64,000 nt of DNA from Archangium lipolyticum (GCF_024623785.1 NZ_JANKBZ010000001.1:434001-498000), one strand, 5' to 3'; positions 1 to 64,000 are shown, numbered from the stretch's first letter. Translations and numbers: made by a program. The notes: generated from the letters alone by a model not told the origin.

Positions 1-2
1 TG

Positions 3-893
3 CACCACGACCTCGCCCGCGCGCGGATCCACCCGGCGGATCGCGATCTCATTCGGGCGCGACAACACGAGCTCGCCCTCCACGGGATCGACGCCGTAGT
101 CCGTCGCCGCGACCGTGACGCGCTCGCCTCGCGCGATGCCATGCAGATCCAGGAACGCCTCTCCTTCCGTGGAGGAGGGCTTGCTCGCGGCCGCGAGCGC
201 GATGGCCTCCCCGCTCTCCATCTTCTCGGACGTGCCATTCCCCAGGGCCTGGACACGCTCCATCCAGGCCAGCACGTGCCGGTACGGCTCGAGGATGCCC
301 GCGACCGGGGGCACCCGCCGCACGAACCAGAGCGAGTGGTAGACGGAGAAATCCGCGATGCTCGTGGCCTTTCCGAGCAGCCAGGGCCGGCCATCCGCGA
401 GCTGCGCCTCGAACTGCTCGAGGTACAGCCGCAGCGCTCCGGTGGATTCCGGAACCTGCATGATCGGCGCGTTGCCCCGGAAGGCGGCGCGGTCGGCCAT
501 GAACGCCTTGAGCTGCTCCGGCGTCATCCCGGAGAGGCTGTGCTGGAACGCCGCCGGCTGGAGGGTGTACGGGATCGCCGTCCAGAACAGGGTCGAATCC
601 GCCCACTGCGCCACGATGCGTGCCATTCCGGCCGATTCAGCCGGATACAGGGTCGGCGTGGGCGCGAGCCGCTCCAGCACGTCCGCGATCAATGCCGAGT
701 CACAGTAGATGTCCGCGCCGATCTGCAGCAGGGGCGTCTTGCGGTAACCGCCCGTCAGCGCGATCACGTCCGGCTTGGGCATGATCATCGGGATGTGGAC
801 CGAGGTCCATCGCAGGCCCTTGAAGCCGAAGATCGCCCGGATCTTCTCGGCGAAAGGGGAGCTTGGATAGTGATGGAAGATGAGCTGGGTCAC
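3..893 (-). CDS. Glutathione S-transferase-like protein, C-terminus cut by window edge
   Basis: An open frame reads from a GTG at 893 to the window edge without a stop (297 codons visible). The N-terminus reads V-T-Q-L-I-F-H-H-Y-P-S-S-P-F-A-E-K-I-R, the usual start of a thioredoxin-fold GST N-domain, with the conserved S-P-F-x-x-K-I-R turn followed by a K-T-P-L-L-Q segment equivalent to the cis-proline K-V-P-x-L motif. Family members conjugate or reduce electrophiles with glutathione in the cytosol; the substrate cannot be read here. A non-canonical start and the missing end make this gene easy to overlook. It diverges from the kinase at 1148. The alternative is a GST-fold protein with no transferase activity. 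Confidence 0.8.
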   Translation of the reverse strand, partial: MTQLIFHHYPSSPFAEKIRAIFGFKGLRWTSVHIPMIMPKPDVIALTGGYRKTPLLQIGADIYCDSALIADVLERLAPTPTLYPAESAGMARIVAQWADSTLFWTAIPYTLQPAAFQHSLSGMTPEQLKAFMADRAAFRGNAPIMQVPESTGALRLYLEQFEAQLADGRPWLLGKATSIADFSVYHSLWFVRRVPPVAGILEPYRHVLAWMERVQALGNGTSEKMESGEAIALAAASKPSSTEGEAFLDLHGIARGERVTVAATDYGVDPVEGELVLSRPNEIAIRRVDPRAGEVVV

Positions 894-1147
894 GAGGGCT
901 CCTGTTGGAATCGCGAGGCAGGAGATACCTCATCGAGGAGAGAAAGGCGCTCCCATTTCCCCTCCGCCATCCTCTGCCCCATCCTCCGACTGGGCCGGAG
1001 GCGCCTGGCGAGCAACCCGACGCCGAGCATGTCTGCTGGAACGCGGGCCCGGCGCTTGCGGATCCATTCGTGCACCTGAAGCTTCAGTCGAGGGTCCTCA
1101 CGTGTCCGTCGGGATACTGGAACCACCGGATTCGAGAGGGGCAACCA

Positions 1148-4100
1148 ATGATAGACGCGCAAACCGGTGCACACTCGGCCGAGGGCCTGATTGACGAGCT
1201 ACTACAGAACCTTCACGGGGCCATCATCTGGGAGGCGCATGCCGCGACGGCCCGGCTCTCGTTCATCAGTGAGTCGGCCGCGGAGATGTTCGGTCATCCC
1301 GGCGAGCAGTGGGCGGCCGATGCGGATTTCCTGAAAAAGCACGTCCTCTCCGAGGACTGGGGCCGTTTCCTGGAGATGCTGTATCAGGTGGCCGCCGAAG
1401 GCGGCGTGCAGACGTGCGAGCACCGGATGCGCAGGTCGGATGGCTCGATCCTCTGGGTCCAGACCACCCTGCAGCGCAGCAGCCGCTCGAATGGTGCGCT
1501 TCTCCTCTCCGGGCTGACCGTCGACATCTCCAGGGTCAAGGAGCGGGAGGTCGCCCTCGGCGAAGCCGAAGCACATTTCCGGTTGCTCGTCGAAAACCTC
1601 CGCGACTACGGCGTGTTCATGCTGTCGCACGACGGGACCGTGGCGAGCTGGACCCCTGGTGCGCAACGACTCAAGGGTTATCGGGCCGATGAGGTCCTCG
1701 GTGCGCCGCTCTCGTATTTCTTCCCTCCCGAGGAGAACGCGAAAGGGACTCCCCAGCGGCTCCTGGACAAGGCCGAGTTGGAGCGTGAGGCTGAGTACGT
1801 GGGCTGGATGCTCCGGAAAGGCGGCACGCCCTTCTGGGCGAGCTTGACCCTGAGCGCCATCACCGACGAGCGAGGACGCCTTCGAGGCTTCTCGAACGTG
1901 GCGAAGGATCTGACCCAGAGCAAGATGACCGAGCAGGCGCTGAAAGAGAGCGAGGAGCACTTCCGGCTGCTCGTCGAGAGTCAGGACTACGGCGTGTTCA
2001 TGGTGTCTCCCACGGGAGCCGTCGAGACATGGAACCGCGGCGCCCAACGGCTCGAAGGCTATCGAGCCCACGAAGTCATCGGGTCCCCGGTATCCGTGCT
2101 CTTTCCTCCCGACGTGACCGGGAACGGCCTGCCCGAGCGTCTCCTCATGGAGGCCGCGCGGGTAGGCCGTGCCGAATACGAGGGCTGGCTCGTCCGCAAG
2201 GGCGGAGAGCTCTTCTGGGGGCTCCTCACGGTCAGCGCGGTGGAGGATGAAAGTGGCCACCTCCGGGGCTTCTCCATGCTCGCGAGGGATGTCACCCAGC
2301 GAAAGCGCACGGAGCAGGAGCTTCGACGGAGCGAGGAGTACTTCCGGCTGCTCGTGGGGAGCGTTCAGGATTACGGCGTGTTCATGCTGTCCACGCAGGG
2401 AACCATCGAGACCTGGAATCAAGGTGCGCAGCGGCTCAAGGGTTACCGCGCCCAGGAGATCATCGGCTCGCCCATCTCACGCTTCTTCCCTCCCGAGGAG
2501 CTCGAGAAGCGCACGCCGGAGCGGCTCGTCGAGCAGGCGCTCTTGAATGGCAGTGCGACCTACGAGGGGTGGATGGTGCGAAAGGGCGGTGCCCGCTTCT
2601 GGGCGCTCGCCACCCTCAGCGCGGTGGAAGACGCGGAGGGCAACCTCCAGGGCATCTCCAATGTCGCCAGGGATCTGACCGAGCGCAAGAGGGCCGAGGA
2701 CACGCTGCGCGAGAGCGAGGAACGGCTCCGGCTGCTGCTCGACAGCCTTCAGGACTACGGTGTCTTCATGCTGTCCCCGGACGGGCATATCGCGAGCTGG
2801 AACCCAGGGGCGGAACGGATGAAGAGGTACAAGGCGGAGGAGATCATCGGAGCGCATGTGTCCCGTTTCTTCCGCCCCGAGGAGTTGCAGAAGGGGCTCC
2901 CCCAGAGCCTGCTGCGGCGTGCGGAGGCGGAGGGGCGCGCCGAATTCGAGGGTTGGATGGTCCGCAAGGGTGGGAGCACCTTCTGGGCCAGCCTCATCCT
3001 CAGCGCGGTGAGGGATCGCGAGGGCCACCTGCACGGCATCTCCAACGTGGCCAGGGACCTGACGGAGCGCATGCGGACCGAGCGGGCCATGTCCTTCTTG
3101 TCCGAGGTTGGCACGGTGCTGGCCGGGTCTCTCGACTACCACACCACCTTGAACACGGTGGCCCGGCTGGCGACGCACTCCCTGGCCCAGGCCTGCGTCG
3201 TCGAGATGCTCGAGGACACCCTCCTCCACCCCGTCGCGGTCGCGCATGTCGACCCGGCCCATGAGCTGCTCGTCCAGAAAGCGATGCGGAGCATCCCCAA
3301 CGAACCGCAGAAGGGGCATGGAGTCGCGCGCGTCGTGCAGACCGGGCAATCGGAGTTGCTACCGGACCTCTCCGACGTAGGCTGGATCACGGAAGCCCTC
3401 GGGCTCGGAGATTCCACGCTCCTGAGGGACCTCGGAGCGCAGTCGTATCTGTGTGTTCCACTGACGGCGCGTGGCAAGACGTTTGGCGCGATGGTCCTCG
3501 TGGCCGGTCCTGGCAGGCGCTACGACTCGGAGGATCTCCGCCTGGCGGAAGAGCTCGCCAGCCGCGCCGCGCTCGCCATCGACAACGCGCGGTTGTACGA
3601 GCAGTCCCAGAAAGCCATCCGCATGCGGGAGGAAGTCCTGGCGGTCGTGTCGCATGATCTCCGCAACCCCCTGACCATCATCCGGACGGGGGCCGCGCAG
3701 CTCTTCTCCGAGGCACGCGGGGCCGAGCCGCGAGGGAAGGCTCCCCGGATCATCGAGAGAATCGGGCGCGCGGCCGATCGGATGATCCACATGATCCGGG
3801 ATCTGCTCGATTTCTCCAGCATCGAGGCGGGGCAGCTCCGGATCGAGGCCGCGGCGCACATCGCCAACGAGCTCGTGACGGAGAGCGTCGAGATGCTGCA
3901 ATCCATCGCGGCCGATAAAGGGGTTCGACTCGATAAGGAGCTCGAACCGTCGAACCTGAAGGTCCAGTGCGATCACGACCGCATCATGCAGGTCTTGTCG
4001 AACCTGGTCGGTAACGCGATCAAGTTCACGGGAGAGGGAGGCTCCGTCATGGTGCGGACCCGAGACGAAGGGGCTCGGGTCGTCTTCAGCGTCAGCGACA

Positions 4101-4324
4101 CGGGCCCCGGCATCGCGGAAAAGGACCGGGCTCATATCTTCGACCGTTACTGGCAGGCGACCAGGAGGGCCCGAGATAGCTTCGGGCTCGGCCTCGCCAT
4201 CACCAAGGCGATCATCGAGTCCCATGGCGGGACGATCTGGATCGAGAGCACGGAAGGTCAGGGCACCACGTTCTTCTTCACACTGCCGGTCGACAGGCAA
4301 GAGGTGCGCTCGCGCTCAACGTGA
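1148..4324 (+). CDS. Soluble multi-PAS/GAF sensor histidine kinase
   Basis: 1058 residues with no membrane segment, so a cytoplasmic sensor. Order: one divergent PAS (about 20-135), four closely similar PAS units whose D-Y-G-V-F-M motif recurs at residues 153, 280, 408 and 536, a GAF domain (about 640-810), HisKA with S-H-D-L-R-N-P (phospho-acceptor His836), and HATPase with D-T-G-P-G-I and F-G-L-G-L-A boxes. No receiver domain follows and no response regulator lies beside it, so it is an orphan kinase with unknown partner. The frame is open upstream to 905, but the ATG at 1148, preceded by a GAGAGG, is chosen because homology begins there. It converges on nfsH/gltH. Confidence 0.93.
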   Translation: MIDAQTGAHSAEGLIDELLQNLHGAIIWEAHAATARLSFISESAAEMFGHPGEQWAADADFLKKHVLSEDWGRFLEMLYQVAAEGGVQTCEHRMRRSDGSILWVQTTLQRSSRSNGALLLSGLTVDISRVKEREVALGEAEAHFRLLVENLRDYGVFMLSHDGTVASWTPGAQRLKGYRADEVLGAPLSYFFPPEENAKGTPQRLLDKAELEREAEYVGWMLRKGGTPFWASLTLSAITDERGRLRGFSNVAKDLTQSKMTEQALKESEEHFRLLVESQDYGVFMVSPTGAVETWNRGAQRLEGYRAHEVIGSPVSVLFPPDVTGNGLPERLLMEAARVGRAEYEGWLVRKGGELFWGLLTVSAVEDESGHLRGFSMLARDVTQRKRTEQELRRSEEYFRLLVGSVQDYGVFMLSTQGTIETWNQGAQRLKGYRAQEIIGSPISRFFPPEELEKRTPERLVEQALLNGSATYEGWMVRKGGARFWALATLSAVEDAEGNLQGISNVARDLTERKRAEDTLRESEERLRLLLDSLQDYGVFMLSPDGHIASWNPGAERMKRYKAEEIIGAHVSRFFRPEELQKGLPQSLLRRAEAEGRAEFEGWMVRKGGSTFWASLILSAVRDREGHLHGISNVARDLTERMRTERAMSFLSEVGTVLAGSLDYHTTLNTVARLATHSLAQACVVEMLEDTLLHPVAVAHVDPAHELLVQKAMRSIPNEPQKGHGVARVVQTGQSELLPDLSDVGWITEALGLGDSTLLRDLGAQSYLCVPLTARGKTFGAMVLVAGPGRRYDSEDLRLAEELASRAALAIDNARLYEQSQKAIRMREEVLAVVSHDLRNPLTIIRTGAAQLFSEARGAEPRGKAPRIIERIGRAADRMIHMIRDLLDFSSIEAGQLRIEAAAHIANELVTESVEMLQSIAADKGVRLDKELEPSNLKVQCDHDRIMQVLSNLVGNAIKFTGEGGSVMVRTRDEGARVVFSVSDTGPGIAEKDRAHIFDRYWQATRRARDSFGLGLAITKAIIESHGGTIWIESTEGQGTTFFFTLPVDRQEVRSRST
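1550..3075 (+). repeat. Four tandem PAS-coding repeats of about 384 bp
   Basis: Inside the kinase, the codons for D-Y-G-V-F-M start at 1604, 1985, 2369 and 2753, giving periods of 381, 384 and 384 bp (127-128 residues). Long stretches are shared, for example the G-W-x-x-R-K-G-G and R-D-x-T-x-R-x-R-T/A-E segments. The second unit is one codon shorter just before its D-Y-G. This looks like recent in-gene amplification. Confidence 0.9.
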
Positions 4325-4367
4325 CGGATCGCGTCACGTTCATCGCCCTCGAGCCCTGACCGTCAGC

Positions 4368-4964
4368 TCAGAAGGTGTACTTCACGCGGGGGAAGAGGGC
4401 GAACGTCGAGATGTTGGGCCCGATGATGTAGCGGGCCATGAAGTCCGCCCCCACCGAGAAATGGTCCATCGGCGTCGCGTACTCGATGCCGATGCCCAGT
4501 CCCGCGTTCGGGGCCGTCATCGGCAGTCCCGGGTCCCCGCCGCCCACCGGCGCGGGATCCATCCGCGTGAGGCCCGCGGCCACCTTCGGCATCAGGTAGA
4601 GGCGCTCGGCCAGCGGCACCATGTACGCGGCCGTCACGTCGCCGAACGCCACCGTGAAGTTGTCGGACATGCTGCACACGTCCGAGCCCGGCAGGTACCC
4701 GGCGAAGCAGTTCGCCGCCGACGCGCCCAGCCCGAAGTGCAACCCCAGCGACACCTTGTCCGTCAGGTCATACCCCACGCCGAGCTGCAGATACGTCTGC
4801 GCGTTCGAATAGATGTTCTCGCCACCCAGCGTGAAGAACGCCCCGATGTCGGCCTCGGTGAAGAAGCCGCGGCGGACCTCGAGCGGGACACCCTCGGGCG
4901 GCGTGGCCGCGAGGACAGGGGTGGGCAGCAGCGCGAGCACGGCGACCAGCAGAGGCTTCCTCAT
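4368..4964 (-). CDS. nfsH/gltH: Small outer-membrane beta-barrel, GltH/NfsH position
   Basis: 198 residues with a signal peptide (M-R-K-P-L-L-V-A-V-L-A-L-L ending about A-A-T), then alternating strands with Tyr/Phe girdles and a C-terminal V-K-Y-T-F. A terminal Phe is the usual signal for BAM-dependent insertion into the outer membrane. It is the last gene of the Glt/Nfs series, where M. xanthus has a barrel protein (GltH/NfsH). Its start has a good GAGGG site 8 nt upstream, but an intrinsic terminator lies directly before that site (4979-5009), so it may be expressed separately or by read-through. Sequence identity to GltH itself could not be tested; position and size carry the call. Confidence 0.72.
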   Translation of the reverse strand: MRKPLLVAVLALLPTPVLAATPPEGVPLEVRRGFFTEADIGAFFTLGGENIYSNAQTYLQLGVGYDLTDKVSLGLHFGLGASAANCFAGYLPGSDVCSMSDNFTVAFGDVTAAYMVPLAERLYLMPKVAAGLTRMDPAPVGGGDPGLPMTAPNAGLGIGIEYATPMDHFSVGADFMARYIIGPNISTFALFPRVKYTF

Positions 4965-4978
4965 GGAGACGACCCTCT

Positions 4979-5009
4979 AAAAAAACCCTCTCCCCGGGAG
5001 GGGAGAGGG
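4979..5009 (-). terminator. Intrinsic terminator between nfsG/gltG and nfsH/gltH
   Basis: On the minus strand there is a perfect 10-bp stem (arms 5000-5009 and 4986-4995, CCCTCTCCCC and its complement) with a 4-nt loop, followed by seven T (4985-4979). The last T abuts the GAGGG ribosome site of the downstream gene. It is a textbook Rho-independent terminator or attenuator placed inside the gene series. Confidence 0.88.
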
Positions 5010-5047
5010 GTTCCACACGTTGAGAACTTCCTTGGAGACGCGAGCGA

Positions 5048-6940
5048 CTACTCGTTACCCGCCGGCGAGAAGAGCCAGGGGTACGTCACCGCCACCACGC
5101 CACCGCCCTTGGGCTCGGGGAACTTCCAGCGGCGGATGCGCGAGAGCATGCAGTTCTCCGCCGTGGAGTTGTTCAGCGTGGTCTCCGTCACGTTCGCCTC
5201 CGACACACCACCCGCCGGATCGATCGTGAAGGCCACCGCCACCTTGCCCGCGAGGCTCGGGTTCTTGTTCAGCTCGGTCTCGTAGCAGTACTTGATCTCG
5301 TTCTGGTGGCTCCGGATGATCTTGGCGATCACGTCCTTGTCGAGACCGCCGATGACGGTGGTCTTTCCAGGGACGATCTTGGTGATCGTCTTGCCGCGGC
5401 CCGTCAGGTCGATGCCGCCGCCGTCACCCGCGCCACGGCCGTTGCCCTTGGTGCCCAGGCCACCCAGGCCCAGCGCGGTACCGCCGCCGCCCGTGCCCTG
5501 GCCACGCGAGCCGAGCCCGCCCACGCCCTGCGCGTCACCCATGCCCGCGCCGCTCTTGAGGCCACCCAGGGCGTTGTTGATGCCCGTGCCCAGACCGCCC
5601 GGACCGAAGACTTCCGACGCCCCACCCTTCAGACCCTTGAAGGCGCCGAGGAGGCCCACCTTGCCCACGACCTGGCGATCCTTCTCACGCTTCGTCTTGT
5701 CGACGATGGGCGTGCCCGGCTTGGAGGGATCGGCCTCGGCCTTCTTGGCCTCCTCCTTGCCGAACTTGCCCTCCTCGCCCTTGGCCTTGGCGCCCTCCTC
5801 CGCGCCCTTCATCTGGAAGCGCTTCACGTCGACGGGCTTGGAGGGCTTGACCAGGAGCTTCGCCACCCGCTGCTGGCTCTGGAAGATGTCGTCGTCGGAC
5901 GGCTTCTCGGAGCGGGGCGTGAGCAGGATGGCCGCCAGCACCGCGCCGGCCGCCACCAGGGTGATGCCGGCGATCTTGAACCAGGTGAAGTCCGCCTCTT
6001 CCAGCGTGTTCACCGCCACGGCCGGCGACGGCTTCACGTAGCGCACCACGAAGGTGAGCGTGCCGAGCGACACCTCCGCCCGATCGTGCAGGCCGAGCGT
6101 GTACGCGTGCTCCCCGCCCGATGCCGTCAGCTTCCCTTCCGCGCGCAGGCTGTCCTTCGTCCGCACGTCCCCGTTGCGGGTGACGATGACACCCGCTCTC
6201 TGGGGAACATGCAGCTCGTACAGCTCGCCACGAGCCACCGCCAGCACGTGACGCGCTCCCACCTCGGAGTCGAACACGTGGAAGAAGTTCTTCTTCCCCT
6301 CGCCGATGGTGACCGGCACGGCGTCCCGGAAGTGCTGCACCGCCAGGATCTGATCGCCCCAGAGCAGACAGACCTGGAGCACCTTCTCGTCCTTGGTGGG
6401 CTGCGCCTCGGCGGGCAGCGGCTCCTGCATGTGCGCCGCGACCCTGGAGCGTACCTGCCTCACCTGCTGCGGGATGACCCGGGCCCTCGAACCCGGGGCC
6501 GCCCGGTTGCGCAGACCCGGAGGCACCACGGGCTGGCGAGCCTCCGGTGCCCTCGGCACCAGCACAGAGCCCTGCAACGCCGCCCCGTTCACCTCCGCAC
6601 CCGCGGGCGGTGGAGGCAACCCCTCGTCTCCGAAGAGCACCTCCACACGCGAGCCACCCACCATCAGCACGTCACCCGACGCGAGCGTCCTCGGACCCAC
6701 CACCCGCTGGCCGCCCACCTGCGTGCCACTCTCGCTGCCCAGATCGATGGCCGTCACCGAACCGGTGGCCTCCACCTTCAACATCACGTGAAGGTTCGAG
6801 ACCCTCGGATCCGGGATCTTCACCGCCGCCTGCGCACCCGACCCCACGATGACGCTCTCGGACTCGGACACCGCCTCCTGCACGGTCCCGTCCGGCCCGG
6901 TGATACGCAGCGTCAATCCGTTCTTCTTCCCCGCCGCCAT
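5048..6940 (-). CDS. nfsG/gltG: Inner-membrane FHA protein with AgmX/PglI C-terminal domain
   Basis: 630 residues. An FHA domain lies at about 8-95 (with V-S-N-L-H), a second cytoplasmic segment at about 160-310, one transmembrane helix at about 318-338 (W-F-K-I-A-G-I-T-L-V-A-A-G), a Lys/Glu-rich then Gly-rich linker, and a C-terminal TonB-like AgmX/PglI domain (about 520-625, with Y-C-Y-E and F-P-E-P-K-G-G-G). This is the GltG (PglI)/NfsG arrangement: the cytoplasmic FHA end reads a phosphothreonine partner and the periplasmic end reaches the envelope complex. The start is the ATG at 6940 behind a run of GGAGGAGGA; an upstream in-frame ATG at 6976 has no such site. It follows nfsF by 45 nt. 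Confidence 0.9.
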   Translation of the reverse strand: MAAGKKNGLTLRITGPDGTVQEAVSESESVIVGSGAQAAVKIPDPRVSNLHVMLKVEATGSVTAIDLGSESGTQVGGQRVVGPRTLASGDVLMVGGSRVEVLFGDEGLPPPPAGAEVNGAALQGSVLVPRAPEARQPVVPPGLRNRAAPGSRARVIPQQVRQVRSRVAAHMQEPLPAEAQPTKDEKVLQVCLLWGDQILAVQHFRDAVPVTIGEGKKNFFHVFDSEVGARHVLAVARGELYELHVPQRAGVIVTRNGDVRTKDSLRAEGKLTASGGEHAYTLGLHDRAEVSLGTLTFVVRYVKPSPAVAVNTLEEADFTWFKIAGITLVAAGAVLAAILLTPRSEKPSDDDIFQSQQRVAKLLVKPSKPVDVKRFQMKGAEEGAKAKGEEGKFGKEEAKKAEADPSKPGTPIVDKTKREKDRQVVGKVGLLGAFKGLKGGASEVFGPGGLGTGINNALGGLKSGAGMGDAQGVGGLGSRGQGTGGGGTALGLGGLGTKGNGRGAGDGGGIDLTGRGKTITKIVPGKTTVIGGLDKDVIAKIIRSHQNEIKYCYETELNKNPSLAGKVAVAFTIDPAGGVSEANVTETTLNNSTAENCMLSRIRRWKFPEPKGGGVVAVTYPWLFSPAGNE

Positions 6941-6985
6941 AGTGGCTTCCTCCTCCTCCCTTCCGTCCCGTCCCATGCCCGCCCG

Positions 6986-7270
6986 CTAGAGGTTGTCGAC
7001 CGACTTCTGCAGCTCGGGGTTGAAGTTGTCCCGGACCCGGATGAGGCTCTGGAAGTCTGTCTTCTTGCGGTTGAGGACGTAGGAGCCCTCCGGTTTGGTG
7101 AGCTCGCCCTCCACCGCCATGTCCGTGAAGTCGATGTTCGTCTTCTTCCGGACGACGACCTTGTCCTCTTCCTGGATGACCTTCACCTGGGTCTGAGAGC
7201 CCTGCTCCTCGGCAACCGCCGTCCCCGCCCACAACGCCACCACCGCCACTGCCGCCGCCAGTCGTCTCAT
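6986..7270 (-). CDS. nfsF/gltF: Small secreted protein of the Glt/Nfs locus (GltF/NfsF position)
   Basis: 94 residues with a clear signal peptide (M-R-R-L-A-A-A-V-A-V-V-A-L ending A-V-A). The mature part is charged, without Cys and without further membrane helices: a small soluble periplasmic protein. It lies between the TPR lipoprotein and the FHA protein, the position of gltF/nfsF. No catalytic motif is visible. The call rests on position and size, not on a recognised domain. Confidence 0.75.
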   Translation of the reverse strand: MRRLAAAVAVVALWAGTAVAEEQGSQTQVKVIQEEDKVVVRKKTNIDFTDMAVEGELTKPEGSYVLNRKKTDFQSLIRVRDNFNPELQKSVDNL

Positions 7271-7410
7271 GTCAGGCCTCCTCGTCGTCGGATGGGACAG
7301 CGGGTCCCAGGTGAGGTTCCCCTCAGCTCCCTTGCACGCCCTGCACCAACGTGCTGGTTGGTGGAATCCCGCGAAATCTCAAAGGCACGCACCCGCCGCC
7401 GCCATCGAGG

Positions 7411-7444
7411 ACCCCAAAGAGTGGAAAAATTTTCCCACTGGGGT
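7411..7444. other. AT-cored palindrome between nfsE/gltE and nfsF/gltF
   Basis: The 181-bp gap after the nfsE stop holds a nested dyad. The outer arms ACCCC and GGGGT (7411-7415, 7440-7444) enclose AGTGG (7420-7424) and CCACT (7435-7439) around an AAAAATTTTC core. It begins 8 nt past the stop codon on the transcribed minus strand. It could be an mRNA stability or processing hairpin, a partial terminator (only CTTT follows), or a protein site. Confidence 0.6.
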
Positions 7445-7451
7445 CGGTAGG

Positions 7452-8873
7452 TTATTCGGTCTTCGGAGCCTCGGCCGGAGGCTCGGCCGCCGGGCTGCCT
7501 TCAGCCGCGGAGGGCTCGGTGTCCTGAGCAGGCGTTGGGTTTTGAGCAGGCGTTGCATCCTCAGCGGGCACGCCCTCCTGCTGTGCCGCCTGATCCGACA
7601 CCTTGTCCAGCAGCGAACCACTGCCGCCGACGGCCTCCGGGTTCGGGGCCTTCTCCTCGGGAGTGGCCGCGGGCTGCGGCTGACCGCTCTTGCGCATGGC
7701 CGCGATGCCCTGGAGCTTCGCGTCGATCATCTGCTTGTCCTGCGCGCTCGTGGTGCCCAGGTCCTTGCAGCGCGAGAGGAAGCCCTCGGCCTTGTCCCAT
7801 CCGGTCTTCTCGACGGCATAGGCCCAGCCCGCGCCGCACAGGGCCTCGGGTTGCTCCGCGCGCAGCGCGAGCACCTTCTCGAAGGCCTCGCCCGCCTTGA
7901 GCCCCTTCTGCGGCTCCCTGCCCTTCTGACCGTCCAGCGAGTAGGCGTAATACAGCCACGCCTCGTGCGAGCCGGGCTCGAGCTCGACGGCCTTGGAGAA
8001 GGAGCGCTCGGCGCCGGCGTAGTCGCGCCAGGCGAGCGCCAGGGCACCGATGTTGAGGTGGCCAGGAGCGAAGCGCTCGTCGAGCGACACCGCCTTCTGG
8101 AACTGGGCGAGCGCGCGGGCCCGATCTTCCATCTTCAGGTAGATCATCCCGAGGTTGTTGTAGATGCCCGGGTCCTTCTCATCGAGCTTGCGCGCGTTGG
8201 CGAGCACCAGCTCGGCGAGCCGGTACTTCCCCTGGTCGTAATAGACGAGCGCGAGGTTCTTGTACGCCTCGGCATCATCCGGGTGGCGTGCGAGCACGCG
8301 GCGGGCGGTGGCCTCGGCCTGCTCGTGCTTGCCCGCGAGCCGGTAGGCCACGGTGAGGTTGTTGAGCAGCGAGGCGTCGTGCTCGCGGCCCGGCGTCTTC
8401 AATCCGCCCTCGTAGAGCGTGATGGCCTCGGCGTACTTCTCCTGGAGCCGGTAGAGCCGGCCCAGGTTGAGCAGCGTGGGCACGTGCCCCGGCTCGAGGA
8501 AGCGCACCTTCTCGTAGGCGGCCTGCGCGTCCGCGAGCCGGCCCTGGCGCTCGGCGATGAAGCCCAGGTTGAACTGGGCATTGAGGCTCTGCGGCGCGAG
8601 CTCCAGCACCTCGCGGAAGCCCTCCTCGGCCCGGGCGTAGTCCCCCGCGTCGAAGGCGGCGACGGCCTCCGCGAAGCGCTCCCGTGCCTTCCTGTCCTTC
8701 CCATTGGGAGCCACGGGAGCGGGGCTGGGGGCGGCGGCGGGGCCCTGGGCGGCTGGAGCTGGAGCCGGAGCCGGTGCGGAGGTGGCCACCGGCGCGGGCT
8801 TCACCTGCGAGGTCGTCGCGCACGCGGCGGTGAGGGCCAGCGTGGCTGCGGCGAGGGTGCGGCGGAACGCCAT
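7452..8873 (-). CDS. nfsE/gltE: TPR-repeat lipoprotein GltE/NfsE
   Basis: 473 residues. The signal peptide ends in a lipobox (L-T-A-A-C, Cys18), then a Pro/Ala-rich spacer, then about eight to nine TPR units (about 75-400; repeated forms such as Y-x-N-L-G-x-x-Y) and a low-complexity Ala/Pro/Glu tail. It matches AglT/GltE, a periplasm-facing lipoprotein scaffold of the gliding complex, and its paralogue NfsE. The start is the ATG at 8873 behind AGGGAGG; longer forms of the frame continue into the preceding gene. It is 44 nt from the end of nfsD. Confidence 0.9.
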   Translation of the reverse strand: MAFRRTLAAATLALTAACATTSQVKPAPVATSAPAPAPAPAAQGPAAAPSPAPVAPNGKDRKARERFAEAVAAFDAGDYARAEEGFREVLELAPQSLNAQFNLGFIAERQGRLADAQAAYEKVRFLEPGHVPTLLNLGRLYRLQEKYAEAITLYEGGLKTPGREHDASLLNNLTVAYRLAGKHEQAEATARRVLARHPDDAEAYKNLALVYYDQGKYRLAELVLANARKLDEKDPGIYNNLGMIYLKMEDRARALAQFQKAVSLDERFAPGHLNIGALALAWRDYAGAERSFSKAVELEPGSHEAWLYYAYSLDGQKGREPQKGLKAGEAFEKVLALRAEQPEALCGAGWAYAVEKTGWDKAEGFLSRCKDLGTTSAQDKQMIDAKLQGIAAMRKSGQPQPAATPEEKAPNPEAVGGSGSLLDKVSDQAAQQEGVPAEDATPAQNPTPAQDTEPSAAEGSPAAEPPAEAPKTE

Positions 8874-8917
8874 GAACGTCCTCCCTGCGGAATCCCTTGG
8901 ATGCATCTGAGTCACCT

Positions 8918-11900
8918 TCACGGCCGCACCTCCCCCGAAGCGGAGGACGGCATGAGCGAGGCCTCGGTCGAGGGCTGCTCGGGAGCCGCCGGAGCGGCGG
9001 GGGCCGGAGTGGCGGGCTGAGGAGTGGCACCGGCCTGACTGGTGTCCGGGAGGCCCGGCTCCTTGGCCACGTCGGCGGTGACGAAGAACTCGCTGCCGCG
9101 GAAGGGCACCTGGCGCACCTGCGCGTAGGCCCCCGGGTGGTAGCGGTTGACCTGCTCCTGCGCGGCCAGCGTCCACTCGTTGTAGAGCGCCAGCTCATAG
9201 GCCTTGCCCAGCGCCTTCTCGAGCGCCTCGTTGGCCTTGTCCTCCAGCGGGAGCGCGAGGTTCTCCAGCTCGCCGCGGTACATGGCGAGCTGCTCCTCGT
9301 CGAGCCCCGACGGATCCGGCGACTCGAGGATGTTGCGCGCGAAGTCCGAGTAGGCGAGGCCGACGCGGGTGAGCGCGGCGATGCCCCACTCTCCCGAGCC
9401 GGTGGCCAGCACGTCCGTGTAGGCCTTCTCCACCTTCTGGATGGACTGCTGCTTGGCGGCCAGGTCACGCCGGATGGTGGCGACGTTCTTGAACTTGATG
9501 CCCACGTAGCGCTGCCAGTCGCCCTCCACCGCGAGGAAGCGCGCGTGGCCGTAGGCGTTGAGGAGCTCCGGCCGCTGCTTCTCCTCCGGAGACAGCCGGG
9601 CCCAGCCGCGGACGAGCTCGTCCTGCACGCGCTCGATGTTGCGCGCGTCCTTCACCTTCCGGTAGGCGAGCAGCTGCTGGTAGCGCGCCAGGTACACCTG
9701 GCCGGCCGCGGTGCGCGAGTCCTTCCCATACGCCTCGGTGAAGGATTCGAAGGCACGGGCCGCCTCGGCCCACTTGCCGTCCTTCTCGTGGACGAGCGCG
9801 ATGTTGTAGGCGATCTGCGGCACGTCCGGCCGGTCCTTGAAGCGCGTCAGGTACGCGCGGTAGGCGGTGATGGCCTTGTCGGACTCGCCCACGCCCTCCC
9901 ACCAGAGGCCGGCGTTGAAGAGGGCATCGGCCACCCACTTCTCGGCCTCGGCGAGCAGCTGGCGGCGCTCGGCGTCCTTGCCGGCCCGGGCCTCGTCCGT
10001 GCCCTGCGCGTCGTTGGACCTGGACTCCTTCGCCTTCGCGTCCTTGCTGTCCTTGCCCTTCTTGGAGGAGGCCCTGGCCTGCTTGTCCTTGCCCTGGGAC
10101 GCCTGGGGCGCGAACGCGCGGGTGGCGGTGTCATAGGTGTCCACGAAGGCGGCGTACATGGCGGCGGCCTTGCGGAACTCGGCGAGCTTCTCGTAGAGGC
10201 GCGCGAGCGTGTAGCGGACCTTGGGCTCGAAGATGCTGCCGGAGTAGTCCGAGAGGACGCGCTCGCCGGCCTGCACGCCTCGGTCGATCTGCCCGGCTTC
10301 CTGGAAGATGACCATGGCGGAGGTGAGCGCCCGGTCCGCGTTGTCGGACCTGGGGAACTCCTTCACGTAGTCGAGGAACAGCTCGGCGGCCTTAGCCGGG
10401 TTCTTCTCCTTCTGATAGACGACCTCGTGGATCCACTTGTACTGCGAGCCCTCGACGACGCGGGCCACGCGCGCGGCGAACTCGGGGCTGGGCTTGAGCA
10501 GCTTCTCGTTGGCGAGGAACTGCCGTGACAGCTTGTTGAGCTCCAGCCACTCCTCGCGCGACTCGAGCACGTACATGGTGAGGTCGGCCGCGTCACGCGA
10601 GCGCCGCTCGGCGGGGAACTTGTTGATGATTTCCCCGAAGCGCCGGGCCGCGTCCACGTAGTGGTGCCGGTCGTAGACGATGAGGGCCGCCTGGTAGCGC
10701 AGGTCGATCTCGTCCGGGTTGTCCGGGTAGAGCTTGTTGTAGGTGTCGCAAGCGGCCACCAGGCGCTCCTCGAAGCGCGTGAGCGGCTCCTCGGCCTGAT
10801 CCGTGCCCTTCTTGGTGAGGCGGCCCTTCTTCTCCACCTGGCCCTTGGACTTGTTCTCGTCGACCTTCTGGCCGTCCTTGAGCTCCGTCTTGGCGAGCTG
10901 GCCGCGCTCGATCTTCACGAGCTTGTCGTAGGCCATGATGGCCGCGAAGGACGCGTTCTTGCGGTACTGCTCGTTGGACACCTCGCGGGCCGAGTCCCGG
11001 TCGGGGACCTGGAAGGCGACGACGGCGTCGTACTGGACGGCGGCGGCCTCCCACTCCTCCAGGGCCCAGAGGATCTCCGCGTAGAAGAACCGCATGTTGA
11101 AGGCGTAGTCGGAGATGAACTCGGGATCGTTGCTGGAGGCGAAGGTATCGACGTACTGCTTGTAGATGTCGCGGGCGAGCCGGTACGTCTCCACCTGGCG
11201 CGTCTTCTGCGCCTCCTGGTGGTAGTCCGTCACCATCACGCGCATGGCCTCCTCGGTGACGCCGAAGGCATTGCGCAGCACCGGCTTGTTGCCGGCGTTG
11301 GCCTGCCACCACTCGCCGCCGGGCCGGTACAGCTCCACCATGCGCTTCATCTCCGCGCGCACCTGGTCGCGCTTGCGCAGGCCCTCGAAGGACTTGACGA
11401 TGGACTGCTGGTACTCCGGCGCACCGGGGCCCATCGGCTTGTCCTGGATGAGCGTGCGGTACGTCTCGATGGCGCTGTCGTACAGGCCCACGTCCATGAG
11501 CTGCACGGCCATCTTGGAGATCAGCCGCTCCTGCCGCTTCTCGGGAGCCTTCTGCTTGAAGTAGGCGATGCCGTCCTGGGCCCGGTCCAGCTTGACGTAG
11601 AAGACGATGACGTCGTTGAGCGACTCGGTCTTGAGGTCACCCAGCTCCTCGCCGCGCTCGCCGGCGTAGTCCACCACTTCGTGCAGCTTCGCGAGGCCCT
11701 CGTCATAGGCGCCCGCGTTGTAGTCGCACCACGCCAGCTTGTAGACGGCGTAGGCATACACCTTGGGAACCTTCGACTCGCGCGCCTTCTCGTAATACTC
11801 GCGCGCCTCCTTCAGCTTGTTGTTGTCGAAGTAGTGGTTGCCCAGCTGGACGTAGGTGTCCGGGACGAACTGCGACTGGGGGTACTCCTGGATGAGCTGG

Positions 11901-12607
11901 TGGTAGCGCTTCACCGCGTCGTCGCGCCGGCCGAGCTCCTGCAGGTTGTAGCCCAGGTAGAAGAGGATCTCGTCGCGCTGCGGCCACTCCGCGTAGCCGC
12001 TCAGCAGCTCCTCGTAGATGCGCATCGTCTCGGCGCGGTAGCGCTCGCTGTCGCGGTGATCCTCCTTGGGAGGCTCCTGCTTCTCGCCCCGGGCGGTGGC
12101 CGCGTCATGGGCCTTCTCCGCGGCCAGGTAGCGGTTCATCTCCTGCTGGTAGAGGTACTTGGACTTCTCCCAGTAGAGCTCGGCCAGGCGGTAGAGCATG
12201 TCCGCCCTGCGGTGCGAGCCTTCCTGGAGCTTGGGAATGAGGCGCTTGAAGCCCTCGATGGCCTCGTCGCGCTTGCGGTCCGCCAGCCCGTCCTTCTTCT
12301 CGTCGGCGATGCGGGGCGCATTGGCCATCGACGAGGGACCCATGCGAGCGGGGCCCATGCGCGCCGGACCCTCGCGCTCCTTCTCAGCGGACGAGGGGCG
12401 CTTGGCCTCCTTCGCATCCGTGGATGCCTTCGCGTCCTTGGATGCCTTGACCTCCCTGGCCTCCGGACGCGGGGGGTCCTGGCGCTTGGAATCACGCTGC
12501 ACCGCAGCCTTGGAGGGCTTCCGGGTCGGCTGTGCCGCCTCCCCTGCCCCGCCCGCGGTGAGCGCCACTCCCACCGCCAGCGCACCGAAACGAAGGACCG
12601 CCTTCAT
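8918..12607 (-). CDS. nfsD/gltD: Giant periplasmic TPR protein GltD/NfsD (AgmU type)
   Basis: 1229 residues. A signal peptide (M-K-A-V-L-R-F-G-A-L-A-V-G-V-A-L, ending about A-A-Q) is followed by a Lys/Glu/Ala-rich segment, then TPR and TPR-like helices over most of the length, including L-Y-W-E-K-S-K-Y and L-G-Y-N-L-Q-E-L-G units. About residue 850 is a Lys/Ser/Asp-rich insert. Length and architecture match AgmU (GltD), a periplasmic scaffold that links inner- and outer-membrane parts of the machine. The start is the ATG at 12607 with AGGAG 5 nt upstream; the frame stays open to 12817 but homology and the signal peptide fix the start. Confidence 0.92.
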   Translation of the reverse strand: MKAVLRFGALAVGVALTAGGAGEAAQPTRKPSKAAVQRDSKRQDPPRPEAREVKASKDAKASTDAKEAKRPSSAEKEREGPARMGPARMGPSSMANAPRIADEKKDGLADRKRDEAIEGFKRLIPKLQEGSHRRADMLYRLAELYWEKSKYLYQQEMNRYLAAEKAHDAATARGEKQEPPKEDHRDSERYRAETMRIYEELLSGYAEWPQRDEILFYLGYNLQELGRRDDAVKRYHQLIQEYPQSQFVPDTYVQLGNHYFDNNKLKEAREYYEKARESKVPKVYAYAVYKLAWCDYNAGAYDEGLAKLHEVVDYAGERGEELGDLKTESLNDVIVFYVKLDRAQDGIAYFKQKAPEKRQERLISKMAVQLMDVGLYDSAIETYRTLIQDKPMGPGAPEYQQSIVKSFEGLRKRDQVRAEMKRMVELYRPGGEWWQANAGNKPVLRNAFGVTEEAMRVMVTDYHQEAQKTRQVETYRLARDIYKQYVDTFASSNDPEFISDYAFNMRFFYAEILWALEEWEAAAVQYDAVVAFQVPDRDSAREVSNEQYRKNASFAAIMAYDKLVKIERGQLAKTELKDGQKVDENKSKGQVEKKGRLTKKGTDQAEEPLTRFEERLVAACDTYNKLYPDNPDEIDLRYQAALIVYDRHHYVDAARRFGEIINKFPAERRSRDAADLTMYVLESREEWLELNKLSRQFLANEKLLKPSPEFAARVARVVEGSQYKWIHEVVYQKEKNPAKAAELFLDYVKEFPRSDNADRALTSAMVIFQEAGQIDRGVQAGERVLSDYSGSIFEPKVRYTLARLYEKLAEFRKAAAMYAAFVDTYDTATRAFAPQASQGKDKQARASSKKGKDSKDAKAKESRSNDAQGTDEARAGKDAERRQLLAEAEKWVADALFNAGLWWEGVGESDKAITAYRAYLTRFKDRPDVPQIAYNIALVHEKDGKWAEAARAFESFTEAYGKDSRTAAGQVYLARYQQLLAYRKVKDARNIERVQDELVRGWARLSPEEKQRPELLNAYGHARFLAVEGDWQRYVGIKFKNVATIRRDLAAKQQSIQKVEKAYTDVLATGSGEWGIAALTRVGLAYSDFARNILESPDPSGLDEEQLAMYRGELENLALPLEDKANEALEKALGKAYELALYNEWTLAAQEQVNRYHPGAYAQVRQVPFRGSEFFVTADVAKEPGLPDTSQAGATPQPATPAPAAPAAPEQPSTEASLMPSSASGEVRP

Positions 12608-12814
12608 GCGAGCTCCTGAGGTGGGCTCGAGGGAATGGAGGGCGCCCGGCGACCGGCTCTCACCGTCCGCGTCCCGCCCCATCGCCTCCCTGACCACCCA
12701 CCGAAAGGGACGGTTGAAAGTAGACGCGCACCATTGGAATGAGAAGTGCTCCACCCCCGGGGATCCACGCGATATCGCTCGGGTTGGCACACCGATGTTC
12801 AGACACTGAACACG

Positions 12815-12863
12815 CACGAAGGGGCGGCACCCGGCGCGTGATGCGCGGGCCCGCCCCTCGTGT
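12815..12863. other. Long hairpin in the nfsC-nfsD gap
   Basis: The 279-bp gap between nfsC and nfsD holds an inverted repeat of about 12 bp with one bulge: CACGA(A)GGGGCGG at 12815-12827 pairs with CCGCCCCTCGTG at 12851-12862. It starts 24 nt past the nfsC stop on the transcribed strand. No T-run follows, so it is not a classical terminator. The rest of the gap shows no gene; it may hold a promoter for nfsD. Confidence 0.6.
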
Positions 12864-12886
12864 CCTCCACCTGACGTGTCTGGCTT

Positions 12887-14422
12887 CTACTTGCCCTGGA
12901 GCTTCGCCGGGCAGCCACGCTTGAGCGTGTATTGGTAGTAGCCGATCTCGTCGCGCCAGAACTCGCCCTGGAACTTCCAATAGTTCCAGGCCGCCCCCGG
13001 CATCTTCGGCCGGTAGATGGACTGGCTCTTGAGCAGGGCCTTCTGATCCACTCCGGCCAGCAGCAGGTCCTTCTCGTCGAGCGCCGTCTGCACGCGGATG
13101 ATCTCCGCCTGATCCGCGAAGGTGCGCAGGTTCTGCGCGGCCTCTTGGAGGCGGCTCTTGGCGAACCTGCCGCCGATCTGCATCAGCGTGCCGCGCACCT
13201 GCTCGAGCGAGGACACCGTCTCCGGCACCAGACCCGTGCCGCGCCAGGCGCCCAGCTCGTTGGCCATGCGCTTCTCCGCGTCCACCTGGGCGATCATCCG
13301 CATCACGTCCTGGATGCGCTCGTTGTCGCGAATCCAGAGGTAGATGGGGCCCGGCAGCCGCCGGTTCTCCGCCGCCACCAGGTTGTAGGCGCTCAGGAGA
13401 TCCAGCTGCTCCCCGGAGAACGGCTCGAGCTGCTTCGCCATCGGCTCATACAGCTTGTCGTAGGCCGCCAGCGTGGTCTTCACCTCGTCGAAGAGGCAGC
13501 TGTAATAATAGACAGTCGCCTTGAGGATCCACGACTCGGGCTGGAAGGCGCCCTCGAACTGGGGAGCGTGCAGCGCCTGGAGGCTGCCGAGCGCACCACC
13601 GAAGTCCTCGCCCTGGAAGCGGGCGAAGCCGTTCTCGAAGAGGGCCTGATCCCAGAACCGGCCGTAGCGCGGCACCGCCTCGTAGGAGGCGATGGCCGGC
13701 GGGTACTCATGGCGTCCGTAGTGCAGACGCCCCATGCCCAGCAGCGCGAGCTGCTTCACCTCGTCATGGGCGATCTGTGGACCCTTCGCGTCCAGGGCAC
13801 TCTGGAAGGCGGCCAGGGCGGCCTTGTCCAGCGTGTCCGCCTCGGCGGGACGGCCCGGGAAGTGGGGATCCGCCAACACCACGCCCAGCAGGTAGCGGGC
13901 GCGGGCGTAGACCCGGCTATCGGACGGCACGGCCTCGAGCAGGGCGCGCGCCTCCTCGAAGCGGCCGCGGCGCTGGCTGATGGTGCCCACCATGTAGTTG
14001 ACGCGGGCGAGCACCTCCTTGGGCAGCTTCACCCACCGGTCCCGCACCTCGGGCGTGTAGGCCTTGTCGAGGATGTTGGGCACGAGGTTCTGCTCGTTCA
14101 GCTTCTGCTGCACGTCCACCAGCCCCTCCAGCGCCTGGAGGTAGTTGGGGTGGCTGGGGCCGGTGTTGACGATCTGCGCGTAGGTGACGAGCGCGCTGAC
14201 GGGCATGTCCTTGCGGGCGAAGGTCTGCGCCAGGTAGTACTCGGACTTGGCGCGCACCTCTTCGTCCGCCGCCTTGGCGGACAGCTCGAAGAAGCGCGGC
14301 GCGGCGGCGTCCAGCTGGCCCGCGTTGAAGGCCGCGAGCGCCTGGTTGTAGGCGTTCACGTCCTGCGCGGAGGCGGCCAGCGGCGCGAGGACCAGGAAGG
14401 TAGCGAGCAGGAGTCGTTTCAT
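12887..14422 (-). CDS. nfsC/gltC: TPR protein GltC/NfsC
   Basis: 511 residues with a signal peptide (M-K-R-L-L-L-A-T-F-L-V-L ending A-S-A-Q) and helical TPR-like repeats (A-L-A-A-F-N-A-G-Q-L-D-A-A at about 30; Y-L-L-G-V at about 180; further units to about 320), then a long helical C-terminal half. It fits GltC (NfsC in the spore-coat system), which bridges periplasm and outer-membrane barrels. It starts 9 nt after the nfsB stop, so the two are translationally close. The next gene is 279 nt away. Confidence 0.9.
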   Translation of the reverse strand: MKRLLLATFLVLAPLAASAQDVNAYNQALAAFNAGQLDAAAPRFFELSAKAADEEVRAKSEYYLAQTFARKDMPVSALVTYAQIVNTGPSHPNYLQALEGLVDVQQKLNEQNLVPNILDKAYTPEVRDRWVKLPKEVLARVNYMVGTISQRRGRFEEARALLEAVPSDSRVYARARYLLGVVLADPHFPGRPAEADTLDKAALAAFQSALDAKGPQIAHDEVKQLALLGMGRLHYGRHEYPPAIASYEAVPRYGRFWDQALFENGFARFQGEDFGGALGSLQALHAPQFEGAFQPESWILKATVYYYSCLFDEVKTTLAAYDKLYEPMAKQLEPFSGEQLDLLSAYNLVAAENRRLPGPIYLWIRDNERIQDVMRMIAQVDAEKRMANELGAWRGTGLVPETVSSLEQVRGTLMQIGGRFAKSRLQEAAQNLRTFADQAEIIRVQTALDEKDLLLAGVDQKALLKSQSIYRPKMPGAAWNYWKFQGEFWRDEIGYYQYTLKRGCPAKLQGK

Positions 14423-14431
14423 GGCGCGGGC

Positions 14432-15532
14432 TCAGAAGAGGTAGGAGAAGCCGGCGTAGAAGCTGACGTTGTTGAGCACGTCCGAGGAGGGATTGCCGAC
14501 CAGGTCCTTCCCCAGGACGATGTCCTCGCGGTAGTTCTTGCGCGTCTTCGGATCCACTCCGTCGAACTTCTGGAACTGGCAGCTGCCGCTCAGCCCCAGC
14601 TCCGAGAAGGGGCGGCCCGTGCCCCGGCCGTCCTCCAGCTTCTGGAAGTCCTGAAGGTCGCACCCGTCCACGCGATCCACGCGGGCCGTGTAGACGAGAT
14701 CGCGCACCTCCAGCCGCACGGCCATGGAGTCGCCGAACTGCACGCGGAAGCCGCCGCCCACCGAGCCGAGGAACTTCGTGCCCGTGTCACCGAAGCGCGC
14801 CGGGACGGTGAACTGCTGGCCGTCCACCTCGTTGGTGACGTCGGGCCGGATCAGCACGCGCGAGGAGCCGATGCCCGCTCCGCCACTGAGCACCAGGCTG
14901 AACTGCAGCAGGTGGTTGTCGTAGAAGGCGAACTTGCCGTAGAGCGGCGTCACCTCCACGCCCGCCTGCGCGCCCCATACCAGCAGCAGCGCCGAGGCCG
15001 CCTGCGCCTGCTCGCGCACCTTGTCGATGAGCTCCAGGTTGAAGAGGCTCTCGTTCGAGTACCAGTTGTACTGGGTGGAGAGCTGAAGGCCGAAGTTCTC
15101 CTGCAGGTGGTACGTGTAATGGAGCGCGCTGCCGGCGTGCTGGGTGAACCGGCCGTTCACCTGCGCCACCACCGGGTAGAGCGCGAACTCGTGCCGGCCC
15201 TCGTCCGCGAAGCGCTTCTTCTGCACCACGTGGACGGCCACGTTCGGGTTGTGCAGCGGCGCACCGTTCACCAGCCGCTGCTGGTTCGGATCGGCGATCG
15301 GCTGCAGCTCGGGCCCCGCGGCCAGCGGCGCGTCCGGCACGGGCGCGGGCGCCTGGGACTCCACGGGCGCCGGCTCGGGAGCGGGAGGCGCGGGCTGCTC
15401 GGGCTCGGGCTGCTTCGGCTCCGGCTTCACGGGAATGGGCGCCGTCTCCGAGGGCGCCGACGGAATCTCCTGGGCCAGGGCTGGCGCGGCGGCCGCCGCC
15501 AGGAGCAACGCGAGGAACGAGGTGGATCGCAT
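14432..15532 (-). CDS. nfsB/gltA: Outer-membrane beta-barrel protein GltA/NfsB
   Basis: 366 residues. After a signal peptide (ending A-L-A-Q) comes a Pro/Glu-rich linker to about residue 80, then a barrel-like region with alternating aromatic strands ending F-Y-A-G-F-S-Y-L-F. A terminal Phe is the outer-membrane insertion signature. It is paralogous in design to the gene before it. In Glt and Nfs these two barrels carry the machine through the outer membrane. It begins 12 nt after the nfsA stop and ends 9 nt before nfsC, within one transcription unit. Confidence 0.87.
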   Translation of the reverse strand: MRSTSFLALLLAAAAAPALAQEIPSAPSETAPIPVKPEPKQPEPEQPAPPAPEPAPVESQAPAPVPDAPLAAGPELQPIADPNQQRLVNGAPLHNPNVAVHVVQKKRFADEGRHEFALYPVVAQVNGRFTQHAGSALHYTYHLQENFGLQLSTQYNWYSNESLFNLELIDKVREQAQAASALLLVWGAQAGVEVTPLYGKFAFYDNHLLQFSLVLSGGAGIGSSRVLIRPDVTNEVDGQQFTVPARFGDTGTKFLGSVGGGFRVQFGDSMAVRLEVRDLVYTARVDRVDGCDLQDFQKLEDGRGTGRPFSELGLSGSCQFQKFDGVDPKTRKNYREDIVLGKDLVGNPSSDVLNNVSFYAGFSYLF

Positions 15533-15544
15533 GAGACGTCAGCC

Positions 15545-16360
15545 TCAGAAGATGAAGGTGTAGCCGAGGTCGAACTGCACCAGGTGCGTCAGGCCCGGAT
15601 CGCGCGCGGGCTCGCCACTCTCCCGCCCCGCCTCCCAGTCCTCGCGCACCACGTTCACGCGGTACTGGTCCGTGTAGACCCAGTCGCGCAGCTCGAAGCG
15701 GATGGCGTGCCCACTGGCCACGAAGAAGCGGAAGCCCACCGCTCCGGACACCACCGGCGCCATGCGCGTTTCGGTGCGCCAGTAGTTCTCCTTCGCGGTG
15801 GAGGCGTCGAGCGGGTCCGTCCGGTTGTCGCAGATGCCCAGCTCGCGGTTCTGCACGTTGGTGCACTGGATCACCGACTGGCGCCGCAGCGAGGCCAGCC
15901 CGCCTCCGCCCCAGAGGTACGCCTGGAAGTGCGCCGTCTCGTCGGCCAGCAGCGACAGCTTGCCGTAGATGGGTGCCCAGCGGGCCCCCACCACGCCGTG
16001 GAGATTCATCTGCCACATGTCCTCGAGCTCGTCCGTGATCTTCTTGTCCTCACGGTTGAGGAAGCTCTCGGAGATGGAGCGCGCCAGGCCCGTGTGGCGG
16101 CTGAGCGCGTAGCCAGCGCGCGCCTCCAGGCCGAACGTGTTGAAGAGGTTGTAGGCCACGCCAACGTTGAGGTTGTAGTGCGCCGTGAGGTACTCGCGCA
16201 CCGGCAGCCCCACCGAGATGGACACCTCCAGGTGCTCCTCTGGAGAGAAGAGCCGGTGGCGCACCGCGGCCGGGTCCAACACCTGCTGTTGCGCCTGGGC
16301 GGACATCGCCGTCAGCAGCAACGCCAAGGAAGCGGAGAGTGGAAGCGTGCGTGCATTCAT
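15545..16360 (-). CDS. nfsA/gltB: Outer-membrane beta-barrel protein GltB/NfsA
   Basis: 271 residues with a signal peptide (M-N-A-R-T-L-P-L-S-A-S-L-A-L-L ending A-Q-A), an amphipathic strand pattern (V-S-I-S-V-G-L-P-V, Y-N-L-N-V-G-V-A-Y) and the C-terminus F-D-L-G-Y-T-F-I-F. It is the first gene of the Glt/Nfs series. The frame is open to 16462, but the ATG at 16360 gives the signal peptide; its ribosome site is weak. A strong minus-strand hairpin with TTTT at 16571-16604 separates it from the upstream oxidoreductase, so its promoter should lie between 16361 and 16570. Confidence 0.87.
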   Translation of the reverse strand: MNARTLPLSASLALLLTAMSAQAQQQVLDPAAVRHRLFSPEEHLEVSISVGLPVREYLTAHYNLNVGVAYNLFNTFGLEARAGYALSRHTGLARSISESFLNREDKKITDELEDMWQMNLHGVVGARWAPIYGKLSLLADETAHFQAYLWGGGGLASLRRQSVIQCTNVQNRELGICDNRTDPLDASTAKENYWRTETRMAPVVSGAVGFRFFVASGHAIRFELRDWVYTDQYRVNVVREDWEAGRESGEPARDPGLTHLVQFDLGYTFIF

Positions 16361-16570
16361 AGCCGTGTGGGGCCACGATGTGTGCACGCGATTTCCCACG
16401 CACAAGGGAGCGGACCTCACCTGTGGCGCGCAGTTCGCATCTCCGGGGCCCGAGGCGCCCACCAGCCAACGTTTCCGCCGTCAAAACCCGGGGAGCGAGC
16501 GAGGGGGCGCGGATCACTCCCCACGGCTCGTCGGATGGACAACACTCCGCCGCGGGTGCGATCTCCCAGG

Positions 16571-16604
16571 AAAAGGGGCTGCCCCCCTCGCGGGAGACAG
16601 CCCC
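16571..16604 (-). terminator. Probable intrinsic terminator upstream of nfsA/gltB
   Basis: On the minus strand, GGGGCTG (16604-16598) pairs with CAGCCCC (16581-16575), with an inner CTCCC/GGGGG stem and GCGA loop, followed by TTTT (16574-16571). It would stop transcription coming from the oxidoreductase gene that ends at 16906. Confidence 0.65.
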
Positions 16605-16607
16605 TGA

Positions 16608-16838
16608 CAGCTGGCGGAGCAACCCCTGAACGCACATCGGGTCGTCGAGCTGGGGCTGGGGCTCGCGCTGGACAAGGACACCGTCACCGTGGAGCAACTC
16701 CAGCAGGCGGTGGCCCGGGTCTCGAGCGAGCCGGAGTTCCGGACGAAGGTGCGGGCCATGCAGCAGGATGTTCGCGGTTCGGGGGGCTACCACCGCGCCG
16801 CCGAGGCCATCCTCGAGTTCCGGGCCCGCCAGGGTTGA
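16608..16838 (+). pseudogene. C-terminal remnant of a macrolide-type (MGT) glycosyltransferase
   Basis: An open frame after the TGA at 16605 reads E-Q-P-L-N-A-H-R-V-V-E-L-G-L-G near its start and G-G-Y-H-R-A-A-E-A-I-L-E-F at its end, stopping at 16836. These are the (D/E)-Q-P-x-N-A acceptor/donor loop and the terminal helix of the MGT/UGT family, which moves sugars from UDP-sugars to small molecules. Only about 76 residues of a usual 400 remain, with no start codon and a stop directly before. It sits in the 545-bp gap between nfsA and the oxidoreductase. Confidence 0.75.
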
Positions 16839-16905
16839 ACGAAGCGCGGAACGCGTCTCGCTGTACACCAGGCGGGGCTCAACGGGGGAGTTGCGCTCCG
16901 TGCCC

Positions 16906-17835
16906 TCAGTCTGGCTTCAGGATGATCTTTCCGTGCGCTCGGCCCGAGGCCTGATGGCGAAGCGCGAGCTCCAGCTCCTCGAGCGGGTGTTTCCGGTCCA
17001 CGAGGACTTGGAGCGAGCCGGCGTCGCAGAGTCCGGAGAGCAGGCCGAGGCGCGTGGCATCGGTCTTGTGGCTCATTCGTGAGGCCGACACCGCGTGCGC
17101 CTTCGCCAGCGCCTCATCCGGCGGTGTGGTGATGCTGACGAGAACGCCGCCTGCGCGGAGGACCGGGAAGGAGCGCTGCTGCGTCTCCCCGCCGACCGTG
17201 TCGAGCACGACGTCGACGCCGGACAGTGTCGTGGAGAAGTCCTCCGTCCGGTAGTCGAGCACCTCGTCCGCGCCTAGCCGCCGCACGAGCTCCACCTGGG
17301 GGCCCGACGCCGTGGCGATAGTCCGGGCGCCCGCGAGCCTCGCGAGCTGCACCGCGAAGCTGCCGACGCCGCCCGCGCCCGCGTGGATCAGCACGGTCTG
17401 ACCGCGCGTCAGGCGGGCGGTCTCGAACAGGGCCTGCCAGGCAGTACCGGCCGCAGTGGGCAGCCCGGCCGCTTCATTCAACGACAGGTGGGCCGGAGCG
17501 GCGGCCACATGCGTCGCGGGAACGACGGCGTATCGGGCGAAGGCGCCCCCGCGCACGGGATCCGGACGCGCGATGACCCGGTCTCCCTTGCGCCAGCGCG
17601 CTGCGAGCGGGCCAGCGCCCTCGACGGTACCGGCCAAATCGATGCCGAGCGTGTAGGGGAAGGAGAGGGGAAAGACCTCGCGCCGCTTGCCCCCCAGGAG
17701 CAGGAGATCGAGCGGGTTGAGGCTGGCCGCCTCGACGCGGATCAGCACTTCGTCGGGTCCGAACTCCGGCGTGGGGATGTCCTCGATGACCACATTCCCG
17801 AGGTCGCCATGACCATGAATACGAGCGGCCTTCAT
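16906..17835 (-). CDS. NADP-dependent zinc-less alcohol dehydrogenase / quinone oxidoreductase
   Basis: 309 residues of the MDR superfamily. The GroES-like N-domain (M-K-A-A-R-I-H, A-S-L-N-P-L-D) is followed by a Rossmann domain with the A-G-A-G-G-V-G-S-F-A-V-Q-L-A nucleotide loop, and the family end (L-E-E-L-E-L-A-L-R-H-Q) before K-I-I-L-K. The structural zinc cysteines are absent, as in quinone oxidoreductases that reduce enones or quinones with NADPH. Its ATG at 17835 overlaps the stop of the SnoaL gene by 4 nt, so the two form a coupled operon divergent from the LysR gene. Confidence 0.92.
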   Translation of the reverse strand: MKAARIHGHGDLGNVVIEDIPTPEFGPDEVLIRVEAASLNPLDLLLLGGKRREVFPLSFPYTLGIDLAGTVEGAGPLAARWRKGDRVIARPDPVRGGAFARYAVVPATHVAAAPAHLSLNEAAGLPTAAGTAWQALFETARLTRGQTVLIHAGAGGVGSFAVQLARLAGARTIATASGPQVELVRRLGADEVLDYRTEDFSTTLSGVDVVLDTVGGETQQRSFPVLRAGGVLVSITTPPDEALAKAHAVSASRMSHKTDATRLGLLSGLCDAGSLQVLVDRKHPLEELELALRHQASGRAHGKIILKPD

Positions 17836-18311
17836 GACACGGCCTCCGAGGGGTTGGTGGAGTGGGCGGGCCAGGCTCCGACCTGGTGGAGCATCCCGAA
17901 CCAGTCCTCGAGGTGCCAGGTGTGGGTGATCCGACCGTTCTCGAGGTGGTGGAACTCGTGGATGGGGACGTGGATGGCCTTCCCGGTGGGCGCGATGCCG
18001 AACCACTCCCCCTGGTGCGTGCCGGTGATGAGGGCGCGCACGCCGGCCCGGCCAGGCGCTCCAATGATTTCCTGGATGGAGATCTGGAGATCGGGAAACG
18101 CCGCGATGAAGCCCCGGATGATGGGTTTGAGCCCCTCGGGTCCCGGGCCCTGATCGGGTGCCAACGGAATGTCCTTCCAGTTCGTAGACAGCGCTTCATC
18201 GAGAAGATCCGGATTCTGCTCGTTGAACGCGCGGTAGAATATCTCGATGGAGCGCTGCTCGGTGGCTGTCAGCCCTGTCACCTGGGACGGCGCCGTGTCT
18301 TTCTCTCTCAT
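17832..18311 (-). CDS. SnoaL-like ester cyclase family protein
   Basis: 159 residues with the NTF2/SnoaL fold: I-E-I-F-Y-R-A-F-N-E-Q-N near the start, L-K-P-I-I-R-G-F-I-A-A-F-P-D-L in the middle, then G-T-H-Q-G-E-W-F-G-I and H-E-F-H-H-L-E-N-G-R-I-T-H-T-W. Members act on polyketide-like esters or unknown small molecules in the cytosol. The ATG at 18311 is chosen because homology begins there, although the frame is open further up. It is translationally coupled to the oxidoreductase. A role in metabolising a toxic small molecule sensed by the divergent LysR protein is inference. Confidence 0.88.
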   Translation of the reverse strand: MREKDTAPSQVTGLTATEQRSIEIFYRAFNEQNPDLLDEALSTNWKDIPLAPDQGPGPEGLKPIIRGFIAAFPDLQISIQEIIGAPGRAGVRALITGTHQGEWFGIAPTGKAIHVPIHEFHHLENGRITHTWHLEDWFGMLHQVGAWPAHSTNPSEAVS

Positions 18312-18374
18312 GCGTGTCTTCGCCTCGTGGTTGGGTTTGGGACGCTCCCGACGAGGACAAGATAGGTGGGCTGG

Positions 18375-18412
18375 GATCATTATTGAAATCGATTGATAAT
18401 ATGTGTGATCAT
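18375..18412. promoter_or_regulatory. AT-rich divergent operator, LysR/SnoaL
   Basis: In the 108-bp gap between the two divergent starts lies a sharp AT-rich island with a dyad ATTAT (18379-18383) and ATAAT (18396-18400) around an ATCGAT centre, flanked by two GATCAT copies (18375-18380, 18407-18412). LysR regulators normally bind such a dyad between their own gene and the target operon. Confidence 0.6.
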
Positions 18413-18419
18413 CCACGGC

Positions 18420-19397
18420 ATGGATTTGCACGGCATCGATCTCAATCTGCTCGTCGCCCTCGACGCGCTCATGGCCGAGCGCAGCGTCACCCGGGCCGGG
18501 ACGCGGATCGGAAGGACGCAGCCGGCGATGAGCGCCGCCCTGGCACGGCTGCGCGCGCTCCTGCGCGACGAGCTCTTCGTGCGGGCTCCGAGTGGGCTCC
18601 AGCCGACGCCCCGAGCGCTCGAGCTGGCCGAGCCGCTCTCGCGCGCTCTGGCGCAAATCCAGCGCACGCTGGAGTTCACCCAGGTGTTCGAGCCGGCCTC
18701 CTCGACAGGGACGTTCACGATTGCCTTGCAGGAGCATCCTGCCTTCGTCCTGCTCCCGCGCTTGGTCCTGGCCCTGCGCACAGTGGCGCCCCACATCACG
18801 TTGCACGTGCGCGGCTTCACGGCACGGGACGACGCGATCGGCATGTTGGATGCGGGTGAAGCGGACGTTGCCGTCGGGGTGCCTCCGGCATCGACCGACC
18901 GGATCCTCACGCGTCCCTTGTTCGAGGAGCGCTTCGTCTGCGTGCTGCGCAAGGAGCATCCGGCGGGCCGCAAACCGCTCGACCTCGAGGGCTTCCTCGC
19001 GCTGTCACACCTGCTGGTGTCACCCGAGAACGATCGCTTCGGCCACGTGGACGAGGAGCTCGCGAAGCGTAGCCTGAAGCGCCGGCTCGGGCTGACGCTC
19101 CCTCAGATGTACGCGGCGCCGAAGCTGGTGGCCTCTTCGGACATGATCGCGACCCTGATGGAGGGGGTGATCGAGGCCTCGGGGATGGCGCACGCGCTTC
19201 GCGTCTTGCCGCCGCCGGTGGAGTTGGCGCCCGCGGTCTTCGTCCTGTCCTGGCACCGGCGCAACGATGCGCATCCCGCGCAGCGCTGGTTCCGCGACTG
19301 CATCGCGGCCCAAGTCCCGGAGAGGGTGTCGAAGAACTCGAGCGACGCGACCCAGCACAACACGCGGCGGGAAGGAGAAAAGCGGAAGAGGCGCTGA
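18420..19397 (+). CDS. LysR-family transcriptional regulator
   Basis: 325 residues. The N-terminal winged HTH reads L-N-L-L-V-A-L-D-A-L-M-A-E-R-S-V-T-R-A-G, then Q-P-A-M-S-A-A-L-A-R-L-R, followed by a LysR substrate domain (about 90-300) of the NodD/PnbR-like type with F-V-L-L-P-R-L. It should control the divergent SnoaL/oxidoreductase pair through the AT-rich island just upstream. The ATG at 18420 is taken because M-D-L-H-G-I-D-L-N-L-L is the conserved start; an upstream in-frame ATG at 18393 lies within the operator. Confidence 0.93.
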   Translation: MDLHGIDLNLLVALDALMAERSVTRAGTRIGRTQPAMSAALARLRALLRDELFVRAPSGLQPTPRALELAEPLSRALAQIQRTLEFTQVFEPASSTGTFTIALQEHPAFVLLPRLVLALRTVAPHITLHVRGFTARDDAIGMLDAGEADVAVGVPPASTDRILTRPLFEERFVCVLRKEHPAGRKPLDLEGFLALSHLLVSPENDRFGHVDEELAKRSLKRRLGLTLPQMYAAPKLVASSDMIATLMEGVIEASGMAHALRVLPPPVELAPAVFVLSWHRRNDAHPAQRWFRDCIAAQVPERVSKNSSDATQHNTRREGEKRKRR

Positions 19398-19627
19398 GTT
19401 CGAGTTTCGCAGTTTTGAGCGACCAGAAGGAGCGAGCAGCGGATGAGCAGGTGGGCTGAGGGGCCCTCGCTCCCGGTGGCGCCTTCCAGCTTGCCTGAAG
19501 ATGGCACAGGGGAGCGAAGCTGGAGAGCGCGTAGGCAGGACATTAGAAGTCATGCAGGAGAAGCTGACGGGAGAGGTGGGTTGCTGAACGGGTCAGACAA
19601 CGCCTTGGCCCGACAGGGAGGCCCGCC

Positions 19628-19850
19628 ATGATGCTGCCCGACATGTTCCTGCAACTGGTACTGCAAATGGGCACCAGCATGACGACGCCCACGCGCTGCT
19701 CGTTGGTGACGGTGGTGAAGGGTGTGCCCTTGCTGGCGCCGGGCCTCATGCCGCTCACTCTTGATGACACCCTGGCTCGCAAGCGCGGGTTGAAGGTATT
19801 CGGCGCCGGTATGCACCATGAGCCTCTTGGGCCGCCAAGCCATGGGAGAT
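19628..19850 (+). pseudogene. Internally deleted DDE-superfamily transposase remnant
   Basis: The frame from 19628 reads a transposase-like N-terminus (M-F-L-Q-L-V-L-Q-M-G-T-S-M) followed after a short gap by T-L-D-D-T-L-A-R-K-R-G-L-K-V-F-G-A-G-M-H-H, the first catalytic Asp region of DDE_5-type transposases. About 100 residues between the two and all of the C-terminus are missing. The region 19398-19627 before it shows no gene. Confidence 0.6.
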
Positions 19851-19901
19851 ACCCTCCTCTGGCTCCAACGCCTCCGTCTTCACCTAACTTCCTGAAGCCC
19901 A

Positions 19902-20399
19902 TTAGTCGAGCGTCATGGGCACCTCGAAGGGCCGTCCGTCGCCTACTCCATCGGGCCATCCAACGCCCTTCCCCTCCAGGATCTCCTCGTCGTCCCCCTT
20001 GCTCACGCGCCGCGCACGATGCCGGGCCCGCTCTGCCGCTCCGGCAACCTGGCCCGTGTCCGCCTCCACCGGCACACCGGCCTCGCGCTCCTCTGCTTGC
20101 GCGTCAGTGCCCTCCGGGTCCGTAACGACCTCCCCGGTCGTCGTTGCGGACGCCGCCTGGGCTTGGCCCGCCATCTCGTGTGGCCTGGGACTCGCACGCT
20201 GCACCCGCCACCGATGACGAGCACCGCCAGCCAGCATCCCCCCCATGGGATAGCCCGTCGCGCACGCCGCCTGCAGCGCGAGGAGCAACAGCACCACCAC
20301 GCGCGACGGCCGCCACGGCCGGCCCAGCGCGCTCCGCCTGCCGTCGAGCTGCGTACCGCCGCCCTCCCCCACCCCAGGACTTCGGTTCTGCTCCGCCAT
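19902..20399 (-). CDS. Hypothetical lipoprotein
   Basis: 165 residues. A hydrophobic segment (V-V-V-L-L-L-L-A-L-Q-A-A-C) ends in a lipobox Cys at about residue 46, after an unusually long polar N-terminus; a later start is possible. The mature part is rich in Ala, Glu and Arg and ends with G-D-G-R-P-F-E-V-P-M-T-L-D. A GGGAG ribosome site lies 9 nt before the ATG. No family was recognised. It sits among insertion-sequence remnants with no obvious partner. Confidence 0.6.
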   Translation of the reverse strand: MAEQNRSPGVGEGGGTQLDGRRSALGRPWRPSRVVVLLLLALQAACATGYPMGGMLAGGARHRWRVQRASPRPHEMAGQAQAASATTTGEVVTDPEGTDAQAEEREAGVPVEADTGQVAGAAERARHRARRVSKGDDEEILEGKGVGWPDGVGDGRPFEVPMTLD

Positions 20400-20595
20400 G
20401 CCGTTGGTCTCCCCCAGGTGTAACAGGGCTCCTGTCCTTCCTATACGTCCATCGTGGGCCAGCAGGTGACGCTCACGTCGACGAACGCCTCCGCGTCGGC
20501 TCGCGCATCGACCTGCTCATCGCGCGACGTTCGCGGAAGAACCCGGTGCGGTTGACACCGTGACGCGAGCAGGGAACCCGCATGACTCAACCATG

Positions 20596-20658
20596 GCGTA
20601 TAGGCGGGATAGAGACCATGTGGAGGGTGAGGGCTGGAGCGGAGGAGCCGAGAGGTGC
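20596..20658. repeat. 63-bp repeat, copy 1
   Basis: Begins GCGTATAGGCGGG and is about 59/63 identical to 22211-22273, in the same orientation. It directly abuts the truncated C-terminus of an IS91-like transposase remnant. Confidence 0.85.
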
Positions 20659-20940
20659 TCCACAATCGCTCGCACCCCTCCCGCCTCCTTCACGTACGCC
20701 AGCACTCGCCGCCTGCCGCCACACCTCACGCTGGCGAACACGTCGAAGTCGAACGTCCTCCTGAGCAACTCGGCCCAGTCTCCTCGCGGCGTCTTCTCCT
20801 TCATCGGCTCCTTGCTGCCCGCTGCCTGGGGCGCCACTCTCGCCTCCTCCGCTCCGGCTTGGGGGACCAGAACTGGCCGCAGTTGCGCGCCTGGAGCAAA
20901 GACGCCGTGGAACCTCGTGAGGTTTGCCCGAGGCGGAGGT
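20659..20940 (-). pseudogene. IS91-family transposase, C-terminal remnant (copy 1)
   Basis: The minus strand reads L-T-R-F-H-G-V-F-A-P-G-A-Q-L-R-P at 20930 downward, then D-W-A-E-L-L-R-R-T-F, D-V-F-A, C-G-G-R-R-R-V-L-A and G-G-V-R-A-I-V-E-H-L, the signature end of IS91-type Y2 transposases. The catalytic N-terminal half is absent and the far end is cut by the 63-bp repeat. A 76-bp piece (20865-20940) recurs at 25160-25235. Confidence 0.82.
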
Positions 20941-21141
20941 AACACGCTCGTCTTCACCCTGGAGAATCCCGGCGCCTCGCGCGGCCCCCGCGAGGGCAGC
21001 AGCGGCCTGCCCACGGTGGAGCGCCGGCTCGCCCTGGCCTACGCGGGCGGCGCCCGCCTCACCCTGAGCAGCGAGAACGCCCGCACCCGCGTCACCGTCA
21101 CCCTGCCCCGCGCGAGTCCTCCCATGGGGCGCGTGATCTAA
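20941..21141 (+). pseudogene. LytS/YehU-type sensor kinase, ATPase-domain remnant
   Basis: The frame reads L-V-F-T-L-E-N-P-G, then G-L-P-T-V-E-R-R-L-A-L-A-Y and T-R-V-T-V-T-L-P-R, ending at TAA 21139-21141. This is the last about 65 residues of a LytS-type histidine kinase ATPase (N-P-G in place of D-x-G-x-G, G-L-x-T-V-x-x-R-L). Everything before it has been replaced by the IS91 remnant on the opposite strand. Confidence 0.7.
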
Positions 21142-21932
21142 GGCATCGGCTGGTTGCCAGCGCCTTGGCGCTCCCCGCCTCGCCTCAGTCCAAGGCCCAC
21201 GAAGCACACGACGCAGCCCAGCAGCAGAGGCAAGAGCGCCATGAGGCACCCGTCCCAGAGGGCCTCCACCGCGATACGTTGGTAGAACGTGTCGGCGTCG
21301 AGGAATGCGGGGGAGTAGAGGGGCACCAGGAGAAGAACGAGCACGGCATGGACCGTCACGAGGGGAATCACCCACCACCCGCTCCCACTCCGGCTCAGGA
21401 AGAAGAGCAGCGACGCCAGGAGCAGCGTGAGGAAGCCCACCTCGGTGAAGAAGTACAGCGGGACCTGCTCGCTCGCGAAGGAGACCGGCCGGTCCGCGAG
21501 GAAGGACGGGTGGACATCCGCATCCGTCAAGGGACGCCCGAGTTCCTTCTCCAAGGGCGCCCTGTCGAGGCGGTGCTCGGAACAGGCGGAGCTCCAGTTG
21601 GCGGAGATCAGGCGATACGGCCTTCCTGCCCAGGTCACCGTCCCCACACTTTCAGGGCCCTCGGTTCCAGGCAGCAGGTAGTAGCCCGTGCGGAAGATGA
21701 CGGTCTCCGCATCCATCCACACGAGCGCCGCACCCGGACTCCCATCCCTCAGCCAGGAGGACAGGAGCGCGGCGACCTCCGGTGCGGTAGGAGCCCGGAG
21801 GGGATGGTAGGCATCGTACGCCGTCCTCTCCCCCTCCCATCTCAGGGGCACGAACGCGGCGACGAACAGGAGGGCGAAGGGGAGCGACAGCAGGAGGGCC
21901 CGGTGCGGCCGGAGTCGTCGTTTCAGGAGCAT
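21138..21932 (-). CDS. Hypothetical membrane protein, four predicted helices
   Basis: 264 residues: a hydrophobic helix at 12-28, an extracytoplasmic domain of about 130 residues (with A-A-L-V-W-M-D-A-E-T and F-R-T-G-Y-Y-L-L-P), then three helices near the end (about 165-182, 188-208, 232-252). No family recognised. Its stop overlaps the end of the kinase remnant on the other strand by 4 nt. The 278 bp upstream (21933-22210) show no gene. Confidence 0.75.
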   Translation of the reverse strand: MLLKRRLRPHRALLLSLPFALLFVAAFVPLRWEGERTAYDAYHPLRAPTAPEVAALLSSWLRDGSPGAALVWMDAETVIFRTGYYLLPGTEGPESVGTVTWAGRPYRLISANWSSACSEHRLDRAPLEKELGRPLTDADVHPSFLADRPVSFASEQVPLYFFTEVGFLTLLLASLLFFLSRSGSGWWVIPLVTVHAVLVLLLVPLYSPAFLDADTFYQRIAVEALWDGCLMALLPLLLGCVVCFVGLGLRRGGERQGAGNQPMP

Positions 21933-22210
21933 GAGCGGTAAGCAGATGAGTCGACCACCAGTACGAGGTGTTTGACATCTTCTCGGGGCCGGTGGGCCTC
22001 GCGCATCAGTTACCTACCCTCCACTCGCGTGGAATGCTTCGAGGATTTGTGCTGCTGACATCGTCGGAGTCACCTTCACCTCGCCATTCATGCTCTCGTC
22101 GCAGAAAAGGAGGGACACGTGAGAGGGCACGAGGGAGCGGCATCACTGGACGAACCCTGAAATCTCCCGAAGAGGGACACCTTCAAATGTGATGGAGCCC
22201 CTCGTCTTGT

Positions 22211-22273
22211 GCGTATAGGCGGGAGAGAGACGATGTGGAGGGTGAGGGCTGGAGCGGAGGAGCCGAGGAGTGC
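22211..22273. repeat. 63-bp repeat, copy 2
   Basis: Second copy of the repeat at 20596-20658, same orientation, four mismatches. It abuts the truncated C-terminus of an IS66-like transposase remnant, a different transposase from the one next to copy 1. Confidence 0.85.
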
Positions 22274-22787
22274 CGCTGACGGGGGCCGCCGGAGCACTCG
22301 CTCTGGGTGCCGAAGGACGTCTTCCTGTACATGATGGCGTGCCGGATGCAGCGCTCGCCGAAGTTGCTGGTGGGCTCCAGGCCCGGCACATCGACAAACG
22401 TCCAGAGACACTTCTCCCACTGGAGGATTTCCCGGGCCATGCCGGCCGTCCTCTTCTCCGCCCGCCGCGCCGCCTCGCGCAGCAGTTGGCCGACTGTACG
22501 TTCCACCCCGCGCATGCGCTTTTCGAATTGCTCGCGTGACAGGGTGCCGTCGCGCACGCGGTGGTACCATTTGAAGAAGCGGTTGCGCTCGCGCATGAGC
22601 TCCCGGCCTATGCGCCCGCCCCGGCCGCCCTGTCGATGAAGCCCTGGAAGTCGCGGGTGAGGTGTGCCTGGCACAGCTGCCGCAGCCCCGCGTCCACCCA
22701 CTCGTAGGCGCTCCACCTGTCGGTGGTGAGGAAGCCTGAGAAGTCCTCGCCGAGCAGATGGCGGGCCACCTTGCCGCCGCGGAACAC
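22274..22787 (-). pseudogene. IS66-family transposase remnant, frameshifted and truncated
   Basis: Reads V-F-R-G-G-K-V-A-R-H-L-L-G, T-T-D-R-W-S-A-Y, R-Q-L-C-Q-A-H-L-T-R-D-F-Q in one frame, then after a shift near 22610 G-T-L-S-R-E-Q-F, W-E-K-C-L-W-T-F-V-D-V-P-G, N-F-G-E-R-C-I-R-H-A and S-F-G-T-Q-S-E. These are core IS66 TnpC segments. The N-terminal third is replaced by an unrelated host gene in frame, and the end after S-E is replaced by the 63-bp repeat. Confidence 0.82.
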
Positions 22788-23147
22788 TTGCGTCTGTATC
22801 CACTCCCGGGAGAGGGATGCGAAGTCCAGCGTGTCGGGCTCTCCGTCCAGGAGCACCGCGCGCATCCGCTGCGTCGCGGGCTCGTCCCTGGTGGCCAGGA
22901 GCAACTCGCGCAGGCGCTTCAGGGCCGGCCGGGTGAGCGACTCGGGGAAGCGTGGCATGAGGAACGCCTGGCCCTTCAGCCCCACCTCCTCGACCAGCGG
23001 AGTCACCTCCCGGAGTGACACCTGGCTCACCTTCGGTCCCCTGGCCTGTTCCTGGTTCAGCACGTGCATCCGCGCGGTCGTGTAGGACTCGCCCGTCTTC
23101 TCCTGACGTGCGCGGACGCGCTTCTTCAAATTCTTCTTGAGGGTCAT
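22788..23147 (-). pseudogene. 5' part of an unknown host gene fused to the IS66 remnant
   Basis: From an ATG at 23147 behind GAGAGGTGG, about 120 residues start M-T-L-K-K-N-L-K-K-R-V-R-A-R-Q and T-G-E-S-Y-T-T-A-R, then a helical region with L-V-E-E-V-G-L-K-G-Q-A-F-L. The frame then runs directly into IS66 transposase sequence at about 22787. The gene appears intact at its start and cut by the insertion sequence. Family not recognised. Confidence 0.55.
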
Positions 23148-23430
23148 CGCCCACCTCTCGCGGCGCGAGAAGCCCCATGCGCTCGTCGCCCGCTCGAGAA
23201 GCGAGTGCGATGCGGACCCGCTGTCCGAGGAGAGGACTCCCCTTTGCCCTCCTGGCGCGCCAGGCATGGGCTGGCGAACGAGGGTTGCGCGTGGACCGAC
23301 GCGCTCATCGTCAAAGCTATGGGTCCGGTTTCCAGGGTGCCAACGGAAGTGCGTGAGACAGCACCCGAGCCCAGAAGGCAGCCGGTGGAGCGACCCACGC
23401 GGCAAAGGCTTACTTGCCGGAGGGCATCAC
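23148..23430. other. Intergenic stretch without a supported gene
   Basis: 283 bp between the two minus-strand starts and stops. Several short frames cross it but none has a start site, motif or family resemblance. Confidence 0.5.
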
Positions 23431-24174
23431 CTACGGAGGCCCCTCCTTGACGAGTCCAGGTACGCTCTCGTCCACCAGCGCGCCCTCGGAGAGCCGGAGC
23501 GTGTCGATGTTGAAGTAGTAACCCCACAGCATGCCGCTCACGCGGACCTCCTGTCCCTTCTGCAGTTTCTCCAGCCGGGCCTGGTGAATGGGGTCGAAGT
23601 CCACCTCCAACTGGAAGCGCAGGTCGCCCACGGGTAGCAACTGGAGACGACCGATACTGGGATACACCGTGTCCACGGTTCCCTTCCAGGACACCCAGTG
23701 CCCCTCGTACTTCTCCCGCCACAGCTGCTTGCGTTGCTCGAGGGTCCGGTCGGGAGTGTCGCGCATGTCCAGGACCACCTTCGCCGGCTCGATGGCCTCG
23801 AGCGGACGCTGCCCGGGAGGGAGTGGGTTGGCGCTGTACCGTGGCGCATCCATCCGGATGGAGTACACCGTCTCGTGGAGCACCACCCCGACTCCCACGA
23901 AACCGACGCACGTCAGCCCCACGATGCCCAGGGCGATCTTGGTCCCACGGGACCACGGCGGCACGAGCCACACGGCCAGACGCCAGAGCTGCCGCGAGAG
24001 GAACAGCACGAGGCCGATGATGAAGGTCACCCCGCCGCTGGCGGCCTTCGTCACCGCGGAGGGGGCGGGCGGTGGAGGACGTGCGACCCCACCCGGGCCC
24101 AGGTCACAGTGGTCGCAGTAGATGGTGCCTTCGACCAGGGGCGCGTTGCAGTTGGTGCATCGGCTCTTGTGCAT
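23431..24174 (-). CDS. Zinc-ribbon membrane protein with OB-like C-terminal domain
   Basis: 247 residues. The N-terminus carries two C-x-x-C pairs (C6/C9 and C20/C23: C-T-N-C and C-D-H-C), a short zinc ribbon, then a Pro-rich spacer, two hydrophobic helices (about 47-68 and 80-102), and a C-terminal domain (about 150-235) with W-V-S-W-K-G-T-V-D-T-V and G-Q-E-V-R-V-S-G-M-L-W-G, which looks like an OB fold. The function is not known. The frame extends far upstream, but the ATG at 24174 is where the zinc ribbon begins. Confidence 0.78.
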   Translation of the reverse strand: MHKSRCTNCNAPLVEGTIYCDHCDLGPGGVARPPPPAPSAVTKAASGGVTFIIGLVLFLSRQLWRLAVWLVPPWSRGTKIALGIVGLTCVGFVGVGVVLHETVYSIRMDAPRYSANPLPPGQRPLEAIEPAKVVLDMRDTPDRTLEQRKQLWREKYEGHWVSWKGTVDTVYPSIGRLQLLPVGDLRFQLEVDFDPIHQARLEKLQKGQEVRVSGMLWGYYFNIDTLRLSEGALVDESVPGLVKEGPP

Positions 24175-24233
24175 GGGCAATCTCTCTACCGCAAGGTGCC
24201 TTTCGCGCGAAGACCTGCGAGAAGGCTCACCGA

Positions 24234-24525
24234 TCACCGCGTGCCCTCGGTCAATCGAGGAGCATCTCGGCCGTCGCGAGAAAGGGGCGCCGGATCGCCG
24301 TGGACGAGCACGGCCCGTCCAGGCTCCGCCGCCGCAACGCGTCGCTCGGCGAATCGCAGCGCCTGGCTGAACACCTTCTCCGAGCAGGGCCGGTCGAGCT
24401 CCACCCACAGCCGACTCATCAGTTCGTGCAGCTCGCGCGCCTTCGCTTCCACTGCCGTCCGCGTGGGCTCCACCAGGGGTGGTATCTCCCACGCCCGCTC
24501 GAGCATGGCGGACGTCACGCCTGGC
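24234..24525 (-). pseudogene. Aminoglycoside phosphotransferase-family remnant
   Basis: The minus frame reads M-L-E-R-A-W-E-I-P-P-L-V-E-P-T-R, E-A-K-A-R-E-L-H-E-L and A-V-L-V-H-G-D-P-A-P. V-H-G-D-P is the catalytic Brenner-type loop (H-G-D) of APH/choline-kinase-like enzymes. Immediately after it the family match ends, so the N- and C-terminal lobes are gone. Which small molecule the parent enzyme phosphorylated cannot be told. Confidence 0.65.
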
Positions 24526-24662
24526 TGCCTGGCTCGGCCAGCGCCACGCCCTGACGCATCCGTCCGACTTCGAGCGTGGCACCGATGCCGGAGCGCTCCA
24601 CCGCACACCGGCATCGTCGTTTCCGGTGACTTCCGCTGGGGGCTCGGTTCCAATCCGCCGCC

Positions 24663-25010
24663 ATGAGAGTCCCTGGCCGCCCCCGGCAACGAGTCCCGCC
24701 CCTGCCTGGTGCTCACACGCTGGAGTTCCGCTTTCCGGGCAGTGGGATGGAGGGCATCGCCTGCCGGCTGGACTCGCCGGGGCTCCAGGCACTGAAGGAG
24801 GCGATTCAGGCGGTGCGCGGCGTGGCGCCCACGCCGTTCTCGCTCACCGGCTCGCTGCCGCTCGTGAGGGACTTGCAGCGCCAGGGCTGCGACGTGCAGA
24901 TCACGGGCTTCGGCGACATGACCTACTACCACGCGCCCAACGAGCAGGCCCGGCTGGAGGACTTCCGGCAGGGCTTCACCATCCTCCGCGAGCTGCTCGT
25001 GCGGCTGTGA
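24663..25010 (+). pseudogene. C-terminal remnant of an M20 peptidase (ArgE/DapE type)
   Basis: The frame ends with P-F-S-L-T-G-S-L-P-L-V-R-D-L-Q-R-Q-G and Y-Y-H-A-P-N-E-Q-A-R-L-E-D-F-R-Q-G-F, the closing part of acetylornithine-deacetylase-like M20 enzymes, including the His-A-P-N-E metal-site segment. The first two thirds, with the other zinc ligands, are absent; the first about 20 residues of the frame have no family resemblance. It is probably inactive. Confidence 0.72.
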
Positions 25011-25570
25011 GGCACAGTCGGTCCGCGCCGCATCGTTCCAGCCGGCGGACCGGAAGGACCTGTCGATGTCGATGTCGGTGGAGCTGACGGAGCCGGGCTC
25101 GGGCCGTCGTCACTGAGTCCGAGGAGGGGCCACTGACGACGGGCGAGCCGGGTCGGGTCGACCAGAACTGGCCGCAGTTGCGCGCCTGGAGCAAAGATGC
25201 CGTGGAACCTCGTGAGGTGTGCCCGAGGCGGAGGTACCAGGGACGCTACACGCCGTAACAGTTCCAACCCGGCGGAACGTTTCGGGCCGCGCTGCACCTC
25301 GTCGCCGTGACAGGTAGAACGCGCCGGCGAACAGCGCCGCAATCGCAAGGCAGCCACCAGCGGAGGTCAGGTTTCCGCCATGAATGTCCGAGCATAGGAA
25401 GAATTCTTCGACCTGCTGCGAGCCTACGCGCGGCTCTACGCCGATGCCCCTCGGGCTTCCACCTTCGAGGAGCCCTGCGGCCCCGCCTCCTCCCCGGCGG
25501 GAGGTACCAGAGATGGAGCGGCAGAACGAACCGATGTGGGCAAGGCGTTAGCCGGTATCAGCGCGACCTG
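25011..25570. other. Gene-poor stretch with an IS91 fragment
   Basis: 560 bp with no intact gene. 25160-25235 is a 76-bp copy of the IS91-like piece at 20865-20940. The rest shows broken frames only. Confidence 0.6.
25160..25235 (-). repeat. IS91-like transposase fragment (copy 2)
   Basis: Encodes L-T-R-F-H-G-I-F-A-P-G-A-Q-L-R-P on the minus strand and differs from 20865-20940 at only two or three positions over 76 bp. It is a second, shorter relic of the same element. Confidence 0.82.
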
Positions 25571-26443
25571 CTAAGCCGCTCGGCTCAGCTTCTCGGCAAT
25601 CACCTCGCGCATGCTCGTCGGTGCACGCCCGAGCAACTTCCGCAGCGTGGGCTCGACGGCCGCGAACTCGCCGTTGCGGCTCGCGCGGTAGAGGCCAAGC
25701 GAGATGGCGACCACGGGCGCGGGCATTCCGGACGCCGTGAGCTTCGCGCGCATCTCCTCTTCCGATACAATGCTTCGACGAATCGGACGTCCGAGGACGC
25801 TCGACGCGATGTCGCACAGCTCTCCGAAGTCGAGCGCCTGCCCGGCCGTGAGCGACGGCGTCGGCCCGTCGTACTGACCCTCGTTCGCCAGAATGACCGC
25901 GGCCGCCTCCGCCAGGTCTGAGTGCGTGGTCCAGGAGACCTTTCCGTCCGCGGGCGCCTCAAGGACTCCCGCCTTCAGGCCCCGCTCCAGCAGGAACATC
26001 CCACTCGCGGCGTAGAAACCGTTGCGAAGCGCGGTCCACGCCAGGCCGGACTCGCCCAGCATCTGCTCCGTCGCCGCATGGTCGAGCATCGGCGGAAACG
26101 CCGACGAACGACTCGCGGCCATGTGGCTCGTGTAGACGATGCGCCGCGCGCCGGCAGAACGTGCGGCGTCGATGGCGGAGCGATGTTGGGCGAGGGGATC
26201 GCCGCCATGCGCGGCCGCATTCGACGAGACGATCAGGACCTGGGACGCGCCCTCGAAGGCGTGCGCGAGGCTCTTCGGCTCCGTGAAGTCGCCTCTGCGC
26301 ACTCGGACGCCGCGTGCCGCCAGATCCTCGGCATTCTGCACATCCCGGACACTGACGGCGACCCGGTCCACCGGGACGCGGGTGACGAGTTTCTCCACGA
26401 TGAGACGGCCGAGCTGCCCTGTCGCTCCGGTCACGACGATCAT
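25571..26443 (-). CDS. NmrA-family NAD(P)H quinone oxidoreductase (QorB-like SDR)
   Basis: 290 residues of the atypical SDR type. It opens with M-I-V-V-T-G-A-T-G-Q-L-G-R, the G-x-x-G-x-x-G Rossmann loop, has R-R-I-V-Y-T-S-H-M near 110 and W-T-A-L-R-N-G-F-Y at about 155, and lacks the Tyr-x-x-x-Lys pair of classical SDRs, as in NmrA/QorB proteins. These reduce quinones or sense the NADP redox state in the cytosol. It has an AAGGGGCG site before the ATG. It is divergent from a TetR gene, with palindromic operators between, so it is very likely the regulated gene. Confidence 0.93.
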   Translation of the reverse strand: MIVVTGATGQLGRLIVEKLVTRVPVDRVAVSVRDVQNAEDLAARGVRVRRGDFTEPKSLAHAFEGASQVLIVSSNAAAHGGDPLAQHRSAIDAARSAGARRIVYTSHMAASRSSAFPPMLDHAATEQMLGESGLAWTALRNGFYAASGMFLLERGLKAGVLEAPADGKVSWTTHSDLAEAAAVILANEGQYDGPTPSLTAGQALDFGELCDIASSVLGRPIRRSIVSEEEMRAKLTASGMPAPVVAISLGLYRASRNGEFAAVEPTLRKLLGRAPTSMREVIAEKLSRAA

Positions 26444-26466
26444 TGAACGCCCCTTGGGTTAACACT

Positions 26467-26541
26467 GGTAACGCCATCGCGTTACCATCGATAACATAGC
26501 TAGCATTAACGCCGTTATCAAGTCTTCGTTATCGCCGTTAC
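26467..26541. promoter_or_regulatory. TetR operator cluster between NmrA and TetR genes
   Basis: GGTAACGC-CATC-GCGTTACC (26467-26486) is a perfect 8-bp-arm palindrome. Related sites follow: GATAAC at 26489, TAACG-C-CGTTA (26507-26517) and CGTTATCGCCGTTAC (26527-26541). The repeated unit is TAACG/CGTTA. Location in the 124-bp divergent gap fits TetR autoregulation and control of the NmrA gene. Confidence 0.8.
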
Positions 26542-26567
26542 TGACAGGGCGTGCTATCTCCATCCCC

Positions 26568-27290
26568 ATGGAGGACCGCGAGAAGTTCGCCGCCGAAGAT
26601 GCCGAGGGCCCTGATGTGCGAGCGCGCATCATCGAGGCCGCCGCGGAGCTCATCTCCTCCGGAGGTCCCGATGCCGCGACCACGCGGGCCGTGGCCGCCG
26701 CCGCCGGTGTGCAGGCGCCGACCATCTACCGGCTCTTCGGCGACAAGCGCGGCCTCCTCTCGGCCGTCACCGAGCACGTGTTGAAGAGCTACGTGTCGAA
26801 GAAGGCCGCGCTCACGCCGCACCCCGACCCGCTTCAGGACTTTCGCGATGGCTGGGACATGCACGTCGCGTTCGGCCTCAGCCATCCCGGGCTGTTCGCG
26901 ATCATGAGCAGCGATCCTCATCCGGCTCGGCAGCCTGCTGCCGTCGGCGACGGGGAAGATGTGCTGCGACGGCGCATCCGGAACATCGCGCTCGCGGGCC
27001 GGCTGCGGGTCAGTGAGGAGCGGGCGCTCGGCCTCGTCACTGCGATGGGCACCGGGGTCGTGCTCACACTCCTGCGCCAGCCCGAAGGGCAACGCGACCT
27101 CGGACTCGCCGATGCCGCGCGCGAGGCGGTTGTGGCCGCGATCACGAGCGAGGCGGCGATACCCGCGAACGCAGATGTCCACGCGGTGGCCGCGGCGCTG
27201 CGCGCCTCCCTTGACCGGATCACGGTGCTCACCCAGGGCGAGCGCTTGCTGCTGAGCGAGCTGCTCGATCGCATCGCAGACGCCAGGTGA
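26568..27290 (+). CDS. TetR-family regulator
   Basis: 240 residues. The N-terminal HTH (about 18-65) reads R-A-R-I-I-E-A-A-A-E-L-I, then T-T-R-A-V-A-A-A-A-G-V-Q-A-P-T-I-Y-R-L-F-G-D-K-R-G-L-L, standard for TetR. The ligand domain is not classifiable by eye. It is divergent from the NmrA oxidoreductase with TAACG palindromes between, so it probably represses that gene and itself in the absence of a small ligand. The intended ligand is unknown. Its stop is followed within a few bases by an IS91 remnant. Confidence 0.93.
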   Translation: MEDREKFAAEDAEGPDVRARIIEAAAELISSGGPDAATTRAVAAAAGVQAPTIYRLFGDKRGLLSAVTEHVLKSYVSKKAALTPHPDPLQDFRDGWDMHVAFGLSHPGLFAIMSSDPHPARQPAAVGDGEDVLRRRIRNIALAGRLRVSEERALGLVTAMGTGVVLTLLRQPEGQRDLGLADAAREAVVAAITSEAAIPANADVHAVAAALRASLDRITVLTQGERLLLSELLDRIADAR

Positions 27291-27475
27291 CGGGTTCCCG
27301 GCCAACCTCCAGCAGGCGTAGCGCCCGATGACGCACCACCCTCAGCAACTGCTCCACCTCACCTTGCGTGGGCGGCGGCAACGCCTCGAAGCGCACGCCG
27401 CCCTCCCGCGGCACGAAGACGCCGTCCAGCACCAGCGAGTGGAAGTGCGGAGTCACCTGCAAGGCGGAGCCGAAG
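27291..27475 (-). pseudogene. IS91-family transposase, central remnant (copy 3)
   Basis: The minus strand reads F-G-S-A-L-Q-V-T-P-H-F-H-S-L-V-L-D-G-V-F, the His-x-His metal site region of IS91-type Y2 transposases, then G-E-V-E-Q-L-L-R-V-V-R-H-R. It is cut at 27475 by methyltransferase-like DNA and at 27291 by the TetR gene end. Confidence 0.8.
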
Positions 27476-27551
27476 CTCCTGCAGGTCTTCGAACCGCGCC
27501 TCTCCCCACGCAACATCGCCCTCGTCGCGTCGAGGGCGGACTGACCCTGGG
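27474..27551 (+). pseudogene. 3'-end copy of the methyltransferase gene at 53.1-54.3 kb
   Basis: The 78 bp match 54268-54345 with about four mismatches and encode L-L-Q-V-F-E-P-R-L-S-P-R-N-I-A-L, the last 24 residues of that methyltransferase, including its stop codon and the following CCTGGG. Only this tail is present here, joined to the IS91 remnant. The remaining DNA to 27696 shows no gene. Confidence 0.85.
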
Positions 27552-27696
27552 ACAAAACTCGGCGGATGCAATGCGTCGGGCGTTTGACCGTCACGTCAAT
27601 GCGGCTTGAGATTTCCTGTTCGGCGCGCAGAACGTCCGCATCCGCGGCCCAGGCTCCGCTACATTACGCGCAATCCTGACAACCGATGACTGGAAG

Positions 27697-28908
27697 ATGC
27701 CGACCCATCTACTCTACCGCTGTGGGCTGACTTCAATGCTGCTGGCAGCCTCGACCTCTATAAGCGCCGAGGCCGCGACATTCGCGGAGCCGGCAGATGG
27801 TTGCCGGATGGCCGGGCCGTCCGCGGCTGCTCGTCCAGCCGTCACGAGTAACGCCCCCGTCTTTCCCCCGCCCCAACTCCAGATCCGCACACCGTTCGAA
27901 CCGACGGCGTTTCCCAGCGCAGGCCACAATTACCTGATCTACGAAGTGCATCTGCAGAACTTCTCGGATGCCGCGATGAAGATAAGCGGAATTGAAGTCC
28001 TCGCCGTGGATGCTCCGGGTGCAAAGCCGATCGCGGCATTCGAGGCGCAGCAACTGCAGTCGCTGTTGATGCCGTTCGGCAGCGAAGCCGCGTCCGGCGA
28101 AGGAGACGACGGCGTCCGGCTCGCAGGCGGTCGGGCTGCCGTCGCATTTATCTGCCTGGCGTTCGAGAAGGGCTCGCAGGTTCCGCGCAGGCTGCGTCAC
28201 CGTGTTGTCCTCGAGAATGCCGTTCTCGAGAGCACGGACGTCGAGGTTGCGCATACGCCGCTGCGAGTACTGGCACCGCCTGTCTCGGGGGCGGGCTGGA
28301 TCGCCGCGAACGGGCCGAGCAATACCTCCCACCACCGGCTGGGACTGTTCACGACAGACGGTGCTGCCCGGATTTCCCGCCGTTACTCCATCGACTGGAA
28401 GCGGGTCAAAGACGACGCCTCGTTCGCCGGCGATGCGCGCGACGTCCGCTCCTACCATGCCTATGCCCAAGACGTCCTGGCGGTGGCCGAAGGCACGGTC
28501 GTCAGCACCGTGGATGGTATGCCGGACAATGTGCCTCGTACCTCGGCGGGGTTCAGTACGGCCGTGCCTGTCACGATGGAGTCGGCCCCAGGAAATCGTG
28601 TCGTCCTGGACCTGGGCGGCGGACAGTTCGCGTATTACGCCCATCTGCAGGCGGGCAGCATTGCCGTGAAGAAAGGCGAGCGCGTGCGACGGGGCCAACT
28701 ATTGGGCCGTATCGGAAACTCCGGTGACTCCCGCGAGCCACACTTGCATTTTCAGCTGGCGAACGCGCCGCACATCCTGGGGGCAGAAGGCCTACCTTAC
28801 GTCATTGACCGGTACCAGCTCAGGACGGAAAGCGGCACAGAAGAGCGCACGCGCGAGCTTCCGATTCGCGATATGCGGGTCGACTTCAAGGAAGCCAGAA
28901 CGAGATAG
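27697..28908 (+). CDS. Secreted M23-family metallopeptidase
   Basis: 403 residues with a signal peptide (ending about A-E-A), a beta-rich domain (60-230) and a C-terminal M23/LytM domain (about 255-370). The domain has A-Y-A-Q-D-V-L-A-V-A-E-G-T-V-V, H-A-Y near the first ligand, and the conserved E-P-H-L-H-F-Q (about 347-353), the H-x-H zinc pair. The first motif is H-x4-D rather than the usual H-x3-D, so the zinc site may be altered. Members cleave peptidoglycan cross-bridges or act on secreted peptides. GC content and codon choice look somewhat lower than in neighbours, suggesting transfer. The gene stands alone. Confidence 0.88.
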   Translation: MPTHLLYRCGLTSMLLAASTSISAEAATFAEPADGCRMAGPSAAARPAVTSNAPVFPPPQLQIRTPFEPTAFPSAGHNYLIYEVHLQNFSDAAMKISGIEVLAVDAPGAKPIAAFEAQQLQSLLMPFGSEAASGEGDDGVRLAGGRAAVAFICLAFEKGSQVPRRLRHRVVLENAVLESTDVEVAHTPLRVLAPPVSGAGWIAANGPSNTSHHRLGLFTTDGAARISRRYSIDWKRVKDDASFAGDARDVRSYHAYAQDVLAVAEGTVVSTVDGMPDNVPRTSAGFSTAVPVTMESAPGNRVVLDLGGGQFAYYAHLQAGSIAVKKGERVRRGQLLGRIGNSGDSREPHLHFQLANAPHILGAEGLPYVIDRYQLRTESGTEERTRELPIRDMRVDFKEARTR

Positions 28909-28955
28909 CGATACCGAGCGGACTACTCCAACCTGTTGGCGGGGCAGGCTCATGC

Positions 28956-29855
28956 TCAATGGATGCTGAGGACCTGTTGGCACGCCTGGGGCAACAGCCG
29001 CGAGGACCTTCCCGCGATGCACGAGATGACAGTCGGCATCCCGCGCACCACCGCACCCGCGAAGTACGCTTCCCGCCGTTCACTCGAGTCGAGCATGCGC
29101 AGGTACGTGCACTCCGTCCTGGCGCCGTCGATGGCGCAGGGAAGGCGCGACTCCAGGTAGCTCGCCCGGGGGACGTCCTTGAACGTCAGCATGCCCTCCC
29201 GCACGGAGTCCCGCAGGCGGGAGGCATCGGAGAGCCGGGTCCAATCGAGCCGTGAGCCGTCGCCGCACTCGATCCGGCCGCTGCCATTCTCCGCCGTGAG
29301 GTTGCACCCGTCGGGCGCGACGAGCTCCCGGCCCGCCAGCGCGGCATCCGATTGCGCCACGGCCACCCCCTCCTCGGGGAGGGCCCTCCAGGGTTGCGCC
29401 GCGAGCTGCTCCAGCACCCGCCCACAGCGGGACTGCGGCTCCGGCGTGCCGCGGGCCGTGCAGAGGACCCGCCGCGCCCCCTTTCCCTTCACCGGCACGA
29501 CGGCGAACACCGATGCCTCCTGCGCCTCGGGCCCCTTCGCACGCATGCGCAGGAGGCGCACCTTGCGGCCCGCCAGCGTGGCCTTCACCTCCTTGAACGT
29601 CACTCCCCCCTCGGCCTGTCTCTGGAAGGTGCGGCGGCTGCGCTGCCACAGCCTCTGGGCGGAGACGCCCGCGTGGTCCGAGAGGATGGCACTGAAGTCA
29701 CCGCACTTGTAGCTCCACCCCTCACCGCCGAACGGCTCCGCCGTACAGCCCGCCAGAAGAGACTGCGGGCCCGCGTGGGCGGACAGCGGGCACACCGCCG
29801 CACAGAGCAGAAGGGCCAGGCCCGGCAGGAGACAGATGGAAGGGGCGCGAATCAA
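28956..29855 (-). CDS. Hypothetical secreted protein with two related halves
   Basis: 299 residues with a signal peptide (about 10-28, ending S-A-H-A-G). Two halves show similar motifs: C-T-A-E-P-F...Y-K-C-G-D-F, then G-V-T-F-K-E-V; and C-N-L-T-A...I-E-C-G-D-G, then G-M-L-T-F-K-D-V. Paired Cys suggest disulfides. The only usable start is a TTG at 29855, since a TGA lies 9 nt upstream in frame and no ATG or GTG precedes the signal peptide. No family was recognised and no operon partner is close. Confidence 0.8.
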   Translation of the reverse strand: MIRAPSICLLPGLALLLCAAVCPLSAHAGPQSLLAGCTAEPFGGEGWSYKCGDFSAILSDHAGVSAQRLWQRSRRTFQRQAEGGVTFKEVKATLAGRKVRLLRMRAKGPEAQEASVFAVVPVKGKGARRVLCTARGTPEPQSRCGRVLEQLAAQPWRALPEEGVAVAQSDAALAGRELVAPDGCNLTAENGSGRIECGDGSRLDWTRLSDASRLRDSVREGMLTFKDVPRASYLESRLPCAIDGARTECTYLRMLDSSERREAYFAGAVVRGMPTVISCIAGRSSRLLPQACQQVLSIH

Positions 29856-29952
29856 CGGTGCTCAGCTTATCAGGACATTGCCGCACAAGAGAACGCTGGC
29901 TCGGCTCCAGGTTGAGGGCCCCCGGTGGGTGGTCTCGCAGGTTGATGGAGTT

Positions 29953-30735
29953 TCACGTGGCGGACCTGGTGCTCCCTCGCAGCCGCTCCAACTCGGCCTG
30001 GAGCTCCGCCAGGCGCCGCTCCGCCTCCTCGCGTCCCCGCTCCGCCTCCTGCCTCCGCCGCGCCTCCTCTTCGCGCAGCCGCTGCTCCTGCTCCAGCAGC
30101 TCATGGGACTCCAGCAGCCGCGCGTTGCCCACCCACAGCCGCAGCTTCCCCCCCGCCAACTCGAACTCCAGTCCCAGCACTTCCGATCGGTAGCGGCCCT
30201 CTTCCAGGGGAACGCGCTCGTACCGCCTCGCCTCGGCAGAGGGCAGCCGGTACGCCTCCAGCCGCTCCCGCGCCCGGTCGTAGATGAAGTACTCGGGAAT
30301 GCCCAGCCGGGCATAGCGCTCCACGTTGTACTCGGCGTCCTTCTTGCGATCGCCGCCCACGTGGACCTCCATCACCCACTCCAACCCCTTGCCCTCGTAG
30401 CTCACCACCCACTTGTTGCGCGGGTGCGTCTCCACATCCCGCACCACCAGCAGGTCCGGCGCGAAGCGTCTCTCCCCCGGGTAGTACACCGGCAGTTCCG
30501 TGCCCAGGTACACCTGCCGCCGCTGCCGGGAGAAGAAGCCTCGGAGCACATCCAGCGTCTCCAGCTTCGCCTGGGAGTGCAGGTCCCCCTCCGGCATCGC
30601 CATCTCGTCCCAGGTCACCTCGCCAGGAAGTGACTCCACCACCTGCCCCTGCTCCTCCACACTCATCCGCTCCCACTCTTCTTGCGTGGGCGCCCGGGGG
30701 AAGCCTCCTCCACGCTCCTGTGTGCGCTGTGCCAT
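29953..30735 (-). CDS. Uma2-family (DUF820) PD-(D/E)xK nuclease-fold protein with coiled-coil tail
   Basis: 260 residues. The core (about 60-195) has F-A-P-D-L-L-V-V-R-D and E-V-M/V-E-V-H-V-G-G-D-R-K-K-D, the DUF820/Uma2 restriction-nuclease fold motifs (P-D...E-x-x), and Y-A-R-L-G-I-P-E-Y-F-I-Y-D. After it comes a helical R/E-rich coiled coil (about 205-255). The family is multiplied in cyanobacteria and myxobacteria and its biological role is not settled. The start at 30735 gives the family N-terminus; the frame is open to 30870. Confidence 0.85.
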   Translation of the reverse strand: MAQRTQERGGGFPRAPTQEEWERMSVEEQGQVVESLPGEVTWDEMAMPEGDLHSQAKLETLDVLRGFFSRQRRQVYLGTELPVYYPGERRFAPDLLVVRDVETHPRNKWVVSYEGKGLEWVMEVHVGGDRKKDAEYNVERYARLGIPEYFIYDRARERLEAYRLPSAEARRYERVPLEEGRYRSEVLGLEFELAGGKLRLWVGNARLLESHELLEQEQRLREEEARRRQEAERGREEAERRLAELQAELERLRGSTRSAT

Positions 30736-30992
30736 TGCCCAGAGCCTGGGATGAGCCAGCGCGCACGTCAATCGCCCCCGCCCCGCCGCCTGAGCAAATG
30801 TCGGGCCGCTCACTCCGCCCCCTCGCTCCGCGTGCAAGGCGCCCGCGACCGTCTCCGGCTTCGTCCTCACCGTCTCCTTCCGCGAACACCCCGGCCCGAG
30901 GGGGACGTCAGAGGCACGGCCTCCAGCCCAGGGGAGACTGTTTGTGCCCTACGATACGCGGACTTCCCATCTACGGAATCGAGAGGTTCCCC

Positions 30993-32315
30993 ATGCGTAT
31001 CACGCCGGCTCCCTTCCTCGTGGTCCTGATGCTCTGCGCGTCCGCCTGCGGTGGTGACGGAGGTAATAGCGGTGGCGGCGACAACCCCGACCCGGTCAAG
31101 GCCAGGAACCTGATGGTGTGGTCCATCGACGTCACCATCGACGCGCCCTATATCCCCGCGCTCGCGGTGGGCCGAACCCTGGACCTGTCGGCCGCTGCGT
31201 TGGACAGCACCTCCACCGAGATTCCGGGCTCCGCCTCGGAAATCCGCTGGTCCACCTCCGACCCCACCCTCGCGGCCATCACCCACACCAGCGGAAGGAG
31301 CACCCAGGTGACGGCGTTGGCACCGGGGCGTGTGACCGTGACCGCTACCTTCAGCGGCACCCACCGGGAAGTTCCGTTGGTGGTCGCAAAGGGATACACG
31401 CTGACGGAGTTCAGTTCGCCGCGGCCTTGGGAGCGCGTGCTGGTGACGAACCTGAACGAGCACGGGCACGTGGTGGGGAGCCTTGATGGGCACCCGTTCA
31501 CCGGGCGTGCCTTCCTCTGGAAGGACGGGGCGGTGATCGAGCTGGGCATTCCCGAGAGCGTGGCGTGGGACGTGAATGACAACGGCCAGGTGGTGGGCTC
31601 CTTCAATTCCAAGCCAAACACGATCCCCAACCTCATCCACCCGTTCTCGTGGCGGGACGGACAGATGACCGATCTGGCGCCAGGCCTCGAGGAACACACA
31701 CACGCGGTCGCGATCAACAATCAGGGCGAGGTAGCCGGCTACACCAACGCCTTGTGGATGACTGGCGGGGAGCCGGCGCGTGCGATGCTCTGGCGCAACG
31801 GCCAGCTGAGCGAATTGGGTACATTCACGGGACGCGCGGCCTACGCCCTGGACATCAATCCCCAGGGAGACGTCGTGGGTTTCTACACCCCGGCCTCCGG
31901 GATTGACGTGCCATTCCTGCTCCACGAGGGGCAACTCTCGAGTCTGTCCGTGAAGATGGGCTCGGGCCAGGCGGTGGCCGTGAGCGAGGAAGGCACGATC
32001 GTGGGGAACAACGACGACGGCGCCTTCGTGTGGAAGGCCGGGACCATGACGTACCTCCCTCCGAACTTCGATCTGGCCATGCGGGTTTCCGACGTGAACC
32101 GGCACGGCCAGGTAGTAGGCCATGCGGAGGCGCGGCCCGGCAGGCCGCTGTCCCCTCCTCGCGCCTTTCTATGGCTGGACGGCACCGCGATGGATCTCTC
32201 GGGGCTGGTGGTTCAGCGGGGAGCGCCCCTCCGCCATGCCCGGGCCATCAATGATCGCGGCCAGATTGCCGTGGAGACCGAGCGGGGGGGCGCCCTGCTG
32301 ACCCCGGTCCCCTAA
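30993..32315 (+). CDS. Lipoprotein with Ig-like and HAF repeats
   Basis: 440 residues. The signal peptide ends in A-S-A-C (Cys19), then a Gly/Asn/Asp spacer, a BIG2-like domain (about 45-135; W-S-T-S-D-P-T-L-A-A-I, A-L-A-P-G-R-V-T-V-T-A), then about six HAF repeats (from about 150) with the recurring D-I/V-N-x-x-G-x-V-V-G and A-F-L-W units. HAF proteins are surface-exposed beta-propeller-like proteins of unknown ligand. The ATG at 30993 is in frame with an upstream open stretch but sets the signal peptide. It stands alone, 45 nt from the convergent esterase. Confidence 0.88.
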   Translation: MRITPAPFLVVLMLCASACGGDGGNSGGGDNPDPVKARNLMVWSIDVTIDAPYIPALAVGRTLDLSAAALDSTSTEIPGSASEIRWSTSDPTLAAITHTSGRSTQVTALAPGRVTVTATFSGTHREVPLVVAKGYTLTEFSSPRPWERVLVTNLNEHGHVVGSLDGHPFTGRAFLWKDGAVIELGIPESVAWDVNDNGQVVGSFNSKPNTIPNLIHPFSWRDGQMTDLAPGLEEHTHAVAINNQGEVAGYTNALWMTGGEPARAMLWRNGQLSELGTFTGRAAYALDINPQGDVVGFYTPASGIDVPFLLHEGQLSSLSVKMGSGQAVAVSEEGTIVGNNDDGAFVWKAGTMTYLPPNFDLAMRVSDVNRHGQVVGHAEARPGRPLSPPRAFLWLDGTAMDLSGLVVQRGAPLRHARAINDRGQIAVETERGGALLTPVP

Positions 32316-32360
32316 GAGTGGCCTCACGCGCTCGCCTGACGTCTGGACCTCGAATCCAGA

Positions 32361-33353
32361 TCAACGCGAGTGCTGTTTCAGGAAGTCCCACATGATGGAG
32401 GTGGCATCGGGACCGGAGGGGTCCGAGAACAGGTAGGAGGGATCTCCACCGGGCCAGGCGTGATCCATGCCCTGGAGCTCGTACTTCTGGACCAGCAGAC
32501 GGCCGGCGTATTCGTAATCCTTGACGGTGTAACCGCGACCGCCGGGCACGCTGCCATACCAGACGCGAGTGGGCGCGTAGGGCACGCTGTCGTTATTGGC
32601 ACCGTCATCACCGTAATCGTTGGTCTGCAGGAACTGCCGCACCACCTGCTCGCCGTTGATCGGGTTGACGACGGTATCCTCGGTGCCGTGGAGGACGAGC
32701 ACGGGCACCTGCCAGCGAGGCCTGCCCGAGCACTCCCAGGCGTCACGGCCCCGGTCATCGGGGTGGTAGATGCTACCGAAGACCATGGCATAGACGCTGC
32801 CGGAGGCGGTGGTCGCCGCCTTGTACATCGCCCCGGCCCCCACCATGCCGGCGGCGAACACATCCGAATAGCAGGCGAGCAGGATGCTGGTCATGACCGC
32901 GCCCGCGGAGACTCCCCCGACATAGACGCGGTGGGTGTCCACCGCGTAATGACTCTTCACCCAGCCCACCATGCCCACGATGATGGAGGGCTCACCGAGG
33001 CCACGCTCCTGGTTGGTGGCGATCATGAAATTCCAACATTGTGTGCCATTGGTGATCGTCGCCTGGTTCGGGTAGAGCACCAGGAATTTCTCCGCGTCCG
33101 CTTTCTGATTCAGCCGCGAGAGGCCGGCGAATTGATCGGGATTCTGGAGGCAGCCGTGCAGCGCCACCACCAGCGGGAGCGCCTGTCCCGGCTGATAACC
33201 GGTCGGGACCCAGAGCTGGAAGCCTCGGGAGCCCCAGGCATTCACGTAGGTGCCATGAACCCACGAGCCGGCGTGGGCCGGGGCTCCAGACAGCGCGACA
33301 AGCACGAGCAACAACACACCGATGCGCGCGACAACGCCATCACTCCGATTCAT
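32361..33353 (-). CDS. Secreted PHB-depolymerase-family esterase
   Basis: 330 residues with a signal peptide (ending A-H-A). The alpha/beta-hydrolase core shows V-A-L-H-G-C-L-Q near 65, the nucleophile G-V-S-A-G (Ser149), Asp226 (H-G-T-E-D-T-V-V-N-P) and His298 (M-D-H-A-W-P-G-G), the triad of the PHB depolymerase/feruloyl-esterase-like family (Esterase_phd). It would hydrolyse polyesters or aromatic esters outside the cell. A GGGAGAGG site precedes the ATG. About 100 nt upstream lies an operator-like palindrome (33447-33466) also seen at 63.5 kb in front of a TetR gene. Confidence 0.92.
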   Translation of the reverse strand: MNRSDGVVARIGVLLLVLVALSGAPAHAGSWVHGTYVNAWGSRGFQLWVPTGYQPGQALPLVVALHGCLQNPDQFAGLSRLNQKADAEKFLVLYPNQATITNGTQCWNFMIATNQERGLGEPSIIVGMVGWVKSHYAVDTHRVYVGGVSAGAVMTSILLACYSDVFAAGMVGAGAMYKAATTASGSVYAMVFGSIYHPDDRGRDAWECSGRPRWQVPVLVLHGTEDTVVNPINGEQVVRQFLQTNDYGDDGANNDSVPYAPTRVWYGSVPGGRGYTVKDYEYAGRLLVQKYELQGMDHAWPGGDPSYLFSDPSGPDATSIMWDFLKQHSR

Positions 33354-33446
33354 GGTCCTCTCCCTGCCACCTGCTTCAGCGTGGGCACTTCATCCGCGTC
33401 CTCCCAGCATGCGGAGCGCCAGCTCGGGGACACATGACCGTCCTTG

Positions 33447-33466
33447 CTGAACGAACGTTCGCTCAC
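33447..33466. promoter_or_regulatory. TetR-type palindrome, near-copy of the 63.5-kb operator
   Basis: CTGAACGAACGTTCGCTCAC matches the operator at 63522-63541 at 18 of 20 positions. On the minus strand the following bases (AGCAAGGACGGTCATGTG) also resemble the TetR leader at 63540-63558, so the match goes beyond the palindrome. Confidence 0.75.
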
Positions 33467-33510
33467 GTAGACTCCATAACATCACCTGAAGGTCCTGATC
33501 AATTGTTCGG

Positions 33511-33530
33511 CTGAACGCGTGCTCGTTCAG
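33511..33530. promoter_or_regulatory. Second operator-like palindrome upstream of the hydrolase
   Basis: CTGAACG-CGTGCT-CGTTCAG keeps both 7-bp arms of the 63.5-kb operator with a different centre. It lies 26 nt before the hydrolase ATG, 64 bp centre-to-centre from the site at 33447. Confidence 0.7.
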
Positions 33531-33556
33531 GCGTTGGCCGGACTCGAGGTCCCACC

Positions 33557-34390
33557 ATGCCCAGGCTCCAGCTCGATGGCCCATCCCTTCACTTCGAGGA
33601 GTCCGGCGCGGGCGCGCCAGTCCTGCTCCTCCACGGACTCGGCTCCTCGGGACAGGATTGGGAGCTCGTGGCGCCCCGGCTCGCCACCCACCGCCGCGTC
33701 ATCGTTCCCGACATCCGGGGCCACGGGCGCAGCGACAAGCCGGAGGGGCCCTACGGGGTGCCGCTCTTCGCTCGGGATATCGCGGCCTTCTGCGACCGGC
33801 TGGGCCTGGCCCGCGTGGATGTCGTCGGCCTCTCGATGGGAGGGATGATCGGCTTCCAGCTCGCGGTGGATCGCCCGGGGCTCGTGCGCAGCCTGGTCGT
33901 CATCAACAGCGGGCCAGACATGGTTCCGCGGACGCCGCGCCGGAAGCTCTCGTTCGCGCTGCGGATGGCGGTCCTGAAGCTCCTCGGACCGAGGACCCTG
34001 GCCAGGGTCCTCGCGCCGAAGCTCTTTCCCAAGCCGGAGCAGGCGGAGCTACGGCGCCGGGTCGTGGAGTCGCTCGGGGCCAACGAGCCGGACGCCTATC
34101 TGCGCGCGACCCGTGGGCTCGTCGGCTGGACCGTCCAGGATCGTCTCAAGGACATCTCGTGTCCTGTCCTGGTCCTCGCCTCGGATCGTGACTACACACC
34201 GCTGTCCGTGAAGAAGGCGTATGTCGACATGCTCGGGAACGCCCGTCTCCAGGAGCTGAAGGACTCCGGCCACGCCGCGCCGCTCGACCAGCCCGAGCAG
34301 ATCGTCGAGGCGATGAAGGGGTTCTACCGCGAGCTCGAGGAGGCAGCCCGCGACACGCGAGGCCTGGGCGGGCGCCAGGGGACTTCGTAG
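33557..34390 (+). CDS. Alpha/beta-fold hydrolase
   Basis: 277 residues. V-L-L-L-H-G-L-G-S-S-G near 22, the nucleophile elbow G-L-S-M-G-G (Ser93), D-R-D-Y-T at about 215 and the catalytic His in S-G-H-A-A-P-L-D (about 243) give a complete triad. The family covers esterases, C-C hydrolases and enol-lactonases, so the substrate is not readable. No signal peptide: cytoplasmic. It is divergent from the secreted esterase, with two TetR-like palindromes between, so both could be co-regulated. The ATG follows GAGG. Confidence 0.92.
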   Translation: MPRLQLDGPSLHFEESGAGAPVLLLHGLGSSGQDWELVAPRLATHRRVIVPDIRGHGRSDKPEGPYGVPLFARDIAAFCDRLGLARVDVVGLSMGGMIGFQLAVDRPGLVRSLVVINSGPDMVPRTPRRKLSFALRMAVLKLLGPRTLARVLAPKLFPKPEQAELRRRVVESLGANEPDAYLRATRGLVGWTVQDRLKDISCPVLVLASDRDYTPLSVKKAYVDMLGNARLQELKDSGHAAPLDQPEQIVEAMKGFYRELEEAARDTRGLGGRQGTS

Positions 34391-34418
34391 GCAACATCCG
34401 CCGCGTGCGGGCCGCGCG

Positions 34419-34913
34419 CTACGGCGTGCAGGACACGTTGGGGTCGGCGGGGATGTGGCCTTCGTACGTGAGGCCGGTGGGGCCGTACCAGGGCAGCACC
34501 TCGATGGTGAAGCGGCCAGACTTCACGGCCGGGTCCTGCTGGGAGAGGGCGAGCGCCTCCTCGCGGGTGGCCACGTCGAAGATGAAGATGCCGGCCAGGG
34601 CGTCCGCCGGTGCTTCGTCTCCCCAGCCGAAGGGGCCGGCGAGGACCAGCTTCCCGCACTTCGCCAGCCGCTCGATGTTGGCCATGTGCCCCTTGCCGTC
34701 CGCGATGGCCTCCGGCGTGCGCTCCTTCGTCCACGCCGGCCCGCGACGCAGGAGGCCCATGTAGTAGGTGCGCATGGAGAACTCCTTGGCCGGCGCCTTG
34801 GCGGCAGGAGCCGCCGCGGGAGCGGACTCGACCGCTGGAGAGGTTGCGCCCTGGGTGGTGGCACAGCCCGTGGCGACGGCGAGGAGGACGGGAACGGAGA
34901 GAAGGGTTCGCAT
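34419..34913 (-). CDS. YciI-like lipoprotein
   Basis: 164 residues. The signal peptide ends with V-A-T-G-C (Cys17), then an Ala/Pro-rich linker, then a YCII-type ferredoxin-like domain (about 48-155) with Y-Y-M-G-L-L-R-R-G-P, H-M-A-N-I-E-R-L-A and L-A-G-P-F-G...G-I-F-I-F-D-V-A-T-R-E-E-A. YciI proteins are usually cytosolic and of unclear function; an envelope-anchored form is less common. It converges on the hydrolase, 28 nt apart. Confidence 0.88.
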   Translation of the reverse strand: MRTLLSVPVLLAVATGCATTQGATSPAVESAPAAAPAAKAPAKEFSMRTYYMGLLRRGPAWTKERTPEAIADGKGHMANIERLAKCGKLVLAGPFGWGDEAPADALAGIFIFDVATREEALALSQQDPAVKSGRFTIEVLPWYGPTGLTYEGHIPADPNVSCTP

Positions 34914-34976
34914 GCGGGCTGCTTACTTAGCACGCGTGCCACGGGACTCTCCTCCCCGGCCCCTGTTTGCGTCGGC

Positions 34977-35864
34977 TCAGCGCACGCCCAGCATCACGGA
35001 GCGTGATTCCTCGAACTGCTCGGCGAGAAAGCCCATCAACGCGCGCACCCGCGGCACCTTCCGGGCCTCGCGCGAGGCCACGAGCCACACGTCCTCCAGG
35101 GGCAGCTCCACCTCCGGGAGGACGGGCCGCAGCTCCGGGTAGAGACTGGCCAGCGCACAAGGCAGCGCCGCCACTCCCTGGTGGGCGGCCACCGCGCCTG
35201 CTACGGCCAAGGCCGCGTTGCTGCGAAAGACGAAGCGCCCGGCGCCCCGCTCTTCCAACCAGCGGAGCTGCTGCATGCGCGAGAGCGCCGCGTCGAAGCC
35301 CACGACCGCATGCCCCGCCAGGTCTTCCGGTTCGCGCAGGGGCGCGGCGCGCTCCAGGTAGCGAGAGCTGGCATAGAGCCTCCAGGCCAACTGCCCCACC
35401 TTGCGCGCCACCAGCGAGTCTCCCTTGGGACGTACGGTGCGCACGCCCAGGTCCGCCTCCTGGCGCGCCAGGTCCACCAACCTCGTGTCGACGGACAGCT
35501 CCACGCGCACCCCCGGGTGTCGCTCCCGGAAGCGCGCCAGCCAGGGGTTGAGGAACGCCATGAACCCATCCCCGATGGTCAGACGCACCGGCCCCTCGAG
35601 CTGCCCCTCTTCGTGCTTCAACCCCCGCTCGGCGCTGTGGAGCTGCGACTCGATGGCCGCGGCGGTGCGCACCAGCGCGCGGCCCTCGGGTGTAAGCCGG
35701 ACGCCCTCGGGGACGCGGGCGAGCAGCCGGGTGCCCAGGCGCCGCTCCAGCGCCGTCATCCGGCGACCCACGGTGGAGGTGACGACGCCCAGCGCGCGAG
35801 CGGCCGCGGACAGCGAGCCGGCTCGCTCCACGGTGAGGAGGTAGCGGAGGTCATCCCAGTTCAT
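34977..35864 (-). CDS. LysR-family regulator of the divergent epimerase gene
   Basis: 295 residues. HTH: M-N-W-D-D-L-R-Y-L-L-T-V-E-R-A-G-S-L-S-A-A-A-R-A-L-G, then the LysR effector domain (about 90-290; V-R-L-T-I-G-D-G-F-M). The start at 35864 is at the conserved M-N-W-D-D-L; an extended frame to 35942 lacks family sequence. It is divergent from the SDR gene at 35988, with a TTGCAT palindrome 11 nt before its own start. Confidence 0.93.
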   Translation of the reverse strand: MNWDDLRYLLTVERAGSLSAAARALGVVTSTVGRRMTALERRLGTRLLARVPEGVRLTPEGRALVRTAAAIESQLHSAERGLKHEEGQLEGPVRLTIGDGFMAFLNPWLARFRERHPGVRVELSVDTRLVDLARQEADLGVRTVRPKGDSLVARKVGQLAWRLYASSRYLERAAPLREPEDLAGHAVVGFDAALSRMQQLRWLEERGAGRFVFRSNAALAVAGAVAAHQGVAALPCALASLYPELRPVLPEVELPLEDVWLVASREARKVPRVRALMGFLAEQFEESRSVMLGVR

Positions 35865-35874
35865 TCGGAGGCCC

Positions 35875-35888
35875 TTGCATGGATGCAA
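35875..35888. promoter_or_regulatory. LysR operator candidate
   Basis: TTGCAT-GG-ATGCAA is a perfect 6-bp-arm palindrome in the 123-bp gap between the divergent LysR and epimerase genes, close to the LysR start codon, as expected for autorepression. Confidence 0.72.
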
Positions 35889-35987
35889 CACCCATTTGCC
35901 CGTGTGGCGTGTAGCGCACCAGGGAGATACCCCTGGTGTCAACGAGGGAGCCCGCGCCGGGCACCCGCTCGCACGGAGGTTCCATCC

Positions 35988-37037
35988 ATGAAGACGGCAT
36001 TCGTTACCGGAAGCACCGGACTGCTCGGAAACAACCTGGTCCGCCTGCTCGCGTCACGCGGAGTGAAGGTGAAGGCACTGGTACGCTCGCCCGAAAGGGC
36101 CTGGAAGCTGCTGGCCGGCGTGCCGGTGGAGCTCGTCAAAGGCGACCTGGCGGACGTGGAGTCCTTCGCGTCCGCGATGCGGGGCGCGGACGTGCTCTTC
36201 CACACCGCTGCCTACTTCCGGGACAGCTACAAGGGAGGCAGCCACGAGGCGGGGCTGATGCGCATCAACGTGGAGGGGACGCGCGCACTGCTGGAGGCGG
36301 CGTATGGGCAAGGAGTACGGCGAGTGGTGCACACGAGCTCCATCGCCGTGCTGGCGCCTCGACAGGGCCACCGCCTTACCAACGAGACGATGGGACGTGA
36401 CGCGGAGCAAGAGCCGGACGCCTACTACCGCTCGAAAATCCTCGCGGACCGGGAGGTGGACACCGCCCTGGAGCGCCACCCGGATCTGCACGCCTCGCTG
36501 GTGCTGCCGGGCTTCATGAACGGGCCGGGAGACGCGGGCCCCACGACGGCGGGACAGCTGGTGCTGGACTTCCTGCACGGCCGGCTGCCCGGCGTCATCA
36601 ACACGCGCTTCTCCTACGTGGACGCGCGGGACGTGGCCACCGCGCTGGTGGTCGCCGCCGAGAAGGGACAGCGAGGCGAGCGATACCTGGCGGCAGGCAG
36701 GGACCTGCACGTGGGCGAGGCGCTCGAGGTGCTCTCGTCGGTGACGGGGCTCCCGGCACCTGAACGGCAGGTACCGGACGCGCTGCTGGGAACGCTGGCG
36801 CTGATGAACGAGGCCTGGGCACGGCTCACCGGACGCCCGGTGCTGGTGAGCTGGCAGGGCTTCCGCACGCTGCGCCGCGAGCGGACGAACATGGCCTTCG
36901 ACTCGTCCAAGGCCGAGCGGACGCTGGGCCTCCGCTTCCGGCCGCTCGAAGAGACCTTCACGGATGCCGTGCAATGGTTCACCGCGAACGGGTACGTGGA
37001 CCGGGCGCGCCTGCCTCGGCTCGTGGGGTCCGTCTGA
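35988..37037 (+). CDS. NAD-dependent epimerase/dehydratase family (extended SDR)
   Basis: 349 residues. Rossmann loop T-G-S-T-G-L-L-G-N-N near 8, H-T-S-S-I at about 116, and the Tyr-x-x-x-Lys pair Y-Y-R-S-K (about 150) give a complete extended-SDR active site. The later part (S-Y-V-D-A-R-D-V-A) is like dihydroflavonol-reductase/HpnA-type members acting on sugars or hydroxy-ketones. GGAGG lies 8 nt before the ATG. It is presumably controlled by the divergent LysR protein. Confidence 0.92.
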   Translation: MKTAFVTGSTGLLGNNLVRLLASRGVKVKALVRSPERAWKLLAGVPVELVKGDLADVESFASAMRGADVLFHTAAYFRDSYKGGSHEAGLMRINVEGTRALLEAAYGQGVRRVVHTSSIAVLAPRQGHRLTNETMGRDAEQEPDAYYRSKILADREVDTALERHPDLHASLVLPGFMNGPGDAGPTTAGQLVLDFLHGRLPGVINTRFSYVDARDVATALVVAAEKGQRGERYLAAGRDLHVGEALEVLSSVTGLPAPERQVPDALLGTLALMNEAWARLTGRPVLVSWQGFRTLRRERTNMAFDSSKAERTLGLRFRPLEETFTDAVQWFTANGYVDRARLPRLVGSV

Positions 37038-37087
37038 TATCTCCACGCCGGAGACTCGTCCAGCTCTCGCCGGTGGGGAGCCGGACC

Positions 37088-40000
37088 TCACCCCGTTCGA
37101 CGCGCGCTTCCGCGCCGGTTGGGCTTCCAGAGCCACACCAGCGCCAGACCCCACCAGCCCCAGGCATTCGCACTCGTGCTCGTGCAGCCGTAGCCGGTGC
37201 CCGGGCTGGACGCATCAGGGGGGTTGGCATCAGGGGGGTTGCTGGAGCCGGCCGGCGGGTGGACGGTGAAGGAAACCTCGGACGAAGTGGCCAGGGTGTT
37301 GCCCTCTTCGTCCACCGCCACGGCCCGCATCGTGTGGGTACCCTCGCTCAGCGGTGTGGAGGGGGTGAAGCTCCAGGTCCCCGAGTCGCTCGCCCTCACC
37401 GTGGTGAGCACCTCTCCATCCACCAACACCCGCACCAGCGTGCCCGGTCCGGCCGTGCCCTCGAAGGTGGGGACGGTCGTCGCGCCCGTGGGGCTCGCCG
37501 CCGACGCGCTCACCGCCGGAGTCACCGGGCCCGTCGGGGCCTGGGTCTCCACGAAGAAGGAGATGACCGTGGACCAGGCGCTGGGATTGCCAGCGGCGTC
37601 CGTGGCTCTCGCCTTCACCTCGTGCGGACCCTCGGAGAGGGCTTCGGTCGTGAGACTCCACACGCCCGAGGCATTCGCGTGGGTGCTGAGTACCGTACCG
37701 GAGTCGAGCATCACCGACACCCGGCTGCCCGCCTCGGCCGTGCCCTCGAGGGTGGGTGTCCGGGTGCGCAGCCGCGCCCCGATCGTGGGCTCCATCACCA
37801 CGGGGACCGCCGGTGCCTGGGTGTCCACGGTGAAGAAGCGCGCGTCGGAGGCCGGGCTGGTATTGCCCGCTCCATCCCTGGCGGTGGCCGTCACGGTATG
37901 CGAACCATCGGAGAGCCGGGTGGTGAAGGTGAAGCTCCATGCTCCCGTGGTGCTCGCGGACACCTGGCCCACCGCCATCCCGTCGACAGAGAGCGCCACG
38001 ATGCTCGAGGGCTCGGCCGTGCCGGAGACCGAAGGGGTGCCCGTGTTGACGAGGGCGCCAACCCCGGGCGAGGTGATGACGGGAGCCTCCGGAGCCAGGG
38101 TGTCCACGGTGAAGGTGCGCGCGGCCGAGGGGCGGCTGGTATTGCCCGCCATGTCGGTGGCGGTGACCGTCAGCACTCGCGTGCCCTCCGCGAGCGCCTC
38201 GGTGGGGGTGTGGCTCCAGGTCCCCGAGGAACTGGCGGTGGTCGTGCCCACCGGCTGGCCGTCGATGAGGAGGGTGATGGAGCTGTTGGGCTCGGCCAGG
38301 CCGGAGAAGGTGGGCCAGGGGGTGTTGAACAGGGCCCCGCTGGTGGGTGCCGTCACCACCGGAGCGCTGGGCGGCACGGCGTCGACGACGAACGTGCGCG
38401 CGGCGGAGGCCTGGCTGACGTTGCCCGCCATGTCGGTGGCGGTGGCCGTCAGGGAGTGGGAACCCTCGGAAAGCGTCCCGCTGGAGATGAGACTCCACTT
38501 GCCCGTGGCGTCACAGGTGGCGGAGCCCGCCGCCGTGTCGTCGATGACGACCTCGATGAGGCTGAAGGGCTCGGCGGTGCCAGAGATGAGGGGCCGGGCG
38601 CCGACGCGGGCTCCGGAGAGTGGTGCGGTGATGAGGGGCGCCGCTGGCGGAGTTCCATCCACGGTGAAGGAGATGGGGGCCGAGTATGGACTGGCATTGC
38701 CGGCCTGGTCGGTGGCGATGACCTTCAAGGTGTGAGCTCCATCGGCCAGGCCCGTGGAGGGCACGAAGCTCCAGACGCCGGAGCTCGTCGCGATCACCAT
38801 GCCGAGCGGCTTCTCATCGACCACGAGCCACACCTGGCTGGAAGCCTCGGCGAAGCCGGTGAAGGTGTACCTGGCGGTGATGGTGGCCCCCGAGACGGGC
38901 TGGGACACTGTCGGAGTGGGCGGAGGGCCATCCACGGTGAAGGTGCGTGCGGGTGAGGCCTGGCTGGTGTTGCCGGCACTGTCCGTGGCCTGGACCGTGA
39001 GGGAATAGGTGCGGTCCGCGAGGGGGCTGGACGGCGTGAAGCTCCAGGAGCCCGAGGTGCTGGCGGTCACCGTGCCCGAGAGTCTTCCATCGAGGAACAC
39101 CGACACGGTGCTGGAATCCTCGGCGTAGCCGGTGAAGGTGGGCAGGGGGTCGTTCAGGAACGCGCCGTCGGCGGGGGCCGTCACCTCGGGCGATACCGGA
39201 GCCAGGGTGTCCACGGTGATGGCGCGAGTCGTCGAAGGCTGGCTGGAGTTCTCCGCCGGATCCACGGCGATCGCCGTCAGCCTGCGTCGCCCTTCGTACA
39301 GCGGCGCGGAGTTGGGGGTGAAGCTCCAGTTGCCCGAGCCGTCGACGAGGGTCTCTCCCAGCTGCCAGCCATCCGACAGGACGAGCACGCGGGTGGAGGG
39401 CTCGGCGGTGCCCGAAATCCTGGGAGTGGAGGTGTTGATCAAGGCCCCTTCAACGGGCGCGGTGATGACCGGAGGTTGCGGCGGAGTGGCATCCACGGTG
39501 AAGGACACGGTGGCCGGGCTCTGACTGACATTGCCAGCCTTGTCGGTGGCGGTGGCCGTCAACGTGCGAGTCCCCTCGGGCATACCGGTGCCAGGCGAGA
39601 AGCTCCACTCGCCGGAACTGGAGGCGGAGGCGGTTCCGAGCTTCACCCCATCCAGGAAGAGGGTCACGGTGCTGGAGGGCTCGGCCGTCCCGAGGATGGA
39701 GGCGGTGGGGCCCACCACCTTGCCCCCGGTGGGGGTCTGAATGACTGGCGTGGGCGGCGGCACGGTGTCCACGGTGAAGGTGCGCGCGGGTGAGGTCTGG
39801 CTGGTGTTGCCGGCGCCATCCGTGGCCTGGACCGTGAGGGAATAGGTGCGGTCCGCGAGGGGGCTGGACGGCGTGAAGCTCCAGGAGCCCGAGGTGCTGG
39901 CGGTCACCGTGCCCGAAAGTCTTCCATCGATGAACACCGACACGGTGCTGGAGGCCTCGGCGGAGCCGGTGAAGGTGGGAAGCGGGTCTTTCAGGAACGC

Positions 40001-43000
40001 GCCGCTGGCGGGTGCCGTCACCGTGGGAGCCGCGGGGGGCGTGGCATCCACGGTGAAGGAGATGGACTCGGAGGCCGGGCTGTCATTGCCAGCCGCATCC
40101 CTGGCGATCGCCACCAGGGTATGCGTGCCATTGCCCAGGCCCTGGGTACTCGTGAGGCTCCATGCGCCCAGGGCATCGGCCGTGGCCGAGCCAGCGGACG
40201 AGCCATCAATGAACACGGACACCAGACTCCTGGGCTCGGCGGTGCCGGAGAGGGTGGGCCTGCTGGTGTTGAGCAAAGCGCCGCTGGTGGGAGCCTTCAC
40301 CAGGGGAGCCGTGGGGGCGACGGTATCCACCGTGAACGCGCGGGCCACCGAGGCCTGGCTGGTGTTCCCGGCCGCGTCCGTGGCGGTGGTGGTGAGCGAG
40401 TGCTCGCCATCACCCAGGGTGAGGGAGATGGCGAGGCTCCAGGAGCCCGAGGCGCTGGCCTTCGTGCTCCCGGCGGGTTTCCCATCGATGAAGAGGGACA
40501 CGTTGCCGTGGGCCTCGGCGGACCCGGAGACCGTGGGCCTGCTGGTGTTGAGGGCGGCGCCGCTGGCGGGGCTCGTCACCACCGGCGCCGCGGGGGCCGC
40601 GGTATCCACCGAGAACGGGCACGAGGCCGAGGTGGGACTGGTGTTGCCCGCGGCATCCCTGGCACTGACCGTGAGGACGTAGGAGGCATCCGCCAGGGCC
40701 GTGGTGGGGGTGTAGCTCCAGGCCCCCGCCCCATGGGCGGTGACGATGGCCATCGGAGAGCCATTGAGGAATACCGTCACCGTGCTGTGGGGCTCGGCGG
40801 TGCCGGAGAAGGCAGGCGTGCCGTGGTTGAGGACCGTGCCGCAGACGGGGGTCTTCACCACCGGTGCGGCCGGGGCCAGCGAGTCCACGCTGAAGGAGAT
40901 GGAGTTGGAGGCCGGACCGGCATTGCCGGCCGCATCCGTGATGTTGGCCACCAGCGTGTGCGAGCCCTGGTTCAGGGCCGTGGTGAGGGGACGACTCCAG
41001 ATGCCCGAGCCGTTGGTGAGGGTCGAGCCCACGCTCGTGCCATCGATGAAGACGGTTACGGTGCTCGAGGGTTCGGCGATACCGGAGACGGTGGGCGTGG
41101 GGGTGTTGAGCAGGGCGCCGTTGACGGGAGCGGTCACCACGGCAGCGGCGGGCGCAGTGGTGTCCACGGTGAAGGTGCTCGAGGCCTGGGGACCGGTGTT
41201 GCTCGCCGCATCCGTGGCCTGGACGCCGAGGGTATGGGGACCCTCGCTCAGGTCAACCGGGAGGGAGAAGCTCCAGGTGCCCGAGCCATTGGCGGTGACG
41301 GTGCCCATCTGGACGCCGTCGAGGAATACGGTCACCGAGCTGAGCGCTTCAGCCGTGCCGGAGAGGGTCGGACGGGGGTAACGGGTGGAGGCGCCGTTGG
41401 CGGGAGCCGTGACCACCGGAGCGGCCGGTGCCACGGTGTCCAGGGTGAAGGAGACGGGGGCCGAGGCCGGACCGGTGTTTCCCGCGAGGTCGGTGGCCCT
41501 GGCCGTTGCCGTGTGGATGCCATCGGTCAGGCCGCTGGCGGGTACGAAGCTCCAGGCTCCGGAAGCATCGGCGGTGGCCGTGCCCAGGGGCGTGTTGTCG
41601 AGGTAGACGGCCACGGTGCTTCGGGCTTCGGCGGACCCCGAGAAGGTGGGCTTGTGGGTGTTGAGCAGGGCCCCGCTGGTGGGCGTGGCGAGCACCGGAG
41701 CGGCTGGCTCCAGGGTGTCCACGGTGAAGGAGCTCGTGGCCGAGACGGGACTGGTATTGCCAGACAGGTCGCTCGCCGTGGCTGTCGCCGTGTGGCTCCC
41801 TTCGCCCAGACTCGTGGTGGGCGTGAAGCTCCAGGTCCCCGAGCTGGTGGTGATGGCGGTGCCGGCGAGCTGCCCATCGATCGACACCGCCACGGTGCTG
41901 CTGGCCTCGGCGGTTCCGGAGAAGAGAGGGCGTGCGGTGTTGAGCCGGGCCCCCGTGGCGGGCACGGTCATCACCGGGGCGGCGGGCGGCGTCACGTCGG
42001 GCTGGACGTAGACCACCTTGCCGCCGGAGATGGCATGGGTGGTGACGGTGAGCAGGTAATAGCCCCCGGGCAGCGCCGGCAGGTCCACGGTGGCCGAGGT
42101 GCTCGAGAAGCTCAGCGCGGGCAGTGTGAGTGGCCCTGCCCCTTCCAGGGGGCGCAGCTCCACCATGGGGAAGTTGGTCGGGGAGCTCTGGTGGTTGCCA
42201 CTGCTGGCTTCGGACACGCCCGTGAGTCGCGTGCCGCCGAGGATGAAGGTTCCAGCGCTGAGAGGCGTCGTGGTGAGGGTGGGACGCGACGTGTCGGGGG
42301 CTCCCGAGCCATCGTAGAGCTCGGCGCTGGAGAGCGGGCCGCTGGCGCCCTGGCCACCGGCCACCAGCACCTTGCCGCCAGGCAGCAACACGGCCACGTG
42401 AGATGCGCGGGCTCCAGTCATGGAGGCGGCGGTGCGCCAGGCTCTCGAGGTCGGGTCGTACAGCTCGGCGCTGGAGAGCGGGCCCGTGGCGTTCCGGCCA
42501 CCCGTGACGAGCACCTGGCCTCCCACCAGCAGCGTGGAGGAGTGCTCGAAGCGGGCTCCCGCCAGGTTGCCCGTCGTGCTCCAGGTGCTCGTGTTCGGGT
42601 CGTAGAGCTCGGCGCTGGAGAGGGGGGCGCTGGCATTCTGGCCACCCGAGACGAGGACCTGGCCATTGGGGAGCAGGACAGCGGAGTGCGCGGCACGGGC
42701 GCCCAGCAGCGTGCCCACCGTGCTCCAGGATTTCGAAACCGGGTCGTACAGCTCGGCGTTGGCGAGCGGGGTACCGCCCGCGGTGTAGCCGCCGGCCACC
42801 AGCACCCTGCCGTTGAACAGCGGCGTGGCCGTGTGTGTATGGCGGGCGGCCGACAGGTTGGCGCCGGCGCTCCAGGAGCCCGAGACCGGGTCATACAGCT
42901 CGGTGCTGACCAGGGGGGTGGCGGAGCTGTCCCGGCCACCGGCCACCAGCACCTTGCCGTTGGAAAGCAACGTGGCCGTGTGGAGGGAGCGGGCCGTGGC

Positions 43001-45151
43001 CAGTGGTGCGGTGGCGCTCCAGGTGTTCGTGGCCGGGTCGTACAGTTCGGCGCTGGTCAGGGGGGCATTGTCGGCACCCGTTCCACCGGTGACGAGCACC
43101 TTGCCATTGGGCAGCAGTGTCGCGGTGTGATGGGAGCGGGCCATGGCCAGCGAGGCGGTGGTGCTCCAGCTGCCCGTGGCCGGATCATGCAACTGCGCGC
43201 CGCTGAGCGGGCCAGTGGCGTCCCGGCCCCCTGTGACGAGCGCCTTGCCATTGGGAAGCAGCGTGGCGGTGGCCCCGGAACGTGGCGAGGCCAGCGGGCT
43301 GGTAGAGGGCCACGTGCCCGTGGGCGGGTCGATCACCTCCGCGCTGGAGAGGCCACTGTAGCTGACGCCCCCCACCACCAGCACCCTGCCGTTGGGCAGC
43401 AGCGTGGCCGTGGAGGAGTTGCGGCCTGGGGACGACAGGGAGCCCGCGGAGCTCCAGGTCCCGCTGGTCGGGTTGTACAGCTCCATGCTCGTGCTGGAGA
43501 GGGTTCCAGCACCGCCCATCACCAGCACCCTGCCATTGGGCAGCAGCACCGCCGTGTGACCGGAGCGGCCCTGGGACAGGGAGCCCGTGGAGTTCCAGCT
43601 GTAGCTGGCCGGGTCGTACACCTCCACGCTGGAGAGCTCGACACCGTTCTGCCCTCCCGCCACCAGCACCTTGCCGTTGGGCAGCAGCGTCGCCGTGTGG
43701 AGCCGACGGGCCGCGGAGAGTGAGGCCCCCCGGCTCCAGGTCTCGGTGGCCGGGTCATACTCCTCCGCGGTGGCGGTCAGGGTGTTGTAGTTGGAGTTGT
43801 AGCCGCCCACCACCAGCACCTTGCCGCTCGGCAGCAGCGTCGCCGTGTGATTCGAGCGGCTCAGATACAGGGGGCCCACGCTCTTCCAGGTATTGGTGGC
43901 CGGGTCATACAGCTCCGCGCCAGCGAGCGTGTAGGTGTTTATTCCCCCCACCACCAGCACCTTGCCGCTCGGCAGCAGCGTCGCCGTGTGGCTGTGGCGA
44001 GACGTGGCCATCGAGCTGGTGGAGCTCCAGGTTCCGCTGGCCGGGTCGTACACCTTGCCGACGTCGCGGTAGGAGGATTGATACCCACCCACCACCAGGA
44101 CCTTGCCGTTGGGCAGCAGCGTCGCCGTATGGGCGTCGCGGCCCGTATCCAGCGAGCCGGAGGAGCTCCAGGTCCCGTTGGCCGGGTCATACACCTCCGT
44201 GCTGGAGAGGGCTTTGGTGCCATAGCCGCCGGCCACCAGCACCTTGCCGTTGGGCAGCAGCGTCGTCGTGTGCCGGTAGCGGCCCGTGGCCAGCGAGCCG
44301 GTGGAGCTCCAGCCCATCGTGAGCGCGGCCGGGCCGCTGAGGCCCTCGAGTCCCAGGGACACCTCCACCCGCAGGCGGGGGCCCGCCAGGGCATGGCACG
44401 GCAGACCACCGCACGCATACGAGGACCCTGGCTCCAACCCCCACACCCGTGCCTCTCCCTGGCGCACGTGCCCCGCCGCGTCCGCCACCAGCGGGTAATG
44501 CATCCGCAGCACCGGTGTCCCTCGGGCGTCGAGGAACTCCAGATGGCCGTCCGCGTCCCTGACCGTCGTGATTCCCGGGGGCACGGTCACCTCGTAGAGA
44601 GCCTTCCAGGCCCCCTGCCCTCCCTCCAGCACCTGGTACTCATCGGCCCGGACCACTCCCTGTGTTCCATCCCATCCCCGGGCCTGGCTTCCCACCATCG
44701 CCCAGCCATGCCGTGCGCCAGAGGAGGTGGAGCTCGCGCCGAAGCGGGACACCGGGGCCTCGCTTGCGTCCCGGGCCCGGAGGCGGAAGACATGGCCGCG
44801 GGTGGCCAGTTCCACCGTGCCGGCCTCGGTGGACGGCAGTTTCACCCGCAGGGCCCGCTCCCCCCATGGCACGGGTGAGGACGGAACGTCTGGCGCATCC
44901 GTCGGTTCCGGGAAGTAGGCCCTGAGCAGCTCCAGCGCGCTGTCTTCCGTGGGTGAGGCGCGCCACTCCGCCACGGCCGCCTCTCGCGAGTCGCTGGCCA
45001 CCACCCAGTCCTGGCGCCTTCCCAGATTGACGGCGGCGGTGTCCTCCGGACCCGGGCGCGAGTCGCAGCTCAGCACCATGCACAGCAGCGGCACCAGCCA
45101 CCGCGCCGAGAACGAAACAGGCCGTACGCTCCCCGAGACATTCCAGCTCAT
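37088..45151 (-). CDS. Giant surface protein: lipobox, 14 kelch repeats, 17 Ig-like repeats, MYXO-CTERM-like tail
   Basis: 2687 residues. The N-terminus has a lipobox (V-L-S-C, Cys29, Asp next), then a domain to about 285, 14 kelch repeats (about 287-947; recurring H-T-A-T-L-L-P-N-G-K-V-L-V-x-G-G), a spacer, and 17 Ig-like repeats of about 91 residues (about 1050-2620; recurring D-T-x-A-P-A-A-P-V-V and G-T-W-S-F). The end has a Pro/Asp/Asn-rich stretch, G-C-T, a hydrophobic W-G-L-A-L-V-W-L and an Arg-rich tail, the MYXO-CTERM sorting layout. Having both lipid and C-terminal anchors is odd. The likely role is a cell-surface or matrix adhesin. The ATG at 45151 gives the shortest signal peptide; 45190 is also possible. 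Confidence 0.9.
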   Translation of the reverse strand: MSWNVSGSVRPVSFSARWLVPLLCMVLSCDSRPGPEDTAAVNLGRRQDWVVASDSREAAVAEWRASPTEDSALELLRAYFPEPTDAPDVPSSPVPWGERALRVKLPSTEAGTVELATRGHVFRLRARDASEAPVSRFGASSTSSGARHGWAMVGSQARGWDGTQGVVRADEYQVLEGGQGAWKALYEVTVPPGITTVRDADGHLEFLDARGTPVLRMHYPLVADAAGHVRQGEARVWGLEPGSSYACGGLPCHALAGPRLRVEVSLGLEGLSGPAALTMGWSSTGSLATGRYRHTTTLLPNGKVLVAGGYGTKALSSTEVYDPANGTWSSSGSLDTGRDAHTATLLPNGKVLVVGGYQSSYRDVGKVYDPASGTWSSTSSMATSRHSHTATLLPSGKVLVVGGINTYTLAGAELYDPATNTWKSVGPLYLSRSNHTATLLPSGKVLVVGGYNSNYNTLTATAEEYDPATETWSRGASLSAARRLHTATLLPNGKVLVAGGQNGVELSSVEVYDPASYSWNSTGSLSQGRSGHTAVLLPNGRVLVMGGAGTLSSTSMELYNPTSGTWSSAGSLSSPGRNSSTATLLPNGRVLVVGGVSYSGLSSAEVIDPPTGTWPSTSPLASPRSGATATLLPNGKALVTGGRDATGPLSGAQLHDPATGSWSTTASLAMARSHHTATLLPNGKVLVTGGTGADNAPLTSAELYDPATNTWSATAPLATARSLHTATLLSNGKVLVAGGRDSSATPLVSTELYDPVSGSWSAGANLSAARHTHTATPLFNGRVLVAGGYTAGGTPLANAELYDPVSKSWSTVGTLLGARAAHSAVLLPNGQVLVSGGQNASAPLSSAELYDPNTSTWSTTGNLAGARFEHSSTLLVGGQVLVTGGRNATGPLSSAELYDPTSRAWRTAASMTGARASHVAVLLPGGKVLVAGGQGASGPLSSAELYDGSGAPDTSRPTLTTTPLSAGTFILGGTRLTGVSEASSGNHQSSPTNFPMVELRPLEGAGPLTLPALSFSSTSATVDLPALPGGYYLLTVTTHAISGGKVVYVQPDVTPPAAPVMTVPATGARLNTARPLFSGTAEASSTVAVSIDGQLAGTAITTSSGTWSFTPTTSLGEGSHTATATASDLSGNTSPVSATSSFTVDTLEPAAPVLATPTSGALLNTHKPTFSGSAEARSTVAVYLDNTPLGTATADASGAWSFVPASGLTDGIHTATARATDLAGNTGPASAPVSFTLDTVAPAAPVVTAPANGASTRYPRPTLSGTAEALSSVTVFLDGVQMGTVTANGSGTWSFSLPVDLSEGPHTLGVQATDAASNTGPQASSTFTVDTTAPAAAVVTAPVNGALLNTPTPTVSGIAEPSSTVTVFIDGTSVGSTLTNGSGIWSRPLTTALNQGSHTLVANITDAAGNAGPASNSISFSVDSLAPAAPVVKTPVCGTVLNHGTPAFSGTAEPHSTVTVFLNGSPMAIVTAHGAGAWSYTPTTALADASYVLTVSARDAAGNTSPTSASCPFSVDTAAPAAPVVTSPASGAALNTSRPTVSGSAEAHGNVSLFIDGKPAGSTKASASGSWSLAISLTLGDGEHSLTTTATDAAGNTSQASVARAFTVDTVAPTAPLVKAPTSGALLNTSRPTLSGTAEPRSLVSVFIDGSSAGSATADALGAWSLTSTQGLGNGTHTLVAIARDAAGNDSPASESISFTVDATPPAAPTVTAPASGAFLKDPLPTFTGSAEASSTVSVFIDGRLSGTVTASTSGSWSFTPSSPLADRTYSLTVQATDGAGNTSQTSPARTFTVDTVPPPTPVIQTPTGGKVVGPTASILGTAEPSSTVTLFLDGVKLGTASASSSGEWSFSPGTGMPEGTRTLTATATDKAGNVSQSPATVSFTVDATPPQPPVITAPVEGALINTSTPRISGTAEPSTRVLVLSDGWQLGETLVDGSGNWSFTPNSAPLYEGRRRLTAIAVDPAENSSQPSTTRAITVDTLAPVSPEVTAPADGAFLNDPLPTFTGYAEDSSTVSVFLDGRLSGTVTASTSGSWSFTPSSPLADRTYSLTVQATDSAGNTSQASPARTFTVDGPPPTPTVSQPVSGATITARYTFTGFAEASSQVWLVVDEKPLGMVIATSSGVWSFVPSTGLADGAHTLKVIATDQAGNASPYSAPISFTVDGTPPAAPLITAPLSGARVGARPLISGTAEPFSLIEVVIDDTAAGSATCDATGKWSLISSGTLSEGSHSLTATATDMAGNVSQASAARTFVVDAVPPSAPVVTAPTSGALFNTPWPTFSGLAEPNSSITLLIDGQPVGTTTASSSGTWSHTPTEALAEGTRVLTVTATDMAGNTSRPSAARTFTVDTLAPEAPVITSPGVGALVNTGTPSVSGTAEPSSIVALSVDGMAVGQVSASTTGAWSFTFTTRLSDGSHTVTATARDGAGNTSPASDARFFTVDTQAPAVPVVMEPTIGARLRTRTPTLEGTAEAGSRVSVMLDSGTVLSTHANASGVWSLTTEALSEGPHEVKARATDAAGNPSAWSTVISFFVETQAPTGPVTPAVSASAASPTGATTVPTFEGTAGPGTLVRVLVDGEVLTTVRASDSGTWSFTPSTPLSEGTHTMRAVAVDEEGNTLATSSEVSFTVHPPAGSSNPPDANPPDASSPGTGYGCTSTSANAWGWWGLALVWLWKPNRRGSARRTG
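37270..42010 (-). repeat. 17 tandem Ig-like repeat units
   Basis: Units of about 273 bp repeat through the 3' half of the giant gene. Neighbouring units share long runs of identical codons (for example around 38940-39140 and 39780-39980), a sign of gene conversion or recent duplication. Assembly of this stretch from short reads would be error-prone. Confidence 0.88.
42310..44290 (-). repeat. 14 tandem kelch repeat units
   Basis: Units of about 140 bp code for the H-T-A-T-L-L-P-N-G-K-V-L-V motif followed by Y-D-P-x-x-x-x-W. Fourteen copies would make two seven-bladed propellers. Confidence 0.86.
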
Positions 45152-45482
45152 CTTGCTTTCCGTCCCTCTTGCGGTGACACGACACCCCATCGCGCGAGCC
45201 GCTTCCTCGCGCGGATTGCCACACGCCGGAGTGCATTAACTTTGTCTGAAATGCGAAAGTCAATGAAGCTCGGGTTTCCTGCCCTACCGGTCCTGTCGGG
45301 CGCCCCAGGAGACAAAGAGCCAGGCAGCCACGAGGCTCGGGTGGCGTTTTTCTGGAAGCAATGAGCGGATAACCGGAAGCCAGCGCCTGCGTCCCATGAT
45401 ATTCACACGGGAGGGGCGCAAGAGTCGTCACTCAATGCTGCTCAACCGGCTGCCTCACCGAGCAGCCAGGAGAGGAACGAAC
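45152..45482. other. Divergent gap between giant protein and EF-hand gene
   Basis: 331 bp without a gene. A small GC hairpin (GCCACGA / TCGGGTGGC, 45327-45345) is followed by GTTTTT on the plus strand (to 45351). No upstream plus-strand gene needs it, so it may be a leader attenuator for the EF-hand gene. No other clear site. Confidence 0.4.
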
Positions 45483-46043
45483 ATGGCTACTGACAACCCT
45501 ATCTTGGAACGGAAGCTCAAGGCATTCTTCAGCCTCCTGGATTCGGACAAGAACGGCGTGCTCAAGTGGAACGACATCCTTCGCCCCGCCGAGAGAGCGC
45601 GCCAGGAGCTCGGATGGACGAAGGAAGACACGCGCTTTGTCAAGCTCGTGCAGGAGCTGCGGGCAGGCTGGGACCGGGTCCTCCAAGTCCAAGACCTCGA
45701 TCACAACGGAAGCATCTCGTATGATGAGTACGTCCGCTTCGTCTTCAGAATGGGCCTTGAGTGGACCGCCAACGGCGCACTCCCTGCGTGGGCAGTCGAG
45801 CTCTCCAACAACTTCCAGCGCGCCCTCGATCTGAACAGCGATGGTACGTATACAGCGAATGAGTATGCGATCTATCTCCGCGCGATCGGCTCGGATGCCG
45901 ACGCCAAGAGCGCCTTCGCGAAGCTCGACCTCAATAAGAACGGCAAGCTCACGTATGACGAAGTCCTGGTGCTGGCGAAGCAGTATGCGACCAGCACCGA
46001 TCCGTCAGCCCCTGGCAACTATCTGCTGACCGGGAAGTACTAG
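45483..46043 (+). CDS. Four-EF-hand calcium-binding protein (calerythrin-like)
   Basis: 186 residues with four canonical EF-hand loops: D-S-D-K-N-G-V-L, D-L-D-H-N-G-S-I, D-L-N-S-D-G-T-Y and D-L-N-K-N-G-K-L, each starting with Asp and with acidic residue at position 12. No signal peptide, so it is cytosolic, in the style of bacterial calerythrins that buffer or sense Ca2+. The start at 45483 follows AGGAGAGG; the frame is open upstream to 45396. It is 90 nt before the terpenoid gene on the same strand and could share its transcript. Confidence 0.9.
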   Translation: MATDNPILERKLKAFFSLLDSDKNGVLKWNDILRPAERARQELGWTKEDTRFVKLVQELRAGWDRVLQVQDLDHNGSISYDEYVRFVFRMGLEWTANGALPAWAVELSNNFQRALDLNSDGTYTANEYAIYLRAIGSDADAKSAFAKLDLNKNGKLTYDEVLVLAKQYATSTDPSAPGNYLLTGKY

Positions 46044-46133
46044 GTAGCCCTGTCAACCCATCTTCGGACAGAGTGACACCAACGAGCTCCTGGCCCTCTG
46101 CGTGGCTGGGTTTCAAAGACGAGGACACCGCCC

Positions 46134-49127
46134 ATGCTGATGCCCAGGTGGCTCGATGCCGCGGGGTTCGTAGACCCAGAGCTCCGGCGCTGCTTCATCG
46201 CGGCTGGCCGCCGCCTGGGCGCGGAGTCCTCGCCGCAATTGGCTGATTTCGGACGCTGGGCCGGCCTCATTCCTGCCGCGCTGCGCCCGTATGAGGTCGC
46301 CATTGCATCGATGATACGGTCCGCCGATCTCCGCGCCGACTGCGGTGACCCCAAAGAGCGTCTGCGCCGCATCGATGAATACGAAGAGTCGGTGCTGACG
46401 GCGATCGCCGCGGGCCACAGCGACGAACCGGTGCTCCACGCGGTGGCGCACACGTTCAACGCCTTCGGCCTGCGCACCTGCTATCTCAAGGAGCTGTTCG
46501 GAGCAATGCGGCGCGACGCCGTGTTCACGCCCTTCACCACCCATGACGAGCTGCGGAGGTGGGCGGAGGCTTCGACGGGGGCGGGCTTCATGGTGTTCGG
46601 GCCGATGTTCGGCTCTTCCGGCACGCTCGCGGAGATCGAGCCCAAGGTGCGAGCGATGGGCGCGGCGATGCAGCTCGCCGACAACCTCCACGACCTCGCG
46701 GAGGACCTGCAGAACGGGCGGATGTACCTGCCGCTGGAGGATCTGGAGCGCTTCGGCGTGACGCAGGACGACTTGTTTCAGGGCCGCTGGTCCCCCGCGG
46801 TGGCCGAGCTTGTGGCATTCGAGGTCGCCCGTGTGCGGGGGGTGGGCCAGATGGTCGCCGAGCTGCAGCGCTGGACCCCTCCCTCGCTGCATCTGTTCCT
46901 GCGTACGGTGGCCCGGGGCATGGAGATGATCCTCGACGAGGTGATGGCGGCTGGCCCGCTGCTCCTGCGCCGCAGCCCGCCGATGCGCCGGTACCGCTGG
47001 TTCACCGCGACCTTCCCAGAGGGTGTCCCCGGCGACGTGGCGCGGGGCGAGGTGCAGTCACCCAGCGCGAGGGGATTGAACGGCAGCACCGGCCCCAAGC
47101 CGCCCGCGACGCAGCCCGCCCCGGCCGCCATCGCAGCAGAGCTCCAGCACTGGGTGAAGAGTGACGGCACCTGGTTGGGGCTGCTCTGCCGGGATGCCCT
47201 GTTCCCCCCAGGCAATCTGTTACGGCCGGTGCTGTGCCTGGAGTCGGCCCTTGCGACCGGCGGGAACCGCGCGGAGGTTCTGCCGTTCGCCGCGGGCCTC
47301 GAGTGCCTGCACGCCGCCAGCCTCGTCCACGACCAGCTCCTCGACAAGAGCCCGACGCGCCGCAGCCAGGCGGCGCTCCGGCATCGCTCCGGATTCGAGG
47401 ACCTGTTGCTGGTGGGCGGCGCGCTCTTTGGAAATGGGTTCCTGGCCATGCTCGGCGCCTGGGAGGACGGCGTCCCGCCGGAGCGGATGTTGCCGGCGCT
47501 GCGTACCGGGTGTCGCGCGGTCGAGGCGGCGTGCCGGGCCGCGCTGCTGGAGTCCACGCTGCGCGGCGACCTGTCTGCCGATCCGGAGCTGTGCCTGGAG
47601 GTGATCCGCGGCAAGACCGCGGCGTCCATGCAGGCGGCCTGCGCGGCCGGCGGGCTCCTCGCCGGGGCGCCGCCGGCGCAAGTGCAGGCGCTCGGCCGTT
47701 ACGGCGAGGCGCTGGGCATGGCGCTGCAGCTCCGCGACGAGGTGCTGGCACTGACCAGCGATCCGCACCCGATGGGAAACGGACTCACCAGCGACATCGA
47801 AAACCGGCAGCCGCCTTTGCCGGTGCTCCTGGCCCATGCCCTGGCGGGGGACACGGACCGGAGCCGGCTGGCGGAGACCTTTTCCAGCTCCGAGGCTTCG
47901 CTGACGGCTCACCGCGAGCTGGGCGCGCGATTGGCCCGGACCGGGGTGCTCGAGGAGGCGGCTCGCCGCGCGCGCGCGCACGCGATTCGCGCCCGCGAGG
48001 CCCTGGCCGAGCTGCCGCCGTCGGAGAGTCGGGATCGGCTCGCGGCTCTGGTCACCCGGGTCATGGAGGGCCAGGCCGCGCCGGACGGCATGCCCGCTCG
48101 GTTGCGAGATTCCGAAACAGGTTCCCCTGAACGCCTTGCCAAGGAGGGCCCTGCGGCGCCGAGCCTGCTGGCCGCGATCGAGGCGGAGCTGCACAGGTGG
48201 GTGAAGCGCGATGGCGACCGGCTTTCGGAGATGTGCTGCGACGCGCTGTTCCCCGCGGGCAAGCTGCTGCGGCCGGTGCTGTGCCTGGCGTCCGCGCTCG
48301 TGGTGGGCGGAGCGGTCCGGGAAGTGCTGCCATTCGCGGCTGGAATCGAGTGCATCCACGTCGCCAGCTTGATCCACGACGACCTCCTGGACCAAGACGA
48401 GATGCGCCGCGGCCGGGAGTCGCTCCCGCACCGCTACGGCATCGAGGACGCGATGCTGGCGGGCAACGGGCTGCTCGCCAAGGGCGCCCTGGCGATGATC
48501 GGCGCGTGGGAGGACGGAGCTGGGGCGGAGCGCCTGCTGGCGGCGCTGCGCGTGGTGGCGCATGCAATGAAGGAGGCGTGCCGGGCCGCGATGCTGGAGT
48601 TGATGCTGCGCAATGACCTGTCGATCGACCTGGCGCTGTCTTTGGAGGTGATCCGCGGCAAGACCGCGGTGCTGATGCGGGCGGCGTGCGAGAGCGGCGG
48701 CATCCTCGCCGGGGCCGCGTCCGCGCAGGTGCAAGCACTCGGTCGCTACGGGGAAGCTCTGGGCATGGCCTTCCAGATTCGCGATGACCTGCTGCCGTAC
48801 ACCAGCGACACCCGCACCATCGGGAAAGCCATCACCAGCGACGCCAACAACCGGTATCCCACGCTGCCGATTCTGCTGGCGCAGTCCCTCGCGGGTGACT
48901 CGGACCGGCGCCGGCTGCGGGAGCTGTTCTCCAGTACCGAGGATGTGCTGGCGATTCACCGCGAGATGAGCGAGCTGCTGTTCCGGACCGGAGCGATCGC
49001 GGAAGCGACGCGCCGGGCGCGCGAGTACGCGGCGTGCGCCCACGCGGCCTTGAGCGAGCTGCCGCCGTCCGAGAGCCGGGACCAGCTCGCGGAGCTGGTC
49101 ACCACGGTTGTTGACCGCAACCGCTGA
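46134..49127 (+). CDS. Three-domain terpenoid enzyme: squalene/phytoene-synthase-like plus degenerate and intact polyprenyl synthases
   Basis: 997 residues. Domain 1 (about 40-290) resembles squalene/phytoene synthases: D-L-R-A-D at 65-69 and D-N-L-H-D-L-A-E-D at 183-191 before G-R-M-Y-L-P. Domain 3 (about 675-997) is a trans-polyprenyl synthase with K710 (G-K-L-L-R-P), D749-D750-L-L-D753 and R-R-G, D884-D885 and K898. Domain 2 (about 330-650) is a duplicate of it, but K710 is Asn361, the second Asp of the first motif is Gln401, D885 is Glu536 and K898 is Asn549. So domain 2 is probably a non-catalytic or regulatory copy. Expected role: chain elongation of isoprenyl diphosphates by domain 3, then head-to-head condensation by domain 1. 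Small residues (Ala, Ser) before the first Asp motif suggest a product of C20 or longer. The final product is unknown. An EF-hand gene lies 90 nt upstream. Confidence 0.88.
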   Translation: MLMPRWLDAAGFVDPELRRCFIAAGRRLGAESSPQLADFGRWAGLIPAALRPYEVAIASMIRSADLRADCGDPKERLRRIDEYEESVLTAIAAGHSDEPVLHAVAHTFNAFGLRTCYLKELFGAMRRDAVFTPFTTHDELRRWAEASTGAGFMVFGPMFGSSGTLAEIEPKVRAMGAAMQLADNLHDLAEDLQNGRMYLPLEDLERFGVTQDDLFQGRWSPAVAELVAFEVARVRGVGQMVAELQRWTPPSLHLFLRTVARGMEMILDEVMAAGPLLLRRSPPMRRYRWFTATFPEGVPGDVARGEVQSPSARGLNGSTGPKPPATQPAPAAIAAELQHWVKSDGTWLGLLCRDALFPPGNLLRPVLCLESALATGGNRAEVLPFAAGLECLHAASLVHDQLLDKSPTRRSQAALRHRSGFEDLLLVGGALFGNGFLAMLGAWEDGVPPERMLPALRTGCRAVEAACRAALLESTLRGDLSADPELCLEVIRGKTAASMQAACAAGGLLAGAPPAQVQALGRYGEALGMALQLRDEVLALTSDPHPMGNGLTSDIENRQPPLPVLLAHALAGDTDRSRLAETFSSSEASLTAHRELGARLARTGVLEEAARRARAHAIRAREALAELPPSESRDRLAALVTRVMEGQAAPDGMPARLRDSETGSPERLAKEGPAAPSLLAAIEAELHRWVKRDGDRLSEMCCDALFPAGKLLRPVLCLASALVVGGAVREVLPFAAGIECIHVASLIHDDLLDQDEMRRGRESLPHRYGIEDAMLAGNGLLAKGALAMIGAWEDGAGAERLLAALRVVAHAMKEACRAAMLELMLRNDLSIDLALSLEVIRGKTAVLMRAACESGGILAGAASAQVQALGRYGEALGMAFQIRDDLLPYTSDTRTIGKAITSDANNRYPTLPILLAQSLAGDSDRRRLRELFSSTEDVLAIHREMSELLFRTGAIAEATRRAREYAACAHAALSELPPSESRDQLAELVTTVVDRNR

Positions 49128-49674
49128 CCCCGCCCGCCACCTGATCGACAAGCTGTGGCCGGAAGACCCAGCGGTTCTGCCCGATATTGAGCGGGCCTCG
49201 ATCCGGGTCGTACTCACCGACGGGAATGGTCACGTACAGGGTACCCGCGAGGGCCGTGGGGTGGTCCGACTGCTCGTTGAAGCCGTACCCGATGGTCGGC
49301 GCGTAGATCGGGTCGGAAATGCCCGTCATGCCGACCTGCTGGCCACCCGTCGCGGCGCTCGTGATGTTCACGTTCGCGGCGGCGAAGATGACATCGATGG
49401 GCGCCAGGCCGATGTTGCCGTACTTGAGCAGGTAGGTCCCGCGCATCACCATCGTGGTCTGCGAGGCGATCTGCTGGTCCGACGTGGCCGAGTAGCGCAA
49501 GTAGGCGTTGAGCATCAGGGTCTTCGAAGGCAGGTAGATACCAGCCTCGTAGTCCCGCGCATCCGTTTGTGCGAGCGCCCTCTGCGGCAGCAGGAAGAAG
49601 AGGGCCAGCACGCAAGAGATCATGAGTGGCATCACGTGACCGCCCTGCTCGAGCCTGGGGGAGTCGTTCATCAT
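49099..49674 (-). CDS. Truncated phenol-degradation MetA/SphA-like outer-membrane protein
   Basis: 191 residues. A signal peptide (M-P-L-M-I-S-C-V-L-A-L-F-F-L-L ending A-L-A-Q) is followed by D-Y-E-A-G-I-Y-L-P, strands typical of the MetA-pathway/SphA porin-like family and I-P-V-G-E-Y-D-P. After Q-L-V-D-Q family resemblance ends and a short G/Q-rich tail runs to the stop, about 100 residues before a usual end. The last 29 bp overlap the 3' end of the terpenoid gene, so the truncation may mark a rearrangement point. Two IclR-type palindromes lie upstream. Confidence 0.7.
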   Translation of the reverse strand: MMNDSPRLEQGGHVMPLMISCVLALFFLLPQRALAQTDARDYEAGIYLPSKTLMLNAYLRYSATSDQQIASQTTMVMRGTYLLKYGNIGLAPIDVIFAAANVNITSAATGGQQVGMTGISDPIYAPTIGYGFNEQSDHPTALAGTLYVTIPVGEYDPDRGPLNIGQNRWVFRPQLVDQVAGGVSGCGQQPW

Positions 49675-49850
49675 GGTTCGGGTATTTCCTTCCTGTGTCC
49701 GCGGGTAGCGGGAACTCCAGATGCGCATGAATCATTATCCGAGCTCATGGCGCATTGGAACGACGCAGCCCGACAACCAATGACATGCGAATATTGCCAG
49801 GACGCTGGTGTCGCGGCTCCTTCCGTGAGCCGCGCCTTCGGCCGCCGTGG

Positions 49851-49875
49851 TCCCATTTCGCATAGCGAAATGGGA
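49851..49875. promoter_or_regulatory. IclR-type palindrome, site 1
   Basis: Two perfect 11-bp arms (TCCCATTTCGC and GCGAAATGGGA) around ATA. Core: TTTCGC-N3-GCGAAA. It lies in the 347-bp gap between the truncated porin and the secreted hydrolase. Confidence 0.8.
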
Positions 49876-49891
49876 TGTGAATCATGGTCTT

Positions 49892-49908
49892 GTTTCGCAT
49901 GGCGAAAC
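49892..49908. promoter_or_regulatory. IclR-type palindrome, site 2
   Basis: GTTTCGC-ATG-GCGAAAC, the same core and 3-nt spacer as site 1, 37 bp centre-to-centre from it. Confidence 0.8.
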
Positions 49909-50021
49909 GGGTCGTGTTTCAACACCGCTCTGGCTGCCATGACTTGATTTTCCGTCTTTCATCGGTAGTGTATCTGATTGCCTGGGAATGCGGTCTGCCC
50001 CCCCAGGCAAAGGGAGAAGGC

Positions 50022-50906
50022 ATGAAAGCGACGGCAGGTTCCAGGATCCTCGTTGCGCTGCTCTTGTCCATGGCGTGGAGTTCCTCCGCACTGGCCCAGA
50101 GTCTGACCAGCTTCACGGCGACGTACAGGGGCGGGAGTGGCTCCATCTGTGGCACGACGTACAGCATCATCGGCAGGGAGCCTTTGTCCTCACAGAGCAG
50201 ATACCCGGTGTTCATCTACACGGTGGGCACCACGGAGGGGTACGATCACGCCTCGGCGATGGCCGCCGTCGAGGAGATGGCGAGCCGTGGCTATGTCGCG
50301 GCCACCGTCGAGTATGACAACGCCACCTTTGGCACCTGCTCCACGCTCGAGAGCCGCGCCAGGTGCATCTTCGATTCGACCCGTTCGACCAGCGCCATCA
50401 ACACGGTCTGTTCGCGCGCCAAGGCGGATTGCTCCAAGGGCGTCGTGGTGGCCGGCTTCAGCCAGGGGTCCATCATGGCCATCCTGGCCAAGAACCATGA
50501 CAGCCGGGTGCAGGCCGCCTATGGGCTGGGAGCGGGCGTCGCGTACTCCATCTACGATCTTCGCTCCTGCGTCGCCAACGGCAACCGCGCGCTGCCGAGC
50601 GACCGTCTCCGGGTCGTGAATGGGGAGAACGACGCGTTCATGGGCTCGACCGAGCTCACCGTGCGCAGCCAGATCCAGGAGATGACGGGGCTGTCGTGCC
50701 CGTTGGCGACCTCCTGCTTCCGTAGCAACAACAGTGGCTGGTACATCGTGGAGAATTCCGAGGCCTCGGATGGTATTGCCGACCACTGCTACATGCGGCA
50801 GGGAAGCTGCGTCGGCCTCACCCTGGACCAGAAGTGGCGCGCCGGCACCTACGGCTGGTCATTGAGGACCAACCTGAACTGGCTGACGCAGTTCACCCAA
50901 CCGTAG
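50022..50906 (+). CDS. Secreted alpha/beta-hydrolase-fold protein
   Basis: 294 residues with a signal peptide (ending A-L-A-Q). The fold shows Y-P-V-F-I-Y-T-V-G-T-T, the nucleophile G-F-S-Q-G-S (Ser148), Asp204 (N-G-E-N-D-A-F-M) and His255 (A-D-H-C-Y-M), a likely triad. Paired cysteines (C106/C115, C130/C137, C183, C226/C232, C256/C263) suit a secreted protein. Family is near dienelactone hydrolase/cutinase-like proteins but no substrate is readable. AGGGAGAAGG precedes the ATG. IclR-type sites 1 and 2 lie upstream, and the IclR gene follows. Confidence 0.86.
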   Translation: MKATAGSRILVALLLSMAWSSSALAQSLTSFTATYRGGSGSICGTTYSIIGREPLSSQSRYPVFIYTVGTTEGYDHASAMAAVEEMASRGYVAATVEYDNATFGTCSTLESRARCIFDSTRSTSAINTVCSRAKADCSKGVVVAGFSQGSIMAILAKNHDSRVQAAYGLGAGVAYSIYDLRSCVANGNRALPSDRLRVVNGENDAFMGSTELTVRSQIQEMTGLSCPLATSCFRSNNSGWYIVENSEASDGIADHCYMRQGSCVGLTLDQKWRAGTYGWSLRTNLNWLTQFTQP

Positions 50907-50979
50907 CCACGAGGGCGGCGTGGGTTCCTCGGTGTTCGCGCGCCTGGAGGAGCCCACGAGGCTCTGGCCGGACTTCGGA

Positions 50980-50994
50980 TTTCGCCAGGCGAAA
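50980..50994. promoter_or_regulatory. IclR-type palindrome, site 3
   Basis: TTTCGC-CAG-GCGAAA, the same core and 3-nt spacer as sites 1 and 2, in the 194-bp gap before the IclR gene. Confidence 0.8.
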
Positions 50995-50997
50995 CAG

Positions 50998-51020
50998 GGT
51001 TTCGCCCACTATGCGAAACC
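50998..51020. promoter_or_regulatory. IclR-type palindrome, site 4
   Basis: GGTTTCGC-N7-GCGAAACC, the same half-sites with a 7-nt spacer, directly after site 3. Different spacing suggests a lower-affinity or differently bound site. Confidence 0.7.
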
Positions 51021-51100
51021 AGGCTCCGCCCACGTTGACCCGAAGTGTTTGGGCCTCCTATCGTCCTGATTCCCGTAAATACCAGGACACCAGGACGGCT

Positions 51101-51952
51101 ATGCTCCGTTTCTCCGATCTTCCCGTTCCCCTGAAGGATTCCGCGGCTCCCGACGTGGGGCTCCTGCACGATCCAGACGAGGAAGAGGCCAAGGACCGCC
51201 AGTTCGTGACGGCACTGGCGCGCGGGCTCGAGGTGCTCCGTGCGTTCACGCCTCACACCCCGCTGCTCGGGAACCGGGAGCTCGCGGCCAGCACCGGCCT
51301 GCCCAAGCCGACCATCTCCCGGCTCACCCATACCCTCACCCGGCTCGGCTATCTCAAATACTCGGAGCGCTTGGGAAAGTATCAGCTCGGCACGGGGGTG
51401 CTGTCGCTGGGCTACGCGGCGCTCTCCAGTATGAACGCCCGACAGATGGCCAGGCCCCTGATGCAGGAGATGGCCGACCAGGTCAACGCCATGGTCTCCC
51501 TGGGCACTCGGGACCGGCTCAGCATGGTGTACGTCGAGCACTGCCGCTCCAGCTCAGCGGTGACCGTGCGCCTCGACGTCGGCTCACGCATCCCGTTGGC
51601 GACCACGGCCATGGGGCGGGCGCTGCTCGCCGCCCTGCCCGAGTTGGAACAACAGGTCATGATGGAGCGCATCGCCAGACAGGATCCGGACCAGTGGCCG
51701 CGCCTCCGCGCCGGCATCGAGCAGGCCCTCGAGGAGTACCGGACCCATGGGTTCACGCTCTCCGTTGGCGAGTGGACTTCGGACGTGAATGCCGTGGGCG
51801 TCGCTCTCATCCCGCCCGATGGCGGTCACATTCTGGCGTTCAACTGCGGAGGCCCATCGTCCCAGCTGTCTCGCGAGCGGCTCATGAGTGAGATCGGTCC
51901 CCGTCTGGTGGACCTCGTCCGCGACGTCAAGGCGGGTCTGCTGCGCCGCTGA
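51101..51952 (+). CDS. IclR-family transcriptional regulator
   Basis: 283 residues. The N-terminal winged helix (about 35-95; F-V-T-A-L-A-R-G-L-E-V-L-R-A-F, N-R-E-L-A-A-S-T-G-L-P-K-P-T-I-S-R-L) and the IclR effector domain (about 110-280, with A-M-G-R-A-L-L-A and G-V-A-L-I-P-P) match the PcaR/PobR subgroup of aromatic-acid regulators. Four TTTCGC/GCGAAA palindromes lie before it and before the neighbouring secreted hydrolase, so it probably controls itself, the hydrolase and the truncated porin. AGGA precedes the ATG. Confidence 0.94.
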   Translation: MLRFSDLPVPLKDSAAPDVGLLHDPDEEEAKDRQFVTALARGLEVLRAFTPHTPLLGNRELAASTGLPKPTISRLTHTLTRLGYLKYSERLGKYQLGTGVLSLGYAALSSMNARQMARPLMQEMADQVNAMVSLGTRDRLSMVYVEHCRSSSAVTVRLDVGSRIPLATTAMGRALLAALPELEQQVMMERIARQDPDQWPRLRAGIEQALEEYRTHGFTLSVGEWTSDVNAVGVALIPPDGGHILAFNCGGPSSQLSRERLMSEIGPRLVDLVRDVKAGLLRR

Positions 51953-51995
51953 GAGGCGCAGCCAGACCAACCGCCCGGAGCAGGTCGGGTGTCCG

Positions 51996-52934
51996 CTACG
52001 CTCTCGGAGAGGACTTCCCGGCGGAATTCCCCCGCCCGCTCGTGGAGCGCTTACGCGCGGTCTTCCCGGCGGCGACGCTCGTCTGGCGACTCACGATTTC
52101 CTGCGGCCTTCGTGCCTGGGACGCCTTTGCGCGGTGGACGCTCGAGCCATTCCGGCGTGACTCTCCGTTCCCCATCCTGGTGGCGGCGTCACTCACCGCC
52201 TGCTCGGCCATGCGCCGGGCACTCCGAGTCGCGCCGCGCGCCACGTCCTGGGTCTCCTCGAGCACATCGCTGGACACCTTCAGTGCTCGGCCCGGGGCCT
52301 CGAACGTCCAACGTTGCGCCTCCGCCCCCACCTCCTTCGCACGCCCGCGTCCTCCTTGGACGAGTTGCCGCACCCACGCAAGGCTCCGCTCCACCAGCTC
52401 GGTGACCAGGTCCCGGCTCCGGTCGAATACCGCCACCAGCGGCATCACCAGGTTGCCAGGAGGCTCATCCGGGAGCATCGGGTGCGGGTGCGTCGGCACC
52501 GTTCTCTTCGCGAGTGCGAGCGCGTCCGCCATGGCGTTGAGCTCCTCCCGTGCGAACGTCCGGTGCAGGCTGGCGAACAGCCCTTTCTCCTCCTCCTCGA
52601 TGTGGTGCAGCACGTTCTGCACCAGCACGGTGAACCGGGCATCGAACCGCGGGTCGTCCGGGACCATTCTCTGGAGCGCGGCGAGCTCCCATTTCGCGAC
52701 TCGATGCTCCTCGAGGGCCTCGTCGATTCGCTCGGTCCACCCCGAGTCGTGGGCCTTCACGGAGGGATAGAAGACCTGCTCCTCGATGGCGGCGTGGATG
52801 GAGAGCTCCAGGATGATTCGCCTGGAGAGCTCCTGCTTCTTTCCGAGGTCCCCCCCGTGTTTGAGAGCTTCGTAGCGCTTGAACAGCTTCCGGATGGTCT
52901 CGTGGTCGTGCTTGAGAAGAGAGATGGCGTCCAT
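51996..52934 (-). CDS. Hemerythrin-domain protein with basic C-terminal extension
   Basis: 312 residues. The HHE-type hemerythrin four-helix bundle (about 1-150) has H-D-H-E at 9-12, H-A-A-I-E-E-Q-V-F-Y-P, E-E-H-R-V-A and H-H-I-E-E-E-E, the diiron ligands. The C-terminal half is Ala/Arg/Ser/Lys-rich and disordered, unlike the usual short form, possibly a nucleic-acid or surface-binding tail. Members bind O2 or protect Fe-S proteins. It converges on the IclR gene (43 nt) and is alone in its transcript. Confidence 0.9.
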   Translation of the reverse strand: MDAISLLKHDHETIRKLFKRYEALKHGGDLGKKQELSRRIILELSIHAAIEEQVFYPSVKAHDSGWTERIDEALEEHRVAKWELAALQRMVPDDPRFDARFTVLVQNVLHHIEEEEKGLFASLHRTFAREELNAMADALALAKRTVPTHPHPMLPDEPPGNLVMPLVAVFDRSRDLVTELVERSLAWVRQLVQGGRGRAKEVGAEAQRWTFEAPGRALKVSSDVLEETQDVARGATRSARRMAEQAVSDAATRMGNGESRRNGSSVHRAKASQARRPQEIVSRQTSVAAGKTARKRSTSGRGNSAGKSSPRA

Positions 52935-53123
52935 GACCTATCGGTAAGCACCATGACGCGGTGCGCCAGGGCGGTTTACTCGGACGAGTGCTGTCCTCCC
53001 TGGCGAGCGCTCGCTGGCTGTCCTTGGCTATTGCCTGGGCAGAGGCAAGACTGGCCCAGATCAGCAGACGGGATACGCAGCCTCGATTCAGGTGCTCGTT
53101 CGTGGTGAGTGAAGTGGAATAGG

Positions 53124-54338
53124 ATGAACCTTCAAGATCGGCTGAAAGCGCTCACCGACCTGCTCAGGCCATGGTCCGAGCTCTGGTCACGTTCCATCCT
53201 CCAGAATTGGCCGGAGTCCGGAGCCGCTTATCTCGAATCCTGGCTGCCCTACGCTGAATCACTCGACGAAGAGGGCGAAAGGAGGCTGGATGATGGGGAG
53301 CTTCCAGGTGAGCCTCCCCGGTCGCTGCATTCGCTCGTGCTCTCTCTTCGCGAACTGACAGCACTGCCCTGGCATGAAGGCATTCAACGTCTGACGACCG
53401 CGGACGCGCAGGGACTCAATGCCAAGAAGGCCCATGAGATCGAGAGGGTCCTCGCCCTGCTCGGGCCGAGAACAAAGACGATCCGTCAGGCGGTCGACAT
53501 CGGTGGCGGCATGGGACATCTCGCTCGTCTCTGTGTCAGGACGTTCGATTGGACCTTCCACAGCATCGATCGTGATGCCGCTTTGCAGGAGAAAGGCCGA
53601 GACTGGCTGCGAAGGGCCCGGACCCTGCCGCGGGAGAAGCTGTGTTTCATCCACTCCTCCGTCGAAGACAGGCCGCAGAGCGAGATTGATCCACTCTTTT
53701 CCGGTCAGGATCGGGTCTCGATTGGTCTACACACCTGCGGGCCGCTCGCGCTGACGCAGATTCGCAAGAGCCAGAAGGCAGGACTCCTCCTGAACTTTGG
53801 TTGCTGCTACGACCAGATGGATGCCGCACGGGACTACCCTGTCTCCCGCTTCGGGAAGGCGCATGCACTTCCCATCACCCGACGTGCCCTGTTCCTGGCG
53901 ACGCGCGGACGGCACCACAAGACCGAGGCTGAGTTCGCGCTGATGAAGCGCGTCAACGCGCAACGGTTCGCGCTCGATCTCCTGCTGAGGCGGAAGTTTC
54001 CCGCTCTCGGTTTCGTGCGGGCGGGGGATGCACCCAAGGCGCTCTATGCCGGGAGTTTCGCCGCCTATGCGCGTGATCGCCTGGAGCGCCTGCAACTCGA
54101 TGTCGGGATGACGGAAGCCGAGCTGAATTCCTTTGAATTGTCCGCTCGCTCCGAGACGCGGCGCATCTTCCTCTGTCATCTGCTGAGGGATCGCTTCGCG
54201 AGGGCCCTGGAGCTCGTGATTCTGCTCGATCGCGCGCTACTCCTCGAGGAGATGGGCTTTCAGGTCGAGCTCCTGCAGGTCTTCGAACCGCGCCTCTCCC
54301 CGCGCAACATCGCCCTCATCGCATCGAGGGCAGACTGA
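53124..54338 (+). CDS. SAM-dependent methyltransferase (METTL25/RRNAD1-like)
   Basis: 404 residues. The SAM motif is V-D-I-G-G-G-M-G-H-L-A-R at about 131, followed by S-I-D-R-D-A and later H-T-C-G-P-L-A and F-G-C-C-Y-D, signature of the METTL25/RRNAD1 group better known in eukaryotes. The substrate is unknown; the group is suspected to modify proteins. The GTG at 53109 is also possible, since the ribosome site is weak for both. The last 78 bp recur near 27.5 kb, beside an IS91 remnant. Confidence 0.82.
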   Translation: MNLQDRLKALTDLLRPWSELWSRSILQNWPESGAAYLESWLPYAESLDEEGERRLDDGELPGEPPRSLHSLVLSLRELTALPWHEGIQRLTTADAQGLNAKKAHEIERVLALLGPRTKTIRQAVDIGGGMGHLARLCVRTFDWTFHSIDRDAALQEKGRDWLRRARTLPREKLCFIHSSVEDRPQSEIDPLFSGQDRVSIGLHTCGPLALTQIRKSQKAGLLLNFGCCYDQMDAARDYPVSRFGKAHALPITRRALFLATRGRHHKTEAEFALMKRVNAQRFALDLLLRRKFPALGFVRAGDAPKALYAGSFAAYARDRLERLQLDVGMTEAELNSFELSARSETRRIFLCHLLRDRFARALELVILLDRALLLEEMGFQVELLQVFEPRLSPRNIALIASRAD

Positions 54339-54597
54339 CCCTGGGTCTTTCACAGTCCCAGAGGATGAGCAACGAGGTCCTCGAGATGACCGTCTCGGGT
54401 CGGCTCACGAGCATCCTCGGGCTCACCCTCGCGCAGAGGCACCCCGAATGGCTCCACGCCAATACGCTGGAGCAGGCTGCGGGCTTGCATCCTCGGGTCC
54501 CGGCTCGGCCTCCGCGCGAAGGAGGCGCCGTCACATCCGCCAACTCCTCCCTCCATCTGAAAAGGACACCCGACGACAACCCAACCCTGGAGAAGTC

Positions 54598-55446
54598 ATG
54601 TTTCACCGAGTCTGGTTGGCAGGCGTGCTCATGGTCACGCCTGTGCTGCAAACGAGCCTCGCTGCCGAGGTCACCACGTGGCGGGAACTCGAGTCCAAGC
54701 ACGGCGGAGGACCGGGCCTGCGCGCCTGTGTGGCCCAGGCGAAGGAGGATCGCCCAGAGGTCTGGACCTGCATGGGCGGTGAGCTGACGACCGCGCAGGT
54801 TGGCGCGGACGGCAAGGCGCAGGTCTCATCGCGCATGATCGCCGAGGACATCCAGGACACGACCCGCGCACAGGAGGGTGGCGCCGACGACTCCTCGACG
54901 AGCGCTCCGGAGGGCATGGCGCCGCTGGCAGCCGATGACTACGACTCCTGGTGTGAGAACGGCAGCGTCTGCGCGCGCAAGATTGGCAACCACACCGCGG
55001 AAGTGAAAGGCAACGGCGCATACGGCGATGCGCGCGGGGTGATTGGCGCCCTGGACTTCGTCGTCCGCCAGAGCTTCAACGGTCCATACCCAAGGTGGCG
55101 CGGCCTGCTGATCTGGGACTACGGGCCCACGATCACCCCCAACTCTTTCTACAACGCCTGCCGGATCAACGTCGTTGGCCCCGACCGGCACTGCGGCATC
55201 AACACCATGTATTTCGGGACCATCAGCTCGGCGCGCCAGCGGACCTGGTGGCCTTCCAGCACGAGGTACGACCAGCACACCACGAGGCTGCGCGGCAGCA
55301 CCAACTACCACGACGACAACTACGGGAGCTTCCACGCCTCCGGCTATCCCCAGACGTTCTTCTTGCCCACCATTCACACCGGGCGGTGGAACAACTGCGG
55401 GAGCAGTACCGGTTGCAGATACTACCAGGTTCCGTGGGTCCCCTGA
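54598..55446 (+). CDS. Hypothetical secreted Cys-containing protein
   Basis: 282 residues with a signal peptide (about 1-22). The mature protein has an N-terminal acidic segment, then a C-terminal domain (about 115-280) with D-D-Y-D-S-W-C-E-N-G-S-V-C-A-R-K, W-R-G-L-L-I-W-D-Y-G-P and a Cys/Gly-rich end, suggesting extracellular disulfides. Not a recognised family. GGAGAAG precedes the ATG. The 259 bp before it show no gene. Confidence 0.82.
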   Translation: MFHRVWLAGVLMVTPVLQTSLAAEVTTWRELESKHGGGPGLRACVAQAKEDRPEVWTCMGGELTTAQVGADGKAQVSSRMIAEDIQDTTRAQEGGADDSSTSAPEGMAPLAADDYDSWCENGSVCARKIGNHTAEVKGNGAYGDARGVIGALDFVVRQSFNGPYPRWRGLLIWDYGPTITPNSFYNACRINVVGPDRHCGINTMYFGTISSARQRTWWPSSTRYDQHTTRLRGSTNYHDDNYGSFHASGYPQTFFLPTIHTGRWNNCGSSTGCRYYQVPWVP

Positions 55447-55457
55447 GGGAATGGCCA

Positions 55458-55477
55458 GGGGCAGGCTCACCTGCCCC
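55458..55477 (+). terminator. Hairpin after the secreted protein gene
   Basis: GGGGCAGG-CTCA-CCTGCCCC, a perfect 8-bp stem 12 nt after the stop at 55446. No T-run follows, so termination is only possible, perhaps Rho-assisted. Confidence 0.45.
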
Positions 55478-55491
55478 GGCACGGGCGGGTC

Positions 55492-55680
55492 TTGAACGTG
55501 GTGCGGGTCCCCAACCCGGTGGCCGCCAAGCTTGTCGCCACCCTGCCCAACCCAGCCGCCACCGACCCGAGCTCGGTGCCCTACATCACCACCTTCACGG
55601 TCGCCGGTGGCAAGCTCTTCTTCGCCATGGCCATCAGCACCTCACGCCCGGCCCGTGGTGCTCGATGGCGCGGTCCAACC
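55492..55680 (+). pseudogene. Possible remnant of a repeat-type secreted protein
   Basis: An open frame reads V-R-V-P-N-P-V-A-A-K-L-V-A-T-L-P-N-P and T-T-F-T-V-A-G-G-K-L-F-F-A-M, which resembles a blade of a beta-propeller-type lipoprotein, then loses coherence and shifts frame near 55640. No start region. Weak evidence. Confidence 0.3.
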
Positions 55681-55732
55681 GCAGGGAGGTGCCTGGCTTT
55701 TGCCCAACCGCCCGGAGACCGTCAGCGGGGGC

Positions 55733-55963
55733 TCACCTCCACCGGTGCAGCACGAGCGCGTAGTCGGGCTGCTCGCGCTCCAGCTGCTTTCGTTTCTGGA
55801 CCATCCGACGGTAGGCCGGCAGCCGCGTCGCCCGGGAGACGAGGAGCTCGAGTCCGCCGAGCAGCAGCACCCACCCGACCCACTTGAATCCTTTCGGGAG
55901 CCACGGCAACACCAGCAGGGCGACAATCAGGCCCATTCCGCCGAAGGACAGGAGCGCCTCCAC
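55733..55963 (-). CDS. Small two-helix membrane protein, possibly the tail of a broken gene
   Basis: 76 residues from a GTG at 55963: two hydrophobic helices (about 8-22, 27-42), then a basic tail. In the same frame upstream, a lipoprotein-like signal (L-A-L-L-A-I-S-G-C at about 56110) is separated from it only by a TAG at 56057-56059 and lacks an ATG or GTG. So either a small protein starts at 55963 or a lipoprotein gene was broken by a stop. No family recognised. Confidence 0.45.
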   Translation of the reverse strand: MEALLSFGGMGLIVALLVLPWLPKGFKWVGWVLLLGGLELLVSRATRLPAYRRMVQKRKQLEREQPDYALVLHRWR

Positions 55964-56228
55964 GGCGAATTGGATCCGCCGCTCGGTGGGGGTGAGCCGG
56001 GCCTCGATGCGTTGCTCTTCGTGATCGCCCTGGGCATTCCCGGGGGCGGCGCCGGCCTACCGCCTGCCCGGGCCCACGCTCCAGCGCGTCCGTGGAGGGC
56101 GCGAGCCCGCGCAGCCGGAGATCGCGAGCAGGGCCAGAGCCCAGGAGGATAACGCGATGTTGACAGCGATTCCCCCCCCTCACTACCGTCGACTCTTCAA
56201 CCCGTAATCGAAGCTTGGCGAGGATTCC

Positions 56229-56507
56229 ATGCGCATGAAGAGCATGTTGGGCGGGCTGTTGGCGGCAGGGCTGTTGTCCGTGGGCTGTGGCGGCACGATG
56301 CCGGAGGAGCAGCCGGAGCAGAGCGTCAATCAGACCGAGCAGGAGCTCGCCCCGAGCTGCCCCGCTGGCTACACGTTGAACTACTACTGGGACTGTGGCC
56401 AGGTTTGCGGCGCCGGGTGGGGCAACTTCCTGCGCTACTACTGCACCAACGGATCGGACTACTACGAGGTGGGAACCGGCAGTGTGCGCTGTGGAGCGTG
56501 TTACTGA
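56229..56507 (+). CDS. Small Cys-rich lipoprotein
   Basis: 92 residues. The signal peptide ends with L-S-V-G-C (Cys20), then an acidic Glu/Gln linker and a short domain with six Cys (C-P-A-G-Y, W-D-C-G-Q-V-C-G, Y-Y-C-T-N-G, V-R-C-G-A-C-Y), likely disulfide-bonded. It resembles the small Cys-rich lipoproteins common in myxobacteria, function unknown. ATG at 56229 behind GAGG. Confidence 0.82.
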   Translation: MRMKSMLGGLLAAGLLSVGCGGTMPEEQPEQSVNQTEQELAPSCPAGYTLNYYWDCGQVCGAGWGNFLRYYCTNGSDYYEVGTGSVRCGACY

Positions 56508-56599
56508 GGCTCCACTCGCTCTGTCTCTCGGCGCCGCCCTCGGAGTCCTTCCCTACGTATCCCTGGGTGGGCGCATAGACGAGGTTCGGCGCCGTCCCC

Positions 56600-56950
56600 G
56601 ACAGAGTGCCGTGCTGTACGTGGACGTCCCGCTCCCGCCGGCCACGAGCACCTTGCCCGAGGGCAGCGAGGACCAGCCGGGATCCACCACCACCGGGCCG
56701 GACAGGCCCACCAGGTCCACCGCCATCTCCACGGACAGCGTCCGGCCCAGCGCGTAGCGCACGGGCGCACCGGCAGTTCGCGCGCGTACACCAGCTCCAG
56801 GTACTCGCCCACGGCGCGCGCCGCCACCACGCCTGGGGGCAGCGTCACCTCGTAGCGCACCCGATGCTCGCGCTGGCCCTCGGGCAGGACGATGAACTCC
56901 TCCACGCGCCCCGCCAGCCATTCGTGGGGCACACCTCTTTCCGACACTGG
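56600..56950 (-). pseudogene. Remnant of a kelch-repeat surface protein related to the 37-45 kb gene
   Basis: In two frames the minus strand reads V-R-Y-E-V-T-L-P-P-G-V-V-A, then R-T-L-S-V-E-M-A-V-D-L-V-G-L-S-G-P-V-V-V-D-P-G-W-S-S-L and S-G-K-V-L-V-A-G-G. The giant protein has Y-E-V-T-V-P-P-G-I-T, G-L-E-G-L-S-G-P-A-A-L-T-M-G-W-S-S and N-G-K-V-L-V-A-G-G in the same order. Frameshift, internal deletion and no later repeats: inactive. The whole gap 56508-57154 holds nothing else. Confidence 0.72.
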
Positions 56951-57154
56951 ATGGGCTGAGCGGGCCGGCTCGAGCCCCTCATGCCTCGGAAGGGAATGGC
57001 CGGCGGGGAGGTGGGTCTGTTGGCTGATTGAAGATTGGCATCATCTTGATGGGATTCGTTTTAAGTATTTGCCGTATGGGAGGTGGAGGGGTGGCCTCGG
57101 TGAATAAGTTGGGGCACTTGGGGACGGAGATGTGGGGGGCCGACCTTGCTCAGG

Positions 57155-58036
57155 ATGAGATTGGGAAAGTGGGTCGAGTCGCAGGATTGGACCATGTACG
57201 GCATGGTCTTTTCCGTATTTCTCATATGGCGAATTGGCGCGATTGGGGGCTGGAGCAGAGGGTGTTGGATCCTGCTAGCCGTCTGTCTGGTGGGAGTGCG
57301 CAAGGACCAGAGTGACATCGACTGGACGCGGTTCTTCACCATCGGGATTCCGCTCCTGGGCGTGTTCTACTACTTCTACAAAGCCGGAAATGCCTTGTGG
57401 TGGGAGTTGGCGAACTGGATGTTCCAGAACAACAAACATCCCTTGCATTTGGATGAGCTCATGCAGGCGATTCCGCTGAATGCCGGCGCCTGGGCCAGGA
57501 CGTTCAGCTGCGAGGCTCTGGATGAGTTCATGGCGTGGGTCTACAGCCACAGCTTCGTGGTGTCCCTGTGGATCTGCATCGTGCGGAGCTTCTGGACGAA
57601 GAGCGTCAAGAAGATGCTGTCCTACGCGCTGTCCGGTCACCTGCTGCAGTTCCCCCTGATATTTCCTTTCTACAATCTGATTCTCCTGCGCGAGGTCTGG
57701 TATGTGAAGAGTCAGCCGGATCTGCTTCAGCGCCAGTTCGCGGATGAAAACGCGCTGCTCGTCAACGTGATGAACTGCTTCCCGAGCATGCATACGTCCA
57801 TCGCGTTCGCGATGCTGCTGCTGGCCCTACGGGAGAAGGACGGGATCTTCAAGACGACGATGGTCGCCTACTGCGTCTCCATCATCTTCTCCACGTTGTA
57901 TCTACAGATTCACTGGGTCGTGGATGTGCTGGCCGGCATGGCTTTCGGTTTCGGCTCCGTCAAACTGGCGGACAGGTTGATTCATGTCGTGTCGGCCCGG
58001 CTCGTTCCGGCGAAGCTCAAGGCCACCTGCGCATGA
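57155..58036 (+). CDS. PAP2-superfamily membrane protein (Aur1-like)
   Basis: 293 residues, about six hydrophobic helices. The PAP2 core has N-C-F-P-S-M-H-T-S (motif 2, catalytic His) and L-Q-I-H-W-V-V-D-V-L-A-G (motif 3, second His plus Asp), but the Arg of motif 3 and the K-x6-R-P of motif 1 are not visible, similar to the Aur1/inositolphosphotransferase branch. Members remove or transfer phosphate on membrane lipids. A TTG at 57146 is an alternative start; both have poor ribosome sites. Composition is lower in GC than the neighbours. Confidence 0.8.
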   Translation: MRLGKWVESQDWTMYGMVFSVFLIWRIGAIGGWSRGCWILLAVCLVGVRKDQSDIDWTRFFTIGIPLLGVFYYFYKAGNALWWELANWMFQNNKHPLHLDELMQAIPLNAGAWARTFSCEALDEFMAWVYSHSFVVSLWICIVRSFWTKSVKKMLSYALSGHLLQFPLIFPFYNLILLREVWYVKSQPDLLQRQFADENALLVNVMNCFPSMHTSIAFAMLLLALREKDGIFKTTMVAYCVSIIFSTLYLQIHWVVDVLAGMAFGFGSVKLADRLIHVVSARLVPAKLKATCA

Positions 58037-58066
58037 GAAGGCGGGAAGGCCTTTGGAGAGGTGACC

Positions 58067-58459
58067 ATGGCGAACGTGGGCTCGATCAACTTCCACTGCA
58101 TCATCCCGGACGATGCGAATCAGTCGGGACAGAAGTTCTACGCGGCGCTATTTCCGACCTGGCGGTTTCGCTACCAGCCGCCGAACCAATTCTGGGAGAT
58201 CACCGGCCCGGACGGCCGGACACCGCAGACCGCGTATCTGGCGATCATGACCGGCCCGGGGACACCGCGCACTCCGGTGCAGTACTACACCGTCCCTTCT
58301 ATTGACCACTCGCTGGCGCGCGCCATCGAGCTCGGCGGCAAGGTCGTAACCGGAAAGACCCCAGTCCCCGGTGTCGGCTTCTTCGCCGAACTCACCGATC
58401 CGCTCGGCAATGCCTTCGGCCTATGGGAAGACAGCACGAAGGACGGAGCGGCACGCTGA
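58067..58459 (+). CDS. VOC-superfamily (glyoxalase-like) protein
   Basis: 130 residues with one VOC module pair: I-N-F-H-C-I-I-P-D-D, A-L-F-P-T-W-R-F, Y-Y-T-V-P-S-I-D-H and A-E-L-T-D-P-L-G-N-A-F-G-L-W, typical of glyoxalase/bleomycin-resistance folds; metal ligands are not fully conserved. TGGAGAGG lies before the ATG at 58067. It starts 30 nt after the PAP2 gene and may be in the same transcript. Function not predictable. Confidence 0.88.
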   Translation: MANVGSINFHCIIPDDANQSGQKFYAALFPTWRFRYQPPNQFWEITGPDGRTPQTAYLAIMTGPGTPRTPVQYYTVPSIDHSLARAIELGGKVVTGKTPVPGVGFFAELTDPLGNAFGLWEDSTKDGAAR

Positions 58460-58491
58460 GCGACGGCAGGGCGGCGTCCCCCGGATCCCGC

Positions 58492-59454
58492 TCAGCGGGC
58501 CAGAAGTCGTGCGAGCCAGGCCTCGCGCGCGGCGATGCAGGCCTGGGCGAGTTGTGATTGGGGTGCGATGTCGTAGAACCCGTGGAAGGCGCCGCCCCAG
58601 ACGTGAAGCTCGCAGGTGCCACCCGCGGCCCAGATGGCGCTGGCGTAGGCTACGGCCTCGTCACGAAACACTTCGGCGGCACCGACGTCGATGAACGTGG
58701 GTGGCAGGCCGCTCAGGTCCGTGGCGCGAGCGGGTGCGGCGTAGGGAGACACGTTGGCGGAGCCCCGCCGGTTGCCGAGCACCGCCGTCCAGGCGGTCAG
58801 GTTGCTGGTGCGGTCCCAAATGCCGGTGCCCTGGTACTGGTAGGAGGAGACCGTCTCGTTGCGGTCATCGATCATCGGGCACTGGAGCAACTGTCCGGCC
58901 AGCTTCGGTCCCTTGCGGTCGCGCGCCAGCAGCGTGGAGCCCGCCGCGAGCCCGCCGCCTCCGCTGCCGCCGAAGATGACCAGACGGTCGGGGTCGAACA
59001 TCAATTCCCTGGCATGCTTCGCCATCCATTCGAGGCCGGCATAGCAGTCCTCGACGGGGGTCGGGTCGGGGTGCTCGGGAGCCAGACGGTATTCAACCGT
59101 GACGCCCACCGAGTCGTGCTTCATGGCCCAGTCCACCAGCGGGTAGACCGCCGCGAACCGGTTGCACATGACCATGCCGCCCCCGTGGATGTTGTAGATA
59201 CCGGGGCCGGGCGCGTGGTGATCCTTGCGTGAGATCACCGACACGACGATGTCGACACCTTGGTAGCCGGGGATGGTGTAGTCGACGCATTTGACGGGCA
59301 AGTCGCCGATGAGCTCCTCGATGGTCGGCATCTTCAACGCCCGGAAATGCTCCAAGCGGTCGGGAGTCATGTTGACCGGCACATACCCCTCCAGGGCCGG
59401 TAGGAGCGCGGCGAGCTCCGGGTCGAAGGTCGGATGCGCGATCTTGCTTTTCAT
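58492..59454 (-). CDS. HSL-family (hormone-sensitive-lipase-like) alpha/beta hydrolase
   Basis: 320 residues. The oxyanion motif H90-G-G-G (N-I-H-G-G-G-M-V), the nucleophile G-G-S-G-G-G (Ser164), Asp265 (E-V-F-R-D-E) and His291 (G-A-F-H-G-F) form the HSL triad. Such enzymes hydrolyse short acyl esters in the cytosol. AAGGAG precedes the ATG. It is divergent from the GMC oxidoreductase with 108 bp between, so a shared control is possible. Confidence 0.93.
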   Translation of the reverse strand: MKSKIAHPTFDPELAALLPALEGYVPVNMTPDRLEHFRALKMPTIEELIGDLPVKCVDYTIPGYQGVDIVVSVISRKDHHAPGPGIYNIHGGGMVMCNRFAAVYPLVDWAMKHDSVGVTVEYRLAPEHPDPTPVEDCYAGLEWMAKHARELMFDPDRLVIFGGSGGGGLAAGSTLLARDRKGPKLAGQLLQCPMIDDRNETVSSYQYQGTGIWDRTSNLTAWTAVLGNRRGSANVSPYAAPARATDLSGLPPTFIDVGAAEVFRDEAVAYASAIWAAGGTCELHVWGGAFHGFYDIAPQSQLAQACIAAREAWLARLLAR

Positions 59455-59562
59455 GACGGCTCCTTATGCCGATTTTCTCGAGCGCCAGGGGGCGATGGCT
59501 GACAGCTCCGTGCGACTGCGGGCGGATGGTCCTGGACTTCACACCGACCATAGCGTGACTGC

Positions 59563-62500
59563 ATGCCAGTGCCATTCCATCTCCGGGGGTATCCGGGTGT
59601 CGACCCTCTCGATGGGTTGTCGGCAGCACCCCGCTACCTGCTCGCGATGGCCGTGACGGCTGTGGTGTCCGCCGGGCTGGTGGGGTTCATCACCCCCGTA
59701 TTCCACCTCATCGAGTTCAGCAGCCCGTGGGGTATCGCCGCCGAGGTGGCGGGTTTCACCCTGCTCGCCGCTCCGCTCCTGGTGACCTTCCGGAAGTCGA
59801 GCTCGCTCTTCCTCTACGCGCTCGTCCTGCTCCCGCTGTACGCGCTGGACCTGTATCTGGAAGACCACTTCCGGGCCCATGGCCTGCGCGCCGTGTGGAT
59901 GTATACCCCGGGGACCTTCATCTCCCGGATCGAGCCCCCGGCCCTCCGCTTTCTCTTCACCCTGTCCGTCGATGCCCTCCTCATCGGGCCGGTCTGCCTC
60001 TGGATCAGCCGGCTCCTCGCCTCGGCGTTTCGCCCCAAGGTGCCGGCGAATGCGCGCCAGGAGGTTCCCCCCGGTCAGTCCCTCTTCCCCGAGTCCTGGA
60101 TCGAAGGAGCAGTGCCGAGGCCTGCCCGTGACGCCGGGTTCTGGATCCTTCGCCTCCTCGGGTTGGCCTATCTCGGCTACCTGGCGTTGCTGCTGCTGGG
60201 AGGGCTCGGTGCGGCGGCCTGGCCCCCCTCGGTGGGCATGCTCTTCGAGATGACCTATGCCAATGCCTATCTCGCCACCAACACCGTGGCGAAGATTGGC
60301 CTGATGACAGGTCTCGCCTTCACCGGGGCGTACAACCCCCGGCTCCGCCAGACGGCCACGCTCGCCTTGCTCCTCGGGCATGCGGTCTCCGTGGTGGCCT
60401 CTCTTGTCTTCTACGCGGTAGACCCGCCGGGGACGCCCTACCGGGACTTCCTCCTGACCTCGTCGCTGGTGGACGGAGGGATGATCCTCCTCTTCCTGTG
60501 GATCCTCTGGCGCACCAGGAAGGACTCCGCCCAGGGCGAGAGCGAAACGCTCCTCTCTTCATTCTCCCTGCCCTTGACGCTGTGGCGGTACGTGCTGCTC
60601 GGACTCGCCGCCTACTCAAGCGCGGTCATCGTCGTCTCGCTCATCGGACGCTTCGGCCAGTTGCCCCTGCGTGGGTGGGACGCACTCTTTTCCTTTCCAG
60701 ATCCAACGCTAGGCAACTCGCTCACCCTCTACAGCACGCTGGCCTTCCTGTGCCTGTCGATGGCCCGCCAGCAGTATCTGCGTGACGCCCTCACCGGGCT
60801 CCTCTGCTTCTCGCTCGGCCTCGCCATCCTCCTCGGCGTGCTGCTCCTGGCGGTGGGGAGCGCGACGGTCGCTCTTCCGGGAGAAGAGAGGCCCCTCTCC
60901 ATCACCCGCTATCTCATGTTGCACGTCCTGGAATTCGTGGGGGTGGTGGCCGCGCTCTCCACCCTGCGGAGCCTCTATTACAACGTGGAGTACACGATCA
61001 CCTCCTTCCGGGCGCCCAGCGCGCAGGCCATCCTCGGCATCCACGACGCACTGTTCCCTCCTCGCGAGCGCTCGGACGTGGTCCAGGCCGTCGATCGGTA
61101 CGCCGCCAACATCCGCGGGCGCAGGCGCGGCCTGCTGAACTTCCCCTTCTGGCTCCTCGAGGTGCTCCTCCCTCCCGTGTTCGGACTGCACCCCGGATTC
61201 TCGATCATGTCTCCCGAGGAGCAGCGCTACTTCCTGCGGAAGTACCTCATCCGGCACGAGCACGAGAGGCAGCGCTCCTTCGTGCCGGAGCTGGCGGGCC
61301 TGGCCTATCAGCTGGCCGTCGCGGCACACTCGGTCGTGCTGTTCGCCGTCTATGCGAGCCGCGCGAGACAGGGGAGGATTGGCTATGTCCCCCCTGGGGG
61401 GCGGCTGCGATTGCAGGGGGACTCGCCCTCGTCCGCGCCTCCCTCGCAGGGGATGGCGCTGCTGCCCACGGACGAGCGGGATCTCGCCAACTTCCGCCCC
61501 AGCGCGCCCGCGCGGCGGGTGCCCGCGCCTCGCGTCATCACCCCTGGCGAGGACAAGCCCCTGCCCGAAGAGGTGGACTACCTCGTGGTAGGCTCGGGGC
61601 CTGGGGGCGCGGTGGCGGCCTACCGTCTGGCGCGTGAGGAAAAGACAGCGACCATCGCCGTGCTCGAGCGGGGAGACCGCTATGCCCCCCTCCAGGACTT
61701 CAGCGAGTACGAGCTCGACATGGTGGCGAAGCTCTACAAGGAAGGCGGCATCCAGCAGACGAAACGCGCGGACATGATCGTCCTCCAGGGCGAGTGTGTC
61801 GGGGGTGGCAGCGTCATCAACAACGCCGTCTGCTACCGGATGCCCGATCACATCCACGAGCTCTGGCAGCGGGAGTACGGGCTCGACCTCGGGTCGCTGC
61901 CGGCGGAGTACGACCGGATCGCGGGCGAGCTCGGAATCGGTCCGCTCCCGGCTGACGGCATCAACCAGGTGGTCCGAGCCGTCTTCGAGCAGGCGGTGGA
62001 GTCCTTCAACGCCACGCCGGGCGTGAGCAAGCTGGAGCCCGTGCGCGTGGTCGACGTCAATGCCCCGGCCGCGGTGGGAGATGGCCTGTGGAACCTGGGG
62101 AACAAGTACCTCGGCAAGCGCTCGATGCTGGAGACCTTCATTCCCTGGTCGGAGGCGCGAGGGGTGGCCTTCCTGCCGAAGTGCACCGCCATCAGCTTCA
62201 CCAGGTCCGGGCAGCGCGCCGGGTCCGTGCTGGTCCGAACCGTGGGCGGCATGCTCCATCGCATCCGGATCCGGAAGGCGCTCGTGGTGGCGGGTGGAGT
62301 CATCGCCAGCAGCCACTTCCTCATGCGCAGCGGAGTGGAGCGGCCGGTAGGCCAGCGGATGAGCTGCAACTTCGCATTGCCCGCCACCCTCGAGCTGGAC
62401 CGGGTGGTGGATGCGTTCGACGGGGAGCAGATCACCCTGGGGACGAAGGACTCGCAGAACCGCGCCCTCTTCGAGACCTACTTCAATCCCCCCGGGGCGT

Positions 62501-63066
62501 TCGCCCTGACGCTCCCGTTCTACTTCGACCGCCACCGCGCGGTGATGGAGCGCTACCGCCACCTCGTCAATTTCGGAGCCCTCGTCGGGTCGGAGTCGAA
62601 CGGCGTGCTCGAGCGCCAGCCCTCTCTCATCAACGGCCAGTCCTTCACCTGGAAGTTGGGCCCGAAGGACGAGGAGCACATCCGCTATGCCCTGGGGATG
62701 CTGCTGGAGCTCGGCAGGGGCGCGGGGGCCCGTCGCATCGCCCTGCCTACCCGGCCGGGCGTGGAGTTCGAGCCCACCGAGGAGAACATCCGGGAATTCA
62801 ACCGGCGGCTCTCCACCTACCGGCTGCGCATGCAGGACCTCCTCGTCAACACGGCACACCCCCAGGGCGGCAATCTCATGGCGGGGCGGCAATCCCTCCA
62901 CCGGGACGAGCGGGTGGTGGACGAGGACTTCCGCGTCGTCGGGCTCGACAACGTCTACGTCGTGGATGCTTCCGTGTTCCCCACGAGCATCACGGTCAAC
63001 CCGCAGTGGACGATCATGGCCATGAGCTCCCTGGCGGCCTCCCGGATCCTCCAGGCCCACGCCTGA
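59563..63066 (+). CDS. Membrane-fused GMC-family alcohol oxidoreductase
   Basis: 1167 residues. The N-terminal about 475 residues hold roughly ten to twelve transmembrane helices with no recognised family. A linker region (about 490-600) has A-L-F-P-P-R-E-R and resembles the N-domain of long-chain fatty-alcohol oxidases. The C-terminal half (about 670-1167) is a GMC oxidoreductase: G-S-G-P-G-G FAD loop at about 677, C-V-G-G-G-S-V-I-N-N-A, and N-T-A-H-P-Q-G-G-N, the active-site His end, then N-V-Y-V-V-D-A-S-V-F-P-T. It would oxidise a hydrophobic alcohol near the membrane with FAD. Fusion to a polytopic domain is unusual. The ribosome site at the ATG is weak. Confidence 0.9.
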   Translation: MPVPFHLRGYPGVDPLDGLSAAPRYLLAMAVTAVVSAGLVGFITPVFHLIEFSSPWGIAAEVAGFTLLAAPLLVTFRKSSSLFLYALVLLPLYALDLYLEDHFRAHGLRAVWMYTPGTFISRIEPPALRFLFTLSVDALLIGPVCLWISRLLASAFRPKVPANARQEVPPGQSLFPESWIEGAVPRPARDAGFWILRLLGLAYLGYLALLLLGGLGAAAWPPSVGMLFEMTYANAYLATNTVAKIGLMTGLAFTGAYNPRLRQTATLALLLGHAVSVVASLVFYAVDPPGTPYRDFLLTSSLVDGGMILLFLWILWRTRKDSAQGESETLLSSFSLPLTLWRYVLLGLAAYSSAVIVVSLIGRFGQLPLRGWDALFSFPDPTLGNSLTLYSTLAFLCLSMARQQYLRDALTGLLCFSLGLAILLGVLLLAVGSATVALPGEERPLSITRYLMLHVLEFVGVVAALSTLRSLYYNVEYTITSFRAPSAQAILGIHDALFPPRERSDVVQAVDRYAANIRGRRRGLLNFPFWLLEVLLPPVFGLHPGFSIMSPEEQRYFLRKYLIRHEHERQRSFVPELAGLAYQLAVAAHSVVLFAVYASRARQGRIGYVPPGGRLRLQGDSPSSAPPSQGMALLPTDERDLANFRPSAPARRVPAPRVITPGEDKPLPEEVDYLVVGSGPGGAVAAYRLAREEKTATIAVLERGDRYAPLQDFSEYELDMVAKLYKEGGIQQTKRADMIVLQGECVGGGSVINNAVCYRMPDHIHELWQREYGLDLGSLPAEYDRIAGELGIGPLPADGINQVVRAVFEQAVESFNATPGVSKLEPVRVVDVNAPAAVGDGLWNLGNKYLGKRSMLETFIPWSEARGVAFLPKCTAISFTRSGQRAGSVLVRTVGGMLHRIRIRKALVVAGGVIASSHFLMRSGVERPVGQRMSCNFALPATLELDRVVDAFDGEQITLGTKDSQNRALFETYFNPPGAFALTLPFYFDRHRAVMERYRHLVNFGALVGSESNGVLERQPSLINGQSFTWKLGPKDEEHIRYALGMLLELGRGAGARRIALPTRPGVEFEPTEENIREFNRRLSTYRLRMQDLLVNTAHPQGGNLMAGRQSLHRDERVVDEDFRVVGLDNVYVVDASVFPTSITVNPQWTIMAMSSLAASRILQAHA

Positions 63067-63114
63067 CGAGCAGGGTCTCGCGCCACGTGCCCTCCTCGTG
63101 AGGGTCTCAGCCTC

Positions 63115-63335
63115 TCAGGCCGGGGGCGAGGGTTGCAGATCATGAGACGGGGAGCCCCGGTGCAGGTCGAATCGATCCGGATCCGGGAACTTCCGCTCGT
63201 CTCGATTGGCGGAGGAGAGCAGCGGGAACACCATCGCCCCTCGCGGCACGGTCACTCCCGAGAGGGTGATGTCGCTGGCCGCGATCCGGGATTCGCGAGA
63301 ACTTCTGGCGCCATCAGGTTGATAGGATTCGTCAT
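63115..63335 (-). pseudogene. Cytochrome P450 remnant with internal deletion
   Basis: A minus frame from an ATG at 63335 (AAGGAGAAG upstream) reads M-T-N-P-I-N-L-M-A-P-E-V-L-A-N-P, a P450 N-terminus. After a frame change it continues S-R-I-A-A-S-D-I-T-L-S-G and A-M-V-F-P-L-L-S-S-A-N-R-D-E-R-K-F-P-D-P-D-R-F-D, the region after the ExxR helix. Everything between (about 270 residues) and the haem-Cys loop are missing. Confidence 0.8.
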
Positions 63336-63521
63336 TGTCTTCTCCTTGTCTGGGTCCACACCTTGATGAGGGCTGCGCGGCCTCTCCACGGACCTGGCAT
63401 CCCCCCTGCCCCCCAGCCCCCTCAGCGGCCCCTCCACTCTCGTCGAAGACAGGTTCAAAAATCCGTCCGCCCTCGTAAACGATTGAAAAGCGCAAAGAGA
63501 GTGTGTTACCCACCCGCCCGC

Positions 63522-63541
63522 CTGAACGAACGTTCGTTCAG
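63522..63541. promoter_or_regulatory. Perfect 20-bp palindrome upstream of the terminal TetR gene
   Basis: CTGAACGAACGTTCGTTCAG, a full palindrome 11 nt before the ATG at 63553. It is the expected autoregulatory TetR operator and has related copies at 33447 and 33511. Confidence 0.85.
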
Positions 63542-63552
63542 CAAGGCCGGTC

Positions 63553-64000
63553 ATGCGCACCCTTCCTCGATCACATCTGCAGGCTCAGAAGGCGACCCTT
63601 CCGGCAACGGTGCCCAACGGCACACGGCGGCGAATACTGGAGACGGCCCTGCGGCTCTTCGCGAGCGAGGGGTTTCACGGCACGTCGATCCGGGATGTCG
63701 CGAAGGAGCTGGAGCTCCAACCGAGCGCGCTCTACTCGCACTTCCCCTCCAAGGAGCACATCCTCGCGGAGCTCGTCCAGATTGGCCACGAGGCGCACCA
63801 CGAAGCACTCCGCGGGGCGCTGCTGAACGCGGGCACCGAACCGGCGGAGCAGGTGCGAGCGCTCGTCCGGGTCCACACCCGCCTGCATGCGACCCACCCG
63901 CAGTTGGCGGTCGTGGTGAACGAGGAGATCCACGCCCTGCCACCCGAGCTCGCCGCACCGGCGATGGCACTGCGAAACCAATCCGCCGCCTTCTTGCGCG
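63553..64000 (+). CDS. TetR-family regulator, cut by the window end
   Basis: 149 codons visible. HTH: R-R-I-L-E-T-A-L-R-L-F-A-S-E-G-F-H-G-T-S-I-R-D-V-A, then L-Q-P-S-A-L-Y-S-H-F-P-S-K-E-H-I-L-A-E-L, the standard TetR DNA-binding domain. The ligand domain follows (H-A-T-H-P-Q-L-A-V-V-V-N-E-E-I-H-A) and continues past the end. A perfect palindrome lies directly upstream. Related sites 30 kb away suggest that it, or a paralogue, controls the secreted esterase and hydrolase at 32.4-34.4 kb. Confidence 0.92.
   Translation, partial: MRTLPRSHLQAQKATLPATVPNGTRRRILETALRLFASEGFHGTSIRDVAKELELQPSALYSHFPSKEHILAELVQIGHEAHHEALRGALLNAGTEPAEQVRALVRVHTRLHATHPQLAVVVNEEIHALPPELAAPAMALRNQSAAFLR

Follow-up and report, generated by a model that had tools for sequence, protein, structure and literature searches.

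Organization of the locus

The window, that is, the whole stretch of 64,000 nucleotides of Archangium lipolyticum DNA that was analysed (GCF_024623785.1 NZ_JANKBZ010000001.1:434001-498000), lies within contig C1 (at least 498 kb) of a 12.6 Mb genome in 75 contigs. A single open reading frame on the plus strand (bp 46134 to bp 49127) begins with an ATG, stays open up to its stop codon with no frameshift, and encodes a protein of 997 amino acids, in which a phytoene-synthase-like or squalene-synthase-like (PSL/SQS-like) domain is followed by a decayed and then by an intact polyprenyl synthase. Third-position GC is high throughout (0.87 in the SQS-like part, 0.89 in domain 2 and 0.90 in domain 3). 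Pfam matches were obtained once to PF00494 (SQS_PSY; residues 45-288, 8e-35, 121 bits against a cut-off of 26) and in two stretches to PF00348 (8e-84 overall, the top stretch at residues 698-936). Together with the uninterrupted frame, these bear out the original prediction that one protein joins an SQS/PSY-like domain to two polyprenyl synthase domains. Duplication of the synthase copies during assembly was ruled out, since the copies are 39% different and the frame lies inside a long contig.

Domain 1 (residues 1-282; bp 46134 to 46979) has the PF00494 fold and is assigned below, on balance, to the phytoene-synthase-like prenyltransferase clade. Its first Asp motif, D65-L-R-A-D69 (bp 46326 to 46340), keeps the DxxxD pattern, and its second, D183-NLH-D187-LAE-D191 (bp 46680 to 46706), carries D183 where head-to-head synthases have Asn. 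Linker 1 (residues 283-328; bp 46980 to 47117) is predicted to be disordered (pLDDT < 50 at residues 283-322). It leads into domain 2 (residues 329-645; bp 47118 to 48068), a polyprenyl synthase fold with a decayed active site (N361, Q401, S406, E536 and N549), with degenerate first and second Asp motifs, DQLLD and DEVLA, at bp 47331 to 47345 and bp 47736 to 47750. Linker 2 (residues 646-677; bp 48069 to 48164) is also predicted to be disordered (pLDDT < 50 at residues 647-675). Domain 3 (residues 678-997; bp 48165 to 49124) is intact, with K710, R713, H742, DDLLD, QIRDD and GK, and its first and second Asp motifs, DDLLD and DDLLP, are at bp 48378 to 48392 and bp 48783 to 48797. All of these features are on the plus strand.

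The three-domain gene is strain-specific, and the nearest relatives are without it. The same-genus genomes G065 (97%) and G064 (93%) align to the window exactly from bp 49143 to bp 51965, with no match upstream at that site. The alignment starts 16 bases past the stop codon of the three-domain gene, within a convergent PF13557 gene (bp 49099 to 49728, minus strand) that is truncated at bp 49143 and ends in approximately 15 foreign residues. This gene is intact in G065 (approximately 300 amino acids), and its missing part was not found elsewhere in the host genome. Just upstream of the three-domain gene (bp 45396 to 46043, plus strand) is a gene for a protein with at least two EF-hands, whose NCBIfam matches to XopAW and lanmodulin are weak and below cut-off; no match to it was found in 38 relatives at 1e-20, and it may belong to the strain-specific segment as well. 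No sigma-70 promoter or terminator was found at the locus. Three further features were observed in the surroundings. The minus strand from bp 37088 to 45190 encodes a 2700-amino-acid protein built of long internal repeats that look Kelch-like and Ig-like on visual inspection, and these repeats match many sites in related genomes and on other host contigs. A dispersed repeat of approximately 57 bases is present at L135:17571-17631 in G065 and on many contigs of the host genome (G000), with at least 8 places in the genome. A 340-amino-acid secreted, hydrolase-like protein with no Pfam match is encoded at bp 49884 to 50906 (plus strand), and is approximately 97% conserved at the DNA level in G065.

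Active-site loss in domain 2

Domains 2 and 3 share 61% identity across approximately 319 columns, and the four active-site residues that domain 2 had been said to have lost, a lysine, two motif Asp residues and the GK lysine, are indeed replaced there and kept in domain 3 (N361/K710, Q401/D750, E536/D885 and N549/K898, domain 2 first). Further losses in domain 2 are D406S, G411S, R412Q, Y540L and T561P. When 66 columns that are fixed in 15 actinobacterial synthases were inspected, 15 were changed in domain 2 alone, one in domain 3 alone and four in both, and the two Asp-rich motifs and the GK site account for 10 of the 15 changes restricted to domain 2. The losses in domain 2 exceed a uniform rate of change, and their clustering in the active site agrees with the proposal that the loss was selective. 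Domain 2 retains R364, H393, R409, R410, K494 and Q532, as well as structural positions, and it matches the PF00348 profile, but its Asp motifs are degenerate. Domain 3 has the profile match, the Asp motifs and the K, R and H of the IPP site, save that the second motif lacks its final Asp and reads DDLLP rather than DDxxD, a form shared by most members of the clade. Two methods put dN below dS in the comparison of the copies (0.30/0.55 by NG86 and 0.27/1.53 by maximum likelihood). Domain 2 is probably dead as an enzyme yet constrained as a fold.

It could instead be a relic that is decaying without selection and is tolerated as domain 3 can dimerise between chains. The gene is known from one genome only, in a locus that arose through a recent insertion or rearrangement peculiar to this strain, with a neighbouring gene disrupted, and the tree branch of domain 2 is the longer (0.49 vs 0.20 for domain 3); the single occurrence may mean that the gene is little used or heading for decay. 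However, the frame of domain 2 is intact across 330 codons, dN is below dS, and the losses lie in the active site and are not spread across the fold. The relative-rate excess is also modest, the acceleration of domain 2 not being significant in a count with operon outgroups (37 vs 26). We therefore regard decay without selection as unlikely, although it deserves some weight.

Origin of the tandem synthases

Domains 2 and 3 group as sisters in the synthase tree (100/97), and this pair is then joined to the synthases of a Streptomyces operon described below (100/98). Because the two domains are sisters, the tree indicates that the synthase was duplicated within this lineage and that copy 2 decayed afterwards, and domain 2 is, as originally predicted, a tandem copy of domain 3. 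The nearest synthases are approximately 50% identical, and the gene was likely acquired from actinobacteria by transfer.

The nearest solved sequence relative of domains 2 and 3 is Ord1 (PDB 9v4g; 30-32% identity in structural alignment), which falls in the same synthase clade (100/99). Ord1 farnesylates tryptophan (PMC13290415), and from this it could be proposed that domain 2 has been adapted to another reaction, for instance an Ord1-like acceptor prenylation, with domain 3 as the donor maker. We consider this very improbable, since Ord1 keeps the DDIID, DD and GK residues but has Gly and Gln in place of the IPP-site Arg and His, and the pattern in domain 2 is the reverse. Domain 3 keeps K710, R713 and H742, and so does not share the Ord1-type loss; with the Arg and His in place, elongation with IPP is the more likely activity of domain 3. 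Small residues (Ala744 and Ser745) stand ahead of its first Asp motif, and by product-length rules such residues speak for products of C20 or longer, so that the chain made by domain 3 would probably be C20 or longer.

The synthase region also gave a match to NF041169, the polyprenyl-transferase cargo of family 2 encapsulins (332.9 bits summed over two stretches), and the host carries adjacent family 2 shell genes (L182 and L183, at C3:626044 and C3:627497 within G000:C3:626044-628249; PF19307, 441-454 bits). We give almost no credence to a cargo role, as the match is below the 450-bit cut-off and is outscored by the IdsA model, the shell genes are on another contig (C3), and NF041169 models a single-synthase protein of 334 positions.

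Predicted structure of the synthase pair

AlphaFold2 modelling of residues 321-997 (domains 2 and 3) gave a pTM of 0.85 across the disordered linker, a value that is not proof of a canonical dimer interface. For two independently placed domains a much lower pTM would be expected. In the model the two domains are thus placed confidently against each other, which fits a catalytic and non-catalytic pair within one chain, and from this we infer that they may form the canonical synthase dimer interface. The first-motif loop of domain 2 (residues 405-417) is modelled with low confidence, which would be in line with the loss of a metal site. The full chain gave a pTM of 0.70, so the placement of domain 1 is less certain. 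A Foldseek search with the full model returned single synthase chains and no tandem among the 50 matches listed. At the sequence level, domains 2 and 3 have the combination of a catalytic and a non-catalytic synthase-fold partner that is seen in heteromeric trans-prenyl synthases; trans-prenyl synthases act as dimers, and several have a non-catalytic partner (PMC7839719). The in-lineage duplication, the clustered losses and the pTM of 0.85 for the tandem all support the earlier suggestion of a structural role for domain 2, a decayed in-lineage duplicate that most probably persists as the non-catalytic partner of domain 3.

Relationships of domain 1

Domain 1 had been predicted to be a head-to-head synthase domain, by which the protein could reach a C30 or C40 product with channelling; domain 3 would make FPP or GGPP, domain 1 would join two of these head to head, and domain 2 would be a structural partner. 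Domain 1 does match PF00494, and it has both of the DxxxD motifs (D65/D69 and D187/D191) that are needed for holding a diphosphate. HpnC is its first match among solved relatives (E 1.4e-19), followed by LvqB4 (E 1.2e-17) and CqsB4, with YisP at 1e-6, and HpnC is also the best NCBIfam SQS model. Nevertheless, all of the NCBIfam scores are far below cut-off (106 bits against 250 for HpnC, 91 against 279 for HpnD, and 52 against 550 for CrtB). In the tree, a split with support of 98/99 places domain 1, the operon genes, the fused Streptomyces gene L059, many Streptomyces homologues, CqsB4 and LvqB4 on one side, and HpnC, HpnD, CrtB, PSY and CrtM on the other; the sequences of NzsG, DmtC1 and NozPT are outside this tree. 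A tree constrained to place domain 1 among the head-to-head enzymes was rejected (AU p = 0.0047). Four positions that are Tyr58, Asp66, Gly152 and Asn183 in 88-100% of the head-to-head rows are occupied in domain 1 by Ala, Leu, Phe and Asp, respectively. Position 183 is Asp in all 31 PSL rows, including CqsB4 and LvqB4, and Asn in 88% of the head-to-head rows. Further polyprenyl synthase and SQS/PSY genes are present at other places in the host genome, some of them close together on contig C9, which likewise speaks against head-to-head synthesis by this protein. The C30/C40 prediction is probably wrong, and we rate head-to-head condensation by domain 1 as unlikely, its profile matches notwithstanding.

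The reading that we favour from these comparisons is that domain 1 is a member of the phytoene-synthase-like prenyltransferase clade and not a head-to-head synthase. The PSL enzymes that have been characterised act on indoles or carbazoles, and the groups that they transfer to carbazoles or tryptophan dipeptides are C5 or C15 (PMC7466098, PMC6173783, PMC10156859). The clade of domain 1 and the Streptomyces operon genes is possibly basal to the PSL group (a 42-row split with support of 56/64), so that it need not be nested among characterised acceptor prenyltransferases, and transfer activity of domain 1 is something we infer. Two negative results count against prenyl transfer: no acceptor-making gene was found near the open reading frame, and a search of the host genome, run without a positive control, found no CDPS gene. 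No CDPS was found among ten proteins scanned beside other Streptomyces PSL genes.

A third view is that domain 1 acts as a phosphatase or cyclase on the product of domain 3, giving a free prenyl alcohol or a cyclic terpene. YisP, an SQS-fold protein, is reportedly an example of such an activity, and it is among the solved matches (1e-6); the motifs of domain 1 have drifted from those of head-to-head synthases, and the lack of nearby acceptor genes would also be in keeping with this view. However, YisP is a far weaker match than LvqB4 (E 1.2e-17), and domain 1 groups with the PSL enzymes in the tree, which makes a phosphatase or cyclase quite improbable.

Relatives in Streptomyces and occurrence of the architecture

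Approximately 85,000 species genomes were scanned with a few peptide patterns. In at least 12 Streptomyces loci, and in at least 2 more from a single additional Streptomyces genome, almost the entire protein is matched within approximately 1.9 kb. In these loci, except L059, an SQS-like gene and a polyprenyl synthase gene are adjacent and separate, and upstream of the pair there is an ABC ATPase gene (PF00005), with an ABC-2-like permease gene in most of the called loci. A single TGA lies between the SQS-like and synthase frames, which are in the same frame in 10 of 13 loci, so that loss of one stop codon would fuse the two genes. Approximately 10 of 393 Streptomyces genomes have a close SQS-like gene, none of them fused. 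The exception among the matching loci, L059:9965-11929 of Streptomyces sp. WM6378, encodes a naturally fused two-domain protein of 654 amino acids, with the same order and with intact motifs in both domains. It is 28% identical to domain 1 and 42% identical to domain 3, the same strain also has the unfused operon (L060), and L059 is probably a separately evolved fusion.

When 195 genomes of the phylum were searched with the full-length protein (E 1e-80), only its own genome was returned, and a search with domain 3 at 1e-40 in the phylum returned only G061, at 33%. No second case of the three-domain order was found in the phylum genomes or among the matches listed from the approximately 85,000 genomes. 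The claim that the order is without bacterial precedent has to be qualified, given the Streptomyces operon, with its two genes adjacent and usually in frame, and the L059 fusion. The parts are known from Streptomyces, but the three-part arrangement itself was seen in no second genome among those searched. A literature search for an SQS-like/polyprenyl synthase/ABC operon found no published description.

The ABC transporter genes of the operon are absent from the window, and no precursor peptide or other small open reading frame is common to most of the Streptomyces operon loci. A promoter-like block, about TTCACTCGTGCGGGCTAAT, is conserved ahead of the ABC ATPase gene in most of L044-L060 and is absent from the window. 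In three Streptomyces (L048, L049 and L051) a 77-amino-acid open reading frame (MTGELDNRYRNAALP...) is conserved 3' of the polyprenyl synthase gene. Two archaeal MAG contigs (L056:7400-9286 and L057:1213-3102) each carry a tandem of two diverged polyprenyl synthase genes, which may represent heteromeric pairs.

Comparison with known systems and proposed function

The nearest relatives of the three-domain protein are encoded by the Streptomyces operon (L044-L055 and L060), in which the SQS-like protein is 38-47% and the synthase approximately 50% identical, with the same gene order. That operon consists of four unfused genes (ABC ATPase, ABC-2 permease, SQS-like and polyprenyl synthase) and has one synthase copy, whereas the frame described here is fused and has two. 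L059 is likewise fused in the same order but has a single synthase copy. CqsB4 and LvqB4 share with domain 1 both the clade (98/99) and Asp183; these PSL enzymes and NzsG, DmtC1 and NozPT are free-standing, unlike domain 1, which is fused and possibly basal. A catalytic and a non-catalytic partner, as proposed here, are found in HexA/HexB, GPPS LSU/SSU and HepS/HepT (PMC7839719). The partners of such heteromeric synthases are two polypeptides, whereas here both are in one open reading frame and are 61% identical; in mint GPPS the non-catalytic subunit has diverged much further (approximately 15% identity). Fungal chimeras such as PaFS (PMC8190136) likewise fuse a donor synthase to a donor-using enzyme, but in these the partner is a cyclase and there is one prenyltransferase domain per chain.

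The best explanation, for and against which we find the balance about even, is a single-chain enzyme in which a prenyl-donor synthase pair is fused to a prenyltransferase. Domain 3 would make an allylic prenyl diphosphate from IPP, and the non-catalytic domain 2 would pack on it as the second protomer of an obligate synthase dimer, so that the chain would carry its own pseudo-heterodimer. By analogy with PSL prenyltransferases, domain 1 may then move the prenyl diphosphate of domain 3 onto a small, probably aromatic acceptor, and tethering would couple donor supply to donor use. The full proposal of a self-contained chain, with an obligate active/inactive pseudo-heterodimer that arose when a synthase domain was duplicated within the chain and one copy selectively lost its active site, and that feeds a fused PSL acceptor prenyltransferase, is put forward tentatively, with our doubts somewhat outweighing our confidence.

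If this proposal is right, the protein would represent a naturally occurring intermediate on the way to heteromeric prenyl synthases, its protomers being still 61% identical and locked in one chain. Restoring or exchanging a few residues would then be a direct way of asking why an inactive half is retained in a dimer. Synthesis of the prenyl donor and PSL-type transfer would, moreover, be linked in one protein. The locus further points to an apparently undescribed, conserved operon of Streptomyces in which the same two activities are accompanied by an ABC transporter.
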